Assembly: GCA_951813535.1 (NCBI GenBank) | Contig: OX638345.1 | Location: forward strand, 3,836,608 to 3,900,607 | DNA: 64,000 bases | DNA from: an uncultured Dehalococcoidia bacterium | GTDB lineage: Bacteria > Chloroflexota > Dehalococcoidia > Lucifugimonadales > UBA3495 | Direction of reading: 5' to 3' | Shown here: positions 1 through 64,000 of the stretch, piece after piece | Layout of the letters: every line of letters starts with the position of its first letter | Position numbering within the stretch: position 1 is the stretch's first letter | Program-made: the position numbers and the translations under genes | The notes under the pieces: generated by a model | Told to the model about the DNA's origin: nothing | What the model saw: only the letters and a program-made list of their open reading frames with translations | Database searches by the model: none

Positions 1-1
1 G

Positions 2-2041
2 ACCGATCCCGTGAACGTAATAACCAGCAACGCCGTCCTCGCGGACCTCACGCGACAGGTGGGTGGCAATTTGGTGCAGGTGCACGCGCTGGTCTCAGCG
101 GGCGTTGACGTCCACACGTGGCAGAGTACCCCCTCAGACAGTGTGCGCATAGCGGAGGCGGACCTAGTGGTCAGCAACGGGGCGGGCCTCGCCGTCCACA
201 TCGAAGACCTGCTCGACAACAACGCGTCCGCCGACGCCATTCGAGTGGTCGCGTCGGAAGGACTGGAGCCTCTGGAGTTGGTCGAATTGCCCTTCCCTGA
301 AGGCGACGACCACGCCATGGAACACGGGGACGAGCACGGGGCAGAACTCGCCGGCCGCTTGCTTGTCGGCGACGGCGAAACCGGCACCCTGTCCGTGATC
401 GATCTGGAAACCGGCCACGTCCACCAGGACGAGTTCGACCTGGGTTCCCGCGCCGGCCGTATCTACCCCACCAAGAGCGGACGCTTTGTCGTCGCCGTTT
501 CCAGCGACGCCAACGCGGTCAACGTCATCGACGGCGGCATGTACCTCGAAGAGCACGGCGACCACTTCGATATGGTCGAACGGGACGTCAGCCTCCTGGG
601 GATCGACCTCGCGGGCGACCGCCCCGTTCACATGTACGTCGGCGGCGAGTGGGCCACCGTGTACTACGACGGCTCCGGCGACTTTGTCCTCATCAACGAG
701 CACGAACTGGAAGAAGAGGGCTCCTCCTATGTGCCCATCACCATGAACGCAGGAGCCCAGCACGGCGCCGTCATACCCCTGGAAGACGACCTGTTCGCCG
801 TCTCCCTTCAACACCCCAACTATGCCGATAACCCCGAGGAATACCGCCTGCCCATCGGCGCCGAAATCTGGGACCTCGACGGCAACGTCTTCCATAGCGC
901 CCAGGGTTGCCCCGATCTCCACGGCGACGCCGGCAACGGGCACATGGCCGTCTTCGGCTGCACCGGCGGAGTCCTGATGGTCGAAGCCCACGACGGACAT
1001 TACGAGGATGCTTTCATTCCGGCTCCGGCAGGATCACCCGACGACTTCCGCCTCACCTCCGTTTGGGGATACTACGGCCTCGACCACTTCTTCGCCCTGG
1101 GTTCCGCAGTTGGCCTGTACGTCGTGGAGCCCGAAGAAGGCTCAATGGAGCAGTTGATCCCCGCCAGCGACGATCTTCGACCCATCCAGGTGGCGCTGAG
1201 CCACGACGGCGAACTGCTGCTGGTGGTCATGAGCGACGGCGAACTGCGCATGTACGAAGCGCATGACCTGGACCTCCTGGCGTCAACGTCGGACGCGCTG
1301 ACCGGTGAGATCGATCCCGGCTTCTGGGCACGGCCCCACATTGCCACCGCTCCCGATCACATCTTCGTCACCAACTCCGGCGAAGGCGAAGTCATCGCGC
1401 TCGACGCCCACGACCTGGAAGAAGTCGGGCACTGGGAAATTTCCGGCGCCCCCACCAAGATCGCCTTCGTCGGAATCCTGGGCGAGGGTGACCACGATGA
1501 AGAGGGACACGATGACCACGGCCACGGCCACGGCGCCGGTGACCCGCACTTCTGGCAGGATCCGCGCCTGGTGGTCCACTACGTGCAACAGATCACCAAC
1601 GCGCTGATCGAGACGGACCCGGACAACGCGGCAAACTACTTGGACAACTCGGCGGCGTACATTGAGGAACTGGAGGCGCTGGACGCCTACATCGCCGATA
1701 CTTTGTCGTCGATACCCGCGGACCGCCGCGTGATGGTGACCTTCCACGACGCCTTCGGATATTTCGGTGCGCGCTATGACATGGAGGTGCAGGCTTTCGT
1801 CGGCGGCCACGGCGGGGATGTTTCTCCTGACGACATCACCAACGTCCTGGAACTGGTGGTGGACAAGGGCTTGCCCGCCGTCTTTGCGGAGACCCAATTC
1901 TCCGATGATGCCCTCGAACAGGTTGCCCGGGACGCCGGCATCCAAGTCGGCATAGTCCGTTCGTTGCCCGACGACGAATTTCCGGATTACGTCGGCATGA
2001 TGCGGTCCAACGCGGATCAGTTGGCTCAATTTCTGCGGTAA
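2..2041 (+). CDS. Zinc ABC transporter substrate-binding protein (AztC/ZnuA type) with an inserted AztD-like beta-propeller, 5' end outside window
   Basis: This is a cluster A-I metal-binding protein that would hand zinc to an ABC permease outside the membrane. The frame is open to the window edge (codons for T-D-P precede the GTG at position 11), and no signal peptide is present, so the true start lies upstream. Counting from the GTG, the four expected zinc ligands are visible: His35 (DVHTW), His513 (GDPHFWQDP), His579 (VTFHDAFGYF) and Glu627 (FAETQF). ZnuA and AztC normally have a His-rich loop just before the second ligand. Here that loop, about residues 100-505, instead holds roughly 390 residues resembling the zinc chaperone AztD (EEHGDHFDM, GAQHGAVIP, CPDLHGDAGNGH, FGCTGGVLMVE). 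His-rich strings lie on both sides of the insert. AztC and AztD are separate proteins in the known aztABCD operon. A terminator follows directly. Confidence is high for both domains, but the transported metal is inferred. Confidence 0.9.
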   Translation, partial: TDPVNVITSNAVLADLTRQVGGNLVQVHALVSAGVDVHTWQSTPSDSVRIAEADLVVSNGAGLAVHIEDLLDNNASADAIRVVASEGLEPLELVELPFPEGDDHAMEHGDEHGAELAGRLLVGDGETGTLSVIDLETGHVHQDEFDLGSRAGRIYPTKSGRFVVAVSSDANAVNVIDGGMYLEEHGDHFDMVERDVSLLGIDLAGDRPVHMYVGGEWATVYYDGSGDFVLINEHELEEEGSSYVPITMNAGAQHGAVIPLEDDLFAVSLQHPNYADNPEEYRLPIGAEIWDLDGNVFHSAQGCPDLHGDAGNGHMAVFGCTGGVLMVEAHDGHYEDAFIPAPAGSPDDFRLTSVWGYYGLDHFFALGSAVGLYVVEPEEGSMEQLIPASDDLRPIQVALSHDGELLLVVMSDGELRMYEAHDLDLLASTSDALTGEIDPGFWARPHIATAPDHIFVTNSGEGEVIALDAHDLEEVGHWEISGAPTKIAFVGILGEGDHDEEGHDDHGHGHGAGDPHFWQDPRLVVHYVQQITNALIETDPDNAANYLDNSAAYIEELEALDAYIADTLSSIPADRRVMVTFHDAFGYFGARYDMEVQAFVGGHGGDVSPDDITNVLELVVDKGLPAVFAETQFSDDALEQVARDAGIQVGIVRSLPDDEFPDYVGMMRSNADQLAQFLR

Positions 2042-2082
2042 CCCGATCCGGCGACACGCCGTAATCATCCGCTTTGCGAACA

Positions 2083-2109
2083 GGGGACTGTCCACAGTCC
2101 CCGGTTTTT
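2083..2109 (+). terminator. Rho-independent terminator of the zinc-binding protein gene
   Basis: A perfect 9-bp stem (GGGGACTGT, loop CC, ACAGTCCCC) is followed by GG and five T residues, 42 bases after the stop codon. It also separates this gene from the convergent CoA-transferase. Confidence 0.85.
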
Positions 2110-2211
2110 CGTACGCCGCCCCCGGCCAAGGACACCGGCGCCAACTGCTCGTCGTTCCGGATCAGCAGGTGGTTTGGGTCAGTGAAATCTCGGGCGTTTC
2201 ACAATAGTGGA

Positions 2212-3420
2212 TCAGATAACCCTCGCCGCGCGCAGCAGTCCCAGGTCCCGGACCGTGAGGCCAAGCTCACCACACAGAATTTCGACGTTGTGTTCGCCCA
2301 GGCGGGGCGCCGGTCGGGCCGATGCCATGGCGTTCTCTCCGTCGATAAAGAATCCCGAACCCGGGTATTTCAACAGGCCGGCGCTGGCATGGTCCATCTC
2401 GACGAAGAACCCTCTCTCTTCCAGGTGCGGCGATTCCACCACCTGCTGCGGCGTCTGAACCAGCCCTACGACCAGGCCCCGGGCCATGGTCTCTCGCATC
2501 AGGTCCAGATTGGTCCACTGGGCCAGCTTGGGGGCCACCAGTCCATGTAGTTCCTCCCAGTGTTCCATCCGGCCGCCGCGGGACGCGAACTTGGAGTCCA
2601 GCAGCCCCGGTTCCTCCAGAAACTCGGCCCACGCCTGCATGGGACGGCCGCCGGTGCCAGCCGTGGTGAGAGTCACTTCCCCATCCAGGGTGGGCAGGTG
2701 CATCCCGTCCATCACGTTGCCGTCACTGCCGCCGCGGTGGGGGTTGCGTCCAGTGTAGGTGTAGGGGTGAATCAGCCCGGACGGAGTGCTGACGGCGGCC
2801 TCCATGGTCGAGACATCGATGTGGGTGCCTTTTCCTGACTGCTCCCGCCGCAGCAGCGCCGCCATTACCGCCACCGCCCCGTTGCGGGCAGCGGTAATCT
2901 CCATCTGCTCCAGGGCCGTGCCCATGGGCGGTTGGCTGGCCGAGCCTGTTACCGCGTAAAGGTAGCCCCCCATGGCTTGGGCCACCAGATCATCGCCCTG
3001 GTAGCTGGCATAGGGCCCGTCCTGACCAAAATAGGTGATGGAAACCAGGATCAGGCCGGGGTTGGATTGGGACAGCTGTTCATAGCCCAGGCCCAATTCC
3101 GCCAGCCTCCCCGGTGGGTAGCTCTCAAGAATGATATCCGCAGTGGCGGCCAATCGCTCGAAAAGCTCCCGACCTTCTGCCTGCTCCACGTCCAGCGTGA
3201 TGCCTCGCTTGTTGGTATTGAAGGCAAGGTAGGAGGTACCCCGGTCGGGATGGGGAACCTCGTCGATAAAGGGCGGCTCGTGGCGGGCCTGGTCGCCCCA
3301 GCCGGGCGGCTCAACCTTGATGGTGTCCGCGGCCTGGTCGGCCAGCAGCTTGGCGCAAAAAGCGCCCGAGGGCCGGTGGGTCAGTTCCAGTACGCGCAAT
3401 TCTGAAAGTATTCCGGGCAT
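2212..3420 (-). CDS. Type III CoA-transferase (CaiB/BaiF family), catalytic Asp replaced by Glu
   Basis: This 402-residue protein has the usual length and fold signals of CaiB/BaiF/formyl-CoA transferases, which move CoA between carboxylic acids. Visible family blocks are the N-terminal LRVLELTHRPSGAFCAKLLAD, shortened here to its key residues, then NTNKRGITLD, the mid-domain ITYFGQDGPY and the linker LLRREQSGKGTHIDVS. Family members have an Asp nucleophile 18 residues before the REQSG-type turn. At that place this protein has Glu174 (QMEITAARNG), whereas the neighbouring paralogue keeps Asp178. A GGAGAG ribosome site precedes the ATG. The gene runs in tandem behind the second CoA-transferase (78-bp gap), so the two are probably one operon. 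The substrate is unknown. The Glu may lower or change the activity. Confidence 0.88.
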   Translation of the reverse strand: MPGILSELRVLELTHRPSGAFCAKLLADQAADTIKVEPPGWGDQARHEPPFIDEVPHPDRGTSYLAFNTNKRGITLDVEQAEGRELFERLAATADIILESYPPGRLAELGLGYEQLSQSNPGLILVSITYFGQDGPYASYQGDDLVAQAMGGYLYAVTGSASQPPMGTALEQMEITAARNGAVAVMAALLRREQSGKGTHIDVSTMEAAVSTPSGLIHPYTYTGRNPHRGGSDGNVMDGMHLPTLDGEVTLTTAGTGGRPMQAWAEFLEEPGLLDSKFASRGGRMEHWEELHGLVAPKLAQWTNLDLMRETMARGLVVGLVQTPQQVVESPHLEERGFFVEMDHASAGLLKYPGSGFFIDGENAMASARPAPRLGEHNVEILCGELGLTVRDLGLLRAARVI

Positions 3421-3498
3421 GGTCTCTCCACAAATTGCTTATCCACGAACGCTAATATCGCTGATCTTCGCGATTGTTCGTGTGCCCTGGCGCGGGAA

Positions 3499-4758
3499 TT
3501 ACGGTCTCGGTTCGTCGGGCCGGGGCGCGCCAAAAACCACGCCTTCGGATTCCAGTTCCCCTATTTCCGCCGGCGACAACCCGGCCAGGTCTGCCAATAT
3601 CGCCGCGTTGTCCTGTCCCAATCCCGCGACCTTCGCAATTGACATGGGATTACCGGGATCTCTGAAGGGGCGCCCGGCGAAAAGACGGGACCCAACGGCG
3701 GGGGCCTGGGGGTTGGAGAACTCCCACATATAGCCCCGTTCCCGCAGATGAGAGTCGTCTACCAGGTCCTGGGCGGTCATCGCCGAGCCGGCCGCGATGC
3801 CCAGTTCCTGCAACCTCCCCGCCAGCTCCAGGTCGTCGTGCTGGGAGGTCCAGTTGCCGATCAACTCGTCCAGTTCATGGCGGTTGTGCCAGCGGGCCAA
3901 AACGGTGCCGAATTTGGCTCCCTCGGCCCACTGAGGCCTACCCATTGCCCCCTTCAGCGATTCCCATTCCGTGTCGGACGACACGACAATAACTATCCAA
4001 CGGTCGTCGCCCCTGGCCGGATACACATTGTGCGGCGCCTTCCACCAGTGTGCGCAGCCCAAGCGATCGCGGGTGATGCCCCGCTGCGCCTCCAGGATGG
4101 CCGGTCCCACTGACGAAACACCGGTCTCCAGCATGGTAAGGTCAACCCGCATGCCCTTGCCCGTCTTGTTGCGCTGGTACAGGGCCAGCAGCAGGGCGTA
4201 GGCCACGTTGTTGCCTACGGAATGATCCATGTAATTGGGGCTGGCCCGCATGGAAGGGCCGCCCTCGTAGCCGGTCAGGTAGGACAAACCACAGGCGGCA
4301 TCGACGGTGCGGGCCCGGGAGCCGGCCCGCCGCCAGGGTCCGGTGTACCCGTAAGCGGTGCCGCTGAGGGTAATGATGCGGGGGTTGATCGCGGAGAGGC
4401 TGTCGTGGTCGAACCCGAACCGCTGCATGGTGCCGGGACGGAAGTTGTCGGTCACGATGTCAGCCTTCTCCACCAGCTTGAGAAAGACTTCCTTGCCTCG
4501 CGGGTTAGTCACGTCCATGCACAGGCTGCGCTTGTTGCGGGTGCCGTAATAGACCAGGTTGCCGGCTTCGTTCCACCACTCTTCACCCGGAGTTCCTGCC
4601 GGAAAGGGGCCGGATTTGCGGTCCTGCAGGTGGTCGGGGCTTTCGACGCGTATGACATCGGCGCCCAGATCCGCGAGGAATCCCGTCCCCCACGGTAGCG
4701 CATGCACCTGCTCCAGGGTGAGGACCCTGACCCCGTCGAGAATTCCCTTCTCCGCCAT
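3499..4758 (-). CDS. Type III CoA-transferase (CaiB/BaiF family)
   Basis: This 419-residue protein is a second family III CoA-transferase and the first gene of the minus-strand pair. It shows the N-terminal RVLTLEQVHALPWGTGFLAD block, the NKRSLCMDV strand, the TDNFRPGTMQRFG helix and the ALYQRNKTGKGMRVD turn. Asp178 (NYMDHSVGNN) sits exactly where the catalytic aspartate of the family is expected. A GGAGG lies upstream of the ATG. Together with the downstream paralogue it could form a heteromeric enzyme or two enzymes of one degradation pathway, as CaiB-type genes are often paired in such genomes. Which acid it activates cannot be read from the sequence. Confidence 0.9.
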   Translation of the reverse strand: MAEKGILDGVRVLTLEQVHALPWGTGFLADLGADVIRVESPDHLQDRKSGPFPAGTPGEEWWNEAGNLVYYGTRNKRSLCMDVTNPRGKEVFLKLVEKADIVTDNFRPGTMQRFGFDHDSLSAINPRIITLSGTAYGYTGPWRRAGSRARTVDAACGLSYLTGYEGGPSMRASPNYMDHSVGNNVAYALLLALYQRNKTGKGMRVDLTMLETGVSSVGPAILEAQRGITRDRLGCAHWWKAPHNVYPARGDDRWIVIVVSSDTEWESLKGAMGRPQWAEGAKFGTVLARWHNRHELDELIGNWTSQHDDLELAGRLQELGIAAGSAMTAQDLVDDSHLRERGYMWEFSNPQAPAVGSRLFAGRPFRDPGNPMSIAKVAGLGQDNAAILADLAGLSPAEIGELESEGVVFGAPRPDEPRP

Positions 4759-5078
4759 TGCCCCTGGACCTCCATTTGCCGCTGCCGCGCCGAAGCGTTT
4801 GAGAGGCCCAATGATAGTCCAGACCAGAGACCAAGTCCACTTGGTCCGTCTCCCCCAACCAAAAAATTCGTAGTGTCATGCCATTTGTCGATAACCTGCA
4901 CATCAAGCGTGTAGTCGGTATCTGATCAGAGTTAGTGAGGTGAATTGGTCGAGACTGGATTGGCGATGGCTGGCGCTGCGGCCGCTGGCAATATCATATA
5001 ACTGGGAAGGGCAAAGGGAAGCCGGCCCAGCCCGGGAAACCACGCCAGGCACATCCTCACGGCTTTGCCCGTGCCCGC
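4759..5078. other. Intergenic region with no recognised gene
   Basis: This stretch lies between the divergent CoA-transferase operon and the IS66 remnant. It should carry the promoter of the CoA-transferase pair near its left end. No convincing promoter boxes, hairpin or short gene could be named. Confidence 0.5.
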
Positions 5079-5600
5079 ATGACGCTCACCCAGCAGGTGG
5101 AACACACGGTGAAAGAGTGTACAGACTGCGGAACCCAGTGGTCCGGCGGTTGGTTTCAGCGCACTCGGGAGGTCATTGACCTCCCCCAGGTTCCGGTGCT
5201 GGCAACCGAGCACGTCCATATCGCCCGTACCTGTCCTCAGCGCCGGCGTGACAAGGGGGTGTGCCGCTGGGCCAGCCGCGGCTGGGGGTCAACGTAGTGA
5301 GCCTGATTGCGGCGTTGCGGGAAGAGGCCATCCTACCGTTGCCGTACACGAGAGCCATGCCGGTATGGCGGTGGCCGAGGGACGAGCATATCCCAGTGGC
5401 GACGGTTCGGTAGCTGAGCGGGGGTCGCATGCGCAAGTGTCCGATCGGTGCGCGGACGAGGCCGGAATGTCCGACCTCCTCATCACCGCGATGGTCAGCT
5501 ACCCATGTTGTCAACGCGTCAGCCATCCGGCGGTGATGCCACCTGGCCACTGTTGGTGATCAGCACATCACGCTTCTTCATTCGCTCAACCTTCGGCTCC
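5079..5600 (+). pseudogene. Degraded IS66-family transposase (zinc-finger region and part of the DDE domain)
   Basis: The first frame encodes a fragment with C-T-D-C-G-T-Q-W-S-G-G-W and REVIDLPQVPV-TEHV, the zinc-binding region of IS66 TnpC transposases. After about 5250 the match continues in another frame as LGQPRLGVNVVSLIAALREE, which is the segment that normally follows. A further frame change near 5440 gives ADEAG, corresponding to the HADETG catalytic Asp block. At least two frameshifts and several stops show it is dead. The N-terminal third, the TnpA/TnpB genes and the rest of the catalytic domain are missing. Family assignment is good; the exact ends are uncertain. Confidence 0.75.
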
Positions 5601-5914
5601 GGTCGCTCCTCGGAATTACCCTGTACTCCGGGAACTGATGTTTCCTGCGTTCACTCAATCAAATGCCGGCGGTGACATGCCGACGGAAACTGGTCCAGGG
5701 CCGATGCCAGGATCTGGGACAAGATCAGGACTGGCCGGACCAACCTGGTAAGTGGTACAACCGCTGAGGACAGATCGCAAGCAGCTGTGGTGGAAGTGCA
5801 ACTGATAGGACGCGAGTGCCTGGTCAGGGATAGTTGCGCCTTATCAACGTTTCTCATCCTGCGCATGCCCTCCGTACATGTTTGCATCAGACACTTGGGC
5901 GAGGTCAACAAAAG
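5601..5914. other. Intergenic region upstream of the aldo/keto reductase
   Basis: This may contain more decayed IS66 sequence, but no motif could be recognised. It must hold the promoter of the reductase gene. A GAGGTCAAC stretch just before position 5915 may serve as its ribosome site. Confidence 0.45.
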
Positions 5915-6727
5915 ATGGAATACCGCAAACTTGGCAACCTGGACGTTTCAGTCATCGGCCTGGGAACCCTGCGAACTTTCGATGTAACCGACCACGATGA
6001 GGTCGCCGTCCGCAGACAAATCGTGGACAACTGCCTGGACAGCGACGTCAACCTGATCGACACCGCCGCCTGGTACGGCCACGCGGAGCAGGTCGTGGGC
6101 GAGATCACCGAGGATCGCCGGGACCGATTCTATATTGCCACCAAGGTGCGCACCGAGGGGAAGGAGGCCGGCGAAGCCCAAATTGCCCGTTCCTTCGAAT
6201 TGCTGCAGACCGACTACATTGACCTCTTCCAAGTCCATAACATGATCGACTGGCAGACTCACCTCCCAACCCTGGAGCGACTTAAAGGCGAAGGCAAAAT
6301 TGGCATGCTGGGCGTGTCGGCCATGGTGCCCGAAGCCTATCCCACCATCATGGACCTGATGCGCCAGGGTCGAGTGGACGCCGTCCAGATTCCCTATAAC
6401 GTGCTGAACCGCAACGTTGAGGACGCACTGCTGCCCCTGGCCGAGGAACTGGGCACCGGCATCCTGGTGATGGAGCCATTGCAGAAGGGCCGCTACGTCC
6501 TGGACCTGAAGCAACAGCCGGACCTCACGCCACTGCGGGACTACGGCATCAACACCTGGGCCCAGGCCCTGCTGGCATGGGTCATTTCTGACCACCGTGT
6601 GAGCTCGGCCATACCCACGACCTCCCGTCCAGAGCGCATACGGGAAAACGCCCAGTCCGCCGAGGCAGCCGGGTTGCCCCAGCCGTTCCGGGACTACATC
6701 CGTTCCGAGGCGGAGCGGTGCTTGTGA
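5915..6727 (+). CDS. Aldo/keto reductase
   Basis: This predicted 270-residue NADPH-dependent oxidoreductase of the AKR fold would act in the cytoplasm. The ATG at 5915 is preferred over an in-frame ATG 81 bases upstream, because homology to the family begins with MEYRKLGNLDVSVIGLGT. The catalytic tetrad is complete: Asp49 and Tyr54 (LIDTAAWYGHAE), Lys77 (IATKV) and His108 (QVHNM). The typical IPYNVLNR strand and the C-terminal AIPTTSRPERIRENA NADP-binding block are present. It stands alone between an IS66 remnant and a long non-coding stretch. The substrate is not predictable. Confidence 0.93.
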   Translation: MEYRKLGNLDVSVIGLGTLRTFDVTDHDEVAVRRQIVDNCLDSDVNLIDTAAWYGHAEQVVGEITEDRRDRFYIATKVRTEGKEAGEAQIARSFELLQTDYIDLFQVHNMIDWQTHLPTLERLKGEGKIGMLGVSAMVPEAYPTIMDLMRQGRVDAVQIPYNVLNRNVEDALLPLAEELGTGILVMEPLQKGRYVLDLKQQPDLTPLRDYGINTWAQALLAWVISDHRVSSAIPTTSRPERIRENAQSAEAAGLPQPFRDYIRSEAERCL

Positions 6728-7519
6728 AGGCCAACCCGCAGACCGGATCAACGGGCGCCGCCGGTCCCTGACCTCCTTTCGCCGCGTTGTCCGGAGATAT
6801 TTCGGAGGGGCGAGCAGAAGCAATGAACTCCAACGTCGTTTTCCGGTGGAAGGCACAAGGATGATGACGCATTTCCCCCGTGAACTCGATCGCCGGCCAG
6901 GCGCGACCGGGGATAGACCAAATCTCCCTGCCGGTCCGCCGGCAAAAATCGCGCGCGCCGTCTCGTTGCCTTTTCACGTCGGGCGCGAAGAATCCAACCA
7001 AAACACGGGCCGCGACGCATTTTACCGCTGCGGATGACTTCTCAGCCGCCAAGCCCGAATCTGGTGCGAGAGGGTGTTTTCGTGCCCCCAATGGCGATTT
7101 CTCAGCGGTGTCAGACCGGCGTTTGGGGCCGTGTACAACGATCTGGGGCGTCGTGTCGTTCATCGTCGCGGACTCACCGGGATCCCGGTCGAAGCAAGCG
7201 GAGCACCCGTGGCCTGTCCTGCGCTGTCTGGCTATCAAGGTACAGTCGACGCCGTTGCACTTGGCACGCCACCCCGTCTCCATCTTTGGCTCGTCGACGG
7301 CGCCATCGGATCGTCTGGGGTTGTTCATCGGCGTCTTGAGGCGGTCGGGATCGAGGCAAGCGTCGAACAACAAGCCGAACGGGCTCATGGCTCGGCGGCA
7401 CTGCCTCATTGGATTCAATCCACCAAAGGTTCCTGCTCAAATCACATTGTGAAACACTTTTGCTTGTGCCAAAGCCCCATCATGATTTGGATATCTAAAA
7501 AAATCGGAGAGGTGATCGG
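6728..7519. other. Long intergenic region without a supported gene
   Basis: Nearly 800 bases separate the reductase from the SnoaL-like gene. Long open frames exist on both strands and overlap each other, but none shows family motifs or a good ribosome site. The last 80 bases are more AT-rich and end in GGAGAGGTGATCGG, the ribosome site of the next gene. An old, unrecognised mobile remnant is possible. Confidence 0.5.
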
Positions 7520-8056
7520 ATGTCAACGGATCAAACGGCTGACTTGGTAGCGGAGGTAGAGGAGTTGCGGGACAGGGTTCGTCGCCTGGAAGACGTAGTG
7601 GAGGACCTGCGGGACAGTGTTCGCCATCTGGGGGATATTGAGGCGCTGCGCAACCTCAAGGCAGAATACGCCGCCGCTTGTGACGACAACTACGACCCGG
7701 ACCGGCTGGCCGCATTGTTTGTAGAGGACGCCACTTGGGAAAGTCAGGGGTTGGGGAGATACGAGGGGAGGGAGGCGATACGCGAGTTCTTTCGCGGAAT
7801 TTCCGGCCACTTCGTCTTTGCCTTGCATTACGGGTTGAACCCGCAGATCGAAGTTGCCGGCGATACGGCGCGCGCTCGGTGGTACCTGTTCATGCCGTGC
7901 ACCGTGGGAGATACGGGCAAGGCGATGTGGCGGGCCGGTCTCGACGAAGAGGAATACGTGCGGGTCCAAGGCAGGTGGATGTACAAGAGCAAGAAGTCGG
8001 CCCCCTTCTTCCACACCACCTTCGAGGAGGGTTGGGCAAAGCGGCAATTCATCTAG
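7520..8056 (+). CDS. SnoaL-like (NTF2-fold) protein with N-terminal coiled coil
   Basis: This protein of 178 residues starts at an ATG with a good GGAGAGG ribosome site. Residues 1-40 form a heptad-like coil (EVEELRDRVRRLEDVVEDL). The remainder matches the SnoaL_4/NTF2-like fold: LRNLKAEYAAACDDNYDPD, LFVEDATWES, YEGREAIREFFRG, and the later strands LHYGLNPQIEVAGDTARARW and FFHTTFEEGW. Members include polyketide cyclases, dehydratases and small-ligand binding proteins, and related domains accompany degradation enzymes. The coil suggests oligomerisation. No partner gene is adjacent, so the specific reaction is unknown. Confidence 0.85.
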   Translation: MSTDQTADLVAEVEELRDRVRRLEDVVEDLRDSVRHLGDIEALRNLKAEYAAACDDNYDPDRLAALFVEDATWESQGLGRYEGREAIREFFRGISGHFVFALHYGLNPQIEVAGDTARARWYLFMPCTVGDTGKAMWRAGLDEEEYVRVQGRWMYKSKKSAPFFHTTFEEGWAKRQFI

Positions 8057-8082
8057 CCTGGACTCTCCGCTAACTGGGTTTT

Positions 8083-9351
8083 TCAGGCCGCTGCCGGTGC
8101 GTTGAGGGGCGCGTCCGTAGGATGGTCCTCAGCATTGGGGAGAGGCGCCAACTGATAGCCCAGTTGCGCGGCTCGGCGTTTAGCTGCGCGTAGCGCACGC
8201 TGCTGGTACTGGCGCTCGCAGTATTCAGCGCCGGCAGCCACGTACTCCTGCCCGAAGCGCAGCATGGAATAGATGAGTCTGGCCAGTTTGTGGGCCGTAG
8301 CCGTGATGGCCTTGGGCACTCCCGGTTGGGCCTTCTTCCGCCGCAGGAAAGCGCCCCGGGCGCTGTCGGAGCGGTGCAGCGCGTTGGCCGCCAGCCGTAG
8401 TGCCGCCGCGGCACGGTTGGCATTGGGCCTGGTCTTTGAGCTCATGACCCGGCCGCCGGTGATGCGGTGGTCGGGGCTGAAGCCCAGCCAGGAGGCGAAG
8501 TGCTTGGCGCTGGGCCATTTGGTCAGGTCGGCGCCAATCTCGCTGATCACCTTCAGGGCGGTGAAGCCGTCAACGCCGCCGATGCGGGTCAGGTCCACTC
8601 CGGTCATCCGGTACAGGCGTGTCCTGACGTCGCAGCGTGGCGCGTTGCCCTGACTATGCCACCGGCCGTTGTTGGCTGGAGACCCGCCGCCGCTACGGTC
8701 CTCGAACCGCTCCATCGGGGCTTCGATCTCCCGATCACATTCGCCAATCTGGTCGTGGTAGAACCGGTACCGTTCCAGGGCTTGGGTCAGCGCCTGCTGC
8801 ATGTGCTGGATGTGATGAGAAGCGTACTGCACCGGCATGGCCCGCTGGCGAAGGTAGCTGCGCCGGCGTCGGATGTCTGCCTCGGGGCGGAAGGCTCCAG
8901 ACCACAAGCCGCAGGTGTGCAGTTGCTGCAGCCACTGACAGTCCAGCACGTCGGTCTTGCGACCGGACACGTTCTTGATGCGCCGAGGGTCGACCAGCAT
9001 CACCTCAAACCCGCGCTCTTCCAGCACTCCGAACAATGGTATCCAGTACACGCCGGTGGACTCCATACGCGCCGGTGGACTCCATGACCGCCGTCGCCAC
9101 ACCGCACTCCTCCAGCCAGTCGGCCAGGCGGTGTCATTTGCCGTCATCTTACCCCTCCAGCATCGCAGCGCAGGCGTGTCTCCGGAGGGAGCCACGGACT
9201 GCAGCCATTCTCCCCAACGGGATCGCGCCCGTGGGGGCCTCACCAATGATGCCGCCGTAGGACTCCCGGACCATGCTTTGCGCCGGGCAACAAGCGCCAG
9301 TGTCATCTCCGTCCTGGCCCGGACGACGCGCCTCGCCAACAGCCTGCACAT
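8083..9351 (-). pseudogene. IS110-family transposase, inactivated by a 19-bp tandem duplication at the catalytic Glu motif
   Basis: The C-terminal three quarters are intact. They include MESTGVYWIPLFGVLEERG, the VDPRRIKNVSGRKTDVLDCQW aspartate region (named by key residues D, D), and the transposase-20 region with GVDGFTALKVISEIG, FASWLGFSPD and the KARP-like SKTRPNANRAAAALRLAANA. The first 60 or so residues are in the wrong frame. The correct N-terminal frame (LADWLEECGVATAVMESTG) is split from the rest by a 19-bp duplication covering ATGGAGTCCACCGGCG, so the MESTG motif occurs twice and the frame is lost. IS110 elements have no inverted repeats, so the exact ends cannot be set. Confidence 0.85.
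9048..9085 (-). repeat. 19-bp tandem duplication inside the IS110 transposase
   Basis: Two adjacent units (9048-9066 and 9067-9085) differ at one base, and each contains GCCGGTGGACTCCAT. On the minus strand each encodes the MESTG catalytic motif. Because 19 is not a multiple of three, the duplication shifts the frame. Confidence 0.95.
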
Positions 9352-9370
9352 GCGTCCTCCACCTCGTCAG

Positions 9371-10081
9371 TTAGTCTCCCTTTTCACGGAGGCACTGGCA
9401 GCAGTGGAGCAAATCCAGCACGGCGTAGCTGTTGTCTCCCACCAACACCAAGGGACGTTCGGGTAGCCAGCGACGCAGTTGCATGACCATCTGTCTCGCC
9501 CAGTCGGTGACCTTCTTGTGCCGGCGTCCTTGTTGCTCATGATACCGAGACGAGGGCGCCAGTACCGTGAGCGCCGGTAACGCCCAATGGCGTCCCGCCC
9601 AGGGGACGTGGCCCAGCCACATCAGGGAGATCCAGCGCAAGCTGCTGGCCTTGACCAGTTGGTTCCGGCTGGAACGCACCGGATCACGGTAGATGGCTCG
9701 CGCCCTGATCTTGGCCCCACGCCGTCGTTCCAGAGTTTCCCGATCGGTCGATGATCGCACGCCGAAGATCAACGGACCGTCGCCACGGTCCAGGTGCTGG
9801 AGCAGCAACACCAGCAGGACGCGTGACACCTTACGGGATGACCACACCGCCCGATTGAGCACCTCATGGTAGCGGGCGTAATTGTCGTCAGCGCTGCGGC
9901 CCATGACCCGCAGCGCGGCGGCCACGGTGCGCTGGCCCGGGGTGAGGATCGCGCCGACCAACAGGACCTGAGCCTTTTGCCAAGTCCGGTGTTGGAACAG
10001 CATGGCGAAGGGAAAGAGAGCGGTTACAATGGCATCAGGCAGGGTGAGCACGGGTCGACCTACGGTGAGATGTGGGGTCAA
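9371..10081 (-). pseudogene. Truncated transposase of the IS701/IS4 clan (element IS-B, N-terminal half)
   Basis: The 236 residues correspond to the first half of a DDE_5-like transposase closely related to the IS-A elements at 41-53 kb (GAILTPGQRTVAAALRVMG, YHEVLNRAVWS, WAGRHWALPALTVLAPSSRY, LVLVGDNSYAVLDL). The first catalytic block should read GVDETLERR. Here it reads GV-RSSTDR-ETLERR, an in-frame insertion of about 15 bases (9740-9757 covers the altered codons). The C-terminal half is missing where the IS110 remnant begins. The left end of the element is still recognisable near 10131 (TTTTTGTACAAAGTCCAG), matching the IS-A terminus. A complementary C-terminal half of the same kind of element lies at 40.5-42.9 kb. 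Confidence 0.8.
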
Positions 10082-10148
10082 CCCAGCTTACCCTGGCCTC
10101 TTCATTTTTCCAGTTTTTGTACAAAGTCCAGCTTAGTCGGAGGAACCA

Positions 10149-10982
10149 ATGATAGTAGTAACCGGAGCGGCCGGGAGGCTGGGACGCCGGGTGGTGCAAC
10201 TCCTGGTGGACCAGGGCCGGGAAGTCCTGGCCACCGACCGGCTGGAGGCGGATGATCTGCCAACCAGGTTCGTGCGCTGCGATCTGGGCGACGCCGGAGC
10301 GGTGCAAAATATTCTCGAGGGCACGGAAGCCGTAATTCACATGGGAGCCATTCCCGGGCCGCAGCGAGCCGAACCCAGGGTCATTTTCGAGAACAACGTG
10401 GCCGCCGACTTCAACGTCATGATGTCGGCGGCGGATTTGGGGCTGCGGCGCGTGGTGTTCTCGTCCAGCGCTTTCGGCATGGGGTGGGCCCACGACGGCA
10501 ACGCCTTCGTGCCGCTGTACCTGCCACTGGACGAGGAGCATCCCATGATGCCCTTCGAGCCCTACGGCCTGACCAAGCAGGTCGGCGAGGATATCGGCCG
10601 GATGATCGCGCGCAACTCCGAGACCACCGTGGTGAGCCTCCGCTTCACCAACGTCGCGCTGCCCGAGGTGCAGGCCGAGTTCCCCTGGCCGGCGCCCACG
10701 CCGGAGGATCCGCTGACGCTGGTCATGTGGGCCTACGCCGACGCCCGGGATGTGGCCGAAGCGCACGTTCTGGCGCTGGATGCGGAGATCGAAGAGTACG
10801 AAGCCTTCATGCTCGCCCAACCGTCCAGCCGGTTTGCGGAGCCCACGATCGACCTGGTCAAGCGCAACTTCGGAGACCGGGTGGAAATACGCGACGGCTT
10901 GGAGGGCACCGCCAGCGTCATTGGCACAGCCAAGGCGCAGCGGATGCTGGGCTGGACACCGCGCCATGATTGGCGGCCATAG
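10149..10982 (+). CDS. NAD-dependent epimerase/dehydratase (extended SDR)
   Basis: This 277-residue Rossmann-fold enzyme opens with MIVVTGAAGRLGRRVV, the TGxxGxxG dinucleotide site. It has the acidic residue after strand 2 (ATDRLEADDL), DLGDAGAV, the SSSAFG catalytic strand and the active-site YGLTK motif (EPYGLTKQVGED). A GGAGG ribosome site lies six bases before the ATG, only about 15 bases past the end of the IS-B remnant, so the native promoter may have been displaced by that element. Likely substrates are nucleotide sugars or small hydroxy compounds. The short length favours a small-molecule dehydrogenase/epimerase of uncertain specificity. Confidence 0.9.
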   Translation: MIVVTGAAGRLGRRVVQLLVDQGREVLATDRLEADDLPTRFVRCDLGDAGAVQNILEGTEAVIHMGAIPGPQRAEPRVIFENNVAADFNVMMSAADLGLRRVVFSSSAFGMGWAHDGNAFVPLYLPLDEEHPMMPFEPYGLTKQVGEDIGRMIARNSETTVVSLRFTNVALPEVQAEFPWPAPTPEDPLTLVMWAYADARDVAEAHVLALDAEIEEYEAFMLAQPSSRFAEPTIDLVKRNFGDRVEIRDGLEGTASVIGTAKAQRMLGWTPRHDWRP

Positions 10983-11046
10983 GCGGCGACCGAGACCCGG
11001 ACGGTAGTCCAGATTACCCTCGCGCGTACCCAGTTTCGCCCGAGCC

Positions 11047-11137
11047 GTCATTGCGAGCGAAGCGCGGCAATCTCGTTGCCGTAGGGGTGATTCTCCGGAC
11101 AGCGAGATTGCCATGTCGCTCCGCTCCTCGCCGTGAC
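11047..11137. repeat. Dispersed palindromic repeat (GTCATTGCGAGCGAAGCG type)
   Basis: The left arm GTCATTGCGAGCGAAGCG plus GGCAATCTCG is mirrored by CGAGATTGCC and CTCGCCGTGAC on the right. It forms one long hairpin between two same-strand genes. Repeats with nearly this sequence occur widely in intergenic DNA of many bacteria. No protein is encoded. Confidence 0.75.
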
Positions 11138-11254
11138 ACACCGGTTACGCACTAGCAGATTACCCTTGTTGACCGCTTGACCGAGGTGGCTTAGATTCAC
11201 CACGTGAGATCAAGACACAACAACCCTGACACTGTCTGACGGAGGACCACTGCC

Positions 11255-12013
11255 ATGCCGTTCTACGAAAGAGGCGACACCCGCATCTATTACGAAGAGG
11301 TCGGTTCCGGATTTCCCCTGCTGATCGTGCCCGGCGGTGGGCTCAACTCCACCGTGGCGGGACTGCAAACGCATCCCTTCAATCCCATGGAGGCCTTCAA
11401 GAACGAATTCCGCGTCATCGCCGCCGACCTGCGCAACGCGCCGCCGGGCCAATCCACCGGCCCGCTGGAAATCGACCGTCCCTGGGACGCCTACTCCGAA
11501 GACCAACTGGGTCTGATGGACTTTCTTGGCATCGGCGAGTTCATGGTCATGGGGTTCTGCATCGGCGGCCCGATGATGCACAACCTGCTCCGGCTGGCCT
11601 CGGACCGCATCGTTGCCGTCGCGTTCATGCAGCCCAGCGGATTCCGGCCGGAACTGCCGGACCTCTTCTACCAGAACAACATCACGGGCTGGGGGCCGCC
11701 GCTCTGCGAGAAGCGTTCGGATATAACCATGGACATGGTGCACGACTTCTTAACGAACATGTACACCAACCGCGCGGACTTCGTATTCACCGTTGACCGC
11801 GATTTCGTGCGCAACCTGCAGACCCCGATCCTGGTCGCGCCCGAAGACGTGCCGGCGCACCCGTATGCGGTCGCCAAGGAAGTCGCCGACCTCGCCCCGA
11901 ACTCCGAAATGACCATCTATCCGTGGAAGGACAGCCAGGAGCACATCGACGAGGCTGTGGAGCACGCCCGCCGCTTCCTGAAGGCCCACCAGCCGGTAAC
12001 TGCGGGAGCCTGA
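11255..12013 (+). CDS. Alpha/beta hydrolase with a Cys nucleophile elbow
   Basis: This 252-residue protein has the alpha/beta-hydrolase pattern: LLIVPGGGLNS (oxyanion loop), FRVIAADLRNAPPGQS, and the nucleophile elbow GFCIGGP with Cys102 where Ser is usual. It also has the late strand TPILVAPEDVPAHP carrying an acid and a C-terminal His (QEHIDEAVEHARRF). A Cys at the elbow is known from dienelactone hydrolases, so a lactone, dienelactone or thioester substrate is possible. Ribosome site GGAGG lies 11 bases before the ATG. The downstream FAD oxidoreductase lies about 220 bases away beyond a hairpin repeat, so joint transcription is unsure. Confidence 0.88.
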   Translation: MPFYERGDTRIYYEEVGSGFPLLIVPGGGLNSTVAGLQTHPFNPMEAFKNEFRVIAADLRNAPPGQSTGPLEIDRPWDAYSEDQLGLMDFLGIGEFMVMGFCIGGPMMHNLLRLASDRIVAVAFMQPSGFRPELPDLFYQNNITGWGPPLCEKRSDITMDMVHDFLTNMYTNRADFVFTVDRDFVRNLQTPILVAPEDVPAHPYAVAKEVADLAPNSEMTIYPWKDSQEHIDEAVEHARRFLKAHQPVTAGA

Positions 12014-12094
12014 CGTTTCCGCTCCGCTCATCTCATCAGCGCCCCACTGTTTCCGAGTTCGCTGGAAACGGCGGGGCTGGCGCAAAGGCATTAT

Positions 12095-12178
12095 CAGAAG
12101 CAGGATTGCCAGGATTGGAGGATTTTCGGGATTGATGCGCATCCCGGAAATCTCAAAATCCGGCAAATCCTGCTTCTG
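12095..12178. repeat. Long hairpin repeat (CAGAAGCAGGAT type)
   Basis: CAGAAGCAGGAT at 12095-12106 pairs with ATCCTGCTTCTG at 12167-12178, and the arms continue imperfectly toward a centre near GATGCGCATC. It belongs with the larger hairpins at 16.7 and 18.3 kb, which have the related arms CAGAATCAGGATT and AATCCTGATTCTG. Confidence 0.75.
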
Positions 12179-12232
12179 ACATTTGCCGCCGGGACGGTAA
12201 TCCCGAGCGCCCTTACGGGGAGGGACACAGGT

Positions 12233-13426
12233 TTGCCTGAGACTACAGACGTAATCGTCATCGGCGCCGGCGTGGTCGGCTGCTCGGTCGCCTACTATCT
12301 GGCCCGGGAAGGCGTCAGGGTGACCCTCCTGGAGCGCGAAGCCATCGGCAGCGGCGCCTCCGCTCACGCCACCGGTTCCCTGAGCCTGCTTGGCGCCGAG
12401 TTCTCCCCCGGTGCGTCCTTCGAGCTCGCGCGGGCCTCTTATGCTGAGTTCCCGCAGATCGTCCCCGAGCTTGAAGCGGCAACCGGGATGGACCTGCTCT
12501 ACCAGCGTCGCCCGTCGCTCCGCCTGGCATTGGACAACGACGAGGCCGACCTGATCAAAGAGTTGATGGTCTGGCAGCAGCCGCATGTCAAAATGCGCTG
12601 GATTGACGCCGGAGCAGTACAATCAATCGAACCGCGCCTCTCGCCTGCCATACTCGGCGCCGTGTACGAGGACGAGTCGGCCCAGCTGGACAGCTACCGT
12701 TTCAACCTGGCCCTGGCCCGGGGCGCTGAGCTCAAGGGCACTGAAATCCTGCACCGGGAGGTAACGGGCCTCATCTCCAACGGCTCCACGATCTTCGGCG
12801 TCAAAACCGCGTCCGGGGACATTCACGGCGGCGCGGTGGTGGTGGCCGCCGGCACCTGGAGTCGGGCCTTCACCCCCTGGCTGGGCTTCCCGGTTCCGGT
12901 CCGGCCTATGAAGGGTGAGCGCCTCCTGCTCAACTACCCGGGAGACCCGCTTCCGATACTGATCAGTTCCCCCAAGCGCGGTCACATGATCAGCCGGCTG
13001 GACGGCCTCACCAGCGTCGGCAGCACCGGCGGCCGGGACTACGACCAGAGAAATCTCTTCGCCGGGGAGGAGTTCGACCGCCAGCCCACCGAGAGCGCCC
13101 GGCTGGAACTCCTCCAGCGCGCCATCGACGTGTTTCCCGACCTGGAACGCGCGGAGTTGGTCCAGCAGCTTGCCGGATCCCGCCCGCTGAGCCCCGACAG
13201 CAAGCCCATCATCGGCCCGGTACCGGGTTGGGATGGCATCTACCTGGCCACCGGCCACACCACCAAGGGCATCCACCTGGGACCGATCACCGGCCGTATC
13301 ATCGCCGACTATATCTGCCGCGGCTCGACCAAGGTCGTCTCCGACATGAGCGAGTTCCTGCCCGACCGTTTCGCGGATTTCGACGACGCCGACTTCCTGG
13401 CCGAGGCCCAGACTGTGGACGAATAG
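12233..13426 (+). CDS. FAD-dependent oxidoreductase (DAO / glycine oxidase family)
   Basis: This 397-residue flavoprotein begins at a TTG preceded by GGGGAGGGAC. The FAD-binding motif is clear (DVIVIGAGVVGCSVAYYLAR, then VTLLERE). The second FAD-binding strand is GGAVVVAAGTWS and the C-terminal block is YLATGHTTKGIHLGPITGR. This layout is that of the D-amino acid oxidase fold, which oxidises amines such as sarcosine, glycine, D-amino acids or related secondary amines. With the following PuuE-like and SMP-30 genes on the other strand it suggests nitrogen-compound and sugar-acid use, but the substrate is not evident. Confidence 0.92.
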   Translation: MPETTDVIVIGAGVVGCSVAYYLAREGVRVTLLEREAIGSGASAHATGSLSLLGAEFSPGASFELARASYAEFPQIVPELEAATGMDLLYQRRPSLRLALDNDEADLIKELMVWQQPHVKMRWIDAGAVQSIEPRLSPAILGAVYEDESAQLDSYRFNLALARGAELKGTEILHREVTGLISNGSTIFGVKTASGDIHGGAVVVAAGTWSRAFTPWLGFPVPVRPMKGERLLLNYPGDPLPILISSPKRGHMISRLDGLTSVGSTGGRDYDQRNLFAGEEFDRQPTESARLELLQRAIDVFPDLERAELVQQLAGSRPLSPDSKPIIGPVPGWDGIYLATGHTTKGIHLGPITGRIIADYICRGSTKVVSDMSEFLPDRFADFDDADFLAEAQTVDE

Positions 13427-13432
13427 CCTCTA

Positions 13433-14323
13433 CTACGCCGGATAATGCTCCAGCCACCAGCGGGCGATATCGATGCGGCGGGCCAGCCAGACGTCGGGCT
13501 TGCTCCGAACGTACTCGATGAACCGACGCAGCGCCGCCGCCCGTGCCGGCTTGCCGATGATGCGGCAATGGAGCCCCACCGACATCATCTTGGGATGGGT
13601 TGCTCCCTCCCGGTAAAGGGTGTCGAAGCAGTTGCGCGCCGACTCGAAGAAGTCCATCGGCGTTGACAGCTGGCCCCGCCAGAACCCGTAGTCGTTGACC
13701 TCCAGCGAGTAGGGCACCACCAGCCACGGGTTGCCATGCACCTGCGTGTAGTAGGGCAGGTCGTCGTTGTAGGCGTTGCAGTCATAGACGAACCCGCCTT
13801 CCTCCACCACCAGTTCCCGCGTGTTCACGCTGGGCCCGTAGCGGGTGTACCAGCCCAGCGGCCGCTCCCCGCACGCGCGCGCGATGGATGCTACGGCCTC
13901 GTTGATGGCCTGCCGCTCGGTCTCCCGGTCCATCTTGTAATACTCTTCCCAGCGGTTGCCGTGGCCCATGACCTCGTGTCCCCGGCGCACGACCTCCCGT
14001 CCAACCTCCGGGTTGCGCTCCAGGGCCAGGGCGCAGGCGAAGATGGTGGCATCGACTCCGTACTCGTCGAACATATCAAGGATGCGCCAGACGCCGACCC
14101 GGCTGCCGTACTCGAAGAAGGACTCGTTGGCCAGGTCCCGCTCGCCCCGGGCCACCGGCGACGGCGACTCACCCACCGTCTCGCCGTGGGGATCGCCGTC
14201 CAGGATGGAGTTTTCGGACCCCTCCTCGTAGTTGACGACGAACGACACCGCGATCCGCGCGCCGTTGGGCCATTCCACCGCCGGCGGGCTTGCGCCATAG
14301 CCAATCAGGTCGCGCTCTTGCAT
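13433..14323 (-). CDS. Polysaccharide deacetylase-fold hydrolase, allantoinase PuuE-like
   Basis: The start is set at codon MQERDLIGYG, because TGAGGAG lies just before it and a longer frame would run into the upstream gene. The 296 residues follow the PuuE pattern: WPNGARIAVSFVVNYEEGSE, SVLD/SILDGDPHGE, FFEYGSRVGVWRILDMFDEYG, ATIFACALALERNPEV, RRGHEVMGHGNRWEEY and GWYTRYGPSVNTRELV. Family members open cyclic ureides (allantoin) or deacetylate sugars in the cytoplasm. Only 22 bases separate it from the SMP-30 gene upstream, so both are likely one operon. Allantoinase activity is plausible but unproven. Confidence 0.87.
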   Translation of the reverse strand: MQERDLIGYGASPPAVEWPNGARIAVSFVVNYEEGSENSILDGDPHGETVGESPSPVARGERDLANESFFEYGSRVGVWRILDMFDEYGVDATIFACALALERNPEVGREVVRRGHEVMGHGNRWEEYYKMDRETERQAINEAVASIARACGERPLGWYTRYGPSVNTRELVVEEGGFVYDCNAYNDDLPYYTQVHGNPWLVVPYSLEVNDYGFWRGQLSTPMDFFESARNCFDTLYREGATHPKMMSVGLHCRIIGKPARAAALRRFIEYVRSKPDVWLARRIDIARWWLEHYPA

Positions 14324-14345
14324 GAGTTTGCTCCTCAGGGGCCGC

Positions 14346-15251
14346 TCAGCCACCCCGCCACGGGTTGATGCCGGTGGTCTTCATCCGCATGCGGTACACC
14401 GAACTGCGGGCGGTGAAGTACATGGTCCGGCAGTCGGCGTCGCCCCAGGCGCAGTTGGCCGGTATCTCGGGCAACCGGATTATGCCGATGAGAGATCCGT
14501 CCGGCTCGAAGACCCAGACGCCTTCTGCCCCGGTGCAGTACACCCGGCCGTCGGTGTCAACCTTCATCCCGTCGGGCACGCCGTCCTCCGCCGAGTGCAT
14601 CTCGGCGAACATCCTGCTGTTGCTCAGCGAACCGTCCGGCGCAACGTCGTAGGCCCGGATGTACTGGTGGGTGCAGACCTCGCCCCGTTCCTTCTCCGCC
14701 GCGCACTCGTCGCCCCGCCGGGTGTTGTCCGCGTACAGGATGCTTTCGTCGGGCGAGAACGCCAGCCCGTTGGGCGACTCCAGGTCGGTGATCACCGCAG
14801 ACACCGTGCCGTCGGGCGCGATGCGGTGAATGCCGTGGAAGTCGATCTCCCGCTCCTCCGGCGGCAGGCGCAGGCCCGGGTTGGTGAAATAGATGCTCCC
14901 GTCGGAGCGGCACACCACGTCGTTGGGCCGGTGCAGCCGCTTGCCCTCCCAGCGATCGGCGATGACGGTGATGGAACCGTCGGGTTCCCAGCGGGTTATC
15001 TGCCGGTCGTCCCCGTCGCACATGATGATCCGGCCCTGGAGGTCGAAGGTCAGCCCGTTGGCTCCCCCGCTGTTTTCCCGTACCACCTCCGGTTCGCCGC
15101 CAGGCACCAGGCGGTAAATGACGTTGACGCGGTTGTTCACGAACAGCAGGTACCCGTCCGGGTGCCACAGCGGCCCTTCGGTAAACGAGAAGCCGGTGGC
15201 CAGGCGTTCTGCCTCGTACGATTCCACGATCTGGTCCAAGCTGTCTGCCAT
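14346..15251 (-). CDS. SMP-30/gluconolactonase family beta-propeller lactonase
   Basis: The ATG at MADSLDQIVESYE is chosen because AGGAGG lies directly upstream; a longer frame of 42 more codons has no such site. The 301-residue protein shows the SMP-30 pattern: FSFTEGPLWHPDGYLLF (metal-ligand Glu), GGANGLTFDLQGR, HRPNDVVCRSDGSIYFTNPG (Asn ligand), LESPNGLAFSPDE and VPDGMKVDTDGRVYC (Asp ligand). These six-bladed propellers hydrolyse sugar lactones using a divalent metal. It heads a two-gene unit with the PuuE-like hydrolase. Confidence 0.92.
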   Translation of the reverse strand: MADSLDQIVESYEAERLATGFSFTEGPLWHPDGYLLFVNNRVNVIYRLVPGGEPEVVRENSGGANGLTFDLQGRIIMCDGDDRQITRWEPDGSITVIADRWEGKRLHRPNDVVCRSDGSIYFTNPGLRLPPEEREIDFHGIHRIAPDGTVSAVITDLESPNGLAFSPDESILYADNTRRGDECAAEKERGEVCTHQYIRAYDVAPDGSLSNSRMFAEMHSAEDGVPDGMKVDTDGRVYCTGAEGVWVFEPDGSLIGIIRLPEIPANCAWGDADCRTMYFTARSSVYRMRMKTTGINPWRGG

Positions 15252-15433
15252 GATCTCCCTCCTGCTTCCGGCTGGCCGTAATGCGGGGCGCTGCGCCCGC
15301 ACGACTGCGGAATTGTCAGTCCGCCAACCGCTCTGCTTGCTGCCGACTATATCATGGCGAACCGGCCTGGGCCGCACAAAGAACGGCCACCCGGTTGGAC
15401 TCGTCCTCCGGGTGGCCGGGATCTCCTCAATGC

Positions 15434-16603
15434 TTATCGCGACGGCTTATCGTCACACGGGCAACCCTCCACGGGTGCGCGCCGCGACCAGGTTCTCCCC
15501 TCCATGTCGGACCCGTCGCAGTTGATGGCCCTGACGCGATAGGTGTAGTCCACGTTGAGATCGGTGCTGGTGTCCACCCAGTCCCAGTATTTGTCGTTGT
15601 ACGTCTGGAGGGCGTCAGCGTTCTCGCAAGTGAACATGAAGGTCTTCACGACCCAGCCTGCCGCGTTCCAGTGCCTCCGCTCCACCTTCCACCCGTCGGG
15701 CGCTTTGGCCTCGCCTCGGTTCTGGGTATGCCAGAACATGGCGACCCCGTTGGCCTGGCGCCGGGGGATCGATATGCCGGGTCGGTCGAGGTTCCCTCCC
15801 GCGCAGATCGCCGCAGCATATCTTGACCAGGTCCTGCCAGCCGTTTCAGTGCCATCAGAGTTGATCGCCCGGACGCGGTATTGGTAGTCCACGGACCGTC
15901 GCGCACTCGTGTCCACCCAGTCCCAGTATGCCGGATCGACGGTCTGGAGAGCGTCGGCTTCATCGCCGATGAACGTGAACGTCTGGACCACCCAGTTTCC
16001 TTCTGAGTCCTGATGGCTGCGCTCCACCTTCCACCCCTCTGGGGCTTCGGTGCTACTGCCATCTTGTGCGTGCCAGAACATCGAAGGGCCGTTGTCCTCG
16101 CACCCGGGCTCCGATATGCCGGGTTCATCAATGTCGTCCGAAATACACTCGACGAGAGCATTCCGCGACCAGGACCGGCCGTCGGCGTCCGATCCGTCGG
16201 CGTTGATCGCCCTGACCCGGTAAGTGTATCGGACGTCCCGATCAGCGCTCGTGTCCACCCAGTCCCAGTATTCCTGGTTGGAAGTCAGGAGAGCGTCGGC
16301 ATCGTCACCGATGAACGTGAAGGTTTGCACCACCGGGTTTCGTTCTGAATTCCGATGGCTGCGCTCGACCTTCCAACCATCCGGCGCTGTGGCCCGCCCA
16401 TCGTTTTCGGTGCTCCAGGACATGGATACCCCGGCGCTGTCGCACAGCACCATTCCCAACTCGGCTCGGTCGAGGAGAGCGTTTGCAGAGGCGTCCCTTG
16501 CAATCGCCGCCCCGGCCATGGTGATGAGTATGGCGGCTGCTATGCCGGCCAACCCCGCGTACACGGGAGCCAGTTGCCCCATCTTCGCTTGAGCAATCCA
16601 CAT
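15434..16603 (-). CDS. Secreted protein with three fibronectin-III-like repeats
   Basis: This 389-residue protein begins with a signal peptide or anchor (VYAGLAGIAAAILITMAGA, ending near AIARDA). Three copies of a unit of about 110 residues follow. Each contains WKVERSH/RRH, VVQTFTFIGD or VVKTFMFTCE, ADALQT, YWDWVDTS, YTYRVRAIN-DGS and GR(S/T)WSR. The YRVRAIN strand and the WKVER strand are typical of fibronectin type III beta-sandwiches. A pair of cysteines per repeat may form disulfides. It is likely a surface or periplasmic binding protein. It stands alone, with the hairpin repeat of 16.7 kb behind its start. Confidence 0.72.
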   Translation of the reverse strand: MWIAQAKMGQLAPVYAGLAGIAAAILITMAGAAIARDASANALLDRAELGMVLCDSAGVSMSWSTENDGRATAPDGWKVERSHRNSERNPVVQTFTFIGDDADALLTSNQEYWDWVDTSADRDVRYTYRVRAINADGSDADGRSWSRNALVECISDDIDEPGISEPGCEDNGPSMFWHAQDGSSTEAPEGWKVERSHQDSEGNWVVQTFTFIGDEADALQTVDPAYWDWVDTSARRSVDYQYRVRAINSDGTETAGRTWSRYAAAICAGGNLDRPGISIPRRQANGVAMFWHTQNRGEAKAPDGWKVERRHWNAAGWVVKTFMFTCENADALQTYNDKYWDWVDTSTDLNVDYTYRVRAINCDGSDMEGRTWSRRAPVEGCPCDDKPSR

Positions 16604-17157
16604 TGGGATCCTCCTCAGATATCGGTGTCCCCTGCTTTCCCGGCTGATTCCGGATCATCAGCTGCTCGTGCGTACCCAGTTTGGCGGCCGGGAAACGTCA
16701 GAATCAGGATTTTCAAAATTCAGGGATTATCGGGATTGGAACCGTCGCGTGAGGGACATCTCCCAATCCTGCCAAATCATGAAATCCCGTAAATCTTGAT
16801 TCTGACGATTTACCAAACTGGGTACGCGTGAGCATCAGCTGGTATGGCTATATGTATCTATATACGCTCCTCCGGCCCGTCCGGTTTATCCGACGTTGGA
16901 ACATATCCGCCGGAAACCGCGGAACAACACTGACCGCAACGAACTGTACTCCGATCAGAGACGCCACAAAGCCAGCCGGCGCCGCACCGGACGCCCGGTC
17001 ACAATCGGCCTTGGAGTAGGACTGCCGAACGTCCACCGCCGGCGTCGTGACCGGCGACGGCCTCCGGGCGCATTGGGGCGGCCGTCGCGTTGTTCCGGAC
17101 TACATATCGTGGGCGGATGGCGGCGCGGCGACGGCTCCCGTCAGGCGGGGCGCAGTT
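16604..17157. other. Intergenic region holding a large hairpin repeat
   Basis: Apart from the hairpin at 16670-16827, this stretch has a short AT-rich patch (TATGGCTATATGTATCTATATAC near 16842, broken by key bases only) and then GC-rich sequence without a supported gene. Confidence 0.5.
16670..16827. repeat. 158-bp hairpin repeat bounded by GCGTACCCAG / CTGGGTACGC
   Basis: The outer arms GCGTACCCAGTTTGG and CCAAACTGGGTACGC are perfect. Next inside are CGTCAGAATCAGGATT and AATC-TGATTCTGACG arms, and the interior pairs imperfectly. The whole piece could fold into a single cruciform. A near twin lies at 18299-18455 on the far side of the luciferase-like gene. Confidence 0.85.
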
Positions 17158-18210
17158 CTACTCCCGGAACCTCGGCATCACTTCCTTCGCGAAAAGCTCC
17201 ATGGAGCGCATCACACGGGAGTGTTCCATGCTGCCGAAGGACATGCACGCGCCGAAGTACTCGATGCCGTGGTCGTCCCGCAGCGTGGCGATGCGCTGTG
17301 CGCACTGGTCCGGTGTGCCGAAGTACACGGTACCCTCCAGCTCCGACTCGTAGCTGGGCGGCTCGGTGGTGCGGATTGTCCGCCAGTGGTCCAGGTCCAC
17401 GTTGATCTCGTCGCCGCGGGTCAGCGTGCGCCGGTAGGTGGCCAGGTCGCGCACCCACCTGATGGACTCGCGGGGGTATTCCCGAGCCGTGTGCGCGTCC
17501 TCATCCAGATGCACGTATCGGAAGTAGGGCATCTCGCCCACGGGCAGGTTCTTGCCGGCCGCAGCGCATCGCTCCGCGTACAGCGAAAACAGGCCGAGGT
17601 TGTCGGCCTCCGGTGTGGAGAAGCTGGTCAGGATGGGCAGGTCCCGCTCCACGGCGACGTCCACGCTGGCCGGCGTCCGCGACACCGCCATATACACCGG
17701 CGGATGGGGCTTTTGCACGGGCGAGGGAGCGATGGTCAGGTCTTTCACCTGGTAGAACTCGCCCTGATAGGAGAAATCCTGCTGCGTCCACAGACCCAGG
17801 ATGATGTCCAACACCTCCTGGGTGCGCACGTCGCGCGTGTCCATATCGATGTTGAAGTTGCCGTACTCGTAATCGGCCGACCCGCGACCAACCCCGAAAT
17901 CCAGCCGGCCGTGGCTCAGAACGTCCAGCATGGCGCTCTCCTCGGCTAGGAAAATGGGGTTGTAGAAGGGCAGGACGCTGACGCCAGCCCCGATGCGAAT
18001 CTTCTTCGTGCGCGCGGCGATGTGGGTCAGCAGCGGCATCAGCGAGGGGCAGATACCGTACCGGCTGGAGTGGTGCTCGGCGATCCAGATCGAATCGAAC
18101 CCCAACTCCTCGGCGTACTCCACCTGCTCCAGCATCTCGCCGAAGATCCGGCTCTGGGCGTCGGCCTCCGGTTCCGTCCAGGAACCCAGCAAAAACAGGG
18201 CAAACTTCAT
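17158..18210 (-). CDS. Luciferase-like (LLM class) flavin-dependent oxidoreductase
   Basis: The start MKFALFLLGSWTEPE is chosen over a frame 16 codons longer because GGAGG lies just upstream and the family begins here. The 350 residues form the bacterial luciferase-like TIM barrel: ELGFDSIWIAEHHSSRYG, SLMPLLTHIAARTKKIRIGAGVSVLP, FLAEESAMLDVLSHGRLDFGVGRG and PHPPVYMAVSRTPASVD. These enzymes use reduced flavin and oxygen to oxidise organic compounds. A degraded copy of its first 60 codons lies at 19.8-20.0 kb. It is flanked on both sides by the same class of large hairpin. Confidence 0.92.
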   Translation of the reverse strand: MKFALFLLGSWTEPEADAQSRIFGEMLEQVEYAEELGFDSIWIAEHHSSRYGICPSLMPLLTHIAARTKKIRIGAGVSVLPFYNPIFLAEESAMLDVLSHGRLDFGVGRGSADYEYGNFNIDMDTRDVRTQEVLDIILGLWTQQDFSYQGEFYQVKDLTIAPSPVQKPHPPVYMAVSRTPASVDVAVERDLPILTSFSTPEADNLGLFSLYAERCAAAGKNLPVGEMPYFRYVHLDEDAHTAREYPRESIRWVRDLATYRRTLTRGDEINVDLDHWRTIRTTEPPSYESELEGTVYFGTPDQCAQRIATLRDDHGIEYFGACMSFGSMEHSRVMRSMELFAKEVMPRFRE

Positions 18211-18298
18211 GATCGACGCGCCTCCTTCAAACCAGCGTGGCTGGCATTCTACAGGCATTCGCGAGCGTGTGCGGGCTCAGAAAACTTGCATCCCTCAC

Positions 18299-18455
18299 GC
18301 GTACCCAGCTCGGCAGCTGGGAAACGTCAGAATCAGGATTGACGGAATTTTATGATTTGGCAGGATTGGGAGATTTCCATCACAGGACGGTTCCAATCCT
18401 GGTAATCCCTAAATCTTGAGAATCCTGATTCTGACGCTTTACCAATGTGGGTGCG
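18299..18455. repeat. 157-bp hairpin repeat, twin of the 16.7-kb copy
   Basis: Outer arms GCGTACCCA and TGGGTGCGC, inner arms CGTCAGAATCAGGATT and AATCCTGATTCTGACG. Spacing and length nearly equal those of the copy at 16670-16827. It lies in the divergent space between two genes, so it could affect both promoters. Confidence 0.85.
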
Positions 18456-18545
18456 CATGAGCCACGCACACGCGGTGGTACACTGCGCCCAAACCCTGAA
18501 TACGAAACTTTGAAGGCTGCGCTCACGCGGCGCCGGAGGGACTTC

Positions 18546-19760
18546 ATGGCGACTCAAGCTGCTGAAACGAAGAACATGAAGCTGATTGCCCACGTCGATC
18601 TGAAGGGGCACAACAACATCGGCGAGGGCGTGGACCTGCACCAGACCGCCAACGGCCGCCGCATCCTCTACTTGGCCCACGAGTCTGCCCCCAAGGACTT
18701 CACCAGCGTCGACGTCACCGACCTGGCCAATCCCAAAGTGGTGACCCAGACCGATCTGGACCACGGCCACCTGCGCTCCAACTCCCTGTCCATCTTCGGC
18801 GACACCATGTTGGTGGCCTACCAGTCCCTGCAGCACGGCCAGCCTGGAACCGGCATGGGCGTCTTCGACATCAGCGATCCCGAGTCGCCGAGGCGCATCG
18901 CCTTCTGGGATGCCCAGGGCCTCGGCTCTCGCGGCTGCCACTGCCTGTGGTGGGTCGACGGCGACTACGCGCACCTGGCCACCGGCACGCCCGACTCACG
19001 GCCAACGGATCCCAAGGACGACCAGTTCTACGTGATCATGGACGTCAGCAATCCGTCGAATCCGCGCGAGGCCGGCCGCTGGTGGCTGCCCGGCACGCAG
19101 GAGGGCGACGACGCGCCACCGCCGGACCGCCATCCCTACCTGGACGTGGGCCACAGCGTCCACAACACCAACGTCTATCCCAACCGGCCGGACCGGGCCT
19201 ACTGCGGCTGGAAGGACTCCGGCGTCATCACGCTGGACATCTCCGACGTGTCACGTCCCTCGGTCATTGCCCAGCTGAACTACGCGCCGCCGTTCCCCGG
19301 GTTCACCCACACGGTGCTGCCGCTGTTCAGCCGCGACCTGCTGGTGGTGACCCAGGAGGCCACCGCCCTGGGCGGCGCGGACTACCCCAAGCTGGTGTGG
19401 CTGATGGACAACCGGCTGGAAACCAACCCGGTGATCATCAGCACGCTGCCCATGCAGGACACTGACGACTTCTTCAACCGCCCGGGCCGCTACGGCGCGC
19501 ACAACATCCACGAGAACCGCCCCGGCGCCCTGTCCCTGCGGTCGGACACCCTGGTGTACGCCACCTTCTTCAACGGCGGCATCCGCGTCTTCGACACCAC
19601 CAACCCATTCCAGCCCCAGGAGGTCGCCTACTACATCCCCCAGATCCCGGAGGGCGCCGACGCCAACGGCATCAACGACGTCCACGTGGACGAAAACGGC
19701 ATCATGTACGTGGTGGACCGGCTACAGGGCGGGCTGTATATTCTGGAACTGAATCTATAG
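18546..19760 (+). CDS. LVIVD-repeat beta-propeller protein
   Basis: This protein of 404 residues starts at the ATG with GGAGG nine bases upstream. Repeated short motifs of the type (V/I)DVxDLxNPxVV, VFDISDPESPRRI, IMDVSNPSNPREAG, TLDISDVSRPSVI and VFDTTNPFQPQEVAYY recur about every 50-60 residues, which is the LVIVD pattern of a seven-bladed propeller. No clear signal peptide is seen in the first 25 residues. Members are mostly of unknown function. This one is divergent from the luciferase-like gene. Confidence 0.88.
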   Translation: MATQAAETKNMKLIAHVDLKGHNNIGEGVDLHQTANGRRILYLAHESAPKDFTSVDVTDLANPKVVTQTDLDHGHLRSNSLSIFGDTMLVAYQSLQHGQPGTGMGVFDISDPESPRRIAFWDAQGLGSRGCHCLWWVDGDYAHLATGTPDSRPTDPKDDQFYVIMDVSNPSNPREAGRWWLPGTQEGDDAPPPDRHPYLDVGHSVHNTNVYPNRPDRAYCGWKDSGVITLDISDVSRPSVIAQLNYAPPFPGFTHTVLPLFSRDLLVVTQEATALGGADYPKLVWLMDNRLETNPVIISTLPMQDTDDFFNRPGRYGAHNIHENRPGALSLRSDTLVYATFFNGGIRVFDTTNPFQPQEVAYYIPQIPEGADANGINDVHVDENGIMYVVDRLQGGLYILELNL

Positions 19761-20343
19761 GCGTTGTTCTCATGCCGACAGAAAGCGACCGGTTTGTCCC
19801 CCTACGGGCTCGGGTCAGCCGCGCGCCCCGCCGCTGCGCTATAGAAGTGTCACGACCGAGGGGCAGACGCCGTAGCGGCTGGAGTGGTGCTCGGCGATCC
19901 AGATCGAATTGAACCCCAGCTCCTCGGCATACTACACCTGCTCCAGCATCTCGCCAAAGATGCGGCTCTGGGCGCTGTCCTCCGGTTCCGTCTAGGAACC
20001 CAGCAAATACAGGGCAAACTTCATGATCGACGCGCGCCTCCTTCAGCCTAACCTCGAGGTAATTCTATAGGTCTCAGCGAAAGTCTGCTCACCAAGGTCC
20101 ATCTCGACAGGTTGCGGCGTGCAGCACGGCGAACTCGATGGTGTTCGACGATCCCGTAGCTTTAACGGTTGGAACGCAGCCGTGCCAAGACCGAGGCCGT
20201 TAGTTCGGACCATCCAGGGTCACTACAATCCGCGTGAGTTGACGGCCGATCATAAAGGATTGTCGGGAACTATCCAGCCCGTTAGACACGCCAGTTTTCG
20301 GTCACGGCCAGTCGGGGTTGGGCCGAACACCGCACCTTTTATG
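19761..20343. other. Intergenic region with a duplicated gene fragment
   Basis: Only the monooxygenase fragment described next is recognisable. The 300 bases after it (20045-20343) show no gene, repeat or terminator that can be supported. Confidence 0.5.
19848..20024 (-). pseudogene. Duplicated 5' fragment of the luciferase-like monooxygenase gene
   Basis: About 60 codons and the leader match the start of the intact gene at 17158-18210: the AACTTCATGATCGACGCG leader, LLGS-TEPE, RIFGEMLEQV, YAEELGFNSIWIAEHHSS. TAG and TAA-type stops (for example TGG to TAG in LLGSW) interrupt the frame. It ends abruptly at 19848. This is a partial tandem duplication with decay, not a functional gene. Confidence 0.88.
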
Positions 20344-20859
20344 TTATGGCACTTCCAGAAAGACCCAGCCAACGCCTTCTGGGTGTTCAAGTTTTTTGAC
20401 GTCCCACAAATAGGCACTCCCCTTGTCGTCATGCGAAACCAGCCGGCATTGGTATGTTTGGCCTTCTCTCGGCGACGTAAAGGGGCTACGTTTCTCACGG
20501 ACGAACTCGAGGGCCTTATCCCAGTCTTCATCCGTGCGGCCGTCAACTAAGATTGCGAAACCCTCGATATCGGGCCGAAATCCGGGAGCAACAAGGACAG
20601 GGTCGAACTCTATTCTGTACGTCAGCAGACCTCGGAAGTATCGCTCGTCGCCACGCGTCATCCACTCCTCGCCAAGACGTATCGCCTCGGCTGTATCCCC
20701 ACCATATATCGTTATCATGTCTCCCAGGGTAAGCCGATCCAAAGGATTGGAGGTTCGCACGGCTTCGACGTACGCCACCGGGTCAACAACAGGCCTTCTT
20801 TCCCTGCAAAAATGTACATCCTTCTGTTCATAGTTACATTTGGGGCAATTTTGAGCCAT
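20344..20859 (-). CDS. Hypothetical protein with N-terminal zinc ribbon
   Basis: The ATG at MAQNCPKCNYEQKDVHFC is chosen because GGGAGA lies upstream and the C-x2-C...C block starts there. The 171 residues carry one CPKC pair followed by HFC, then a helical segment (DPVAYVEAVRTSNPLDRL) and a mixed region rich in charged residues (LGEEWMTRGDERYFRGLLTYRIEF). No known domain is recognised beyond the ribbon. It shares strand and style with the zinc-ribbon DUF4145-like gene upstream, and both may belong to one accessory cassette. Confidence 0.65.
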   Translation of the reverse strand: MAQNCPKCNYEQKDVHFCRERRPVVDPVAYVEAVRTSNPLDRLTLGDMITIYGGDTAEAIRLGEEWMTRGDERYFRGLLTYRIEFDPVLVAPGFRPDIEGFAILVDGRTDEDWDKALEFVREKRSPFTSPREGQTYQCRLVSHDDKGSAYLWDVKKLEHPEGVGWVFLEVP

Positions 20860-21017
20860 CTGACTGTCTCCCAAGGCTGGACGCACGGTCAAGCATTGTG
20901 TGTGTTGATTCGGGCGCAGTGTCCAAGCCCCCGGTTGCCCGCTATCAACAAACCGGCATGCGCTGCTCCCTCCAGGAAGGACCATCGGTCTAGCGCGGAC
21001 AACAGTAGTTAGGGCAG

Positions 21018-21770
21018 CTAGATATCCGGTTTTTGCCGGTGCGTCGCGCCGCCCTGGTGTGCGGCTTGCCGCCATGCACCACTTGGCAAGGCGCGTCCTA
21101 GTCGTTCTAGACGCTCACTGTTTCGTGCCGGAAGCACAAAGATCTGGTCGTACAATGCCTCGATCACCTCCAGACACCACTCGGCCTCCCATTGCTCCAC
21201 ATCCACGATCATACCAGCGTCGGAGAGTGTCGGATGTGCTGCCCGGTTCCCGATCTTCCGTGGCACGTCCAACAGATCAACAATGGACGACGGGAGACCA
21301 CCCGATGCAATAGCCCAACAAATTTCCTTGTGGAGATTGTCGCCTGGTGCGCCAAGCTTTTCCTTGAGGATAAATTGCAGACATCGGCGGCTGAGGGCCG
21401 CGCTCGCGTTCGGGCTGTCCGCAAGCACCAGACAAGCCTCGTGGTAATCGCGTTTGAACTCGTCCGGCACCTCAGCTGGAACAGGCGGCCTTCCAGTATG
21501 CCGAGGCCAAACGGGTATTTTCTGCTCCGTAGCTTCGTCGGGGAATTTGCTTGGTGTTGGCCTTCGGTGATCCTCGACCGTGCCGTCTGAGAACACAACA
21601 CTTATGATAAATTCTCGGCAGGCCGGACAGACGATTTTTTCTAGCCACCAATGGCGTCGGCCATCATGTCCTGCGTAATCGACCAAGGCGATACCGGCGG
21701 CGCGGGAGTTGAAATTGAAGTGAGTCCGCCCCTCTACATATATGGTCTTAAGGCAATGAGGGCATTCCAT
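21018..21770 (-). CDS. DUF4145-domain protein with N-terminal zinc ribbon
   Basis: This protein has 250 residues. An MECPHC...CPAC pair forms a treble-clef or ribbon in the first 55 residues. The C-terminal half matches DUF4145: DEFKRDYHEACLVLADSPNASAALSRRCL, shown here by its key residues, then FILKEKLGAPGDNLHKEI and RKIGNRAAHPTLSD. DUF4145 occurs alone and also fused to restriction or other defence proteins, but the function is unknown. Its start lies close to the IS630 element, which follows in the opposite direction. Confidence 0.8.
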   Translation of the reverse strand: MECPHCLKTIYVEGRTHFNFNSRAAGIALVDYAGHDGRRHWWLEKIVCPACREFIISVVFSDGTVEDHRRPTPSKFPDEATEQKIPVWPRHTGRPPVPAEVPDEFKRDYHEACLVLADSPNASAALSRRCLQFILKEKLGAPGDNLHKEICWAIASGGLPSSIVDLLDVPRKIGNRAAHPTLSDAGMIVDVEQWEAEWCLEVIEALYDQIFVLPARNSERLERLGRALPSGAWRQAAHQGGATHRQKPDI

Positions 21771-22251
21771 CGTCGGTCGCTAGCCTCCGTGTCTGGTGAA
21801 ATGAAAGCGTCACCCTGCTCCTCTGGCGACTATCGGCATAGCCGTTGTGCTCGGACTCTACACAGGGCTAGCGGGCTGACAATACGGCTCCTCTGCCCCG
21901 CGATTTCTGGGTTGCCTGTCTTCGAAATGCACAATCGAATACGTACCCGCCGGTGATACTAAACTGAAGCCAGGGTGAAATGCGCAGAGGCATGGCGTAA
22001 ATTGGGGTCAGTTGGGTTAGGTGGTTTCAGGAGTTGCGAGGGGTTGATGATGGGGGTCAGAGAGATAGAGCGGTCTCTGGAACAATGGCAGCGGGGGATC
22101 AAGGACTTGCGGAGGCGGATGCTGCTGGCGCCGACGCCCCGGGAGCGGGAACGGTGGTACGCCATCCTGCTCTTGGTCCAGGGCTTGACGGCGGCGGCCA
22201 CGGCGGAGGCGCTGGAGCGGGACCCCCACACCATCGGACGCTGGGCGTCGG

Positions 22252-22285
22252 CCTGCGGCGCGGGAGGGCCTGCGGCGAAGGAGGG
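22252..22285 (+). repeat. 17-bp tandem duplication in the IS630 transposase
   Basis: Units CCTGCGGCGCGGGAGGG and CCTGCGGCGAAGGAGGG are adjacent and differ at two bases. Since 17 is not divisible by three, the unit breaks the frame. Confidence 0.95.
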
Positions 22286-22641
22286 CCTGCGGGATTGATG
22301 TTCGAGCAGACCGGTGGTTCCCCCCCGCCCTTGACGAGGCGGAGCAGGAGGATTTGAAAAGGGCGGTGCAGGAGTCGCCGACCACCTCGGGCATGGAACT
22401 GGCCAACTGGTATTGGAAAGGGGTCAGGCAGTTCGTCTGCGAACGCTTCGGCGTTGAGTTGAGCCGTGGCAGTTGCTTGAACTGGCTGCACCGGTTGGGG
22501 TTCAGCTGCAAGCGGCCCCAGAAGCGCTTGGTCAAGGCCAATGGGTCCAAGCGGGAGGCCTTCGTGGCAGAGTATGCCGCCCTGAGGGCGGAGGCCCTGA
22601 GGGAGGAGGCCCAAGGGAGCGGAGGGAAGATATTCTTTGTC

Positions 22642-22749
22642 GACGCGGCTCACTTCCGGGACGCGGCTCACTTCCGGGACGCGGCTCACTTCCGGGACGA
22701 GGCTCACTTCCGGGACGAGGCTCACTTCCGGGACGAGGCTCACTTCCGG
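22642..22749 (+). repeat. 18-bp repeat x6 at the catalytic Asp of the IS630 transposase
   Basis: Three copies of GACGCGGCTCACTTCCGG are followed by three copies of GACGAGGCTCACTTCCGG, all in frame. They encode six hexapeptides D-(A/E)-A-H-F-R in place of the single D-E-A-H-F-R that carries the first catalytic aspartate in this family. Confidence 0.97.
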
Positions 22750-23561
22750 GCGGACGCGGAACTGAGGGGCAAATGGGTGCTCCGGGGAGAACCGGCCCTG
22801 GTGGTCTCGACCAGCCCGCAGTACGGCGAGAAGGCCAGCTATTATTCGGCGGTGTGCCTGGAGACGGGCGAGGTGGAATGGATGGAACTGGAGGGGAACA
22901 GTAACTCCGGAACTTCGGTTGCCTTCTTGGAACAGTTGCGCCAGAGGCCCGGCGGGCGTCGCAACGTGATCTGGGACAACGCGCCAGCCCATCGCGGAGA
23001 GGCGATGCGGTCGTACCTGAAGACCCCCGGCCTCAACCTGAGGCTGGTGAATCTGCCGGGCTGCAGCCCGGACTGCAACGCCGGTGAGGCCATCTGGGGC
23101 TGGGTCAGAGAGGAGGCGACTGGCAATCTGTGCCTGGGAAGCCGGACGGCGGTTCAGGCAAGGGTCGGCAGGTTCCTGGACGGCCTGGCTGGGCGGAGAG
23201 ATGAGGTGAGACGCTGCTGCCGGACCGTCCTGCAATCAAGGGCCGAGGCACTCATGCGAGACCCGATGCCTGATTCCCGACACCCGGCAAATGCACATCC
23301 CACCTTGGCTTTGGTTTAGTGACGTTGGCTATTGATCCACCCCGGACGCTGGCTGTTGCAGCCCCGCGCGACACGAAGCGGGGCCGGTCAGGACAACCGG
23401 CGCCGGGCCTGCCGCCTGTCCCTGTACCAACCTCCGTGCTACTCCGGCCACTGAAGGGACGACATGTGGTTTTTCAGGGTCTTTAGGCCGGCGATTTTCA
23501 CGGACATCCGGCCACCCTGGGAGCGGCGTGGTCTGACGAATATCAGGTTGCCGTAGTTTGG

Positions 23562-24326
23562 TCAATCACCCCCTTGGCCCAGCAGGGCGCGGTGTGGGGA
23601 CAGCCGTTCCCGGTAGCTGGTTCCCTCGATGACGATCTGGTAGCTGGCGTTGGCCAGGCGATCCAGTGCGCTGTTGCCGAGGATGGGATCATCGAAGAGA
23701 GTGAGCCATTCGTCCACGGCCCGGTTGCTGGTGATGACGAAGCTGGACGCCCGATGGCGATTGAGGATCAGTTCGTAGAGATCGGCGGACTGCTGTGGGG
23801 TGAGCCGATGCAGGCCGAGATCGTCGAGGATGAGCAGGTCGGGGGTGAGGAATGACCGGAAGGCGCGGTCCACCGAGTTGTCGACCCGAGCCTGGGCCAT
23901 GGCCTTGAAGAAGTCGTCGGCGTGGCTGAAGCGCACGGTGTGTCCGGCGCGGACGGCCGAGTAGCCCAGGGCCTGAGCCAGAAAGCTCTTGCCGACGCCA
24001 GCGGGTCCCACCAGCAACACGTGCTCGTGCTTGTCCAGAAACTCCAGGGAAAAGACGGCGTCCAGCAATCGGCGGTCCAGAGTAATGGACGCCGACCAGT
24101 CGAAGTCCTCCAGCCGGCAGGTCTCCTCGAAACCGGCGCCCTGCAGCCGGAGTTCGATGCGGCGTTGGGCGCGACGGTTGACCTCGTCGCTGAGGATGAT
24201 CTCCAGGAAGGAGGCATAGTCCAGCTGTTCCCTGCGGGCCAGGGCGATGCGTTCGGGCAGGGTGGCGGCCATGGGGCCCAGTTGGAGCCGCTTGAGCAGG
24301 GGTGTGAGTTCGGTGATGCGGGTCAT
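23562..24326 (-). CDS. istB: IS21 helper ATPase IstB (copy A)
   Basis: This 254-residue AAA+ ATPase assists the IstA transposase in target choice and strand transfer. It shows the IstB helical N-terminus (TELTPLLKRLQLGPMAATL), Walker A VGPAGVGKSFLAQAL, Walker B LLILDDLGLHRL and sensor FVITSNRAVDEW. The ATG overlaps the istA stop by four bases, the usual translational coupling. Identical to the copy B product. Confidence 0.95.
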   Translation of the reverse strand: MTRITELTPLLKRLQLGPMAATLPERIALARREQLDYASFLEIILSDEVNRRAQRRIELRLQGAGFEETCRLEDFDWSASITLDRRLLDAVFSLEFLDKHEHVLLVGPAGVGKSFLAQALGYSAVRAGHTVRFSHADDFFKAMAQARVDNSVDRAFRSFLTPDLLILDDLGLHRLTPQQSADLYELILNRHRASSFVITSNRAVDEWLTLFDDPILGNSALDRLANASYQIVIEGTSYRERLSPHRALLGQGGD

Positions 24327-25885
24327 GATCGACCTCCAGCGGCAAGGGCGAAGACGGAGCCGGGTCGGGCGAAACGACCCGGCGGCAAAGCCAATGGCAA
24401 TTGAGGCAGAGCATCCTGCTCCAGGGCTTGCACCAGGATGCGTTCCACCCGGTTCACGTCGATGAGGTCGACAGCCAGGGCACGCTGGCAGGCGGCATCA
24501 AGACGCTCAGCGGTGTAGCGTTCCCCAAGACGGAGCAGCTTGTGCCCCTGTCTGATCTTCGACCAGGGATGCCGGTCGTCGAAGAGACGTTCGGCGAATT
24601 CGGCCACCGACGGACCCAGCAGAGCGGCGCTGCGCTTGATGCGCTCGGGCGCTTTCATGGTGTAGGCGGTGAGTTCGGCCGGATAATCATCTGGGTCGGT
24701 GGCGCGGCCGCCCCTGGGCTGACGCTGGTGGACCTTGAGGAGCTTGCCCCGGTGGTAGATGCGCACCAGCTTGCTGTCCAGCCTGATTTCCACCTTCTGT
24801 CCCGGTGGGCAGGACGATGACGGCACTGAGTAAAGCGCGTACTGGCAGGCCACGTGATGATCGGGATGGACCTTGGCGGCGCGCCAGTGGGTGATTTCGT
24901 AGGGCTCGCCATCCCAGGGCAGGAGAGCATGACGCTCTTCATCCTGAAAAACCACCAGGGGCTGCCGGCGGATGGTGCCGTGGATGCGCTGACCAGCCAC
25001 CTCCAAACACCAGCGCTGGGCTTCATTGCGCAGGTGGACCAGACCATGGAAATCGCCGCCCTTGAATAAACGCTCCCTGACGTAGGACACGCTCCTCTCC
25101 ACCTTGGGCTTGTCCTTGGGATGACGGACCCGGGCCGGATCGGCGACGAAACCACGATGCTGGGAGTATTCCAGAAAGCCCCGGGTCAGCCGGGGATGCA
25201 ACGGGTCCGGTCCCGCCACCGCCGCCGGGAAATTGTCGATGACCAGGTACCGGGGCACACCGCCGAAGAACGCCCACGCCGCTTCCAGGCCGGCGATCAC
25301 GTCCTCCAGCTTCTGGCTGTGCGTCGGCCAGACGAAGCAATGTCGTGAGTACGACAGCACGATGATCAGCGCCCACACCACCCTGCGCTTGCCCGTGGCA
25401 GGATCGGTGATCATCCCCAACCGGCCGAAGTCCACCTCGGCCACCTCACCGGCCGCAGTGTCGGCCATCCGCACCGTGCGGACGCTGCGCCGTCCCCAGT
25501 TGCGCTTCACGATGAAACGCCGCAACGACGAATACGACACGTGACAGCCGCGCGCCGTCAGCAACTCGTGAATTCGGGTGAGTAACAGCCGGTCGCCGGT
25601 GAGCCACTGGTAAATCTGGTCCGCCCAGGGCTCCAGCAGGTCCTGGCTGGGCATCTCTACCCGCCGCGGCCCCACTTGACCCATGGCCGCCAACCGGCTC
25701 AACTGCTCCTCGGTGGCGACTGGGCCGTCCTGGGCAATGCCCGCGGTCCTGGCCGCCGCCACGTACCTGGCTACCGTGTCGCGCGACAACCCTGTGCCCA
25801 CCGCAATCCGGCGCAGGCTGCCTCCCGCCTGCCAGCGGCGAATGATCTCCTGTATTTCCATCCTGGGAACCTCCCGGTACGCCAT
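24323..25885 (-). CDS. istA: IS21 transposase IstA (copy A)
   Basis: This DDE-type integrase-like transposase opens with a helix-turn-helix (GGSLRRIAVGTGLSRDTVARY). The rve core has AEVDFGRLGMI (first Asp), VPRYLVIDNFPAA (second Asp) and the VRHPKDKPKVERSVSYVRE Glu region, followed by the C-terminal beta-barrel. MAYREVPRMEIQEII is taken as the start with GAGGTG before it. An ATG eight codons later with GGGAGG is an alternative, and a frame 17 codons longer also exists. Confidence 0.93.
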   Translation of the reverse strand: MAYREVPRMEIQEIIRRWQAGGSLRRIAVGTGLSRDTVARYVAAARTAGIAQDGPVATEEQLSRLAAMGQVGPRRVEMPSQDLLEPWADQIYQWLTGDRLLLTRIHELLTARGCHVSYSSLRRFIVKRNWGRRSVRTVRMADTAAGEVAEVDFGRLGMITDPATGKRRVVWALIIVLSYSRHCFVWPTHSQKLEDVIAGLEAAWAFFGGVPRYLVIDNFPAAVAGPDPLHPRLTRGFLEYSQHRGFVADPARVRHPKDKPKVERSVSYVRERLFKGGDFHGLVHLRNEAQRWCLEVAGQRIHGTIRRQPLVVFQDEERHALLPWDGEPYEITHWRAAKVHPDHHVACQYALYSVPSSSCPPGQKVEIRLDSKLVRIYHRGKLLKVHQRQPRGGRATDPDDYPAELTAYTMKAPERIKRSAALLGPSVAEFAERLFDDRHPWSKIRQGHKLLRLGERYTAERLDAACQRALAVDLIDVNRVERILVQALEQDALPQLPLALPPGRFARPGSVFALAAGGRS

Positions 25886-26250
25886 CGCTGCACCTCGGCT
25901 CTGAAGTGCGGCGATGGTCGCCCATGTGGCTCCCAAAGTGGCCTAATGACCCTGAAAATCTGGTAGGAATACCCTGAAAATCTCCTGATTTACTGGCCTA
26001 TAGTCCCTGAACAACAACAGACATACTTGGGCGCGATGGGTTCCGGCGTCGTAGGACGGAAGTCCAGGGAACCGCGCGACCGGACTCATCGGCATTTTCT
26101 CTCCGGGCCGCGTCTCGGGCCCGGCACAGGCAGAACGCACGGCAGGCGCCACCGCCCATCGCAACCGTCATAGTTGCCGAGGAGGATGGCGCGATCGCCC
26201 AAATTGCGCGGTTCGGATACGCTTGTCCTTCAGCTTCAAATACCCGGTAA

Positions 26251-29200
26251 TCACTCCACGGTGAAGCTGACGGAACCGGAGGAACAATTGTTGGTCGCAC
26301 TGGACTCGTCGGCCACCGCATCCACGCAGACGCCGTAGTGATAGGTGCCAGCCGTGGTGGGCAGTGTGATGGTGTGCGAATAACTCCCGGTGCTCCCTGC
26401 GGACAAACCGCCCACGGAGGCGGTGCCCACCTGGTCGTCCCCTCCAGAGATGGTGGCGTCGTCGGATTGGTAGAAGCGCAGGGTGGTGGCGTCGGACGAC
26501 CCGCTGCCCTGGTTCCTGACGCCGGCGCTCAACGTAACTGAGGTTGACCCGAAGGCGGAACTCTGGCTGAGTGCGAACATTCCGGTGATCACCAGGTCGG
26601 GGACCGCCTCGGCGTCCACGACCACCTTCAGCGCGCCGGAGCAGTTGTTGGTGGTTACCGGCTCGTCGGTAACCGATGCGACACACGCGCCGTAGTAGTA
26701 GGTTCCGGCCGTTGACGGCGCGGTCACGCTGATCGAATGGGAACTGGTGCTCCCCTCGGCAATTGCGCCCACCGAACCGGTGCCCGCAGAAGCGTCTGAA
26801 GAGTTGATCGTGTTGTCCGTGGAGCGGTAGAAGGTGAGACTGGTGGCTGCGGATTCGGCGCTCCCCCGGTTGGTGACCGTGGCTTTGAGCGTGAAGGACT
26901 CATCCACCACCACGCGGCCGCCGGTCTTGCTGGGTGTGGACACCACCAAGTCGGGAGCGGCCGTGGAGTCCACGACCACCGTCACGGCGCTGGAGCAGTT
27001 GTTGTCCAGGTTGGTTTCGCCGGTGGCGGCGGCGACACACGCGCCGTAGTAATAGGTGCCGGCGGAGGACGGCGCGGTCAAAACGATGGAATGAAAGCTC
27101 CGATTGTGAAATCCCTTGATGGAACCCACGTTATCGGTGCCAAGCGCCGTGTCATTGGTGGAAATCGCGGAGTCGGTGGAGCGGAGGAAGGTCATCGTGG
27201 TCGGCGCTGACAAGCCCGCGGAACTGTTGGTCACCGTGGCTCTGAGCGTAAATGACTCTCCCACCACCACGTTGCCGCCAGTATTGGAGGCCGTGACCCG
27301 CATGTCCGGCAAGGCCACCGTCACGCGGCGCCCCGTGGAGCAGTTGTTGCCGGTTTTCGTCTCTCCGGCCACCGTGTCAATGCATACCCCATAATAATGG
27401 TCGCCGGCCGTCGACGGCGCAGGCGTGGCGTATTCAAACCGGACGCTGCCGCCTGCCTCGAGAGACGCAAGCGCTCCGGTACCGAGTTGGGTGTCTGTAC
27501 TGTCAATCGTCGTGTCGGTCGAGCGGTAATATCGCATCGTGGTTGCGGCCGATGTTGCGGCCCCGGTATTCCGCGCGAGACCACCCACGGTGATGGATTG
27601 GTCTGGGCCGTAGAAGCCGAACTTGGGGAGGCTGACCCAGGGCCACAGGTCGGGAACGCCTTCGGCCGCCGTTGCCGCGACGGTCACGGTCAACGCGCCG
27701 GAGCAGTTGTTGTTGGTGTCGGACTCATCCGACACGGTATCCACGCACGCTCCGTAGTAGTAGTCGTTCGCGCTCGACGGCGCGGTGAGGCCGATGGAGT
27801 ATGTCCTGGCGGAACCACCGTTGAGACCGTCCACTGCTTGACTGCCCAGCGCGGTGTCGGTGGTTTCGATGGTGGTATCATAGGACCGGTAGAATCGCAC
27901 CGTGGACGCAGCGGCTTCGGCGCGGCCCCGGTTGCTGACCGTGGCTTCCAGAGTGAAAGCCGCGCCCACGGCGGGGTTCGCGCCGTCCACGCTGGGGGTA
28001 CTGACAGTCAGGTCCGGCGCTCCCACGGTGACGGACACAGCGGAAGAGCAGTTGTCGTCGGTGTCGGACTCGCCGGTCACCGCCACCACGCAGGCTCCGT
28101 AGTAGTAGGCCCCGGATGTGGACGGTGCGGTAAGTTGGGCCGAAAGCGTGCTGACGCCGGATGCGGCGATGGCACTGACCGACACGTTCCCCACCGCAGT
28201 GTCGGAGGCAGAAATCGATCCATCGGACGATAGGTAGAAGTTCAACGTCGTGGACGCCGACTGGGCTCCTCCCTGATTGAGCACACGGGCGCTCAACGTG
28301 AACGATCCGCCAACTGAGGGCGCGTCCCCAACCAGTGTGGGGGCATCCACCAGCAGATTCGGCGACGACACGGTGACCTTCACCGCATCGGAGCAGTTGT
28401 TGGCGGTGTTGGATTCGCCGGAAACCGTGCCCACGCACGCGCCGTAGTAGTAGTCGCCGGGGCTGGTCGGCGCCGTCACGCTGGTCGATTGGTCGCTGGT
28501 AGCGTAGCCGGCCAGCGCACTCACCGAATCGGCGGTCCCCACCGACGTGTCGGAACTGCTGATGGTGGCGTCCGTCGAACGGTAGTATGTCAACGTGACG
28601 GATGCCCCGGTGGCGGTACTACCCTGGTTGCGCACGGTGGCGCTGAGCGTGAAGGATCCGCCCGGTGCCGGGTTGCCGGTGCTCACGGTCGGTTTGCTCA
28701 CGGCCAGGTCGGGAGACCCTATCGTCAGCACCAGGGCGGCGGAGCAGTTGTTGTTGGTGTCGGACTCGCCGGTGACGGAGGCCACGCATGCCCCGTAGTA
28801 GTAGCTGCCGCTGCTGGTCGGTGTGGTCACGCTATGAGACTGCTTGTTGGAGCCACCCGCCGCGACGACCGCCACAGAGTACGTACCCAAGGACATATCG
28901 TCGGCGGTGATGGTGGCGTCAGTGGAACGATAGTAGGTCAGCGTGGTGGCGGCCGATGCCTGGCTCCCCTGGTTCACCACCGTCGCGGCCATGGTGAAGT
29001 TCGTCCCCACGCTGCCGTCCACGATGGGCGTGTTCACCAACAGGTCCGGGGCGATCACGGTGACAGTCACCACATTAGAGCAGTTGTTGGCCAACTCGAA
29101 CTCCCCGGACACCCGGTCCACGCACGCACGGTAGTAGTAGGTGCCCGGCTCTGACGGCGCGGTCAGGGCGATGGAATGGCTGCTGGATGCTCCGTTGGCC

Positions 29201-29802
29201 AGCGCCGCCACCGCTTCCGAACCCTCCTGGACGTCTGCGCTGGAAACCACGGCCCTGGTTGAACGGTAGAAGCGCACGTCGGTGGCGTTTGCCTCCCGCC
29301 GGCCCCGGTTCGTGACCGTCGTATCGAGGTCCAGGGCTGCTCCGATGGTCGGGTGGGTATCGCTCACCGTGAGCGTACCCACCTCCAGGTCGGGTTCCGA
29401 GGAATCGGTTGCGGTCGTACTGGGGACGGTATGCGTGGTGCTCGTCGTCGCGTGACCTCCCTGCCCGTCCAGGGCTATCACCAGCACTTTATAGGTCTCA
29501 CCCTCGCTCCGACCGGCACACTGGTAGGTTGTCAATGCCCCGGTGGTGTCGGGGTGCAGACAAAAGTCGGTGTCGTCCGCCGTGTTCACCACCACGATCG
29601 TCTGGGAGGTTGCGCCGACGCCCGGCGTCCAGGTAGCAGTGATGGTCCCGCCAGACGACGAGACGGCGAGGTTGGTGGCGGCGCTGAGGGTGCCCTGCAG
29701 ATGGCCGGATCCGGTCATCGCCAGCGCCAATGCGAACAGCAACGCCAGCGACAGCGCTATCTTGGTGTACCGCCGGATTACTATAGGCACAAAAATAAAC
29801 AA
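26251..29802 (-). CDS. Large secreted protein with nine CARDB repeats
   Basis: This 1183-residue protein has a TTG start supported by GGAGGG a few bases upstream. Residues 10-35 form a signal peptide (ALSLALLFALALAMTG). A fibronectin-like segment (GTITATWTPGVGATSQTIVV) comes next. Nine CARDB-type units of about 105-115 residues then run to the end. Each opens with (A/S/V/L)PDL-V, passes SFTL-ATV-N-G and LTFYRSTD-TI, and closes with TYYYGACV-V--ES-T-NNCS. Each unit carries one Cys in YYYGAC and one in NNCS, suited to a disulfide per repeat. CARDB domains are adhesion-like beta-sandwiches of surface proteins. No LPXTG or other sorting tail is visible. Neighbour 29947-30408 shares the TWTPGYNAAGN style segment and is likely functionally linked. 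Confidence 0.88.
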   Translation of the reverse strand: MFIFVPIVIRRYTKIALSLALLFALALAMTGSGHLQGTLSAATNLAVSSSGGTITATWTPGVGATSQTIVVVNTADDTDFCLHPDTTGALTTYQCAGRSEGETYKVLVIALDGQGGHATTSTTHTVPSTTATDSSEPDLEVGTLTVSDTHPTIGAALDLDTTVTNRGRREANATDVRFYRSTRAVVSSADVQEGSEAVAALANGASSSHSIALTAPSEPGTYYYRACVDRVSGEFELANNCSNVVTVTVIAPDLLVNTPIVDGSVGTNFTMAATVVNQGSQASAATTLTYYRSTDATITADDMSLGTYSVAVVAAGGSNKQSHSVTTPTSSGSYYYGACVASVTGESDTNNNCSAALVLTIGSPDLAVSKPTVSTGNPAPGGSFTLSATVRNQGSTATGASVTLTYYRSTDATISSSDTSVGTADSVSALAGYATSDQSTSVTAPTSPGDYYYGACVGTVSGESNTANNCSDAVKVTVSSPNLLVDAPTLVGDAPSVGGSFTLSARVLNQGGAQSASTTLNFYLSSDGSISASDTAVGNVSVSAIAASGVSTLSAQLTAPSTSGAYYYGACVVAVTGESDTDDNCSSAVSVTVGAPDLTVSTPSVDGANPAVGAAFTLEATVSNRGRAEAAASTVRFYRSYDTTIETTDTALGSQAVDGLNGGSARTYSIGLTAPSSANDYYYGACVDTVSDESDTNNNCSGALTVTVAATAAEGVPDLWPWVSLPKFGFYGPDQSITVGGLARNTGAATSAATTMRYYRSTDTTIDSTDTQLGTGALASLEAGGSVRFEYATPAPSTAGDHYYGVCIDTVAGETKTGNNCSTGRRVTVALPDMRVTASNTGGNVVVGESFTLRATVTNSSAGLSAPTTMTFLRSTDSAISTNDTALGTDNVGSIKGFHNRSFHSIVLTAPSSAGTYYYGACVAAATGETNLDNNCSSAVTVVVDSTAAPDLVVSTPSKTGGRVVVDESFTLKATVTNRGSAESAATSLTFYRSTDNTINSSDASAGTGSVGAIAEGSTSSHSISVTAPSTAGTYYYGACVASVTDEPVTTNNCSGALKVVVDAEAVPDLVITGMFALSQSSAFGSTSVTLSAGVRNQGSGSSDATTLRFYQSDDATISGGDDQVGTASVGGLSAGSTGSYSHTITLPTTAGTYHYGVCVDAVADESSATNNCSSGSVSFTVE

Positions 29803-29946
29803 CGCACCCTCCGTAGTGATAAGACAGGAGTCCGCTCATGCGTAGATATTAGGAACGTGCGAAATAACCATCGTGGTTAACAATCGCCACGTCACTAATC
29901 CGTGATAATTGCCAACTTGTCACATTGGCCGGACTGCTATCGCCGG

Positions 29947-30408
29947 TCAGTTGGCCGGGACGCTTACTTCCTCGAACACATACTGGAGCTCCACCTCAGC
30001 GTCGTAGGAGACCACCACCAACAAATATTCGCCGGCCGCTACGTCCGTGAAGGTATGTGTGGTGTCCGCCGCGCCTTTGGACGCGACTACATAATCCTCC
30101 CAGAGATCCACCATGAACAGAATCACCAGGTTGCCCGCGGCGTTGTATCCCGGCGTCCAAGTGACCCCCACCTCTCCGGAGGCGTTACTGCTCACGCTCT
30201 CTATGACCGGCGCACCTACCGGATGGCACACCTCTGCCTCGATCAGCGCCTCAAGGGTGGCGCCTTCGACCGCGTCGCACAAGCTCTCGTCCTCGGCTGA
30301 AACCACAAGGGGAAGCGACGCAATGCCCGCCGCCAATGCAAAAAGCATCACCACACCCGCAACCAACGGGCCTAACCGAACGCGCCTTTTGGATCCATCA
30401 TTCATCAT
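29947..30408 (-). CDS. Small secreted protein with fibronectin-like fold
   Basis: The start is set at MMNDGSKRRVRLGPL, where AGGTTTTGAG may act as ribosome site; an upstream in-frame extension of 23 codons looks untranslated. Residues 12-38 are a signal peptide (LVAGVVMLFALAAGIASLPLVV). The mature part has a Cys pair (SLCDAV, EVCHPVG) and a beta-rich region (SGEVGVTWTPGYNAAGNLVILFMV, given by its ends) that resembles the N-terminal module of the CARDB protein directly downstream. The two same-strand genes may be co-expressed as cell-surface factors. Confidence 0.7.
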   Translation of the reverse strand: MMNDGSKRRVRLGPLVAGVVMLFALAAGIASLPLVVSAEDESLCDAVEGATLEALIEAEVCHPVGAPVIESVSSNASGEVGVTWTPGYNAAGNLVILFMVDLWEDYVVASKGAADTTHTFTDVAAGEYLLVVVSYDAEVELQYVFEEVSVPAN

Positions 30409-31112
30409 CTCAAAACCTGATCGTACTTTATTCACGTCAATCACACGATACCAACACCATTTGCATAACAATTCCATGATTGCATAGCTCTCGTTATTTT
30501 ATCCCGCGATCCCAACCACCAGGCGCTGGGCATACGCCGTCCTCGCCAAGGTGATCCCCCTTACGGAACCGCCCAGTCCCTCGAGCCGCAGGCCCGGGTA
30601 CGCCGATCCCAACCGAAGCTCGCCCGATCCCACAAAGCGGCGGTAAACGATTGGCCCGCCGATGGCAGGGACGGGGCGAATCCTTGGTATGCCGGAACCG
30701 GTCGCCTACCATATTGACCACACTGGACGACCTGCTTCTTGGCCCTCGACCATGGGTCCTGCCGCTCCAAAGTCATGGTCATCCCGCCCGCGCGTGCGAC
30801 GGTATCACCTCTGTTCCCTGTGGTGGCCATTTCCAAGCTTCCCACGGGAATCGGTGCGTTGGATCCGATGACGGGTCTCATGATCACTGGGTGCTCATTG
30901 AGTTCTTTTGCTTTCAAGGCCTGGATCGTCGGATCCATGACCGCTACGTAGCGGTTTCACCAAATGCTTTTTATAACATAGCAAATGCAAATGCAATTAT
31001 AATTTTGACGAAATTCTCTGTCAATGATTGACAAACAGAAAAAACGCATATTATTTTGAAATCCTAAAATGCTTTTATTGTTCATTTACATCAAAATGTC
31101 GCATGGTACTAG
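30409..31112. other. Intergenic region ending in an AT-rich island
   Basis: The left 530 bases are of ordinary composition and carry no supported gene; a minus-strand frame of 125 codons there has no ribosome site or known motif. From about 30956 to the IS5 element the sequence is strongly AT-rich (runs such as TTTTTATAACATAGCAAATG) and could hold promoters or foreign DNA. Confidence 0.55.
30940..30955. promoter_or_regulatory. Perfect 16-bp palindrome at the edge of the AT-rich island
   Basis: ACCGCTACGTAGCGGT reads the same on both strands. Perfect dyads of this size are typical of dimeric repressor sites or tight hairpins, but no regulator gene is adjacent, so the role is open. Confidence 0.4.
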
Positions 31113-31917
31113 GCTCTGTTGACATTTGATTACAATGGCCGCATGTCAAACATCAGACTATCACCGGAACAGTGGGTCAGGATTCTCGATTTCTGGCGTG
31201 GCCGCACTGGCGTGTACGTCGGCCAGGAAGCGGATTGCCGACGGTTTGTCGAGGCCGTCTTATGGATCAACCGCTCTGGGGCGCAATGGCGACTGCTGCC
31301 TGCCGAGTACGGGAACTGGAACACCGTCTACAAACGGTTCGCCCGTTGGACTGACCAAGGCGTCTGGGAGCAGATGCATCAATGTTTCTCCGACGACCCT
31401 GATCTGGAATACCTGATCATTGACAGCACGGTGGTACGGGCACACCCTTGCGCGGCGGGAGCGCCCCCAAAAAAGGCGGTCAGGCCGCCCAGTCCCTGGG
31501 CCGGAGCCGAGGCGGGTTCAGCACCAAGGTTCACGTGAGCGTGGACGGCTTGGGCAACCCCTTGCGGTTCATCCTGACCGGAGGGCAACAGCACGACATC
31601 ACCCAGGCGGAGGGGTTGATCGCGGGTTACGCTGGCGAGCACGTACTGGCCGACAAAGGATATGACGCTCGGGAGTTTCGCCAGCACATCCTGGAACTGG
31701 GCATGACCCCGGTCATTCCGCCTCGCTCGAACCGCAAGGAACCCGCTGATTATGACCGTCATCTGTACCGAGAACGTCATCTGGTGGAATGCTTCATCGG
31801 CAAGATGAAACACTATCGCCGGATATTCTCCCGGTTTGAGAAACTGGACACCAGATACCTGGGCTTCCTGCATTTCACCGCCGCTCTCGTCTGGTTACGG
31901 TGAAATGTCAACAGAAC
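31113..31917 (+). mobile_element. IS5-family element (IS427-like), copy 1, 805 bp
   Basis: Terminal repeats begin GGCTCTGTTGACATTT (left) and, read inward from the right, GGTTCTGTTGACATTT. CTAG flanks both sides (31109-31112 and 31918-31921), fitting target duplication. The twin at 48280-49084 has the same length and also sits between CTAG tetranucleotides. Confidence 0.9.
31143..31903 (+). CDS. IS5-family transposase made by -1 frameshift (OrfA/OrfB), copy 1
   Basis: OrfA (31143-31538) has the DUF4096-like N-terminus (LSPEQWVRILDFW, INRSGAQWRLLPAEYGNWNTVY) and the first catalytic Asp in YLIIDSTVVRAH. OrfB starts at 31448 in the -1 frame with SLGRSRGGFSTKVH and contains VLADKGYDAREFR (second Asp) and ERHLVECFIGKMKHYRRIFSR, shown by its Glu region. 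The join lies at GCG-CCC-CCA-AAA-AAG, where A-AAA-AAG is a classic slippery heptamer. The element therefore looks functional. Confidence 0.88.
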
Positions 31918-32089
31918 CTAGCCATTTTTTGTTTCATCAGCATTGTGGAGGTGCATCATGAAGAGTTAGCCCCAATCCACCGAAGGGATGAGTTTGTCGG
32001 CGTAGATAGGCGATAAGAAAGTGCTCCCTGCTGCGGGGATAATGGTTTTTGACAACGAAAACCAGCCCGAAACGAGGAGCACCCATCGG

Positions 32090-32567
32090 ATGCTACCACG
32101 CAACGACCCCGACCGCATCCAAGTCGCCTTTGATGACCACCGTCTGGTGGCCAATGCTGGGCTGCTCCTTCCGGTCACCCTGGCCCAGCGCCTGGGTCTG
32201 CGTGAACTCGTCGACAACCACGTTGACCTGGGAGATGCGCCGGGGCGGGCGAACGCGGGCGACAAGCTGCTGAAGTTGGTGGCATCGGCGCTGGCCGGTG
32301 GCGACTGCATCGACGACGCCGACGGGTTGCGCGCTGGGGGAACCGAGCAGGTGCTGGGCTGCGTGGTCAAGGCGCCGTCCACCCTGGGGACCTTCCTGCG
32401 GAGTTTCCGGTGGGGTCACGTGCGCCAGCTGGATCGGGTGAGCCGGGAGTCGCTGGCTCGGGCCTGGGCGACTGGGGCCGGACCGGGTGACGAACCGTTG
32501 ACCATCGACCTGGACTCCACCGTCTGCGAGACCTTTGGGCTGGCCAGGGAGGGCGCGCAGCGCCACA
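32090..32567 (+). pseudogene. IS1380-family transposase, N-terminal fragment
   Basis: From the ATG at MLPRNDPDRIQVAF the fragment follows the IS1380 pattern: FDDHRLVANAGLLLPVTLAQRLGL, here named by its ends, then LVASALAGGDCIDDAD, KAPSTLGTFLRSFRWGH and the first catalytic Asp in LTIDLDSTVCETFG. The match stops after EGAQRHN. About 200 bases later an IS21-type istA begins. The C-terminal half of an IS1380 transposase occurs at 35.1-35.5 kb but on the other strand. Confidence 0.82.
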
Positions 32568-32801
32568 ACTTGTATCTTGATAGTGGCGTGGGACAATCCT
32601 TGCGCCGGAGTGATCCGGGTGCGGCAGACCGACCACAACTTGGTCATAAAATACCGCAGCGTAGCAAAGGTCGCCGCACTCATGCCTGAAGAGAGCCCGA
32701 ACGGTTGCCGGGTTGATAGACGACAATAAGGAATGCCTCTTGCGCTGACTATTCTTGCCGGTTGGGATGGTGTAAATCGTCCGGCACGGAGGTGCCGGAT
32801 T

Positions 32802-34304
32802 TTGATCAAGGACCGACAAGTCAGACTACTGAGGCAGAGACTTATGGAAGGAAAAACCCAGGAGACGGCGGCCGCGATGGCCGGGATGTGCGTGCGGTCG
32901 GCGCGCAAGTGGCAGGACGGCCCGTTGCCGTCGGAGACGAAGGAGGAGCGCTGGTGGCGGACCCGGGCCGATCCCTTCGGCGGGGTGTGGGAGGAGGAGA
33001 TTGAGCCCCTGCTGCAAGGCGATCCCAGCGGCAAGCTGAAGGCAACGACAATTATCGAGTGGTTGGAGGAGCAGCATACCGGGCGGTCCAGCGCGTCCCA
33101 GCTCAGGACGCTGCAACGACGATTACAGGACTGGCGAGCACTCAATGGTCCCGATCAGGAGGTGTACTTCCCCCAGGAGCATCCACCGGGTCGGGAAGCC
33201 CAGTTCGACTTCACCCATGGCAGCGCCCTGGGGGTGACCGTCGCCGGACAGCCCTATCCTCACTTGCTGTTCCAGTTGATCCTCAGCCACTCGGGCTGGC
33301 GCTACGCCGAGGTCACCGCCGGCGAGACCTTCCTGGCCCTCAAGCAGGGAATGCAGAATGCGCTGTGGACCCGGCGCGGCGTACCGGAGGTGGTGCGTTC
33401 CGACAATACCTCCGCCGCCACCCACGAGATGAAACGCAGCCGCGGCCGGGCACTTAACGCCAATTACGCCGCCCTGCTGGAGCACTATGGGCTGCGCTCC
33501 ACCCGCATCAATCCTGGCAAGAGCCACGAAAACGGCGTCGCCGAGCACGCTCACTACCGTTTGAAGGATGCCGTGGACCAGGCCCTCATCATGCGGGGCA
33601 GCCGCGATTTCCACACCGACGAAGACTACGCCGGTTTCGTACGGGAGATGGTGGAGAAGCGCAATCGCCTGGTGCAGGGGAAGCTGGAGCAGGAAATGGC
33701 TTGCCTACGGCCCCTGCCGCCAGCTCCCATGCCGGAATACGCCAACTACCAGTCCAGGGTGCGCCGGTGGAGCACCATCCAGGTGGCGGGACGCAGCTAC
33801 AGCGTACCCTCTCGCCTCATCGGCAGGGAGGTACAGATCCGCCTCTATTCCGATCACGTGGAAGTCTACTACAAGGGTCACTTTGTGGAACGCATGGAGC
33901 GAGTGCGCGGTGATGGAGAAGTAAACGTCAATTACCGCCACGTGATCAATTCCCTGGTGCGCAAGCCGGGCGCCTTTGCCCGGTACCGCTTCCGGGAGCA
34001 GCTGTTTCCCACCCTGCGCTTCCGCTTGGCATATGACGCCCTCAGGCAGTGGCGTGGTGAGCGCGCCGACGTGGAGTACGTGCGCATCCTGCACCTGGCG
34101 TCGACCACCATGGAGGCCAATGTGGACAGCGCGTTGTCGCTGCTGCTGGAGACCGGGCAGCCCTTCGACTACGCCGAGGTGCGGGAACTGGCCGAGCCCA
34201 AGGTGCCCCAGGCTCCGGTGCTGGTCCTCTCTGGCAAGCCGGACCTGAAGATCTACGACCGCCTGCTCACCGTCAGCCTGGCCGGATCGGGGGTGTGCGC
34301 ATGA
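32802..34304 (+). CDS. istA: IS21-family transposase IstA, second type
   Basis: A TTG at 32802 with GGAGGTG nine bases upstream is preferred, giving IKDRQVRLLRQRLMEGKTQE, the usual start of this IstA branch. The 500 residues have a helix-turn-helix (TAAAMAGMCVRSARKW), the rve core (REAQFDFTHG, VVRSDNTSAA, RINPGKSHENGVAEHAHYR) and the C-terminal barrel (YSVPSRLIGREVQIRLY). It is clearly different from the three 2555-bp IS21 copies. Its stop overlaps the istB start as ATGA. The frame is intact, although its partner istB is broken. The element ends could not be fixed; a TGTAAATCG near 32771 is a candidate left end. Confidence 0.87.
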   Translation: MIKDRQVRLLRQRLMEGKTQETAAAMAGMCVRSARKWQDGPLPSETKEERWWRTRADPFGGVWEEEIEPLLQGDPSGKLKATTIIEWLEEQHTGRSSASQLRTLQRRLQDWRALNGPDQEVYFPQEHPPGREAQFDFTHGSALGVTVAGQPYPHLLFQLILSHSGWRYAEVTAGETFLALKQGMQNALWTRRGVPEVVRSDNTSAATHEMKRSRGRALNANYAALLEHYGLRSTRINPGKSHENGVAEHAHYRLKDAVDQALIMRGSRDFHTDEDYAGFVREMVEKRNRLVQGKLEQEMACLRPLPPAPMPEYANYQSRVRRWSTIQVAGRSYSVPSRLIGREVQIRLYSDHVEVYYKGHFVERMERVRGDGEVNVNYRHVINSLVRKPGAFARYRFREQLFPTLRFRLAYDALRQWRGERADVEYVRILHLASTTMEANVDSALSLLLETGQPFDYAEVRELAEPKVPQAPVLVLSGKPDLKIYDRLLTVSLAGSGVCA

Positions 34305-35115
34305 TGGACACCAACACCAGGGTCATCCAGGAGCGCATCGGCGAGCTCTGCCGCGAATTCAAGCTGCCCACCATGGGCGCCCGGTCGGTGGCCCGTTTCA
34401 CCGAGGCTGGCCACGGCGACGCCCTGTCCACCTTCCTGGAGGTGCTGGAGCAGGAGGCCGAGGATCGTCGCCACCGGCGCATCAACCGGCTGCGTCAGGC
34501 GTCCCGGCTGCCCTCGGGCAAGACCTGGGAAACCTTCGAGCACCACCGGATGCCGCTCGCTCTCAGGCAGCAGCTGGACCAACTGGCCCAGGGCAGTTTC
34601 GTGGATCACGGCGTCAACGTGCTGGCCTTCGGGCTCCCCGGCACCGGCAAGACCCACGCGCTCTGCGCCCTGGGCCACCGCCTGGTAGAAGCCGGACACT
34701 CCGTCCTCTTCGCACCAGCCTACCGCCTGGTGCAGAGCCTGCCCCTGCGGAAGCAGGGGACCTGCTGGCCGCCAAACGCGACCTGGACCTGCCCAGACAA
34801 CTGCGCAAGCTGGACAACTTCGACTTCCTGCTCCTGGACGATCTCGGCTACCTGCCCCAGGGCAACGAGGAGTCCGAGGTCCTCTTCACCCTCATCGCCG
34901 AACGCTACGAACGCCGGTCGCTGGGCATCACGTCCAACCTGGTCTTCTCTGAGTGGGAACGCATCTTCGCCAACCCCATGGCCACCGCCGCGGCCATCGA
35001 CCGGGTCGTCCACCACGCCGTCATCCTGGAGTTTGACGTCCCCAGCTACCGGACTGATGCAGCACAGCAACGCGGCGAGACTGCCGCGGCCGAGGAGGTG
35101 AACCGGCAAAAATAG
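34301..35115 (+). pseudogene. istB: istB of the second IS21 type, broken by a 23-bp hairpin insertion
   Basis: The start ATG overlaps istA. The first frame has the IstB N-terminus (GELCREFKLPTMGARSVARF) and Walker A FGLPGTGKTHALCALG, then goes out of register after YRLVQ. The matching frame resumes with DLLAAKRDLDLPRQLRKLD, Walker B FDFLLLDDLGYLPQG and SLGITSNLVFSEW, ending EEVNRQK-stop at 35115. The shift is caused by about 23 extra bases (AGCCTGCCCCTGCGGAAGCA plus three G) that form a hairpin. Confidence 0.85.
34736..34762. repeat. Small hairpin insertion in istB
   Basis: AGAGCCTGCCCC is followed by a loop and GCAGGGG; CCCCTGC and GCAGGGG pair. The same AGAGCCTGCCCC head begins the hairpin inserted into the IS1380 fragment at about 35335. 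Related istB genes lack this segment, judging from the continuous frame on both sides. Confidence 0.75.
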
Positions 35116-35119
35116 TGGA

Positions 35120-35540
35120 CGCATTTTCGGCAAGATTAGTTGACGCGGGACAGAGCCGCCCGGCCAGGGAGAAGCAGCGTCGCCGAAGGGTCTTGGTGGT
35201 TACCAGTTGCTCGCCCAGACCGATACGCGTCGTCCAGCGGGCCGGGTTTTGCGCCATCACCCGAATCGCCAGCCCAGGCGGCGTTGGCGGCGAAGCGGCC
35301 CGAGGGGAGATGGTTAAGCCCCACGCCGTACATGAGAGCCTGCCCCGCACTTGATGCGGGGTCTCGGATGGCATTCTCGATCTCGGCGTGGCGGCGATGG
35401 TCGGCCCCCAGTTCCAGAGTGTTGTCCCCGTCTCGGTCGGTGATGCAGCCGTGATAGCGGTAGGCGGCAAAGAGGGCAAGTGGGGAGCCGTGCGTGGGTC
35501 GCCGCTGCCGATAACCTTCGCAACTTGGGGCAGGAAGATC
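35120..35540 (-). pseudogene. IS1380-family transposase, C-terminal fragment with a 24-bp hairpin insertion
   Basis: Minus-strand frames give YRYHGCITDRDGD, LELGADHRRHAEIENAIRD, YGVGLNHLPSGRFAANAAW and, in a neighbouring frame, RWTTRIGLGEQLVTTKTLRRR and LAGRL, all in the order of IS1380 C-termini. At least one frameshift follows FAANAAW. Between AIRD and the expected L-K-Y-G lie eight extra codons (PASSAGQA) from a hairpin. The catalytic Glu region (AEIEN) is only a few residues before the insertion. Confidence 0.8.
35335..35363. repeat. Small hairpin insertion in the IS1380 fragment
   Basis: AGAGCCTGCCCCGCA, loop CTTGA, TGCGGGG. The stem CCCCGCA/TGCGGGG is perfect. It adds eight codons in frame to the transposase and shares its first 12 bases with the istB insertion at 34736. 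Confidence 0.8.
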
Positions 35541-35642
35541 GGGCCGCGGTAATGCCGAACCGGAGTGCTCGAACAAACGACTTCCCGTAACGGCTGTTGG
35601 GTGAAGCATGGCGGGTATCAATACGACACGGAGAGTTAAACG

Positions 35643-35834
35643 ATGATCTCGTTGACTCACATCACCGCACGTTATTTGAAAGCTCTGGGCGACGGAAAGT
35701 CCAACTACGCTGGTAGGTGGGCTCTGATCCGTTTCAAGGGCGACCAATTGGAGTTTGCCGCTTTCGACAGGGCATTGGATGACGCACGGGCATACAACTG
35801 GGAGAGTTCCACACGTCATTATTTCATTTCATAA
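35643..35834 (+). CDS. Small hypothetical protein
   Basis: A 63-residue frame starts with an ATG seven bases after GGAGAG and encodes a plausible compact protein (LTHITARYLKALGDGKSNY, RWALIRFKGDQLEFAAFDRA). It is followed immediately by an AT-rich region. No family is recognised. The good ribosome site and even amino-acid use argue for reality, while the lack of any partner and the surrounding transposon debris argue against. Confidence 0.4.
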   Translation: MISLTHITARYLKALGDGKSNYAGRWALIRFKGDQLEFAAFDRALDDARAYNWESSTRHYFIS

Positions 35835-36486
35835 TATATCCTATGCGATATATTGACAACGCAGACATCGTATCGTATATTGCGATCATACTTCGGTTTT
35901 CAGCATCGCCGCGTGGTAAATCATCGTATTACGTGACTTTATGGCTTTTACTGCAATATATACGTAATCATATGGCTCACGACACCGTGTTTGAGAGATT
36001 GACGTGACCCTGAGGTAGAGTTGCGATTCGGTTCACATTTGGTGGAGCCATTTTCCCCGACGTGCTAACTAAACCAATGCCAGGTTGAACCCCGCGGGGA
36101 TTCTCAATGAGGGTCGATGCAGATCCCATCTTGGCAACAGTGGGAAACACACGTGTCGGTTTCAATTATCGGGGGAGCGCGCGCGTCGAGTGGGAGCCCC
36201 GCAGAACGGAGTCCGGTGGTAGCGCATTGGCGGTTCGTGCGCCTTACGGCAGTGGACTCCCAGGCTCGGGAGATGTCGAAACGAGACATAAGACGGTTCC
36301 TGATCGTCAACATGATGGCCAGCATCCACAATTACACCGTTGGCATCCTACGGTTGTTGGGTTCTGCGTCGGCCTTGGGCCGAGCAGACCAGGATCGCCC
36401 ACACTTGGTTGGTGAACGGTTAATGATCCGCCTGAAACGGGCGAAATTAAGGCATGAAATTCGCTTTTTGGTCTGAGGAGCTTGAG
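35835..36486. other. Leader region of the solute-binding protein genes, AT-rich at its left end
   Basis: From 35835 to about 35990 the sequence is strongly AT-rich (ATATATCC, GTATATTGCGATCATAC, AATATATACGTAATCATATG), unlike the surroundings. The remaining 500 bases carry no supported gene. It probably includes the promoter of the two lipoprotein genes; no defined boxes are claimed. Confidence 0.55.
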
Positions 36487-38331
36487 ATGATTATGAGTCG
36501 TTTGACGAGAAACCAAAAAATGGTGACGCTTTTGGCAGTGCCGTTGCTGCTGGCCTTGGTGGTAGCCTGCAGCGGCGCAGCGCAGACTGAAGAAACTACC
36601 GCGGGGCAATCAGCAGCGGAACAGACGGCTCCCACTGCGGCCCCGGTCGCCACGGCGGTTGCCATTGCCCCCACTGCGGCCCCGGTCGCCACCGTGGTTG
36701 CCGCTATTCCTACAGCTCCCGTGACAATATCCATGGAGCAGCCGACGGGCACCCTTACCGTTGGGCAAAAGGAACTCGGACCCTTTACGGGCCATCCTGG
36801 GTTGGCGGTCAACCCTCAGATATTCGTTCAAGGCACCGCGCCCGTCGGCGAGTCACTGTTGACGGTTAGCAGTGACTTGGAGCCCGTGGGCATGCTGGCC
36901 CAAAGCTGGGAAGTTTCGGAAGATGCCCTGACCTGGACTTTCCATTTGACTGAGGGTGTCCAGTTCCATAAGGGTTACGGCGAGATGACTGCGGATGACG
37001 TCATCTGGAGCTTCGACCAATTCGCCAACAACTCGACACACCCCAGATCTTCCAACATCAGGGGCGTTTGGAGTAGCCCGGAAGGACATGTCAGGGCGGT
37101 TGACAAATACACCGTCGAAGTCAACACGGGCACAGCGTGGTCCGAGGTACCCATCAACGAAATGCTCACCAGCCCTGGTGGGTCCGCAACCTGGATCGTC
37201 AGCAAAAAACAGACTGATGAAATCGGCGCTGAAGCGGCCAATGGTCAGATCGCGGCCACAGGCTCCTGGAATTTGGTGGAGTTCCGAACCGCCGAGTTCT
37301 GGAGGATGGAAGCCGTTGAAAACCACTGGCGCAAGACGCCGCATTTCGCGGAGCTGATCTTCCGCGAAATTCCCGAGGAATCGTCCCGCATCGCCGGATT
37401 CCAAACCGGCAATTTGGACACCACCCTGATCGCCTTTGATTCCCTGTCCCAAATCGAAGCAGTTGAAGGCGCGGAAATCATGCGGCTTCCCGGAGGCGGC
37501 GAGGCGGCCTTGACATTCTATGGTCAGTACTACATCGGCATCGGCACGGAAGACCAGCAGCCCGGCTACGATCCGGACCTACCCTGGGTGGCGGCGGACC
37601 CTGACATAACCTCTGTTGAATGGGAGCGGGCGTCCAAGGTTCGCAATGCTTTGTCCATAGCGATTGACCGGCAGGGTATCGTGGACACTCTGCTGCACGG
37701 CTACGGCACTCCAGCGGTGCTGTGGGACTTCGGCCTGTACGAAGATTCCTGGTTGTCGCCGGACATGCGGTGGGAGTACAACCCCGACCGGGCCAGACAA
37801 CTTCTCGCTGAGGCCGGTTACCCTGATGGGTTCAACATTACGCTGACTCCAGCGTTGCGGGGCGCACCGGTGGAAGTGGAAGCCTGCGAAGCTATTGCCG
37901 CGATGTGGGCAGATATCGGCGTGGACGTGGACTTCAAAAGCGTTCCTTTCACTACCCTACGTCCCAGCCTGATAGCTCGCAACTACCAGGGTTCAACCTG
38001 TCACGCCGGCGGCATCCGGCTGGAGCCGGGACAAGGCTTCTCCGGCATGCTGTCCGAGCTGAACCACAGCGCGGTGTGGAACCGCGGAGTGGAGCATTCC
38101 TGGCTGGACGAAAAAGTGTCCGAGCACATGGCCGAGGTGGACACTGCCAAGCGCCGGGCGTTGGGCATCGAAATCGCCACGTTCATGTTCGACAACGCCA
38201 TTACCGGCGTCGGCCTCTATAACTTCGACGTGGTCTGGCCGGTTGGCCCCAGAATTCAACCTTGGTCCGAAGGCGTGCGGTACCGTGACCTGAGGAACAT
38301 CAACGGTTACGAGTTCATCCGACATCGGTAA
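36487..38331 (+). CDS. ABC transporter solute-binding lipoprotein, family 5 (peptide/nickel type), first paralogue
   Basis: The ATG at 36487 follows TGAGGAGCTTGAG. An upstream in-frame ATG lacks a ribosome site. The 614-residue product starts with a lipoprotein signal (LLAVPLLLALVVAC, Cys at the lipobox), then an Ala/Thr/Pro linker (TAAPVATAVAIAPTAAPVAT), then the SBP_bac_5 fold: GESLLTVSSDLEPVGMLAQSW, LTWTFHLTEGVQFHKGYGEM (shown by its start), TADDVIWSFDQF, KVRNALSIAIDRQGIVDTLL, ARQLLAEAGYPDGF and PVEVEACEAIAAMWADIGVD. It would be anchored outside the membrane and deliver peptides or other oligomeric solutes to a permease. No permease or ATPase gene is adjacent. Confidence 0.93.
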   Translation: MIMSRLTRNQKMVTLLAVPLLLALVVACSGAAQTEETTAGQSAAEQTAPTAAPVATAVAIAPTAAPVATVVAAIPTAPVTISMEQPTGTLTVGQKELGPFTGHPGLAVNPQIFVQGTAPVGESLLTVSSDLEPVGMLAQSWEVSEDALTWTFHLTEGVQFHKGYGEMTADDVIWSFDQFANNSTHPRSSNIRGVWSSPEGHVRAVDKYTVEVNTGTAWSEVPINEMLTSPGGSATWIVSKKQTDEIGAEAANGQIAATGSWNLVEFRTAEFWRMEAVENHWRKTPHFAELIFREIPEESSRIAGFQTGNLDTTLIAFDSLSQIEAVEGAEIMRLPGGGEAALTFYGQYYIGIGTEDQQPGYDPDLPWVAADPDITSVEWERASKVRNALSIAIDRQGIVDTLLHGYGTPAVLWDFGLYEDSWLSPDMRWEYNPDRARQLLAEAGYPDGFNITLTPALRGAPVEVEACEAIAAMWADIGVDVDFKSVPFTTLRPSLIARNYQGSTCHAGGIRLEPGQGFSGMLSELNHSAVWNRGVEHSWLDEKVSEHMAEVDTAKRRALGIEIATFMFDNAITGVGLYNFDVVWPVGPRIQPWSEGVRYRDLRNINGYEFIRHR

Positions 38332-38474
38332 CAGCTAAACAAGCAAATACCAGGTAGGCAGGTAACAGCGATGAGGTGGCGCAAGTCCGCGATGTCGGTC
38401 AGCGCGCGGACCTTTTAGGGGCTTCTGCTGGCGGCTGGCCATCCAAAGTCCAACCGGGAGAACAGGAGGTGTTT

Positions 38475-40328
38475 ATGCGTCGGTCTATGGGAAATTACAC
38501 CACAATCGTAACCATTTTGGCTCTATCGTTGCTTATGGCCTTGGCTGCGGCGTGCGGGGGCACCGCGCAAACCGAGCAACCCTCGGCGGCTCAAACGTCA
38601 ACGGATCAGGGCAGTGCACCGACTGAGCCGCCCGCCGCGGTAGCCGCCCCCGCCGCCACATCCCCTCCTGCCGCGGCCGCGGTTGCCGCAGCGACGGCAA
38701 CGCCCGAACCGGCGCCGGCCATGATCGAGGACAAACCGACCGGCACCATGACAGTGGGCCAGAAGGAACTCGGCCCCTTCATGGGACATCCCAGCCTGGC
38801 GGGCAATCCGCAAATTTTCGTCATGCAAACGCCTCCCATTGGCGAGTCCCTGTTTACGGTCTCCAGTGACCTGAAACCCGTGAGTATGTTAGCCAAGAGC
38901 TGGCAAGCATCGGAAGATGGGACAACGTGGACCTTCCAATTGGAGGAGGGCGTTCAGTTCCATAAGGGATACGGCGAAATGACCGCCGAAGACGTCATTT
39001 GGAGCATGCGACAGTTTGGAGCGGAGGGTTCCAAACATCCCAGGGCATCCAACATCCGCCGGATCTGGAACAACGAAAACGGGCACGCTAAGGCAATCGA
39101 TGACTACACGGTCGAGGTGAATGCCGGAGAACCTTGGTCGGAAGTTCCCATCAACGAGTTCCTGACGAGTCCCAGCGGAGCCGGCACCTGGATTATCAGC
39201 AAGAAACAGACCGACGAGTTGGGAGCGAAAGAAGCCAACGGGCAGATCGCCGCCACCGGATCGTGGAACCTGGTGGAGTTTCGCACCGGTGAGTTCTGGA
39301 AGATGGAGGCGGTAGAAGACCACTGGCGCAAAACCCCGCACTTCGCGGAGTTGATATTCCGGGAGATCCCGGAAGAGTCGTCTCGGATTGCTGGTTTCCA
39401 GACCGGTAACCTGGACACTACGCTCATGGCCTTTGACTCGCTTCCGCTGGTTGAAGAAGTGGACGGGGCCGAAATCATGCGGGTCCCCGGCGGCGGGGAG
39501 TCGGCGTTGACCTTTTACGGCCAGTATTACGTTGGCATCGGCACCGAGGATGAGCAGCCGGGTTATGACCCGGACCTGCCTTGGGTGTCGTCGAACCCTG
39601 ATATCAATTCGGAGGAATGGAAGAATGCCGCCAAAGTTCGTACGGCACTATCCGTCGCCATAGATCGACAAGGCATCGTGGACACGCTGCTGCAGGGTTA
39701 CGGCAGCCCGGCGGTGCTGTGGGATTTTGGGCAATATGAAGACACTTGGTTGCCGCCGGAACTGCGGTGGGAATTCGACCCGGCCAGGGCTAGGCAGTTG
39801 ATAGCGGAGGCTGGTTATCCGGACGGGTTCAGCATCACCCTGACGCCCTCCCTCCGCGGCGCCCCCGTCGAAGTGGAAGCCTGTGAGGCCATTGCGACCA
39901 TGTGGGGCGACGTTGGCGTCGACGTGAAGTTCCAGACCCTGCCCTACACCACGCTGCGGCCCAGCCTGATCGGACGCAACTACCAGGGGTCCACCTGCCA
40001 CGCAGGCGGGATCCGGCTGGAGCCCGGCCAGGGTTTCTCCGGTATGTTGTCCAAGTTGCACCACCAGGCCGTCTGGAACCGGGGAATTGAACACCCCTGG
40101 TTTGACGAAAAGGTCTCACAGCACATGGCCGAGGTGAACACGGAAAAGCGGCGCGCGCTGGCCATCGAAATCGCCACGTTCATGTTCGAGAATGCGATCA
40201 CCGGCATCGGGTTGTACAACTTCGATTCCCTGTGGCCAGTCGGTCCCGAGCTCCAACCTTGGCATGAGGGCGTGCGGTACGCCGACCTGAGAAACATCAA
40301 CGGTTACGAGTACATACAGCACAGGTAA
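38475..40328 (+). CDS. ABC transporter solute-binding lipoprotein, family 5, second paralogue
   Basis: The start at 38475 has an excellent AGGAGGTG eight bases upstream. The 617-residue protein parallels its neighbour throughout: lipobox LSLLMALAAAC, Ala/Pro-rich linker, then GESLFTVSSDLKPVSMLAKSW, FHKGYGEMTAEDVIWSMRQF, KVRTALSVAIDRQGIVDTLL and QGFSGMLSKLHHQAVWNRG. Identity is high except in the linker. The two are a tandem duplication separated by 143 bases. Downstream, where permeases would be expected, there is a hairpin element and IS DNA. Differences in the ligand-binding half suggest related but separate substrates. Confidence 0.93.
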   Translation: MRRSMGNYTTIVTILALSLLMALAAACGGTAQTEQPSAAQTSTDQGSAPTEPPAAVAAPAATSPPAAAAVAAATATPEPAPAMIEDKPTGTMTVGQKELGPFMGHPSLAGNPQIFVMQTPPIGESLFTVSSDLKPVSMLAKSWQASEDGTTWTFQLEEGVQFHKGYGEMTAEDVIWSMRQFGAEGSKHPRASNIRRIWNNENGHAKAIDDYTVEVNAGEPWSEVPINEFLTSPSGAGTWIISKKQTDELGAKEANGQIAATGSWNLVEFRTGEFWKMEAVEDHWRKTPHFAELIFREIPEESSRIAGFQTGNLDTTLMAFDSLPLVEEVDGAEIMRVPGGGESALTFYGQYYVGIGTEDEQPGYDPDLPWVSSNPDINSEEWKNAAKVRTALSVAIDRQGIVDTLLQGYGSPAVLWDFGQYEDTWLPPELRWEFDPARARQLIAEAGYPDGFSITLTPSLRGAPVEVEACEAIATMWGDVGVDVKFQTLPYTTLRPSLIGRNYQGSTCHAGGIRLEPGQGFSGMLSKLHHQAVWNRGIEHPWFDEKVSQHMAEVNTEKRRALAIEIATFMFENAITGIGLYNFDSLWPVGPELQPWHEGVRYADLRNINGYEYIQHR

Positions 40329-40388
40329 TCGGTTGGGCCGTCAATCGTGAGGTGGGCAGTTATCGCCGATACACAGTGAACTACTGAT

Positions 40389-40490
40389 GCGTGAGCGAAT
40401 ATCTAAACCAACCCTTCCCGTCATTCCCACGAAAGCGGGAATCCATTAAGGCCGGGCGGAAGGAGCCCGGGTTTAGATAATTATTCACGG
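40389..40490. repeat. Small inverted-repeat element (MITE-like), about 100 bp
   Basis: The outer arms TATCTAAACC (40400) and GGTTTAGATA (40470) are perfect, and the match extends outward imperfectly (CGTGA near 40390 and TCACG near 40485). Inside is CGTCATTCCCACGAAAGCGG and GAATCC, a hairpin found in many bacterial genomes. It lies between the lipoprotein genes and the IS-B fragment. Confidence 0.7.
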
Positions 40491-41388
40491 ATCAGTAAGT
40501 CGGAAAGGATGTGGCTGGGACAGGTGCCCTGGGCGGGACGCCATTGGGCGTTGCCGGCGCTCACGGTGCTGGCGCCCTCGTCCCGGTACCATCAGCAGCA
40601 GGGACGCCGGCACAAGAAGGTCACCGACTGGGCCAGACAGATGGTCATGCAACTGCGCCGCTGGCTGCCCGAACGTCCCCTGGTGTTGGTGGGCGACAAC
40701 GGCTACGCCGTCCTGGACCTGCTCCACTGCTGCCAGTCGCTGCGTGAATCCGTTACCCTCATCGCTCGATTGCGCCTGGACGCCGCCCTGTACGCGCCAG
40801 CGCCGACCCGCCAGCCGGGTCAGAATGGTCGTCCACCGCTGAAAGGCCCGTGGCGGCCACCGCTGAAAATCCTACTCGACCAGGCCGACGTAACGTGGGA
40901 CAGCGTGTCGGTGGACTGGTATGACGGCACCACCCGCATCGTGGAACTCACCTCCCAGACGGCGGTCTGGTACCGCTCCGGCAAGCCGCCCGTCACCATC
41001 CGCTGGGTGCTGATCCGAGACCCGCAGAACACCTTCGACCCCCAGGCCCTGCTCTGCACCGACCCGTCGGCAGACCCAACCCAGATCCTGGAATGGTTTG
41101 TCCTGCGCTGGCAACTGGAAGTTACCTTCCAGGAGGTGCGCACCCACCTGGGCTTGGAAACCCAGCGCCAGTGGTCCGACCTGGCCATCGCCCGCACCAC
41201 ACCCGTCCTGCTGGGGCTCTTCTCCTGGACCACACTGGCCGCCCACGCGTTGCAAAAACGGCATCCCATCACCCAGCGCACCGCGGCCTGGTACGACAAA
41301 CCGTCGCCGACCTTCGTGGACGCCATCGCCTTGGTGCGGCGCCACCTGTGGCTGGCCTCGGAGGGTTTCTCACTGTCGGTCGCTGACC

Positions 41389-42841
41389 CTCGACTTTGTA
41401 CAAAAACTAGAAAAGTTATAAGGACAGGGTAAGCTTGACCAAATCACCACAAGAGGTCAAGCATGTCCTCCCTGCCCACCGTCATTGTAACCGTGCTGTT
41501 CCCCTTTGAGCACCTGTTCGACCGCAGGACCTGGCGCAAGGCCCAACTCCTGGTGGTGGGTGCGATCCTTTCTCCTGGCAAGCGCACGGTATCGTCCGCG
41601 CTGAGCATCCTGGGGATTGGCCAGAGCGGAGACTTCGCCGTCTTTCACCAGGTGCTCAACCGGGCCCGGTGGCAGCCGCTGCAACTGAGCCGGGTGCTGT
41701 TGCTGCTGCTGATTGGCCGCTTGGGTTCATCCACCGAGCCCCTGGTGTTCGGCATCGACGAGACGGTGGAGCGACGCTGGGGCCCAAAGATTGCGGCCAA
41801 GGGGAGGTATCGGGACCCGGTGCGCTCCACCGACGACCAGGTGGTGATGACTCCCGGACTGCAATGGGTCAGCCTGATGCTGCTGACCCGTATCGGGTGG
41901 GCCGGTCGCCACTGGGCGTTGCCCTTCCTGACCGCGCTGGTACCGTCGAACCGCTATGACTGGCTCAAGGGTCGTCGCCATAAGCGGTTCACCGACTACG
42001 CTCAGCAGATGCTGGACTGTCTGCGTCGGTGGCTGCCGGATCGGGACCTGGTGGTAGTCTGCGACGGCGGCTACGCCAAGCGTGATTTCCTGCTCCACTG
42101 CCAGAGCATGTCCAAGCCTATTGTCGTCATAACCAAACTGCGCAAAGACGCGTCCCTGTACCAGCCAGCGCCGCCGCGACGGCCCGGTCAGATCGGCCGG
42201 CCCCGGGTGGTGGGAGCGCGACTGCCCAGTCCCACCGCGGTGCTGGACGATCCCGCCACCCCATGGACCCCCTGCCGTGCCACCACATCCGACGGCGCCG
42301 ATCTCATGATCGAGCTGACTTCTGGCGTGGCGCTGTGGTACCGCGGCGGCTATCCGTCGGTCCATCTGCGCTGGGTCGTGGTCCGGCACCTTGAAGAACC
42401 CCTGGGCCCCCACGCTTTGCTGTGCACCGACATCGACGCCGATCCCCTGCAGATCGTGCAGTGGTATCTGCTGCGTTGGCAGGTCGAGGTGACCTTCGAG
42501 GAACTGCGGGCTCACTTGGGCATGGAAACCCAGCGCCAGTGGTCCGAGCGTGCCATCGCCAGAACCACCCCCGCACTCTTTGGTTTGTTCAGCCTGGTGA
42601 CCCTGGCGGCGGATGTCTTGATTGAACAGCAGGGCGGCATAGTGCCGCGGACCACGGCATGGTATGCCAAAACCAACCCCACTTTCGCCGACGCCATCGC
42701 CCTGGTCAGGCGACACATCTGGGCACAGCAGGAGACTTTTGCCACGTCCGAGCCCAACTCTGAACTGATAAAACTCCCACGCGGGACATACCGCAGGATG
42801 ATCGAGACCCTCGCTTATGCTGCCTGATTGTACAAACTCGA
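41389..42841 (+). mobile_element. IS-A copy 1 (IS701/IS4-clan element, 1453 bp)
   Basis: Ends: CTCGACTTTGTACAAAAAC on the left and, read inward from the right, TCGAGTTTGTACAATC. GTCGCTGACC is duplicated at both sides (41379-41388, 42842-42851). It is inserted in the transposase gene of a relative (IS-B). The coding sequence is the same as in copies 2 and 3, which implies recent movement. Confidence 0.93.
41463..42827 (+). CDS. IS-A transposase, copy 1
   Basis: This DDE-type transposase has 454 residues. The N-terminal region SPGKRTVSSALSILGIGQ and FHQVLNRARWQPLQLSRVLL resembles DDE_5/IS701 proteins. Catalytic candidates are Asp99 (LVFGIDETVERRWG), Asp201 (LVVVCDGGYAKRDF) and Glu342 (LLRWQVEVTFEEL). 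A start codon follows a leader with AAGAGGTCAAGC. No frameshift or stop is seen, so it is probably active. Confidence 0.9.
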   Translation: MSSLPTVIVTVLFPFEHLFDRRTWRKAQLLVVGAILSPGKRTVSSALSILGIGQSGDFAVFHQVLNRARWQPLQLSRVLLLLLIGRLGSSTEPLVFGIDETVERRWGPKIAAKGRYRDPVRSTDDQVVMTPGLQWVSLMLLTRIGWAGRHWALPFLTALVPSNRYDWLKGRRHKRFTDYAQQMLDCLRRWLPDRDLVVVCDGGYAKRDFLLHCQSMSKPIVVITKLRKDASLYQPAPPRRPGQIGRPRVVGARLPSPTAVLDDPATPWTPCRATTSDGADLMIELTSGVALWYRGGYPSVHLRWVVVRHLEEPLGPHALLCTDIDADPLQIVQWYLLRWQVEVTFEELRAHLGMETQRQWSERAIARTTPALFGLFSLVTLAADVLIEQQGGIVPRTTAWYAKTNPTFADAIALVRRHIWAQQETFATSEPNSELIKLPRGTYRRMIETLAYAA

Positions 42842-42919
42842 GTCGCTGACCTCGACACGCAGGAACTCCCCGTCACTCTGTACCATCGACTTGTAGATTC
42901 CCTCGCTTACGCCGCTTGA

Positions 42920-43468
42920 AAATGCGGAAAGCCCAGCTCAGGCTGTACGCAGGTCGCCTTCGATACCCTGCAGGATCAGGTTGAGGCGCCCCGCGGTCAG
43001 TGAACAGTAAAGCGGCTCCGAGACGAACGTATCCAATAAGGTCTGGTCGTTCGGCCACTGGTTGGCAAAGGCGGTTTGGCGGCCCAAGTACTGCACAATG
43101 GTTCATCCGCCCTGGTTAGGACCGGCTTGGTCCAACTCGGTCACCCAAGAGCATATGCTCCGCGAGCCGCCGGTGTCTCGACTCGCAGTGCTGGCGCATT
43201 CTCACTGGTTCTGACCGATGCTGGTATCCATCGCCCGGTCCAGGCGTTTCAATGGGTTCCGTTTGTTTGTGCGCGATGGCCTACGATAGTTGATTTGTGA
43301 GGCAATCCAACGGATACCCGCCGCTTTGACCTCGCAATGAAATCTCCCAGATTGCCGTGATCAGTATGATGGGAACGGGCTGAGCCCGGAGAAATCTGGA
43401 GTTAACTGGGACGATGATGGACGGATCCATCTTGAGCATCAACTTGAGCGAGACAATCAGATTCTTCG
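42920..43468. other. Region between IS-B and the split gene
   Basis: The left part holds a minus-strand protein remnant (described separately), and the right 350 bases lack a supported gene. A plus-strand frame beginning near 43412 (MMDGSILSINLSETIRFFDE) overlaps the start of the split gene and may be its true or alternative upstream reading. Confidence 0.45.
42954..43115 (-). pseudogene. C-terminal remnant, possibly of a GmrSD/DUF1524-type protein
   Basis: A stop-to-stop frame encodes VQYLGRQTAFANQWPNDQTL and LDTFVSEPLYCSLTAGRLNL followed by ILQGIEGDLRTA. The W-P-(N/S)-D...LY...RL..IL..IE pattern resembles the C-terminus of DUF1524 HNH proteins such as GmrSD modification-dependent restriction enzymes. 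An in-frame stop closes it upstream, so no start exists. The assignment is tentative. Confidence 0.4.
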
Positions 43469-43606
43469 ATGAGAAACCTGATTGGTCCGCCGGGCACGTT
43501 ACGGGAGGTCGTAGCGATTCTGGGCGAAGACCTGGCCGCCGCCGCTTTGAAGCACTGCCTTGAAGCCAACGGCGCCACGATGGTTACAATCCGCAACGAG
43601 ACGGTT

Positions 43607-45059
43607 CTCGACTTTGTACAAAAACTAGAAAAGTTATAAGGACAGGGTAAGCTTGACCAAATCACCACAAGAGGTCAAGCATGTCCTCCCTGCCCACCGT
43701 CATTGTAACCGTGCTGTTCCCCTTTGAGCACCTGTTCGACCGCAGGACCTGGCGCAAGGCCCAACTCCTGGTGGTGGGTGCGATCCTTTCTCCTGGCAAG
43801 CGCACGGTATCGTCCGCGCTGAGCATCCTGGGGATTGGCCAGAGCGGAGACTTCGCCGTCTTTCACCAGGTGCTCAACCGGGCCCGGTGGCAGCCGCTGC
43901 AACTGAGCCGGGTGCTGTTGCTGCTGCTGATTGGCCGCTTGGGTTCATCCACCGAGCCCCTGGTGTTCGGCATCGACGAGACGGTGGAGCGACGCTGGGG
44001 CCCAAAGATTGCGGCCAAGGGGAGGTATCGGGACCCGGTGCGCTCCACCGACGACCAGGTGGTGATGACTCCCGGACTGCAATGGGTCAGCCTGATGCTG
44101 CTGACCCGTATCGGGTGGGCCGGTCGCCACTGGGCGTTGCCCTTCCTGACCGCGCTGGTACCGTCGAACCGCTATGACTGGCTCAAGGGTCGTCGCCATA
44201 AGCGGTTCACCGACTACGCTCAGCAGATGCTGGACTGTCTGCGTCGGTGGCTGCCGGATCGGGACCTGGTGGTAGTCTGCGACGGCGGCTACGCCAAGCG
44301 TGATTTCCTGCTCCACTGCCAGAGCATGTCCAAGCCTATTGTCGTCATAACCAAACTGCGCAAAGACGCGTCCCTGTACCAGCCAGCGCCGCCGCGACGG
44401 CCCGGTCAGATCGGCCGGCCCCGGGTGGTGGGAGCGCGACTGCCCAGTCCCACCGCGGTGCTGGACGATCCCGCCACCCCATGGACCCCCTGCCGTGCCA
44501 CCACATCCGACGGCGCCGATCTCATGATCGAGCTGACTTCTGGCGTGGCGCTGTGGTACCGCGGCGGCTATCCGTCGGTCCATCTGCGCTGGGTCGTGGT
44601 CCGGCACCTTGAAGAACCCCTGGGCCCCCACGCTTTGCTGTGCACCGACATCGACGCCGATCCCCTGCAGATCGTGCAGTGGTATCTGCTGCGTTGGCAG
44701 GTCGAGGTGACCTTCGAGGAACTGCGGGCTCACTTGGGCATGGAAACCCAGCGCCAGTGGTCCGAGCGTGCCATCGCCAGAACCACCCCCGCACTCTTTG
44801 GTTTGTTCAGCCTGGTGACCCTGGCGGCGGATGTCTTGATTGAACAGCAGGGCGGCATAGTGCCGCGGACCACGGCATGGTATGCCAAAACCAACCCCAC
44901 TTTCGCCGACGCCATCGCCCTGGTCAGGCGACACATCTGGGCACAGCAGGAGACTTTTGCCACGTCCGAGCCCAACTCTGAACTGATAAAACTCCCACGC
45001 GGGACATACCGCAGGATGATCGAGACCCTCGCTTATGCTGCCTGATTGTACAAACTCGA
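43607..45059 (+). mobile_element. IS-A copy 2 (1453 bp)
   Basis: Same ends and length as copy 1. The target duplication is GAGACGGTT (43598-43606 and 45060-45068), nine rather than ten bases. It is inserted after codon 46 of the split gene. Confidence 0.94.
43681..45045 (+). CDS. IS-A transposase, copy 2
   Basis: This product is identical in sequence to that of copy 1 (454 residues; Asp99, Asp201 and Glu342 intact). The surrounding leader and terminal sequence are also the same, which points to recent transposition or gene conversion. Confidence 0.9.
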   Translation: MSSLPTVIVTVLFPFEHLFDRRTWRKAQLLVVGAILSPGKRTVSSALSILGIGQSGDFAVFHQVLNRARWQPLQLSRVLLLLLIGRLGSSTEPLVFGIDETVERRWGPKIAAKGRYRDPVRSTDDQVVMTPGLQWVSLMLLTRIGWAGRHWALPFLTALVPSNRYDWLKGRRHKRFTDYAQQMLDCLRRWLPDRDLVVVCDGGYAKRDFLLHCQSMSKPIVVITKLRKDASLYQPAPPRRPGQIGRPRVVGARLPSPTAVLDDPATPWTPCRATTSDGADLMIELTSGVALWYRGGYPSVHLRWVVVRHLEEPLGPHALLCTDIDADPLQIVQWYLLRWQVEVTFEELRAHLGMETQRQWSERAIARTTPALFGLFSLVTLAADVLIEQQGGIVPRTTAWYAKTNPTFADAIALVRRHIWAQQETFATSEPNSELIKLPRGTYRRMIETLAYAA

Positions 45060-45519
45060 GAGACGGTTGGCACCGGCAAAAAACGTGGCCCGAGATTGGA
45101 CCGCTGGATTGAAGCCGATTTGAGCGACGGTCGAAAGGTGCTGTTTCAAACCGAGATCAAGAACTTTTCGGCTGCGGCCATCGGTGGCAAAACACTCTCG
45201 GTCGATGCTTCGCGACGAGAGTTGACGGCTCACCAGAACGACCGTTGGCAGCGCTGGTGGGATGCCGCCAATCACACGCTGTCGCGGGACTACACGGCCA
45301 AGGTTCTGGTCCGCATGAAACCTCCTGCCGGCCTCGGGGCACGGAAACAATTGCCGCTGCTCATTTTCTGGGAACCCATTGCTCCTGTTGTTGTTCAGGG
45401 ACTATAGGCCAGTAAATCAGGAGATTTTCAGGGTATTCCTACCAGATTTTCAGGGTCATTAGGCCACTTTGGGAGCCACATGGGCGACCATCGCCGCACT
45501 TCAGAGCCGAGGTGCAGCG

Positions 45520-47082
45520 ATGGCGTACCGGGAGGTTCCCAGGATGGAAATACAGGAGATCATTCGCCGCTGGCAGGCGGGAGGCAGCCTGCGCCGGATT
45601 GCGGTGGGCACAGGGTTGTCGCGCGACACGGTAGCCAGGTACGTGGCGGCGGCCAGGACCGCGGGCATTGCCCAGGACGGCCCAGTCGCCACCGAGGAGC
45701 AGTTGAGCCGGTTGGCGGCCATGGGTCAAGTGGGGCCGCGGCGGGTAGAGATGCCCAGCCAGGACCTGCTGGAGCCCTGGGCGGACCAGATTTACCAGTG
45801 GCTCACCGGCGACCGGCTGTTACTCACCCGAATTCACGAGTTGCTGACGGCGCGCGGCTGTCACGTGTCGTATTCGTCGTTGCGGCGTTTCATCGTGAAG
45901 CGCAACTGGGGACGGCGCAGCGTCCGCACGGTGCGGATGGCCGACACTGCGGCCGGTGAGGTGGCCGAGGTGGACTTCGGCCGGTTGGGGATGATCACCG
46001 ATCCTGCCACGGGCAAGCGCAGGGTGGTGTGGGCGCTGATCATCGTGCTGTCGTACTCACGACATTGCTTCGTCTGGCCGACGCACAGCCAGAAGCTGGA
46101 GGACGTGATCGCCGGCCTGGAAGCGGCGTGGGCGTTCTTCGGCGGTGTGCCCCGGTACCTGGTCATCGACAATTTCCCGGCGGCGGTGGCGGGACCGGAC
46201 CCGTTGCATCCCCGGCTGACCCGGGGCTTTCTGGAATACTCCCAGCATCGTGGTTTCGTCGCCGATCCGGCCCGGGTCCGTCATCCCAAGGACAAGCCCA
46301 AGGTGGAGAGGAGCGTGTCCTACGTCAGGGAGCGTTTATTCAAGGGCGGCGATTTCCATGGTCTGGTCCACCTGCGCAATGAAGCCCAGCGCTGGTGTTT
46401 GGAGGTGGCTGGTCAGCGCATCCACGGCACCATCCGCCGGCAGCCCCTGGTGGTTTTTCAGGATGAAGAGCGTCATGCTCTCCTGCCCTGGGATGGCGAG
46501 CCCTACGAAATCACCCACTGGCGCGCCGCCAAGGTCCATCCCGATCATCACGTGGCCTGCCAGTACGCGCTTTACTCAGTGCCGTCATCGTCCTGCCCAC
46601 CGGGACAGAAGGTGGAAATCAGGCTGGACAGCAAGCTGGTGCGCATCTACCACCGGGGCAAGCTCCTCAAGGTCCACCAGCGTCAGCCCAGGGGCGGCCG
46701 CGCCACCGACCCAGATGATTATCCGGCCGAACTCACCGCCTACACCATGAAAGCGCCCGAGCGCATCAAGCGCAGCGCCGCTCTGCTGGGTCCGTCGGTG
46801 GCCGAATTCGCCGAACGTCTCTTCGACGACCGGCATCCCTGGTCGAAGATCAGACAGGGGCACAAGCTGCTCCGTCTTGGGGAACGCTACACCGCTGAGC
46901 GTCTTGATGCCGCCTGCCAGCGTGCCCTGGCTGTCGACCTCATCGACGTGAACCGGGTGGAACGCATCCTGGTGCAAGCCCTGGAGCAGGATGCTCTGCC
47001 TCAATTGCCATTGGCTTTGCCGCCGGGTCGTTTCGCCCGACCCGGCTCCGTCTTCGCCCTTGCCGCTGGAGGTCGATCATGA
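45520..47082 (+). CDS. istA: IS21 transposase IstA (copy B)
   Basis: The product equals that of copy A, including the helix-turn-helix, the AEVDFGRLGMI and VIDNFPAA aspartates and the PKVERSVSYVRE glutamate region. The stop overlaps the istB start by four bases. The start choice carries the same uncertainty as in copy A. Confidence 0.93.
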   Translation: MAYREVPRMEIQEIIRRWQAGGSLRRIAVGTGLSRDTVARYVAAARTAGIAQDGPVATEEQLSRLAAMGQVGPRRVEMPSQDLLEPWADQIYQWLTGDRLLLTRIHELLTARGCHVSYSSLRRFIVKRNWGRRSVRTVRMADTAAGEVAEVDFGRLGMITDPATGKRRVVWALIIVLSYSRHCFVWPTHSQKLEDVIAGLEAAWAFFGGVPRYLVIDNFPAAVAGPDPLHPRLTRGFLEYSQHRGFVADPARVRHPKDKPKVERSVSYVRERLFKGGDFHGLVHLRNEAQRWCLEVAGQRIHGTIRRQPLVVFQDEERHALLPWDGEPYEITHWRAAKVHPDHHVACQYALYSVPSSSCPPGQKVEIRLDSKLVRIYHRGKLLKVHQRQPRGGRATDPDDYPAELTAYTMKAPERIKRSAALLGPSVAEFAERLFDDRHPWSKIRQGHKLLRLGERYTAERLDAACQRALAVDLIDVNRVERILVQALEQDALPQLPLALPPGRFARPGSVFALAAGGRS

Positions 47083-47843
47083 CCCGCATCACCGAACTCA
47101 CACCCCTGCTCAAGCGGCTCCAACTGGGCCCCATGGCCGCCACCCTGCCCGAACGCATCGCCCTGGCCCGCAGGGAACAGCTGGACTATGCCTCCTTCCT
47201 GGAGATCATCCTCAGCGACGAGGTCAACCGTCGCGCCCAACGCCGCATCGAACTCCGGCTGCAGGGCGCCGGTTTCGAGGAGACCTGCCGGCTGGAGGAC
47301 TTCGACTGGTCGGCGTCCATTACTCTGGACCGCCGATTGCTGGACGCCGTCTTTTCCCTGGAGTTTCTGGACAAGCACGAGCACGTGTTGCTGGTGGGAC
47401 CCGCTGGCGTCGGCAAGAGCTTTCTGGCTCAGGCCCTGGGCTACTCGGCCGTCCGCGCCGGACACACCGTGCGCTTCAGCCACGCCGACGACTTCTTCAA
47501 GGCCATGGCCCAGGCTCGGGTCGACAACTCGGTGGACCGCGCCTTCCGGTCATTCCTCACCCCCGACCTGCTCATCCTCGACGATCTCGGCCTGCATCGG
47601 CTCACCCCACAGCAGTCCGCCGATCTCTACGAACTGATCCTCAATCGCCATCGGGCGTCCAGCTTCGTCATCACCAGCAACCGGGCCGTGGACGAATGGC
47701 TCACTCTCTTCGATGATCCCATCCTCGGCAACAGCGCACTGGATCGCCTGGCCAACGCCAGCTACCAGATCGTCATCGAGGGAACCAGCTACCGGGAACG
47801 GCTGTCCCCACACCGCGCCCTGCTGGGCCAAGGGGGTGATTGA
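47079..47843 (+). CDS. istB: IS21 helper ATPase IstB (copy B)
   Basis: 254 residues, identical to copy A, with Walker A VGPAGVGKS and Walker B LLILDDLG intact. Confidence 0.95.
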   Translation: MTRITELTPLLKRLQLGPMAATLPERIALARREQLDYASFLEIILSDEVNRRAQRRIELRLQGAGFEETCRLEDFDWSASITLDRRLLDAVFSLEFLDKHEHVLLVGPAGVGKSFLAQALGYSAVRAGHTVRFSHADDFFKAMAQARVDNSVDRAFRSFLTPDLLILDDLGLHRLTPQQSADLYELILNRHRASSFVITSNRAVDEWLTLFDDPILGNSALDRLANASYQIVIEGTSYRERLSPHRALLGQGGD

Positions 47844-48279
47844 CCAAACTACGGCAACCTGATATTCGTCAGACCACGCCGCTCCCAGGGTGGCCGGATG
47901 TCCGTGAAAATCGCCGGCCTAAAGACCCTGAAAAACCACACCTCCGAGGAGGTCCTTCAAGCTGGGGTATAAATCCGACGGCGGCCACCTGTTCAGCGTT
48001 CCCGACCCGACTTGCAATTTCGGATTCTCCGTTCCTGCTTCCTGGGATGGCCACGAGCGGGGGTTCCCGGAACTCTGGATTTTCTCGGTATCCAGTTACC
48101 TCAGAAGCGTCGCCAGAACGCAGGACCATTTTGCCTTGGAAATGCCAGTAGCCGCGCACCGAATCGGCGCACTCAACCGACTCATTGAGCCTGGGGTGAG
48201 ACGACCGACGCCCTCTGATGCGTAGTCGATAACGCCGGCGCGCGCCAGTGCGTGGTTGAATGCGTGAGGTTCCGTCTAG

Positions 48280-49084
48280 GCTCTGTTGACATTTGATTAC
48301 AATGGCCGCATGTCAAACATCAGACTATCACCGGAACAGTGGGTCAGGATTCTCGATTTCTGGCGTGGCTGCACTGGCGTGTACGTCGGCCAGGAAGCGG
48401 ATTGCCGACGGTTTGTCGAGGCCGTCTTATGGATCAACCGCTCTGGGGCGCAATGGCGACTGCTGCCAGCCGAGTACGGGAACTGGAACACCGTCTACAA
48501 ACGGTTCGCCCGTTGGACTGACCAAGGCGTCTGGGAACAGATGCATCAATGTTTCTCCGACGACCCTGATCTGGAATACCTGATCATTGACAGCACGGTG
48601 GTACGGGCGCACCCTTGCGCGGCGGGAGCGCCCCCCAAAAAGGCGGTCAGGCCGCCCAGTCCCTGGGCCGGAGCCGAGGCGGGTTCAGCACGAAGGTTCA
48701 CGTGAGCGTGGACGGCTTGGGCAACCCCTTGCGGTTCATCCTGACCGGAGGGCAACAGCACGACATCACCCAGGCGGAGGGGTTGATCGCGGGTTACGCT
48801 GGCGAGCACGTACTGGCCGACAAAGGATATGACGCTCGGGAGTTTCGCCAGCACATCCTGGAACTGGGCATGACCCCGGTCATTCCGCCCCCCTCGAACC
48901 GCAAGGAACCCGCTGATTATGACCGTCATCTGTACCGGGAGCGTCATCTGGTGGAATGCTTCATCGGCAAGATGAAACACTATCGCCGGATATTCTCCCG
49001 GTTTGAGAAACTGGACACCAGATACCTGGGCTTCCTGCATTTCACCGCCGCTCTCGTCTGGTTACGGTGAAATGTCAACAGAAC
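48280..49084 (+). mobile_element. IS5-family element (IS427-like), copy 2, 805 bp
   Basis: Same terminal repeats and length as copy 1, flanked by CTAG at 48276-48279 and 49085-49088. It lies between the end of the split gene and the 31-residue peptide gene, whose promoter region it may have replaced. Confidence 0.9.
48310..49070 (+). CDS. IS5-family transposase (OrfA/OrfB), copy 2
   Basis: It differs from copy 1 at a few residues (C for R in the first 20 codons, PP for PR near IPP). Catalytic Asp (IIDSTVVRAH), Asp (ADKGYDA) and Glu (HLVECFIGKMK) are kept. At the frameshift site the run is six C then five A (copy 1 has five C and six A), so the canonical A-AAA-AAG heptamer becomes C-AAA-AAG. 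Frameshifting may be weaker in this copy. Confidence 0.83.
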
Positions 49085-49196
49085 CTAGGCATGTTGACAT
49101 AGTCACTTGAACACGATTGCAGGCTGGTTTGGAACCCACCCCGGCGATTTATCAAGCAGTTTTGCAAGCATTTCGGGTGACTAAAGGAGGCTGCTG

Positions 49197-49292
49197 ATGG
49201 CTCAAATAGTGATGCTGGGCGGAGTCGTTTTGGGCAGCGCGGTGATACTGGCCGCGTTCGTGCCAATCATCATCGCCGCGATTGCCCACTAA
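49197..49292 (+). CDS. 31-residue hydrophobic membrane peptide
   Basis: The ATG follows AAAGGAGG with an eight-base gap, the strongest ribosome site in this part of the window. The product is one transmembrane helix (VMLGGVVLGSAVILAAFVPI and IIAAIAH) with hardly any soluble part. A terminator hairpin lies eight bases behind the stop. It is too short for routine gene calling. Candidates are a small subunit of a membrane complex, a regulatory small membrane protein or a type I toxin; no family is recognised. Confidence 0.65.
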   Translation: MAQIVMLGGVVLGSAVILAAFVPIIIAAIAH

Positions 49293-49299
49293 TCACAGA

Positions 49300-49335
49300 G
49301 GCCCCGCCAATTTGTGCCGGCGGGGCCATCATTTA
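49300..49335 (+). terminator. Rho-independent terminator of the 31-residue peptide gene
   Basis: GGCCCCGCC, ten-base loop, GGCGGGGCC, then ATCATTT. The 9-bp GC stem is perfect; the T tail is short. Confidence 0.75.
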
Positions 49336-49348
49336 CGAGGTGAAAGCA

Positions 49349-49662
49349 ATGCCGCACGGCGACCGTCACCTAATGAATCCACTACCAAAGTGTACCTTTG
49401 ACCAAGTTGTTGACATTCTGGTCCTAGAGCCAGAGCGGAAGACGACGTTGCATACAACCGGGAACCCGGGTGTAGATTTTGTTGCGGAAGCAAAATTCAC
49501 CAAATTGGGTCAACGATACATTTCGCTCCCACACGGCAATCGCATTTACCCCTGTTGCTGGGGTAACGCCGAGAATCACATGGGGGCAACGGGGAAACGT
49601 GGACAACGCACGGCCACTACTCGCGGCCTCTTGATGAGTGGGCCACCGATAAAACGCGGTAG
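49349..49662 (+). pseudogene. Small hypothetical gene with a probable one-base frameshift
   Basis: The ATG follows GAGGTGAAAGCA. The frame encodes FDQVVDILVLEPERKTTLHT, VDFVAEAKFTKLGQRYISLP and HGNRIYPCCWGNAENHMG. A run of five G follows. With six G the frame would continue GNGETWTTHGHYSRPLDEWA and end at TAG 49662, a better-looking C-terminus than the present frame. The product would be about 104 residues. The family is not known to me. The change may be real decay or a base-calling error. Confidence 0.55.
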
Positions 49663-49813
49663 ATGTCTTGTGGCCTACGGGATCTCTACACCTGTAAAAG
49701 GCGGCGGTAAAGTGGACCGCGTGGGCGGACGATTGCTGACAAACGGCGGTTGAATCCTGTACCGCCCGCCGCCATCTATAGGGTTGTACTCGACCTTACG
49801 GATGGTGCGATGG

Positions 49814-51312
49814 ATGTACAGAGTGGACGTATACCTGCGGGTTCGCCGGGCGGTTATGGTGGAGGGGATGAGCGTTCGGGAAGCGTCCCGGGTGTTCGGT
49901 CTGCATCGGGACACGGTGCGCAAGATGCTGGCCTACTCGGTTCCACCCGGCTACCGGCGAAAGATCCCGCCACGCCGACCCAAGCTCGAGCCCTTCACCG
50001 GCGTGATTGACGCGATACTGGAAGGCGATAGCCGAGTTCCCAAAAAGCAGCGCCACACGGCCAAGCGCATCTTTGAGCGGTTGCGGGACGAGTACGGGTT
50101 CACCGGTCAGTACACCATAGTCAAGGACTACGTCAGGGAGCAGGGACGGCGGACGCAGGAGATGTTCGTGCCGTTGTCCCACCCGCCGGGCCATGCGCAG
50201 TGCGATTTCGGGGAGGCGGTGGCGGTCGTCGGCGGAGTGGAGCGCAAGGTGCATTACTTCGTGCTGGACCTGCCCCACAGCGACGGCTGCTTCGTGAAGG
50301 CCTATCCCGCCGAGACCACCGAGGCCTTTCTGGACGGACACGTGTCAGCCTTTGCCTTCCTTGGCGGTGTGCCCCAGAGCATCCTGTACGACAATACCAA
50401 ACTGGCGGTGGCGCGGATACTGGGCGACAGTCGCCGCCAGCGCACGAGGGCGTTTACCGAGTTGCAGTCCCACTACCTGTTCGAGGACCGGTTCGGACGA
50501 CCCGGCAAAGGCAATGACAAGGGGAAGGTCGAGGGGATGGTTGGCTACGTGCGGCGCAACTTCCTGGTGCCGATACCGTCCTACGAGAGCTTCCGGCGCT
50601 GAATGCTCACCTGGAGCAAAGGTGCGTGGAGCGCATGGACGCCGTGCTGCGGGGACACTCGGAGACCATCGGCCAGCGGATGGAGCGGGACCTGGACGCT
50701 CTGCTGCCCTTGCCCGCCGTGCCCTACGACGCCTGCGACAAACAGAGCAGCCGGGTCAGTTCGTTGTCGTTGGTCCGTTACCGCACCAACGACTACTCGG
50801 CGCCGGTGGCCTATGGACACCGGGACGCGCTGGTGCGTGGCTACGTGGGCGAGGTGGTGATCAGCTGCGGCGCCGAGGTCATCGCCCGGCATCCCCGCTC
50901 TTACGAGAAAGACGACTTTGTCTTCGACCCCATCCACTACCTGCCGCTTTTGGAGCGGAAGACGGCCGCTCTGGACCAGGCCGCGCCGCTGCAGGGGTGG
51001 GAGCTGCCCGAGGAGTATCAGACGCTGCGGCGTCTGCTGGAGGCGCGCATGGGCCGGCGGGGCAAGCGGGAATTCGTGCAGGTGCTACGCCTGATGGAGC
51101 ATTTCTCCCATCAGGAAGTCCATCACGCCGTCAAGGACGCCCTGCGGCTGGGCGCACTCAGCTTTGACGCCGTGAAGCACCTCTTGCTGTGCTACATCGA
51201 AGGCCGGCCCCCTCGCCTGGATCTTGATCTGTATCCCTATCTGCCCCGGGTCAGTGTGAAAACCAATCGCGCCACGGACTACATGGGCCTGTTGACGCAG
51301 AGGGCAGCATGA
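49814..51312 (+). pseudogene. istA: istA of a third IS21 type, one-base frameshift near 50598
   Basis: The first frame starts MYRVDVYLRVRRAVMVEGMS with helix-turn-helix VREASRVFGLHRDTVRKML. The rve core has HAQCDFGEAVAV, SILYDNTKLAV and GKGNDKGKVEGMVGYVRRNF. After SYESF the frame ends; the matching frame goes on with ALNAHLEQRCVERMDAVLRG and the C-terminal barrel (RTNDYSAPVAYGHRDALVRG), ending at 51312. One missing base in GGCGCTG explains the break. The istB start overlaps its stop. Confidence 0.87.
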
Positions 51313-51566
51313 GCAATCGGTCCACGCTGCTTTTGGAGCACCACCTGAAAGAGCTCAAGCTGCCCACCTTCCTGAGGGAGTACCGCAAGCTGGCCGCCCA
51401 GTGTGCCCAGGAAGGCACGGATCACCCTGACTACCTGCTCCGCCTCGCCGAACTGGAACTCATCGATCGCCACCAGCGCATGGTCCAGCGCCGCATCCGC
51501 GCCGCCCGCTTCCCTGCGGTCAAAAGCCTGGACACCTTCGACTTCCTGACCATCCCCTCGGTGAAC

Positions 51567-53019
51567 TCGAGTTTGTACAATCAGGCAGCATAAGCGAGGG
51601 TCTCGATCATCCTGCGGTATGTCCCGCGTGGGAGTTTTATCAGTTCAGAGTTGGGCTCGGACGTGGCAAAAGTCTCCTGCTGTGCCCAGATGTGTCGCCT
51701 GACCAGGGCGATGGCGTCGGCGAAAGTGGGGTTGGTTTTGGCATACCATGCCGTGGTCCGCGGCACTATGCCGCCCTGCTGTTCAATCAAGACATCCGCC
51801 GCCAGGGTCACCAGGCTGAACAAACCAAAGAGTGCGGGGGTGGTTCTGGCGATGGCACGCTCGGACCACTGGCGCTGGGTTTCCATGCCCAAGTGAGCCC
51901 GCAGTTCCTCGAAGGTCACCTCGACCTGCCAACGCAGCAGATACCACTGCACGATCTGCAGGGGATCGGCGTCGATGTCGGTGCACAGCAAAGCGTGGGG
52001 GCCCAGGGGTTCTTCAAGGTGCCGGACCACGACCCAGCGCAGATGGACCGACGGATAGCCGCCGCGGTACCACAGCGCCACGCCAGAAGTCAGCTCGATC
52101 ATGAGATCGGCGCCGTCGGATGTGGTGGCACGGCAGGGGGTCCATGGGGTGGCGGGATCGTCCAGCACCGCGGTGGGACTGGGCAGTCGCGCTCCCACCA
52201 CCCGGGGCCGGCCGATCTGACCGGGCCGTCGCGGCGGCGCTGGCTGGTACAGGGACGCGTCTTTGCGCAGTTTGGTTATGACGACAATAGGCTTGGACAT
52301 GCTCTGGCAGTGGAGCAGGAAATCACGCTTGGCGTAGCCGCCGTCGCAGACTACCACCAGGTCCCGATCCGGCAGCCACCGACGCAGACAGTCCAGCATC
52401 TGCTGAGCGTAGTCGGTGAACCGCTTATGGCGACGACCCTTGAGCCAGTCATAGCGGTTCGACGGTACCAGCGCGGTCAGGAAGGGCAACGCCCAGTGGC
52501 GACCGGCCCACCCGATACGGGTCAGCAGCATCAGGCTGACCCATTGCAGTCCGGGAGTCATCACCACCTGGTCGTCGGTGGAGCGCACCGGGTCCCGATA
52601 CCTCCCCTTGGCCGCAATCTTTGGGCCCCAGCGTCGCTCCACCGTCTCGTCGATGCCGAACACCAGGGGCTCGGTGGATGAACCCAAGCGGCCAATCAGC
52701 AGCAGCAACAGCACCCGGCTCAGTTGCAGCGGCTGCCACCGGGCCCGGTTGAGCACCTGGTGAAAGACGGCGAAGTCTCCGCTCTGGCCAATCCCCAGGA
52801 TGCTCAGCGCGGACGATACCGTGCGCTTGCCAGGAGAAAGGATCGCACCCACCACCAGGAGTTGGGCCTTGCGCCAGGTCCTGCGGTCGAACAGGTGCTC
52901 AAAGGGGAACAGCACGGTTACAATGACGGTGGGCAGGGAGGACATGCTTGACCTCTTGTGGTGATTTGGTCAAGCTTACCCTGTCCTTATAACTTTTCTA
53001 GTTTTTGTACAAAGTCGAG
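51567..53019 (-). mobile_element. IS-A copy 3 (1453 bp)
   Basis: Same sequence ends as copies 1 and 2 but inverted. CTCGGTGAAC is duplicated at 51557-51566 and 53020-53029. It is inserted in istB of the third IS21 type. Confidence 0.94.
51581..52945 (-). CDS. IS-A transposase, copy 3
   Basis: 454 residues, identical to copies 1 and 2, all catalytic positions intact. Confidence 0.9.
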   Translation of the reverse strand: MSSLPTVIVTVLFPFEHLFDRRTWRKAQLLVVGAILSPGKRTVSSALSILGIGQSGDFAVFHQVLNRARWQPLQLSRVLLLLLIGRLGSSTEPLVFGIDETVERRWGPKIAAKGRYRDPVRSTDDQVVMTPGLQWVSLMLLTRIGWAGRHWALPFLTALVPSNRYDWLKGRRHKRFTDYAQQMLDCLRRWLPDRDLVVVCDGGYAKRDFLLHCQSMSKPIVVITKLRKDASLYQPAPPRRPGQIGRPRVVGARLPSPTAVLDDPATPWTPCRATTSDGADLMIELTSGVALWYRGGYPSVHLRWVVVRHLEEPLGPHALLCTDIDADPLQIVQWYLLRWQVEVTFEELRAHLGMETQRQWSERAIARTTPALFGLFSLVTLAADVLIEQQGGIVPRTTAWYAKTNPTFADAIALVRRHIWAQQETFATSEPNSELIKLPRGTYRRMIETLAYAA

Positions 53020-53851
53020 CTCGGTGAACAAACCGCTGGTAATGCAACTGGCCCGGTGCGAATACATCGAGCGCCGTGAAAACGTCATCGCCATCGGCAA
53101 CAGCGGCACCGGCAAGACCCACATCGCCCTGGGCCTGGGCTTGGCCGCCTGCCAGCGGGGCATGTCCGTGGGCTTCACCACCGCCGCCGCACTGGTCCAC
53201 GAACTCATGGAGGCCAGGGACGACCGCAGACTGCTCAACCTGCAGCGGCAACTGGCTCGTCTCAAGCTGCTCATCATCGACGAGTTGGGCTTCGTGCCGT
53301 TGTCCACCACCGGGGACGGAACTGCTCTTCGAGGTCTTTAGCTAGCGCTACGAGCGCGGCTCCATCCTGGTCACCACCAACCTCCCCTTCGACGAGTGGA
53401 CCGAGGTCTTCGGCTCGGAACGCCTCACCGGCGCACTGCTGGACCGTCTCACCCACCACGTGCACATCATCGAGATGAACGGCGACAGCTACCGCCTGAA
53501 AGGTAGCCGGCAGAACGCCGTCTCACTGTCTCCGGAAGCACCGGCCGACGCTTAGGACACCGCCAACGCCACCCCCGCTCAGTCCCCTGGCAAACCCAGT
53601 CGCCAGTCTGGTCAAAGCCGTCAGGCATTATCCCCGTGGTACGGTTTTACTACGCCACAGCGGTACGCATTGCCGCCGCCATTGACACCGGAGAGAGCAT
53701 CAGAAACGCGCGACGGCCTCAGTGCCTTTTCGCACCGAAGTAGCAATGCGGACGGCCGCAGCAGGCGCGCGACGGCCGTTTACGCCGGATCCGGGATGAG
53801 AGATACGGCGGAACTCGGACACCACCGTCCGGTTCAGAGTTGATAAGCCGG

Positions 53852-54406
53852 CTAGGGCACGTTCTCCACGCCGTAGTCGGTGCCGACGATGGGCAGGTAG
53901 ATCCGCAGCGTAACCTGGACGCTCGCGTGACCCAGCCAGCTAGAGACTACGTTCAGCGGGACCTTCCCAACCATCAGCCAGTGCCGCGCCGCGCTGTGCC
54001 GCAGGGAATGGGCACCAGGGCGCCTCTTACCCGTCCCCGTCGACTCATCGTCCAGGCCAGAAGCAACCACCGCGTCCGCGATGTGCCTCAGCACCGTCCG
54101 CATGGCCACCGGCACCACCTTGTCCCGCGCCGTCCGGTTCGCCGGCCAGTTCGTGAACAGTTGCACCAGCTCTGCGTGCAGACGCACCGTGCGCGGCTTC
54201 CGCGTCTTCGACTGACGAACCAGCAGCGTCGCCGGATCACTGGCGTAGCTCAAATCACGCCACTCGAGTTCGAGGACCTCCGAGACCCGCAGGCCGGTGC
54301 GCCACATGATGAGCGCCGCGGTGCGCGCCTGATGACGGTTGTGGGTGGCCAGCGCATCCAGCAGGCGCTGGACCTGGTCGGCCGTCCAGTAATGAGGTAC
54401 GTCCAT
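53852..54406 (-). CDS. Lone tyrosine recombinase catalytic domain
   Basis: This 184-residue protein has the complete phage-integrase active site: Arg40 (TGLRVSEVL), Lys67 (RQSKTRKPR), His133 and Arg136 (HSLRHSAARH), His160 (WLGHASVQVT) and Tyr170 (LRIYLPIV). The N-terminal SAM-like core-binding domain of XerC/integrases is absent: the ATG (MDVPHYWTADQVQRLLDAL) starts right at the catalytic domain. Short recombinases of this kind act in inversion of fimbrial switches or on small mobile elements. Two similar hairpins lie nearby (54497 and 58274). The lysine assignment is by position only. Confidence 0.88.
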   Translation of the reverse strand: MDVPHYWTADQVQRLLDALATHNRHQARTAALIMWRTGLRVSEVLELEWRDLSYASDPATLLVRQSKTRKPRTVRLHAELVQLFTNWPANRTARDKVVPVAMRTVLRHIADAVVASGLDDESTGTGKRRPGAHSLRHSAARHWLMVGKVPLNVVSSWLGHASVQVTLRIYLPIVGTDYGVENVP

Positions 54407-54772
54407 GCCGGCAGATTACACCGGACGAAGTCTGCCAGAAAGGGGCCGACTGTCACCAAATGCCCCGAACGGAGTTGATGGGCAACGGGCCGTAAATGGC
54501 AGAGTTGTGTTCAAACTCTGCCAACTGCCGTACGTTCCTAAATCCCAAGCGGAGGTGAGCAAGTAAGCGTCGCACCAGGACCCTTCAGCCGCCCTTGTTG
54601 CTCCTGACAAACCGAGCATACAGTTTCGCAACTTCTTTTGGCCTCAGCCCAAAAACACGTCACCCGCTGCCACGGTCCAACTCACCACGGCACCGGCCGC
54701 AACCAACGATAGGGACGGCGGGTTTCATGACCGGCTCAAGATGCCCGGGGCTCGGCTGGACAACCTTTCCCG
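54407..54772. other. Intergenic region between recombinase and membrane protein
   Basis: It contains the hairpin at 54497-54523 and otherwise nothing that can be named. It is a candidate recombination-site region for the adjacent recombinase, which reads away from it. Confidence 0.45.
54497..54523. repeat. Hairpin TGGCAGAGTT / AACTCTGCCA
   Basis: A perfect 10-bp stem with the seven-base loop GTGTTCA. A relative with the loop CCGTTCA is at 58274-58302. Confidence 0.7.
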
Positions 54773-55195
54773 TCAATAGGTAACGCCGCGCCCTTTGGGC
54801 ATGCTCCAGAACCGCAAGCCTGCAACCACCATCAAGATGGGCAGCGCCGCGCCCAACACGTGCCAGAATTGATGGTCTGACACGTTGGCCGGAGTCAGAT
54901 CCAGGAACCAGTTCCAGAAAAAGACGATGGACGCGGCCACCGTGCCGTAGAAGACCACGTTGGCCTCCAGGTACCGTTTGATCTCCGCAGCCCCGTCGGA
55001 CTCCATCCGCCGCTTCCCGGCGTAACTCGCTCCCAACGTGACCAGCAGCGCAGCAGCGATGAACCAGTTCATGTACTGCCACGCCGTGAACGGCGCGTCA
55101 CCCGCGTGATAGAACGGTGTGATGATGAAATGGACGGCAACGGCAACGCCGACCAGTACGACATAAGCCGCGGCAACGCGAAGGACGTAAGACAT
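54773..55195 (-). CDS. Four-helix membrane protein of unknown function
   Basis: This protein has 140 residues with four hydrophobic helices: VLRVAAAYVVLVGVAVAVHF, WQYMNWFIAAALLVTLGASY, NVVFYGTVAASIVFFWNWFL and FWHVLGAALPILMVVAGLRF. A short charged loop (GKRRMESDGAAEIKRYLEA) links helices two and three. It ends near KGRGVTY. No family is recognised. Its promoter would be at about 55200-55300. It is the only apparently native gene between the recombinase and the ISAs1 element. Confidence 0.75.
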   Translation of the reverse strand: MSYVLRVAAAYVVLVGVAVAVHFIITPFYHAGDAPFTAWQYMNWFIAAALLVTLGASYAGKRRMESDGAAEIKRYLEANVVFYGTVAASIVFFWNWFLDLTPANVSDHQFWHVLGAALPILMVVAGLRFWSMPKGRGVTY

Positions 55196-55505
55196 GACGC
55201 TCCTCTTATTCCCGTGAACGTCTACCTAGTTATTGAGTTCGCGCAGCATCACCATCGGACGACACCGATTGACCCGGCGACGCCACACGAACCACTCACC
55301 TCGTCCACGTTATGCCGTGGATGGCATCGAACCCACCGACCGGTCGGGGCGAGCCCATGCCCACATCTTATTTGACGTATTACGTTCAGGGTAGCCCACC
55401 GGTGTGAGAAGGGCGTGAATTATTGGGCGGTTTTAGTGCAGATATTGTGCATATCCATCCGGGCGAGGCTGCGGCGGCAGGCGTCTGGAGCCCAGGGTGG
55501 CTGGT
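55196..55505. other. Intergenic region, nothing recognised
   Basis: This stretch lies between the membrane protein start and the left end of the ISAs1 element. No gene, hairpin or repeat could be supported. Confidence 0.5.
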
Positions 55506-56735
55506 CAGGGCAATCGCATTTCACAGGGATAGGACTTTGAGCAGGTAATCGAAGTCCCATCCGGCTTTTTTGCGTTTGGCCTTGATGCCGACTTTGGCGG
55601 TGCGTTCCTGCTTGAGCAGGTTCAGTGCCAAGTGCCTGATCACTGCCAGGTTCTGGTCAGCGTGGCCGGTCCTCACTCGGCTGTGGTCCTCGTCGAAGGC
55701 CACGTCCAGCACCCAGTGCAGGCTGTTCTCGATGCTCCAGTGGCTTCTGGCCGATGCCAGCAGCGTGGCCGCGTCCGCCGGATAGCTGCAGATGTAGTAG
55801 CGGGTATCGGTTGGGGCATCGGTGGTAGCGTCCCGTCGGTAGCTGACCCGGGCCACCGCGCCCAGGCTGGCCCATTGGCGCTGGGGGTCCACGTAGGTCA
55901 GTTCCTCTGGGTCGGTGATCGCCCAGCACTCCCGCCGTTCCAGCCGGCCGTGGTCTTTGCCCACCTGTTGGTGGTGGCTGTAAGCCACACCATCCCATCC
56001 TACACGCTCACAGCAGGCGAACAGGTCCTTGATGTTCTGGTGCAACTCTCCCTGGTTGGCCTTCACCGCCAGCAGGTAGTCAGCGCCCCCCTGCACCACC
56101 TGCTGGGCGATGTTCCTCTGGCAGCCCATGGCGTCTATCGTCACCAGGCAACCCTTCAGTTCCAACACCTTGAGCAGTTCCGGTATCGCCGTGATCTCGT
56201 TGGAATGGGCCTCGGTGCGGGTCTGTCCCAACACCATCCGGTTCTCGGTGGCCCACGCGCTGACCATATGCAGCGCACCTCGGCCGTTGGCCCGGTCATG
56301 GCAACCCCGCAGGGTCTTGCCATCTATCGCCACCACCTCACCCTGGGCCAGTTCACTCACCGAGCGTACCCAGTCCATGAAACAGGCCGAAAACTGCTCC
56401 GGGTCCAGCAGACCAAACACCCGACCAAAGGTGTCGTGGGAGGGTATGCCGTTTGGCAACTGCAAGAAGCGGCGGAACCAATCCTCCTTGGCTTTACCGA
56501 ACTCCTCAATCTCCACCCAGTTGTCGGCGCAACAGATCACCGCGCAAAGAGTGATGACGATGATGTCCAGCAACTCATGCCTTTTGGCATGTCCGGTTCT
56601 CGGGTCTTCCAGCATTCCAAACCGTTCGGCAATCGAAAGCGGTACATTGTCCATCTCCACCACGCACCTCAGACAATCAGATCGTGGCAACACTTTAGCC
56701 CGATTTTTAGAATAATCTGAAATGCGATTGCCCTG
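55506..56735 (-). mobile_element. ISAs1-family element, 1230 bp
   Basis: A perfect 18-bp terminal inverted repeat, CAGGGCAATCGCATTTCA, lies at both ends. No clear target duplication is seen in the flanks (GGTGGCTGGT and TCGGCGCACC), so the element may have been rearranged after insertion. Confidence 0.92.
55521..56654 (-). CDS. ISAs1-family transposase (H-repeat-associated type)
   Basis: The start MDNVPLSIAERFGMLEDPRT is chosen because family proteins begin here; an extension of 56 codons runs through the terminal repeat and beyond. The 377 residues have DIIVITLCAVICCADNW, GIPSHDTFGRVFGLLDPE, VVAIDGKTLRGCHDRANG (first Asp), LVTIDAMGCQRNIAQQVV (second Asp), YLLAVKANQGELH, and HWSIENSLHWVLDVAFDEDH with the Glu. 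It appears intact. Confidence 0.93.
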   Translation of the reverse strand: MDNVPLSIAERFGMLEDPRTGHAKRHELLDIIVITLCAVICCADNWVEIEEFGKAKEDWFRRFLQLPNGIPSHDTFGRVFGLLDPEQFSACFMDWVRSVSELAQGEVVAIDGKTLRGCHDRANGRGALHMVSAWATENRMVLGQTRTEAHSNEITAIPELLKVLELKGCLVTIDAMGCQRNIAQQVVQGGADYLLAVKANQGELHQNIKDLFACCERVGWDGVAYSHHQQVGKDHGRLERRECWAITDPEELTYVDPQRQWASLGAVARVSYRRDATTDAPTDTRYYICSYPADAATLLASARSHWSIENSLHWVLDVAFDEDHSRVRTGHADQNLAVIRHLALNLLKQERTAKVGIKAKRKKAGWDFDYLLKVLSL

Positions 56736-57087
56736 TCGGCGCACCGGTCCGGAACCAACCGTGGCCGCGGCCGCAATTTTGTCACTTGCCCATGCTCGTC
56801 TCCCGGGTGAGATTGGGGTCATGATATGACATCACGCAAACTGCTGCCCGTCGGACGATGGCGCACGTCAACGCGGAAGCCGTGGGTAACCTTCCCGATC
56901 CGACCAACCGAGCCCGGCAGGGAAGTTCGACAACGACACCAGTCGGGCCGACTCGGCGGAGTGGCGCAATCACTTCATTGAGATCCATGTCGATGGGCGA
57001 GTACGTGCAGCGTGGGTTATAGTCAACGGCGCAAAATCAACGGTGGTTGACGCGATGCCGTCCGTCCGGCGCAACGGAGCGAGCAGT
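56736..57087. other. Intergenic region before the two small genes
   Basis: No gene is supported. It should contain the promoter for 57088-57927. Confidence 0.45.
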
Positions 57088-57621
57088 ATGGTGTGGATAC
57101 GAGTGGAAGTGGCGGGTGACGCTGACGAGGTAGTCCGGGTCATGGGCCACCTGGGCGGCGCAACCGTCCGCGTTCCTGATGGGGAACAGATTCTCGCCAT
57201 GGGGCAGGATCGGTCGGAGACCGACTCGGTGTCGGAGCCTTCGGTGGCGGAAATCTCGCCAGCGCCATCGTCGGGCGACTGGACGGAGGAGTTGGCCGCC
57301 GACTTCACGGCGAGCCTGGACGCCGTGGCCAGGCGTATGGCGCTCTACGTGTGGCAGGTCGGTACAGCAGGCATCCACCGCCGTTCACTTTGCCAGCGTA
57401 CCGAGCTGACGCCGGCGGAGCTGCGCTCGTTGCTGATGCGCATGGGCCACGCGCTATGGAGGTTTCAGCGGGAACGGGGGATGACGCTGCCGCGGCCGGT
57501 GGTGGGCAACAGCCCGCTGCAGAGCTACTTCGTCGACCCTGACTTCGCCGTGGTGGCGGCGTCCTGGATGTTTGGCGAAAGGATTCCGGACCAGCCGGCC
57601 GCTGTCGAGGGACGCCGTTGA
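57088..57621 (+). CDS. Hypothetical protein
   Basis: An ATG with GGAGCGAGCAG before it starts MVWIRVEVAGDADEVVRVMG. A GTG 15 codons upstream is an alternative. The 177 residues have an N-terminal beta-rich part (VEVAGDADEVVRVM, GATVRVPDGE), an acidic linker (ETDSVSEPSVAEISPAPS) and a helical C-terminal half (LDAVARRMALYVWQVGTAG, LTPAELRSLLMRMGHALWRF) that may be a winged-helix-like domain. No family could be named. The next gene follows after 36 bases on the same strand. Confidence 0.62.
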   Translation: MVWIRVEVAGDADEVVRVMGHLGGATVRVPDGEQILAMGQDRSETDSVSEPSVAEISPAPSSGDWTEELAADFTASLDAVARRMALYVWQVGTAGIHRRSLCQRTELTPAELRSLLMRMGHALWRFQRERGMTLPRPVVGNSPLQSYFVDPDFAVVAASWMFGERIPDQPAAVEGRR

Positions 57622-57657
57622 CGGATTTCCGTCGTTGGGCGCTTGGGAGAGCCAACC

Positions 57658-57927
57658 GTGCTCCGGTTGTGGAATACGCTGACGATGATGGTCTGCCTGT
57701 GGACCCTGCTGGCTTGCGGGGCGGACGGCGACGACAGGATGGTGCGCGGGTACGCCCGATGCATGGCGGACGCCAACACCGCCCTGCATCGGTTGAGCGT
57801 GTCCAACGCCAGCGGGACTGTTGCGCTGAGCGCCGAGTCGGTGGAGGAACGGTTGCGTGGTCAACTGGAGCGGGGCGAGATCACGATGGCGAAGATCAGG
57901 GCTGACTACGCCCGCTACTGTGAATAA
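57658..57927 (+). CDS. Small putative lipoprotein
   Basis: The GTG at 57658 is preferred because GGGAGAG lies seven bases upstream; a TTG five codons earlier is possible. The 89 residues start LRLWNTLTMMVCLWTLLACG, a short signal with a lipobox (LLAC). The mature part is mostly helical (VRGYARCMADANTALHRL, VEERLRGQLERGEITMAKI) and has two more Cys. Function unknown. It is likely co-transcribed with the preceding hypothetical gene. Confidence 0.6.
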   Translation: MLRLWNTLTMMVCLWTLLACGADGDDRMVRGYARCMADANTALHRLSVSNASGTVALSAESVEERLRGQLERGEITMAKIRADYARYCE

Positions 57928-58310
57928 GAGCCGGCGAGGGTTGCGGGAAGAACGCGAGTGGAAGGCGTTTGGGACCGGCTCGATTCGGTATCAAAATGGT
58001 CCCCGCCAGGCTGGATGTGCGGTGGGGTACGGCGAGGACGAAATGCGTCGCGCTGGCCGAGGAATGGATGGCTGAAGCGACGACCTGGGGGCGGATGATG
58101 TGGCGCATCCGCAATCGTGAGGGTTCAAAACGGGGCGGCGGAAATCGGAATGGCGCTGCCGGCCGCACTCCCCGCACGGGGTAATTTACGTAATGACCGT
58201 TGCGCGAACCACCGCGGGTGTCAATAAAGCGGAGGACAGCGGGTACCATCTATCTGAAGTCCTGTGCACCTCGATGGCAGGCTTCCGTTCAAAGTCTGCC
58301 ATGCTTAGTA
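57928..58310. other. Intergenic region with a hairpin
   Basis: Apart from the hairpin at 58274-58302 nothing can be named. It runs into the 3' end of the IS701-family remnant. Confidence 0.45.
58274..58302. repeat. Hairpin ATGGCAGGCTT / AAGTCTGCCAT
   Basis: An 11-bp stem with one G-T pair and loop CCGTTCA. Stem end (TGGCAG) and loop (GTTCA) match the hairpin at 54497, so the two may be copies of one element. Confidence 0.6.
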
Positions 58311-59336
58311 TTACAGTCGCGCTTGTGGAGCAGGGGTCTGAAGGCGTCTTCTGTAATGACAGTGCATTGCTCGGGCCTGATGCCGCCGTCTCCATCCTGA
58401 CCAATGGATGGTCAGGGTGGGGCTGCCACGAGGCAGCCACAGCAGCCGGCATAGCAGTCGTCTGACCTCGGGCACGGTCAGTGGGATGAGTTCTCCCGGG
58501 AGCACATCCCCCTTTTACCATCGCCACCGGCGGCGTAGGACCGGATTACCGCCAGAAAGGCATGGGCCAGCATCGCCAAGGTGATGTGCCGGTACCAGCC
58601 GACCCACAGGCGCACCTGGTACTCGTCCAGCCCCACCTCCTGTTTGGCCTCCTTGAAGGCGTCTTCGATGATCCACCGAGCGCCGGCCACGAGCGCCAGC
58701 TCCGCCAGCGATACGTCTCCCGTACCAAAACAGGCGTAGCAGGCCAGATCATCCGGGTCGGCGACGCCCGAGCCCTTGACCAAGCACGCACCAGCAACCA
58801 ATGCCCCCGACCCGGCTCCGACCCGGGCCGGATCGGCAACCGGCCCCAATCGTAGCAGCGCGGTCCTTTGCTCCCTCCCCCAGCGCTGAGGCGCCGCCAC
58901 TCGTCATCGGGTATCTGCTGGGCCAGTTCACGCGCCCCCACCTGCCTCGAGCCATTCGCCGTGTCGGCCCACAGCGGCTCATTGCTCTTCACTGCCAGCA
59001 CGTAGGCTAGACCTTCCTCCTCCAGCCACCGCCGCAGTCGAGCACGATCTTTGACCAATCGCATTGCCGTACACCGTATCCCCAGTTACCCAGGCAAAGG
59101 GCACGCCAGCCGCCACCGCCCGAGCGATCATCCCTTGGGCCAGTTGCCCCTTGGTGCGGAAGGCCACCCCTTCCGGCACACCGGCTTCCCGCCGCCGCTC
59201 CCCATCCGCCGCCCACTCCTGGGGCAGGTAGAGCTCCCGGTCCAAGAAGGCCGCGCCGCGACGGCTGCCATAGGCCAGGAACACTCCGATCTGACAGTTC
59301 TCCACCTTCCTCGCCGTGCCGCTGTACTGTTGCTTT
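58311..59336 (-). pseudogene. IS701-family transposase, multiply frameshifted and truncated
   Basis: Reading the minus strand in changing frames gives the usual order: ENCQIGVFLAYGSRRGAAFL, DRELYLPQEWAADGERRREA, GVPFAWVTGDTVYG (catalytic Asp), [39 protein letters not shown] (Glu region), [19 protein letters not shown] and [19 protein letters not shown]. At least three frameshifts occur. The N-terminal quarter is missing where IS21 copy C starts. Confidence 0.85.
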
Positions 59337-59432
59337 GTGGTTTTTCAGGGTCATTAGGCCGGCGATTTTCACGGACATCCGGCCACCCTGGGAGCGTGGT
59401 GATTTGACGAATATCAGGTTGCCGTAGTTAGG

Positions 59433-60197
59433 TCAATCACCCCCTTTGCCCAGCAAAGCCCGGTGTGGCGACAGTCGTTCCCGGTAGCTGGCGCCCTCGA
59501 TGACGATCTGGTAGCTGGCATTGGCCAGGCGGTCGAGAGCGCTGTTGCCCAGGATGGGATCGTCGAAGAGACTGAGCCATTCGTCGACGGCCCGGTTGCT
59601 GGTGATGACGAAGCTGGACGCCCGGTGGCGATTGAGGATCAGTTCGTAGAGATCAGCGGACTGCTGAGCTGTGAGCCGATGCAGGCCGAGATCGTCGAGG
59701 ATGAGCAGGTCGAGGGAAAGGAAGGACCGGAAGGTACGGTCCACCGAGTTGTCCACTCTGGCCTGAGCCATGGCCTTGAAGAAGTCGTCGGCGTGGCTGA
59801 AGCGGACGGTGTGTCCGGCGCGGACGGCCGAGTAGCCCAGCGCTTGAGCGGGGAAGCTCTTGCCGACGCCAGCCGGTCCCACCAGGAGGACGTGCTCGTG
59901 CTTGTCCAGAAACTCCAGGGAGAAGACGGCGTCCAGCAGCCGGCGATCCAGGGTAATTGACGCCGACCAGTCGAAGTCTTCCAGCCGGCAGGTCTCCTCG
60001 AAACCGGCGCCCTGCAGCCGGAGTTCGATGCGGCGTTGAGCGCGGCGGTTGACCTCGTCGCTGAGGATGATCTCCAGGAATGATGCGTAGTCCAGCTGTT
60101 CCCTGCGGGCCAGGGCGATGCGTTCGGGCAGGGTGGCGGCCATGGGGCCCAGCTGAAGCCGCTTGAGCAGGGGTGTGAGTTCGGTGATGCGGGTCAT
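59433..60197 (-). CDS. istB: IS21 helper ATPase IstB (copy C)
   Basis: 254 residues with a few substitutions relative to copies A and B (FP for FL after Walker A VGPAGVGKS, SLDLLILDDLG at Walker B, TAQQ for TPQQ, GKGGD end). The frame is intact. Its istA is frameshifted near the end. Confidence 0.92.
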   Translation of the reverse strand: MTRITELTPLLKRLQLGPMAATLPERIALARREQLDYASFLEIILSDEVNRRAQRRIELRLQGAGFEETCRLEDFDWSASITLDRRLLDAVFSLEFLDKHEHVLLVGPAGVGKSFPAQALGYSAVRAGHTVRFSHADDFFKAMAQARVDNSVDRTFRSFLSLDLLILDDLGLHRLTAQQSADLYELILNRHRASSFVITSNRAVDEWLSLFDDPILGNSALDRLANASYQIVIEGASYRERLSPHRALLGKGGD

Positions 60198-61757
60198 GAT
60201 CGACCTCCAGCGGTAAGGGCGAAAACGGAGCCGGGTCTGGCGAAGCGGCCGGCTGGCATGGGCAGTGGCAATTGCGGCATGGCCTCCTGTTCCAAAGCCT
60301 GCACCAGGATGCGCTCCACCCGGTTCACGTCGATGAGATCGACGTCCAGGGCACGCTGGCAGGCGGCATCAAGACGCTGGGCGGGTGTAGCGATCACCGA
60401 GCCTGATCAGCTTGTGCCCCTGCCTGATCTTGGACAAGGGATGCCGGTCATCGAAGAGCCGTTCGGCGAATTGGGCCACCGACGGTCCCAGCAGAGCGGC
60501 GCTGCGCTTGATGCGCTCGGGCGCTTTCATGGTGTAGGCGGTGAGTTCGGCCGGATAATCATCTGGGTCGGTGGCGCGGCCGCCCCTGGGCTGACGCTGG
60601 TGGACCTTGAGGAGCTTGCCCCGGTGGTAGATGCGCACCAGCTTGCTGTCCAGCCTGATTTCCACCTTCTGTCCCGGTGGGCAGGACGATGACGGCACTG
60701 AGTAAAGCGCGTACTGGCAGGCCACGTGATGATCGGGATGGACCTTGGCGGCGCGCCAGTAGGTGATCTCGTAAGGCTCGCCGTCCCAGGAGAGCAGGGC
60801 CTGGCGTTCCTCATCCTGGGATACCACCAGGGGCTGACGGCGGGTGGTGCCGTGGATGCGCTGGCCCGCCACTTCCAAACACCAGCGCTGGGCTTCCGTA
60901 CGCAGGTGGAGCAGACCATGGAAATCACCGCCCTTGAAGAGGCGCTCCCTCACGTAGGACACGCTCCTCTCCACCTTGGGCTTGTCCTTGGGATGACGGA
61001 CCCGGGCTGGGTCGGCGACGAAACCACGATGCTGGGAGTATTCCAGAAAGCCCCGGGTCAGCCGGGGATGCAACGGGTCCGGTCCCGCCACCGCCGCGGG
61101 GAAATTGTCGATGACCAGGTACCGGGGCACACCGCCGAAGAACGCCCACGCCGCTTCCAGGCCGGCGATCACGTCCTCCAGCTTCTGGCTGTGCGTCGGC
61201 CAGACGAAGCAATGTCGTGAGTACGACAGCACGATGATCAGCGCCCACACCACCCTGCGCTTGCCCGTGGCAGGATCGGTGATCATCCCCAACCGGCCGA
61301 AGTCCACCTCGGCCACCTCACCGGCCGCAGTGTCGGCCATCCGCACCGTGCGGACGCTGCGCCGTCCCCAGTTGCGCTTCACGATGAAACGCCGCAACGA
61401 CGAATACGACACGTGACAGCCGCGCGCCGTCAGCAACTCGTGAATTCGGGTGAGTAACAGCCGGTCGCCGGTGAGCCACTGGTAAATCTGGTCCGCCCAG
61501 GGCTCCAGCAGGTCCTGGCTGGGCATCTCTACCCGCCGCGGCCCCACTTGACCCATGGCCGCCAACCGGCTCAACTGCTCCTCGGTGGCGACTGGGCCGT
61601 CCTGGGCAATGCCCGCGGTCCTGGCCGCCGCCACGTACCTGGCTACCGTGTCGCGCGACAACCCTGTGCCCACCGCAATCCGGCGCAGGCTGCCTCCCGC
61701 CTGCCAGCGGCGAATGATCTCCTGTATTTCCATCCTGGGAACCTCCCGGTACGCCAT
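60194..61757 (-). pseudogene. istA: IstA of IS21 copy C, frameshift near the C-terminus
   Basis: The catalytic core is the same as in copies A and B, but one extra G in the stretch encoding GDRYT/AQRLDAACQ (about 60385-60390) ends the frame as RYTRPAS. The remaining C-terminal 55 or so codons (DAACQRALDVDLIDVNRVER) follow in the next frame up to the istB overlap. Loss of this tail may or may not abolish activity. Confidence 0.87.
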
Positions 61758-61891
61758 CGCTGCACCTCGGCTCTGAAGTGCGGCGATGGTCGCCCATGTG
61801 GCTCCCAAAGTGGCCTAATGACCCTGAAAATCTGGCAGTAAGACCCTGAAAATCTCCTGATTTACTGGCCTATAGTCCCTGAACAACAACA

Positions 61892-63096
61892 TGCGCCCAA
61901 GGAAACGACTGTATTTGTCCAATGCGTCAGTCGCTTCTTCCGCGATGGTTTTTGCCACGTTGAGAGGTCTGGATAGGCGCGAAATGTCGGGAACCTGGCC
62001 GATGTATTCTTCAAGGTCCAACACAAACTCGGACGATGCGGCGTGATACTGGGCGCGAAGGGTGCGTTTGGACATCGGCACCGGTATCCCCTCCGGGAAG
62101 CGTTCGTCAACGAGCTGCCCAAACAGCGCCCGAAATTCAGGAAACGCGCGGGTCGCCGGCGTGCGCAGCGAATAGTCCGGATGGGCGGCATACCACCTTA
62201 GAAGCCAGTCTGCGCCAATCGGCGAACCCTCCCTCGACATTCGACCGATCGTTACGCGCAAGCTTAGAGGCAGTTCATAGCCGGATCTTTCGAGGCGTGG
62301 TTCGGGGTTGTCTTCATACCCCAGGGTGGCCTGGGCGGTATCCACAAACGTGCCCAGATATCCCCTGACCGATCTGTTGTTGCCATATACGCCAAGGAGG
62401 CGTTCCACCTCGGCGATCAGGAGCTCCTTTTCATCCTCACCCGGTTTGTCCACGAAGAACCGGTGTTCGAGGCCGTAGAAGTAGAGAAAGACGTATCCGA
62501 CACTGTATCGCTTATCCGACCGCCCGCTGGCCAGCCAATCAAGATACGTCGCGCGTGCCTGAGGACCGATCCCAGAGTAGCTCGGCCAATACGGCATGCC
62601 TTCGCCGGCAAGATCAGCGCCTTCAGCCAAGACAGGAAGACGCGGATCTATGAAAGGCCTGCCTATCTGCTCCCATGCGGATCGGCGATGCTCCGGGGCC
62701 AGGTAAACCATCCCGCCGATTTCGCGGCCAGCCACCGTAACGCTCATTCCTGGCGAAATCCACGCGACCTCCCCGCTCTCGACTGTGGCGGTACGGTTCG
62801 CCCCCGACACTTCAGTTTCATGCGGAGGACTGCGTCGGCGTCGTGCGCGTGCGCGGTTTGTCTCCCGCCGAGAGGAGCGCGAAGAACCCCGCCGTGAGCG
62901 TCGCACACCGGTGTGGTCCGCCCCCCGCGCCACAGGTTCGTGAGAAACCCCGTTCGCCAGGTCGTCCTTGACCGCTTCTTCCAAAGCCTCGGTGGGTATC
63001 GGGGGGCGTCGTAGGCAAAACGTCTGAAACGTTCTTTGTCCTACCGGCGCCCTTCTGCTTCCACCTCTGGAATAATCGGAAAATGTTCAAGTTCAT
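61892..63096 (-). pseudogene. TerB_N-domain protein, frameshifted and cut by IS21 copy C
   Basis: The likely start is MNLNIFRLFQRWKQKGAGRT at 63096. A run of six C (63001-63006 on the plus strand as G) breaks the frame; with five it would join PPIPTEALEEAVKDDLANGV. The main part has the TerB_N pattern: GREIGGMVYLAPEH, RPFIDPRLPVLAEG, MPYWPSYSGIGPQARATYLD, WLASGRSDKRYSVGYVFLYF, YGLEHRFF. The end is lost after YSRFLGRM at the IS21 end, so the TerB and TerB_C parts are missing. TerB-type proteins occur with tellurite-resistance and predicted phage-defence systems; the partner genes are not in the window. Confidence 0.8.
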
Positions 63097-63199
63097 CCCC
63101 GCACTGAAAGGTTACTCGACGTGCTCCGCTGCCTCGCCGCATGGCTCGGCATTTGTCTCATGGCCGGCCGTCACGCCCTAGATCCCAATTGAGCCAGCC

Positions 63200-63643
63200 T
63201 CAGCGACGGGCTTCCGCAGGCTCGACAGCGCCTCTGAGTTCCATACTGAGCGCATCCGCCACTTCCCTGATGCGGGACCATTTGGCCGCGGCGTAATCCG
63301 TGGCCTCGTACCGCTGTATCTGCTGTTCCTTCAACCCCAGCCGGTCCGCCAGCTCCTTTTGAGTCAGTCCCTGGGCGATGCGGGCCTTGATGAGAAGTTC
63401 AGGCAGGTTGACAGCCTCCCGCAGCGCCTCCACTTCAAATCTGCCATCCCGGATCGCCTCGTATTCACGCAGCTCGGCCTCCAGATCGGCCAATTGGCTA
63501 CTGACCGCGTCCACCTGCGCCTGCGCGATCATGGGATGGACCCCATCGGCTCCCTCCGGTCTGCTCCTGAGCCCCTCTAGCGTCCGAGCGAACCGCTTGG
63601 CTTGTGTCCTGGTTATCCGGTACTGCCGTTCATTCTTGATCAT
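63200..63643 (-). CDS. XRE-family helix-turn-helix regulator (antitoxin-like)
   Basis: This protein of 147 residues has an N-terminal helical part (YRITRTQAKRFARTLEGL, VSSQLADLEAELREYEAI) before the classic XRE domain: LIKARIAQGLTQKELADRLG, LKEQQIQRYEATDYA, RIREVADALSM. Its start overlaps the end of the upstream DUF6932-type gene by 14 bases, so the two are translationally coupled. Such helix-turn-helix proteins with long N-terminal coils are often antitoxins that repress their own operon. Confidence 0.88.
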   Translation of the reverse strand: MIKNERQYRITRTQAKRFARTLEGLRSRPEGADGVHPMIAQAQVDAVSSQLADLEAELREYEAIRDGRFEVEALREAVNLPELLIKARIAQGLTQKELADRLGLKEQQIQRYEATDYAAAKWSRIREVADALSMELRGAVEPAEARR

Positions 63644-63999
63644 CGGCGCCTCCCAGATCCACTGCGACTATGCCCTTGATGCCTCCGGTCTCCCGGTCCG
63701 TCTGGAAGAACTCGAGAAACGACATCCCTTCCACGGTGGCTCCAAATGAGGCGGGAAACAGTTCGCCCCAGTACCTGGCCTTCTGGGCCGCCCTGCCGGC
63801 ATCGAACTGCAACAGCACCGGGTCCAGAAGTTCCGGCGCCACCCCATCCTCCTCCCAGCAGGCATCGAAATCGTTGGGAACCTCCTTGCTCGTAACGAAA
63901 CTGCCGTCAATGTACACGGTACGACAGCCGGCCGGCCTCAAGTTGTCGATGGCCATCTTCAGTCCGTCCAGCAGCCGTCTTCGCCACGGGGTGTTGCCG
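63630..63999 (-). CDS. DUF6932-like protein, 5' end outside window
   Basis: The frame is open to the window edge (GNTPWRRRLLDGLK precedes MAIDNL), so an internal ATG at 63956 is not the true start. Visible motifs are CRTVYIDGSFVTSKEVPNDF and DACWEEDGVAPELLDPVLLQ, then ARYWGELFPA and FLEFFQTDRETGGIKGI. The G-S-F-V-T...D-D/F-D arrangement recalls nucleotidyltransferase-fold proteins. It overlaps the XRE gene and may be the effector of a toxin-antitoxin-like pair. The family name is from memory and the activity is unknown. Confidence 0.75.
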   Translation of the reverse strand, partial: GNTPWRRRLLDGLKMAIDNLRPAGCRTVYIDGSFVTSKEVPNDFDACWEEDGVAPELLDPVLLQFDAGRAAQKARYWGELFPASFGATVEGMSFLEFFQTDRETGGIKGIVAVDLGGADDQE

Positions 64000-64000
64000 A

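Follow-up and report, generated by a model that had tools for sequence, protein, structure and literature searches.

A short ORF for an uncharged, hydrophobic 31-residue peptide and a second ORF (ORF2) downstream of it form what we interpret, with moderate confidence, as a rare, probably laterally moved bicistronic accessory unit, laid out as ribosome site, 31-aa single-span peptide, hairpin, ribosome site and ORF2. The unit lies in a 4.38 Mb, one-contig genome of SAR202 (Chloroflexota), within the 64-kb stretch of DNA analysed here (the window), and the only counterpart found is in one congener, SAR202 cluster bacterium bin87 (hereafter bin87). In the reading we favour, the ORF ahead of ORF2 either encodes a membrane microprotein or serves as a leader that does little by itself. 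If translated, the pair would contribute a membrane microprotein missing from annotations and a so far unnamed ORF2 family, from an uncultured group whose small proteins have received little attention; it also offers a concrete case for operon structure and translational coupling. The finding is modest: the unit is rare, shared with one relative and partly decayed here.

A hydrophobic peptide ORF behind a strong ribosome site

The peptide ORF (49197-49292, on the + strand like all parts of the unit) runs for 31 codons from an ATG at 49197 to a TAA at 49290-49292. Its product, MAQIVMLGGVVLGSAVILAAFVPIIIAAIAH, has a GRAVY of 2.2, contains no K, R, D or E, and ends in His. The Shine-Dalgarno-type site AAAGGAGG (49183-49190) is located 6 nt ahead of the ATG, so that both the strong ribosome site and the all-hydrophobic 31-residue product of a preliminary description of this locus were borne out. 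To estimate how often such an arrangement arises by chance, the window was simulated 60 times with a first-order Markov model, and ORFs of 20-60 aa that start with ATG and follow an AGGAGG were counted. These arose about 1.45 times per 64-kb replica, and because none in the 60 replicas reached a GRAVY of at least 1.5, the combination of ribosome site and uncharged hydrophobic 31-residue ORF is well beyond chance for 64 kb. The tiny gene for a membrane-type peptide is probably real. The peptide matches no protein family, the window contains no Rfam match, and a promoter scan called no sigma-70-like promoter upstream of the peptide.

Type I toxins are small hydrophobic helical peptides (PMC8309996), and a membrane-depolarising toxin restrained by an antisense RNA would agree with a product of fewer than 60 aa that has high hydrophobicity, a presumed single helix and mobile-element surroundings. 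Cationic residues, usually C-terminal, are common but not universal in membrane type I toxins, being absent from IbsC, ShoB and DinQ (PMC8309996); neither of the two peptide sequences here contains K or R, which counts against a toxin. The peptide is also single copy, has no family match and is paired with ORF2 in both genomes, and no promoter-like site was called on either strand across 48900-49900, so we consider a type I toxin quite improbable.

The hairpin and ORF2

Between the two ORFs lies a hairpin, GGCCCCGCC-N10-GGCGGGGCC (49300-49327), which begins 7 nt past the peptide stop codon and ends 9 nt ahead of the ORF2 ribosome site. It has a 9-bp core in the window (-22.9 kcal/mol, z -3.95) and a 12-bp stem in bin87 (-21.9 kcal/mol, z -2.85), where C has become T at two positions of the 5' arm and the pairing is preserved as G-U. 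The preliminary description took this structure for a dedicated terminator. The tail that follows is ATCATTTA rather than a T-tract, a terminator scan did not call the hairpin, and GAGGTG and ORF2 come close downstream; with the T-tract absent and a second ribosome site so near, we read it as a putative intercistronic hairpin. The same lack of a T-tract and the proximity of ORF2 rule out a stand-alone gene with an intrinsic terminator.

The second Shine-Dalgarno-type site, GAGGTG (49337-49342), is conserved in bin87 and precedes the ORF2 ATG at 49349 by 6 nt. ORF2 (49349-49662) encodes a member of a small uncharacterised protein family; it has 103 intact codons in bin87 and is frameshifted in the window. 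The window product is 77% identical to that of bin87 through residue 87, its frame shifts just past 49609 (near 49610), and the expected end (GHYSRPLDEW..., GHYSRPLDEWATDKTR) persists in another frame up to a TAG at 49660-49662, while the frame open from the start extends to 49753. An assembly error might account for the frameshift, although it does not fall in a homopolymer run. Because of the frameshift, the two-gene unit looks partly decayed in the window. We rejected the idea that the two ORFs are fused by a programmed -1 frameshift: upstream of ORF2 in bin87 its frame is closed by a stop at 858, and no slippery heptamer common to both sequences was seen on reading the two.

A block shared with one congener

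A DNA search of 60 relatives recovered the peptide/ORF2 block from bin87 only (MPNC01000052.1, locus L010), at 81% DNA identity across window positions 49175-49645. In the alignment, similarity begins at GGGTGAC just 5' of the first ribosome site and stops with ORF2, and the flanks are unrelated. The block in bin87 comprises a ribosome site (its AGGAGGCTGCTG core identical), the peptide, the hairpin, the second ribosome site and the 103-codon ORF2, with both ribosome sites, both start codons, the hairpin, and the order and spacing of the parts all kept. The two peptides share 21 of 31 residues (68% aa identity); the 10 replacements are all still uncharged, and the bin87 peptide (GRAVY 1.7) likewise lacks charged residues. 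The same order and spacing recur in bin87 between differing flanks in which no insertion sequences are recognisable, which argues that peptide and ORF2 form a unit of their own rather than part of an insertion sequence, and that in the window an IS5-like element on one side and an IS21-like element on the other later came to enclose the pair. Other segments common to both genomes are mostly about 75-93% identical, and the 81% of the block lies within this range, so identity alone proves nothing.

The peptide had been described as standing alone, yet in the sole other genome that has it, it travels with ORF2. The broader proposal, that a small gene for a membrane peptide really exists within an IS-rich island, is plausible, as peptide and ribosome site are kept in one congener. 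As an observation on the bin87 locus, the region downstream of the pair (L010 1463-6329) encodes a coiled-coil protein with a hydrophobic C-terminal segment and two large GTPases, one of them with a dynamin-like helical domain.

Distribution of the peptide and of the ORF2 family

The peptide occurs in 2 of 50 family genomes. Conservation in relatives, which had been proposed as a check, was thus seen in 1 of 13 congeners and in no other family member. Elsewhere among 247 genomes of the order there was no peptide at a credible score, and none was found in viral contigs; of the other weak matches, the one inspected closely (G562) is an unrelated frame with an internal stop.

ORF2 is more widespread. 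Homologs were found in other families of the order (G515, E 1e-26; G488, E 3e-22) and in the class (G732, E 2e-29), and in weaker matches in the class (G769 and G914, E about 5e-9) the similarity covers the N-terminal portion of a larger protein. No hydrophobic peptide (18-60 codons, GRAVY above 1, within up to 400 bases) lies upstream of any of these homologs, which means that ORF2 does not need the peptide. Further weak matches that the ORF2 profile gave within the phylum and the family (G428, G209, G106, G283, G005, G022) were read as unrelated frames, and ORF2 was found in none of three collections of viral, phage and plasmid sequences. Adjoining the G488 homolog is a 316-aa protein (L062 1896-2846) that matches nothing in Pfam; its N-terminal part is HNH-like and contains Cys.

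These homologs (E 1e-22 to 1e-29), together with an excess of third-position changes, a low dN/dS and a confident structural model, establish ORF2 as a genuine protein family. The AlphaFold2 model, built from a seven-sequence alignment, has a pLDDT of 85.5 and a pTM of 0.78. ORF2 matched no family in Pfam, NCBIfam or PHROGs at a credible score, and a sequence search of solved structures gave no credible match. The fold search of the model against solved and viral structures returned nothing at E 0.001 or better; the top structural match was 2x5c (Z 3.7), too weak to infer a function.

In the two weaker class matches (L065 1366-2214 in G769; L066 in G914), the ORF2-like domain (ARIYPCCWGHTTN...GTRIGGYSDGLDAW) is positioned at the protein N-terminus. 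The C-terminal part of the G769 protein has a weak GIY-YIG match (22.0 bits against a Pfam cut-off of 22.6, E 2e-4), and this fusion of an ORF2-like with a GIY-YIG-like part is a lead to the role of the ORF2 domain. A bolder proposal is a new two-component system of SAR202 bacteria, perhaps a defence or mobile-element control module, in which ORF2, an uncharacterised alpha/beta protein whose domain is fused elsewhere to a GIY-YIG-like nuclease domain, would be anchored or controlled by the membrane peptide. We give this a slim chance.

Two small co-directional genes, one for a hydrophobic peptide and one for a soluble-looking protein of ~100 aa, also invite comparison with a protein-antitoxin pair in the manner of GhoT/GhoS, with the peptide as toxin and ORF2 as antitoxin. 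Two observations disfavour it: three genomes have ORF2 but no such peptide ahead of it, and in the window it is frameshifted beside an intact peptide ORF, a state that a lethal toxin, if expressed, would not tolerate. A toxin-antitoxin pair is accordingly very unlikely.

Selection on the peptide

The two ORFs differ in their patterns of substitution. Between the two sequences the peptide has a dN/dS of 0.58 (NG86) or 0.48 (YN00), compared to 0.24 and 0.32 for ORF2 in the same comparison. The 17 peptide substitutions are spread over the codon positions as 7/5/5, with no third-position excess, whereas those in ORF2 (15/11/24) are concentrated at the third. When the same substitutions were placed at random, 5.6% of trials in one direction and 1.1% in the other conserved the peptide as well as observed, with the frame open, no more than 10 residues replaced and no polar or charged residue gained. 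From these two sequences, selection acting on the peptide as a protein is weakly supported.

Such values leave some room for a peptide ORF that is untranslated, its similarity being left over from the common origin of a segment that the two genomes shared recently: the peptide is found in two genomes only, its dN/dS is not low, its identity is at the level of other shared segments, and the neighbouring ORF2 is already broken. We nevertheless judge chance or a relic improbable, as none of the 60 simulated windows gave an ATG ORF with a perfect ribosome site and a GRAVY of at least 1.5, and as frame, start, stop and ribosome site survive 17 substitutions.

The weak protein-level selection would also suit a regulatory leader ORF, in which the peptide itself has no job and its translation, or stalling on its hydrophobic C-terminus, sets the hairpin and hence the level of ORF2. 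The strong ribosome site, the short ORF and the conserved hairpin, placed 7 nt past the stop and 9 nt ahead of the ORF2 site, agree with such a leader. However, the residues remain uncharged and hydrophobic across 10 replacements, the codon run of amino-acid attenuators and the T-tract of a transcription attenuator are absent, and the hairpin as drawn leaves the ORF2 ribosome site uncovered. A purely regulatory leader is thus a minority reading, unlikely but to be taken seriously.

Flanking insertion sequences and the surrounding island

Both elements that flank the pair are on the + strand. The upstream one (48276-49088) is IS5-family-like, with inverted ends CTAGGCTCTGTTGACATTT / AAATGTCAACAGAACCTAG and split transposase ORFs. 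The IS21-like element (49691-53465) lies directly downstream of ORF2; its left end was inferred from the repeated TGTAAAAGGCGGCGGTAAAGTGGACCG, its right end is approximate, and a DDE_5 insertion element (51566-53019) divides it in two.

The island holds three copies of the DDE_5 element with identical transposases (41463-42827, 43681-45045 and 51581-52945), the last of which is inverted and interrupts the IS21-like element. The inverted DDE_5 elements (43607-45060 and 51566-53019) may make up a composite transposon; the right copy is the one that interrupts the IS21-like element. Two IS21-like istA/istB pairs on opposite strands (23562-25936 and 45469-47843) have identical translated proteins, and a third, diverged copy is found at 59433-61808. 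Within a transposase-like ORF (22354-23319), six copies of an 18-bp unit (GACGAGGCTCACTTCCGG; 22642-22750) run in frame and encode a repeated DEAHFR in the apparent catalytic region.

Proposed expression of the unit

A bicistronic unit would most likely be expressed from one mRNA, with both peptide and ORF2 translated. The strong first ribosome site would load ribosomes, and the peptide, once made, would insert into the membrane. Ribosomes finishing at the peptide stop could melt the hairpin 7 nt downstream, and this coupling would in turn aid expression of ORF2, a predicted small alpha/beta protein. The window copy appears to be decaying, a fragment between two insertion sequences with a frameshifted ORF2. 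For this bicistronic interpretation we count a block bounded at both ends and 81% identical, the retention of ribosome sites, starts and hairpin, and the chance of 0.01-0.06 in the substitution simulation. Against it we count that only two peptide sequences exist among the genomes searched, a peptide dN/dS of 0.5-0.6, ORF2 homologs elsewhere that lack the peptide, the absence of a called sigma-70-like promoter upstream, and an identity of 81% that is no higher than in other shared segments.

Comparison with known systems

Like the membrane type I toxins Fst/Ldr, TisB, IbsC and Lpt, the peptide has fewer than 60 residues, is hydrophobic and forms a single presumed helix, and it shares with Fst and Lpt a proline in the helix (PMC8309996). 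Type I systems have been reported in Proteobacteria, Firmicutes, Tenericutes and, in one case, a cyanobacterium (PMC12390103), so an example in Chloroflexota would be new, if true. Unlike these toxins, the peptide has no sequence match, no antisense RNA or promoter seen and no cationic C-terminus, and is paired with a downstream protein gene.

GhoT/GhoS is a type V pair in which a small membrane protein and a soluble protein of roughly 100 aa are encoded together. The present pair resembles it in joining a small membrane-type peptide to a ~100-aa soluble-looking protein, but here the peptide gene stands in front and its product is roughly half as long, and ORF2 matches no family and occurs without the peptide. 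KdpF and CydX are operon-borne small membrane subunits of about 30 residues with one span, much as the peptide is about 30 residues long with one presumed span in a putative operon; its partner is a small soluble-looking protein where theirs is a membrane complex. Leader ORFs with intercistronic hairpins consist of a short ORF with a strong ribosome site, a hairpin and a second gene. Although the codon run and the T-tract are missing here and the drawn fold lies off the second ribosome site, the peptide/ORF2 unit has the same layout.
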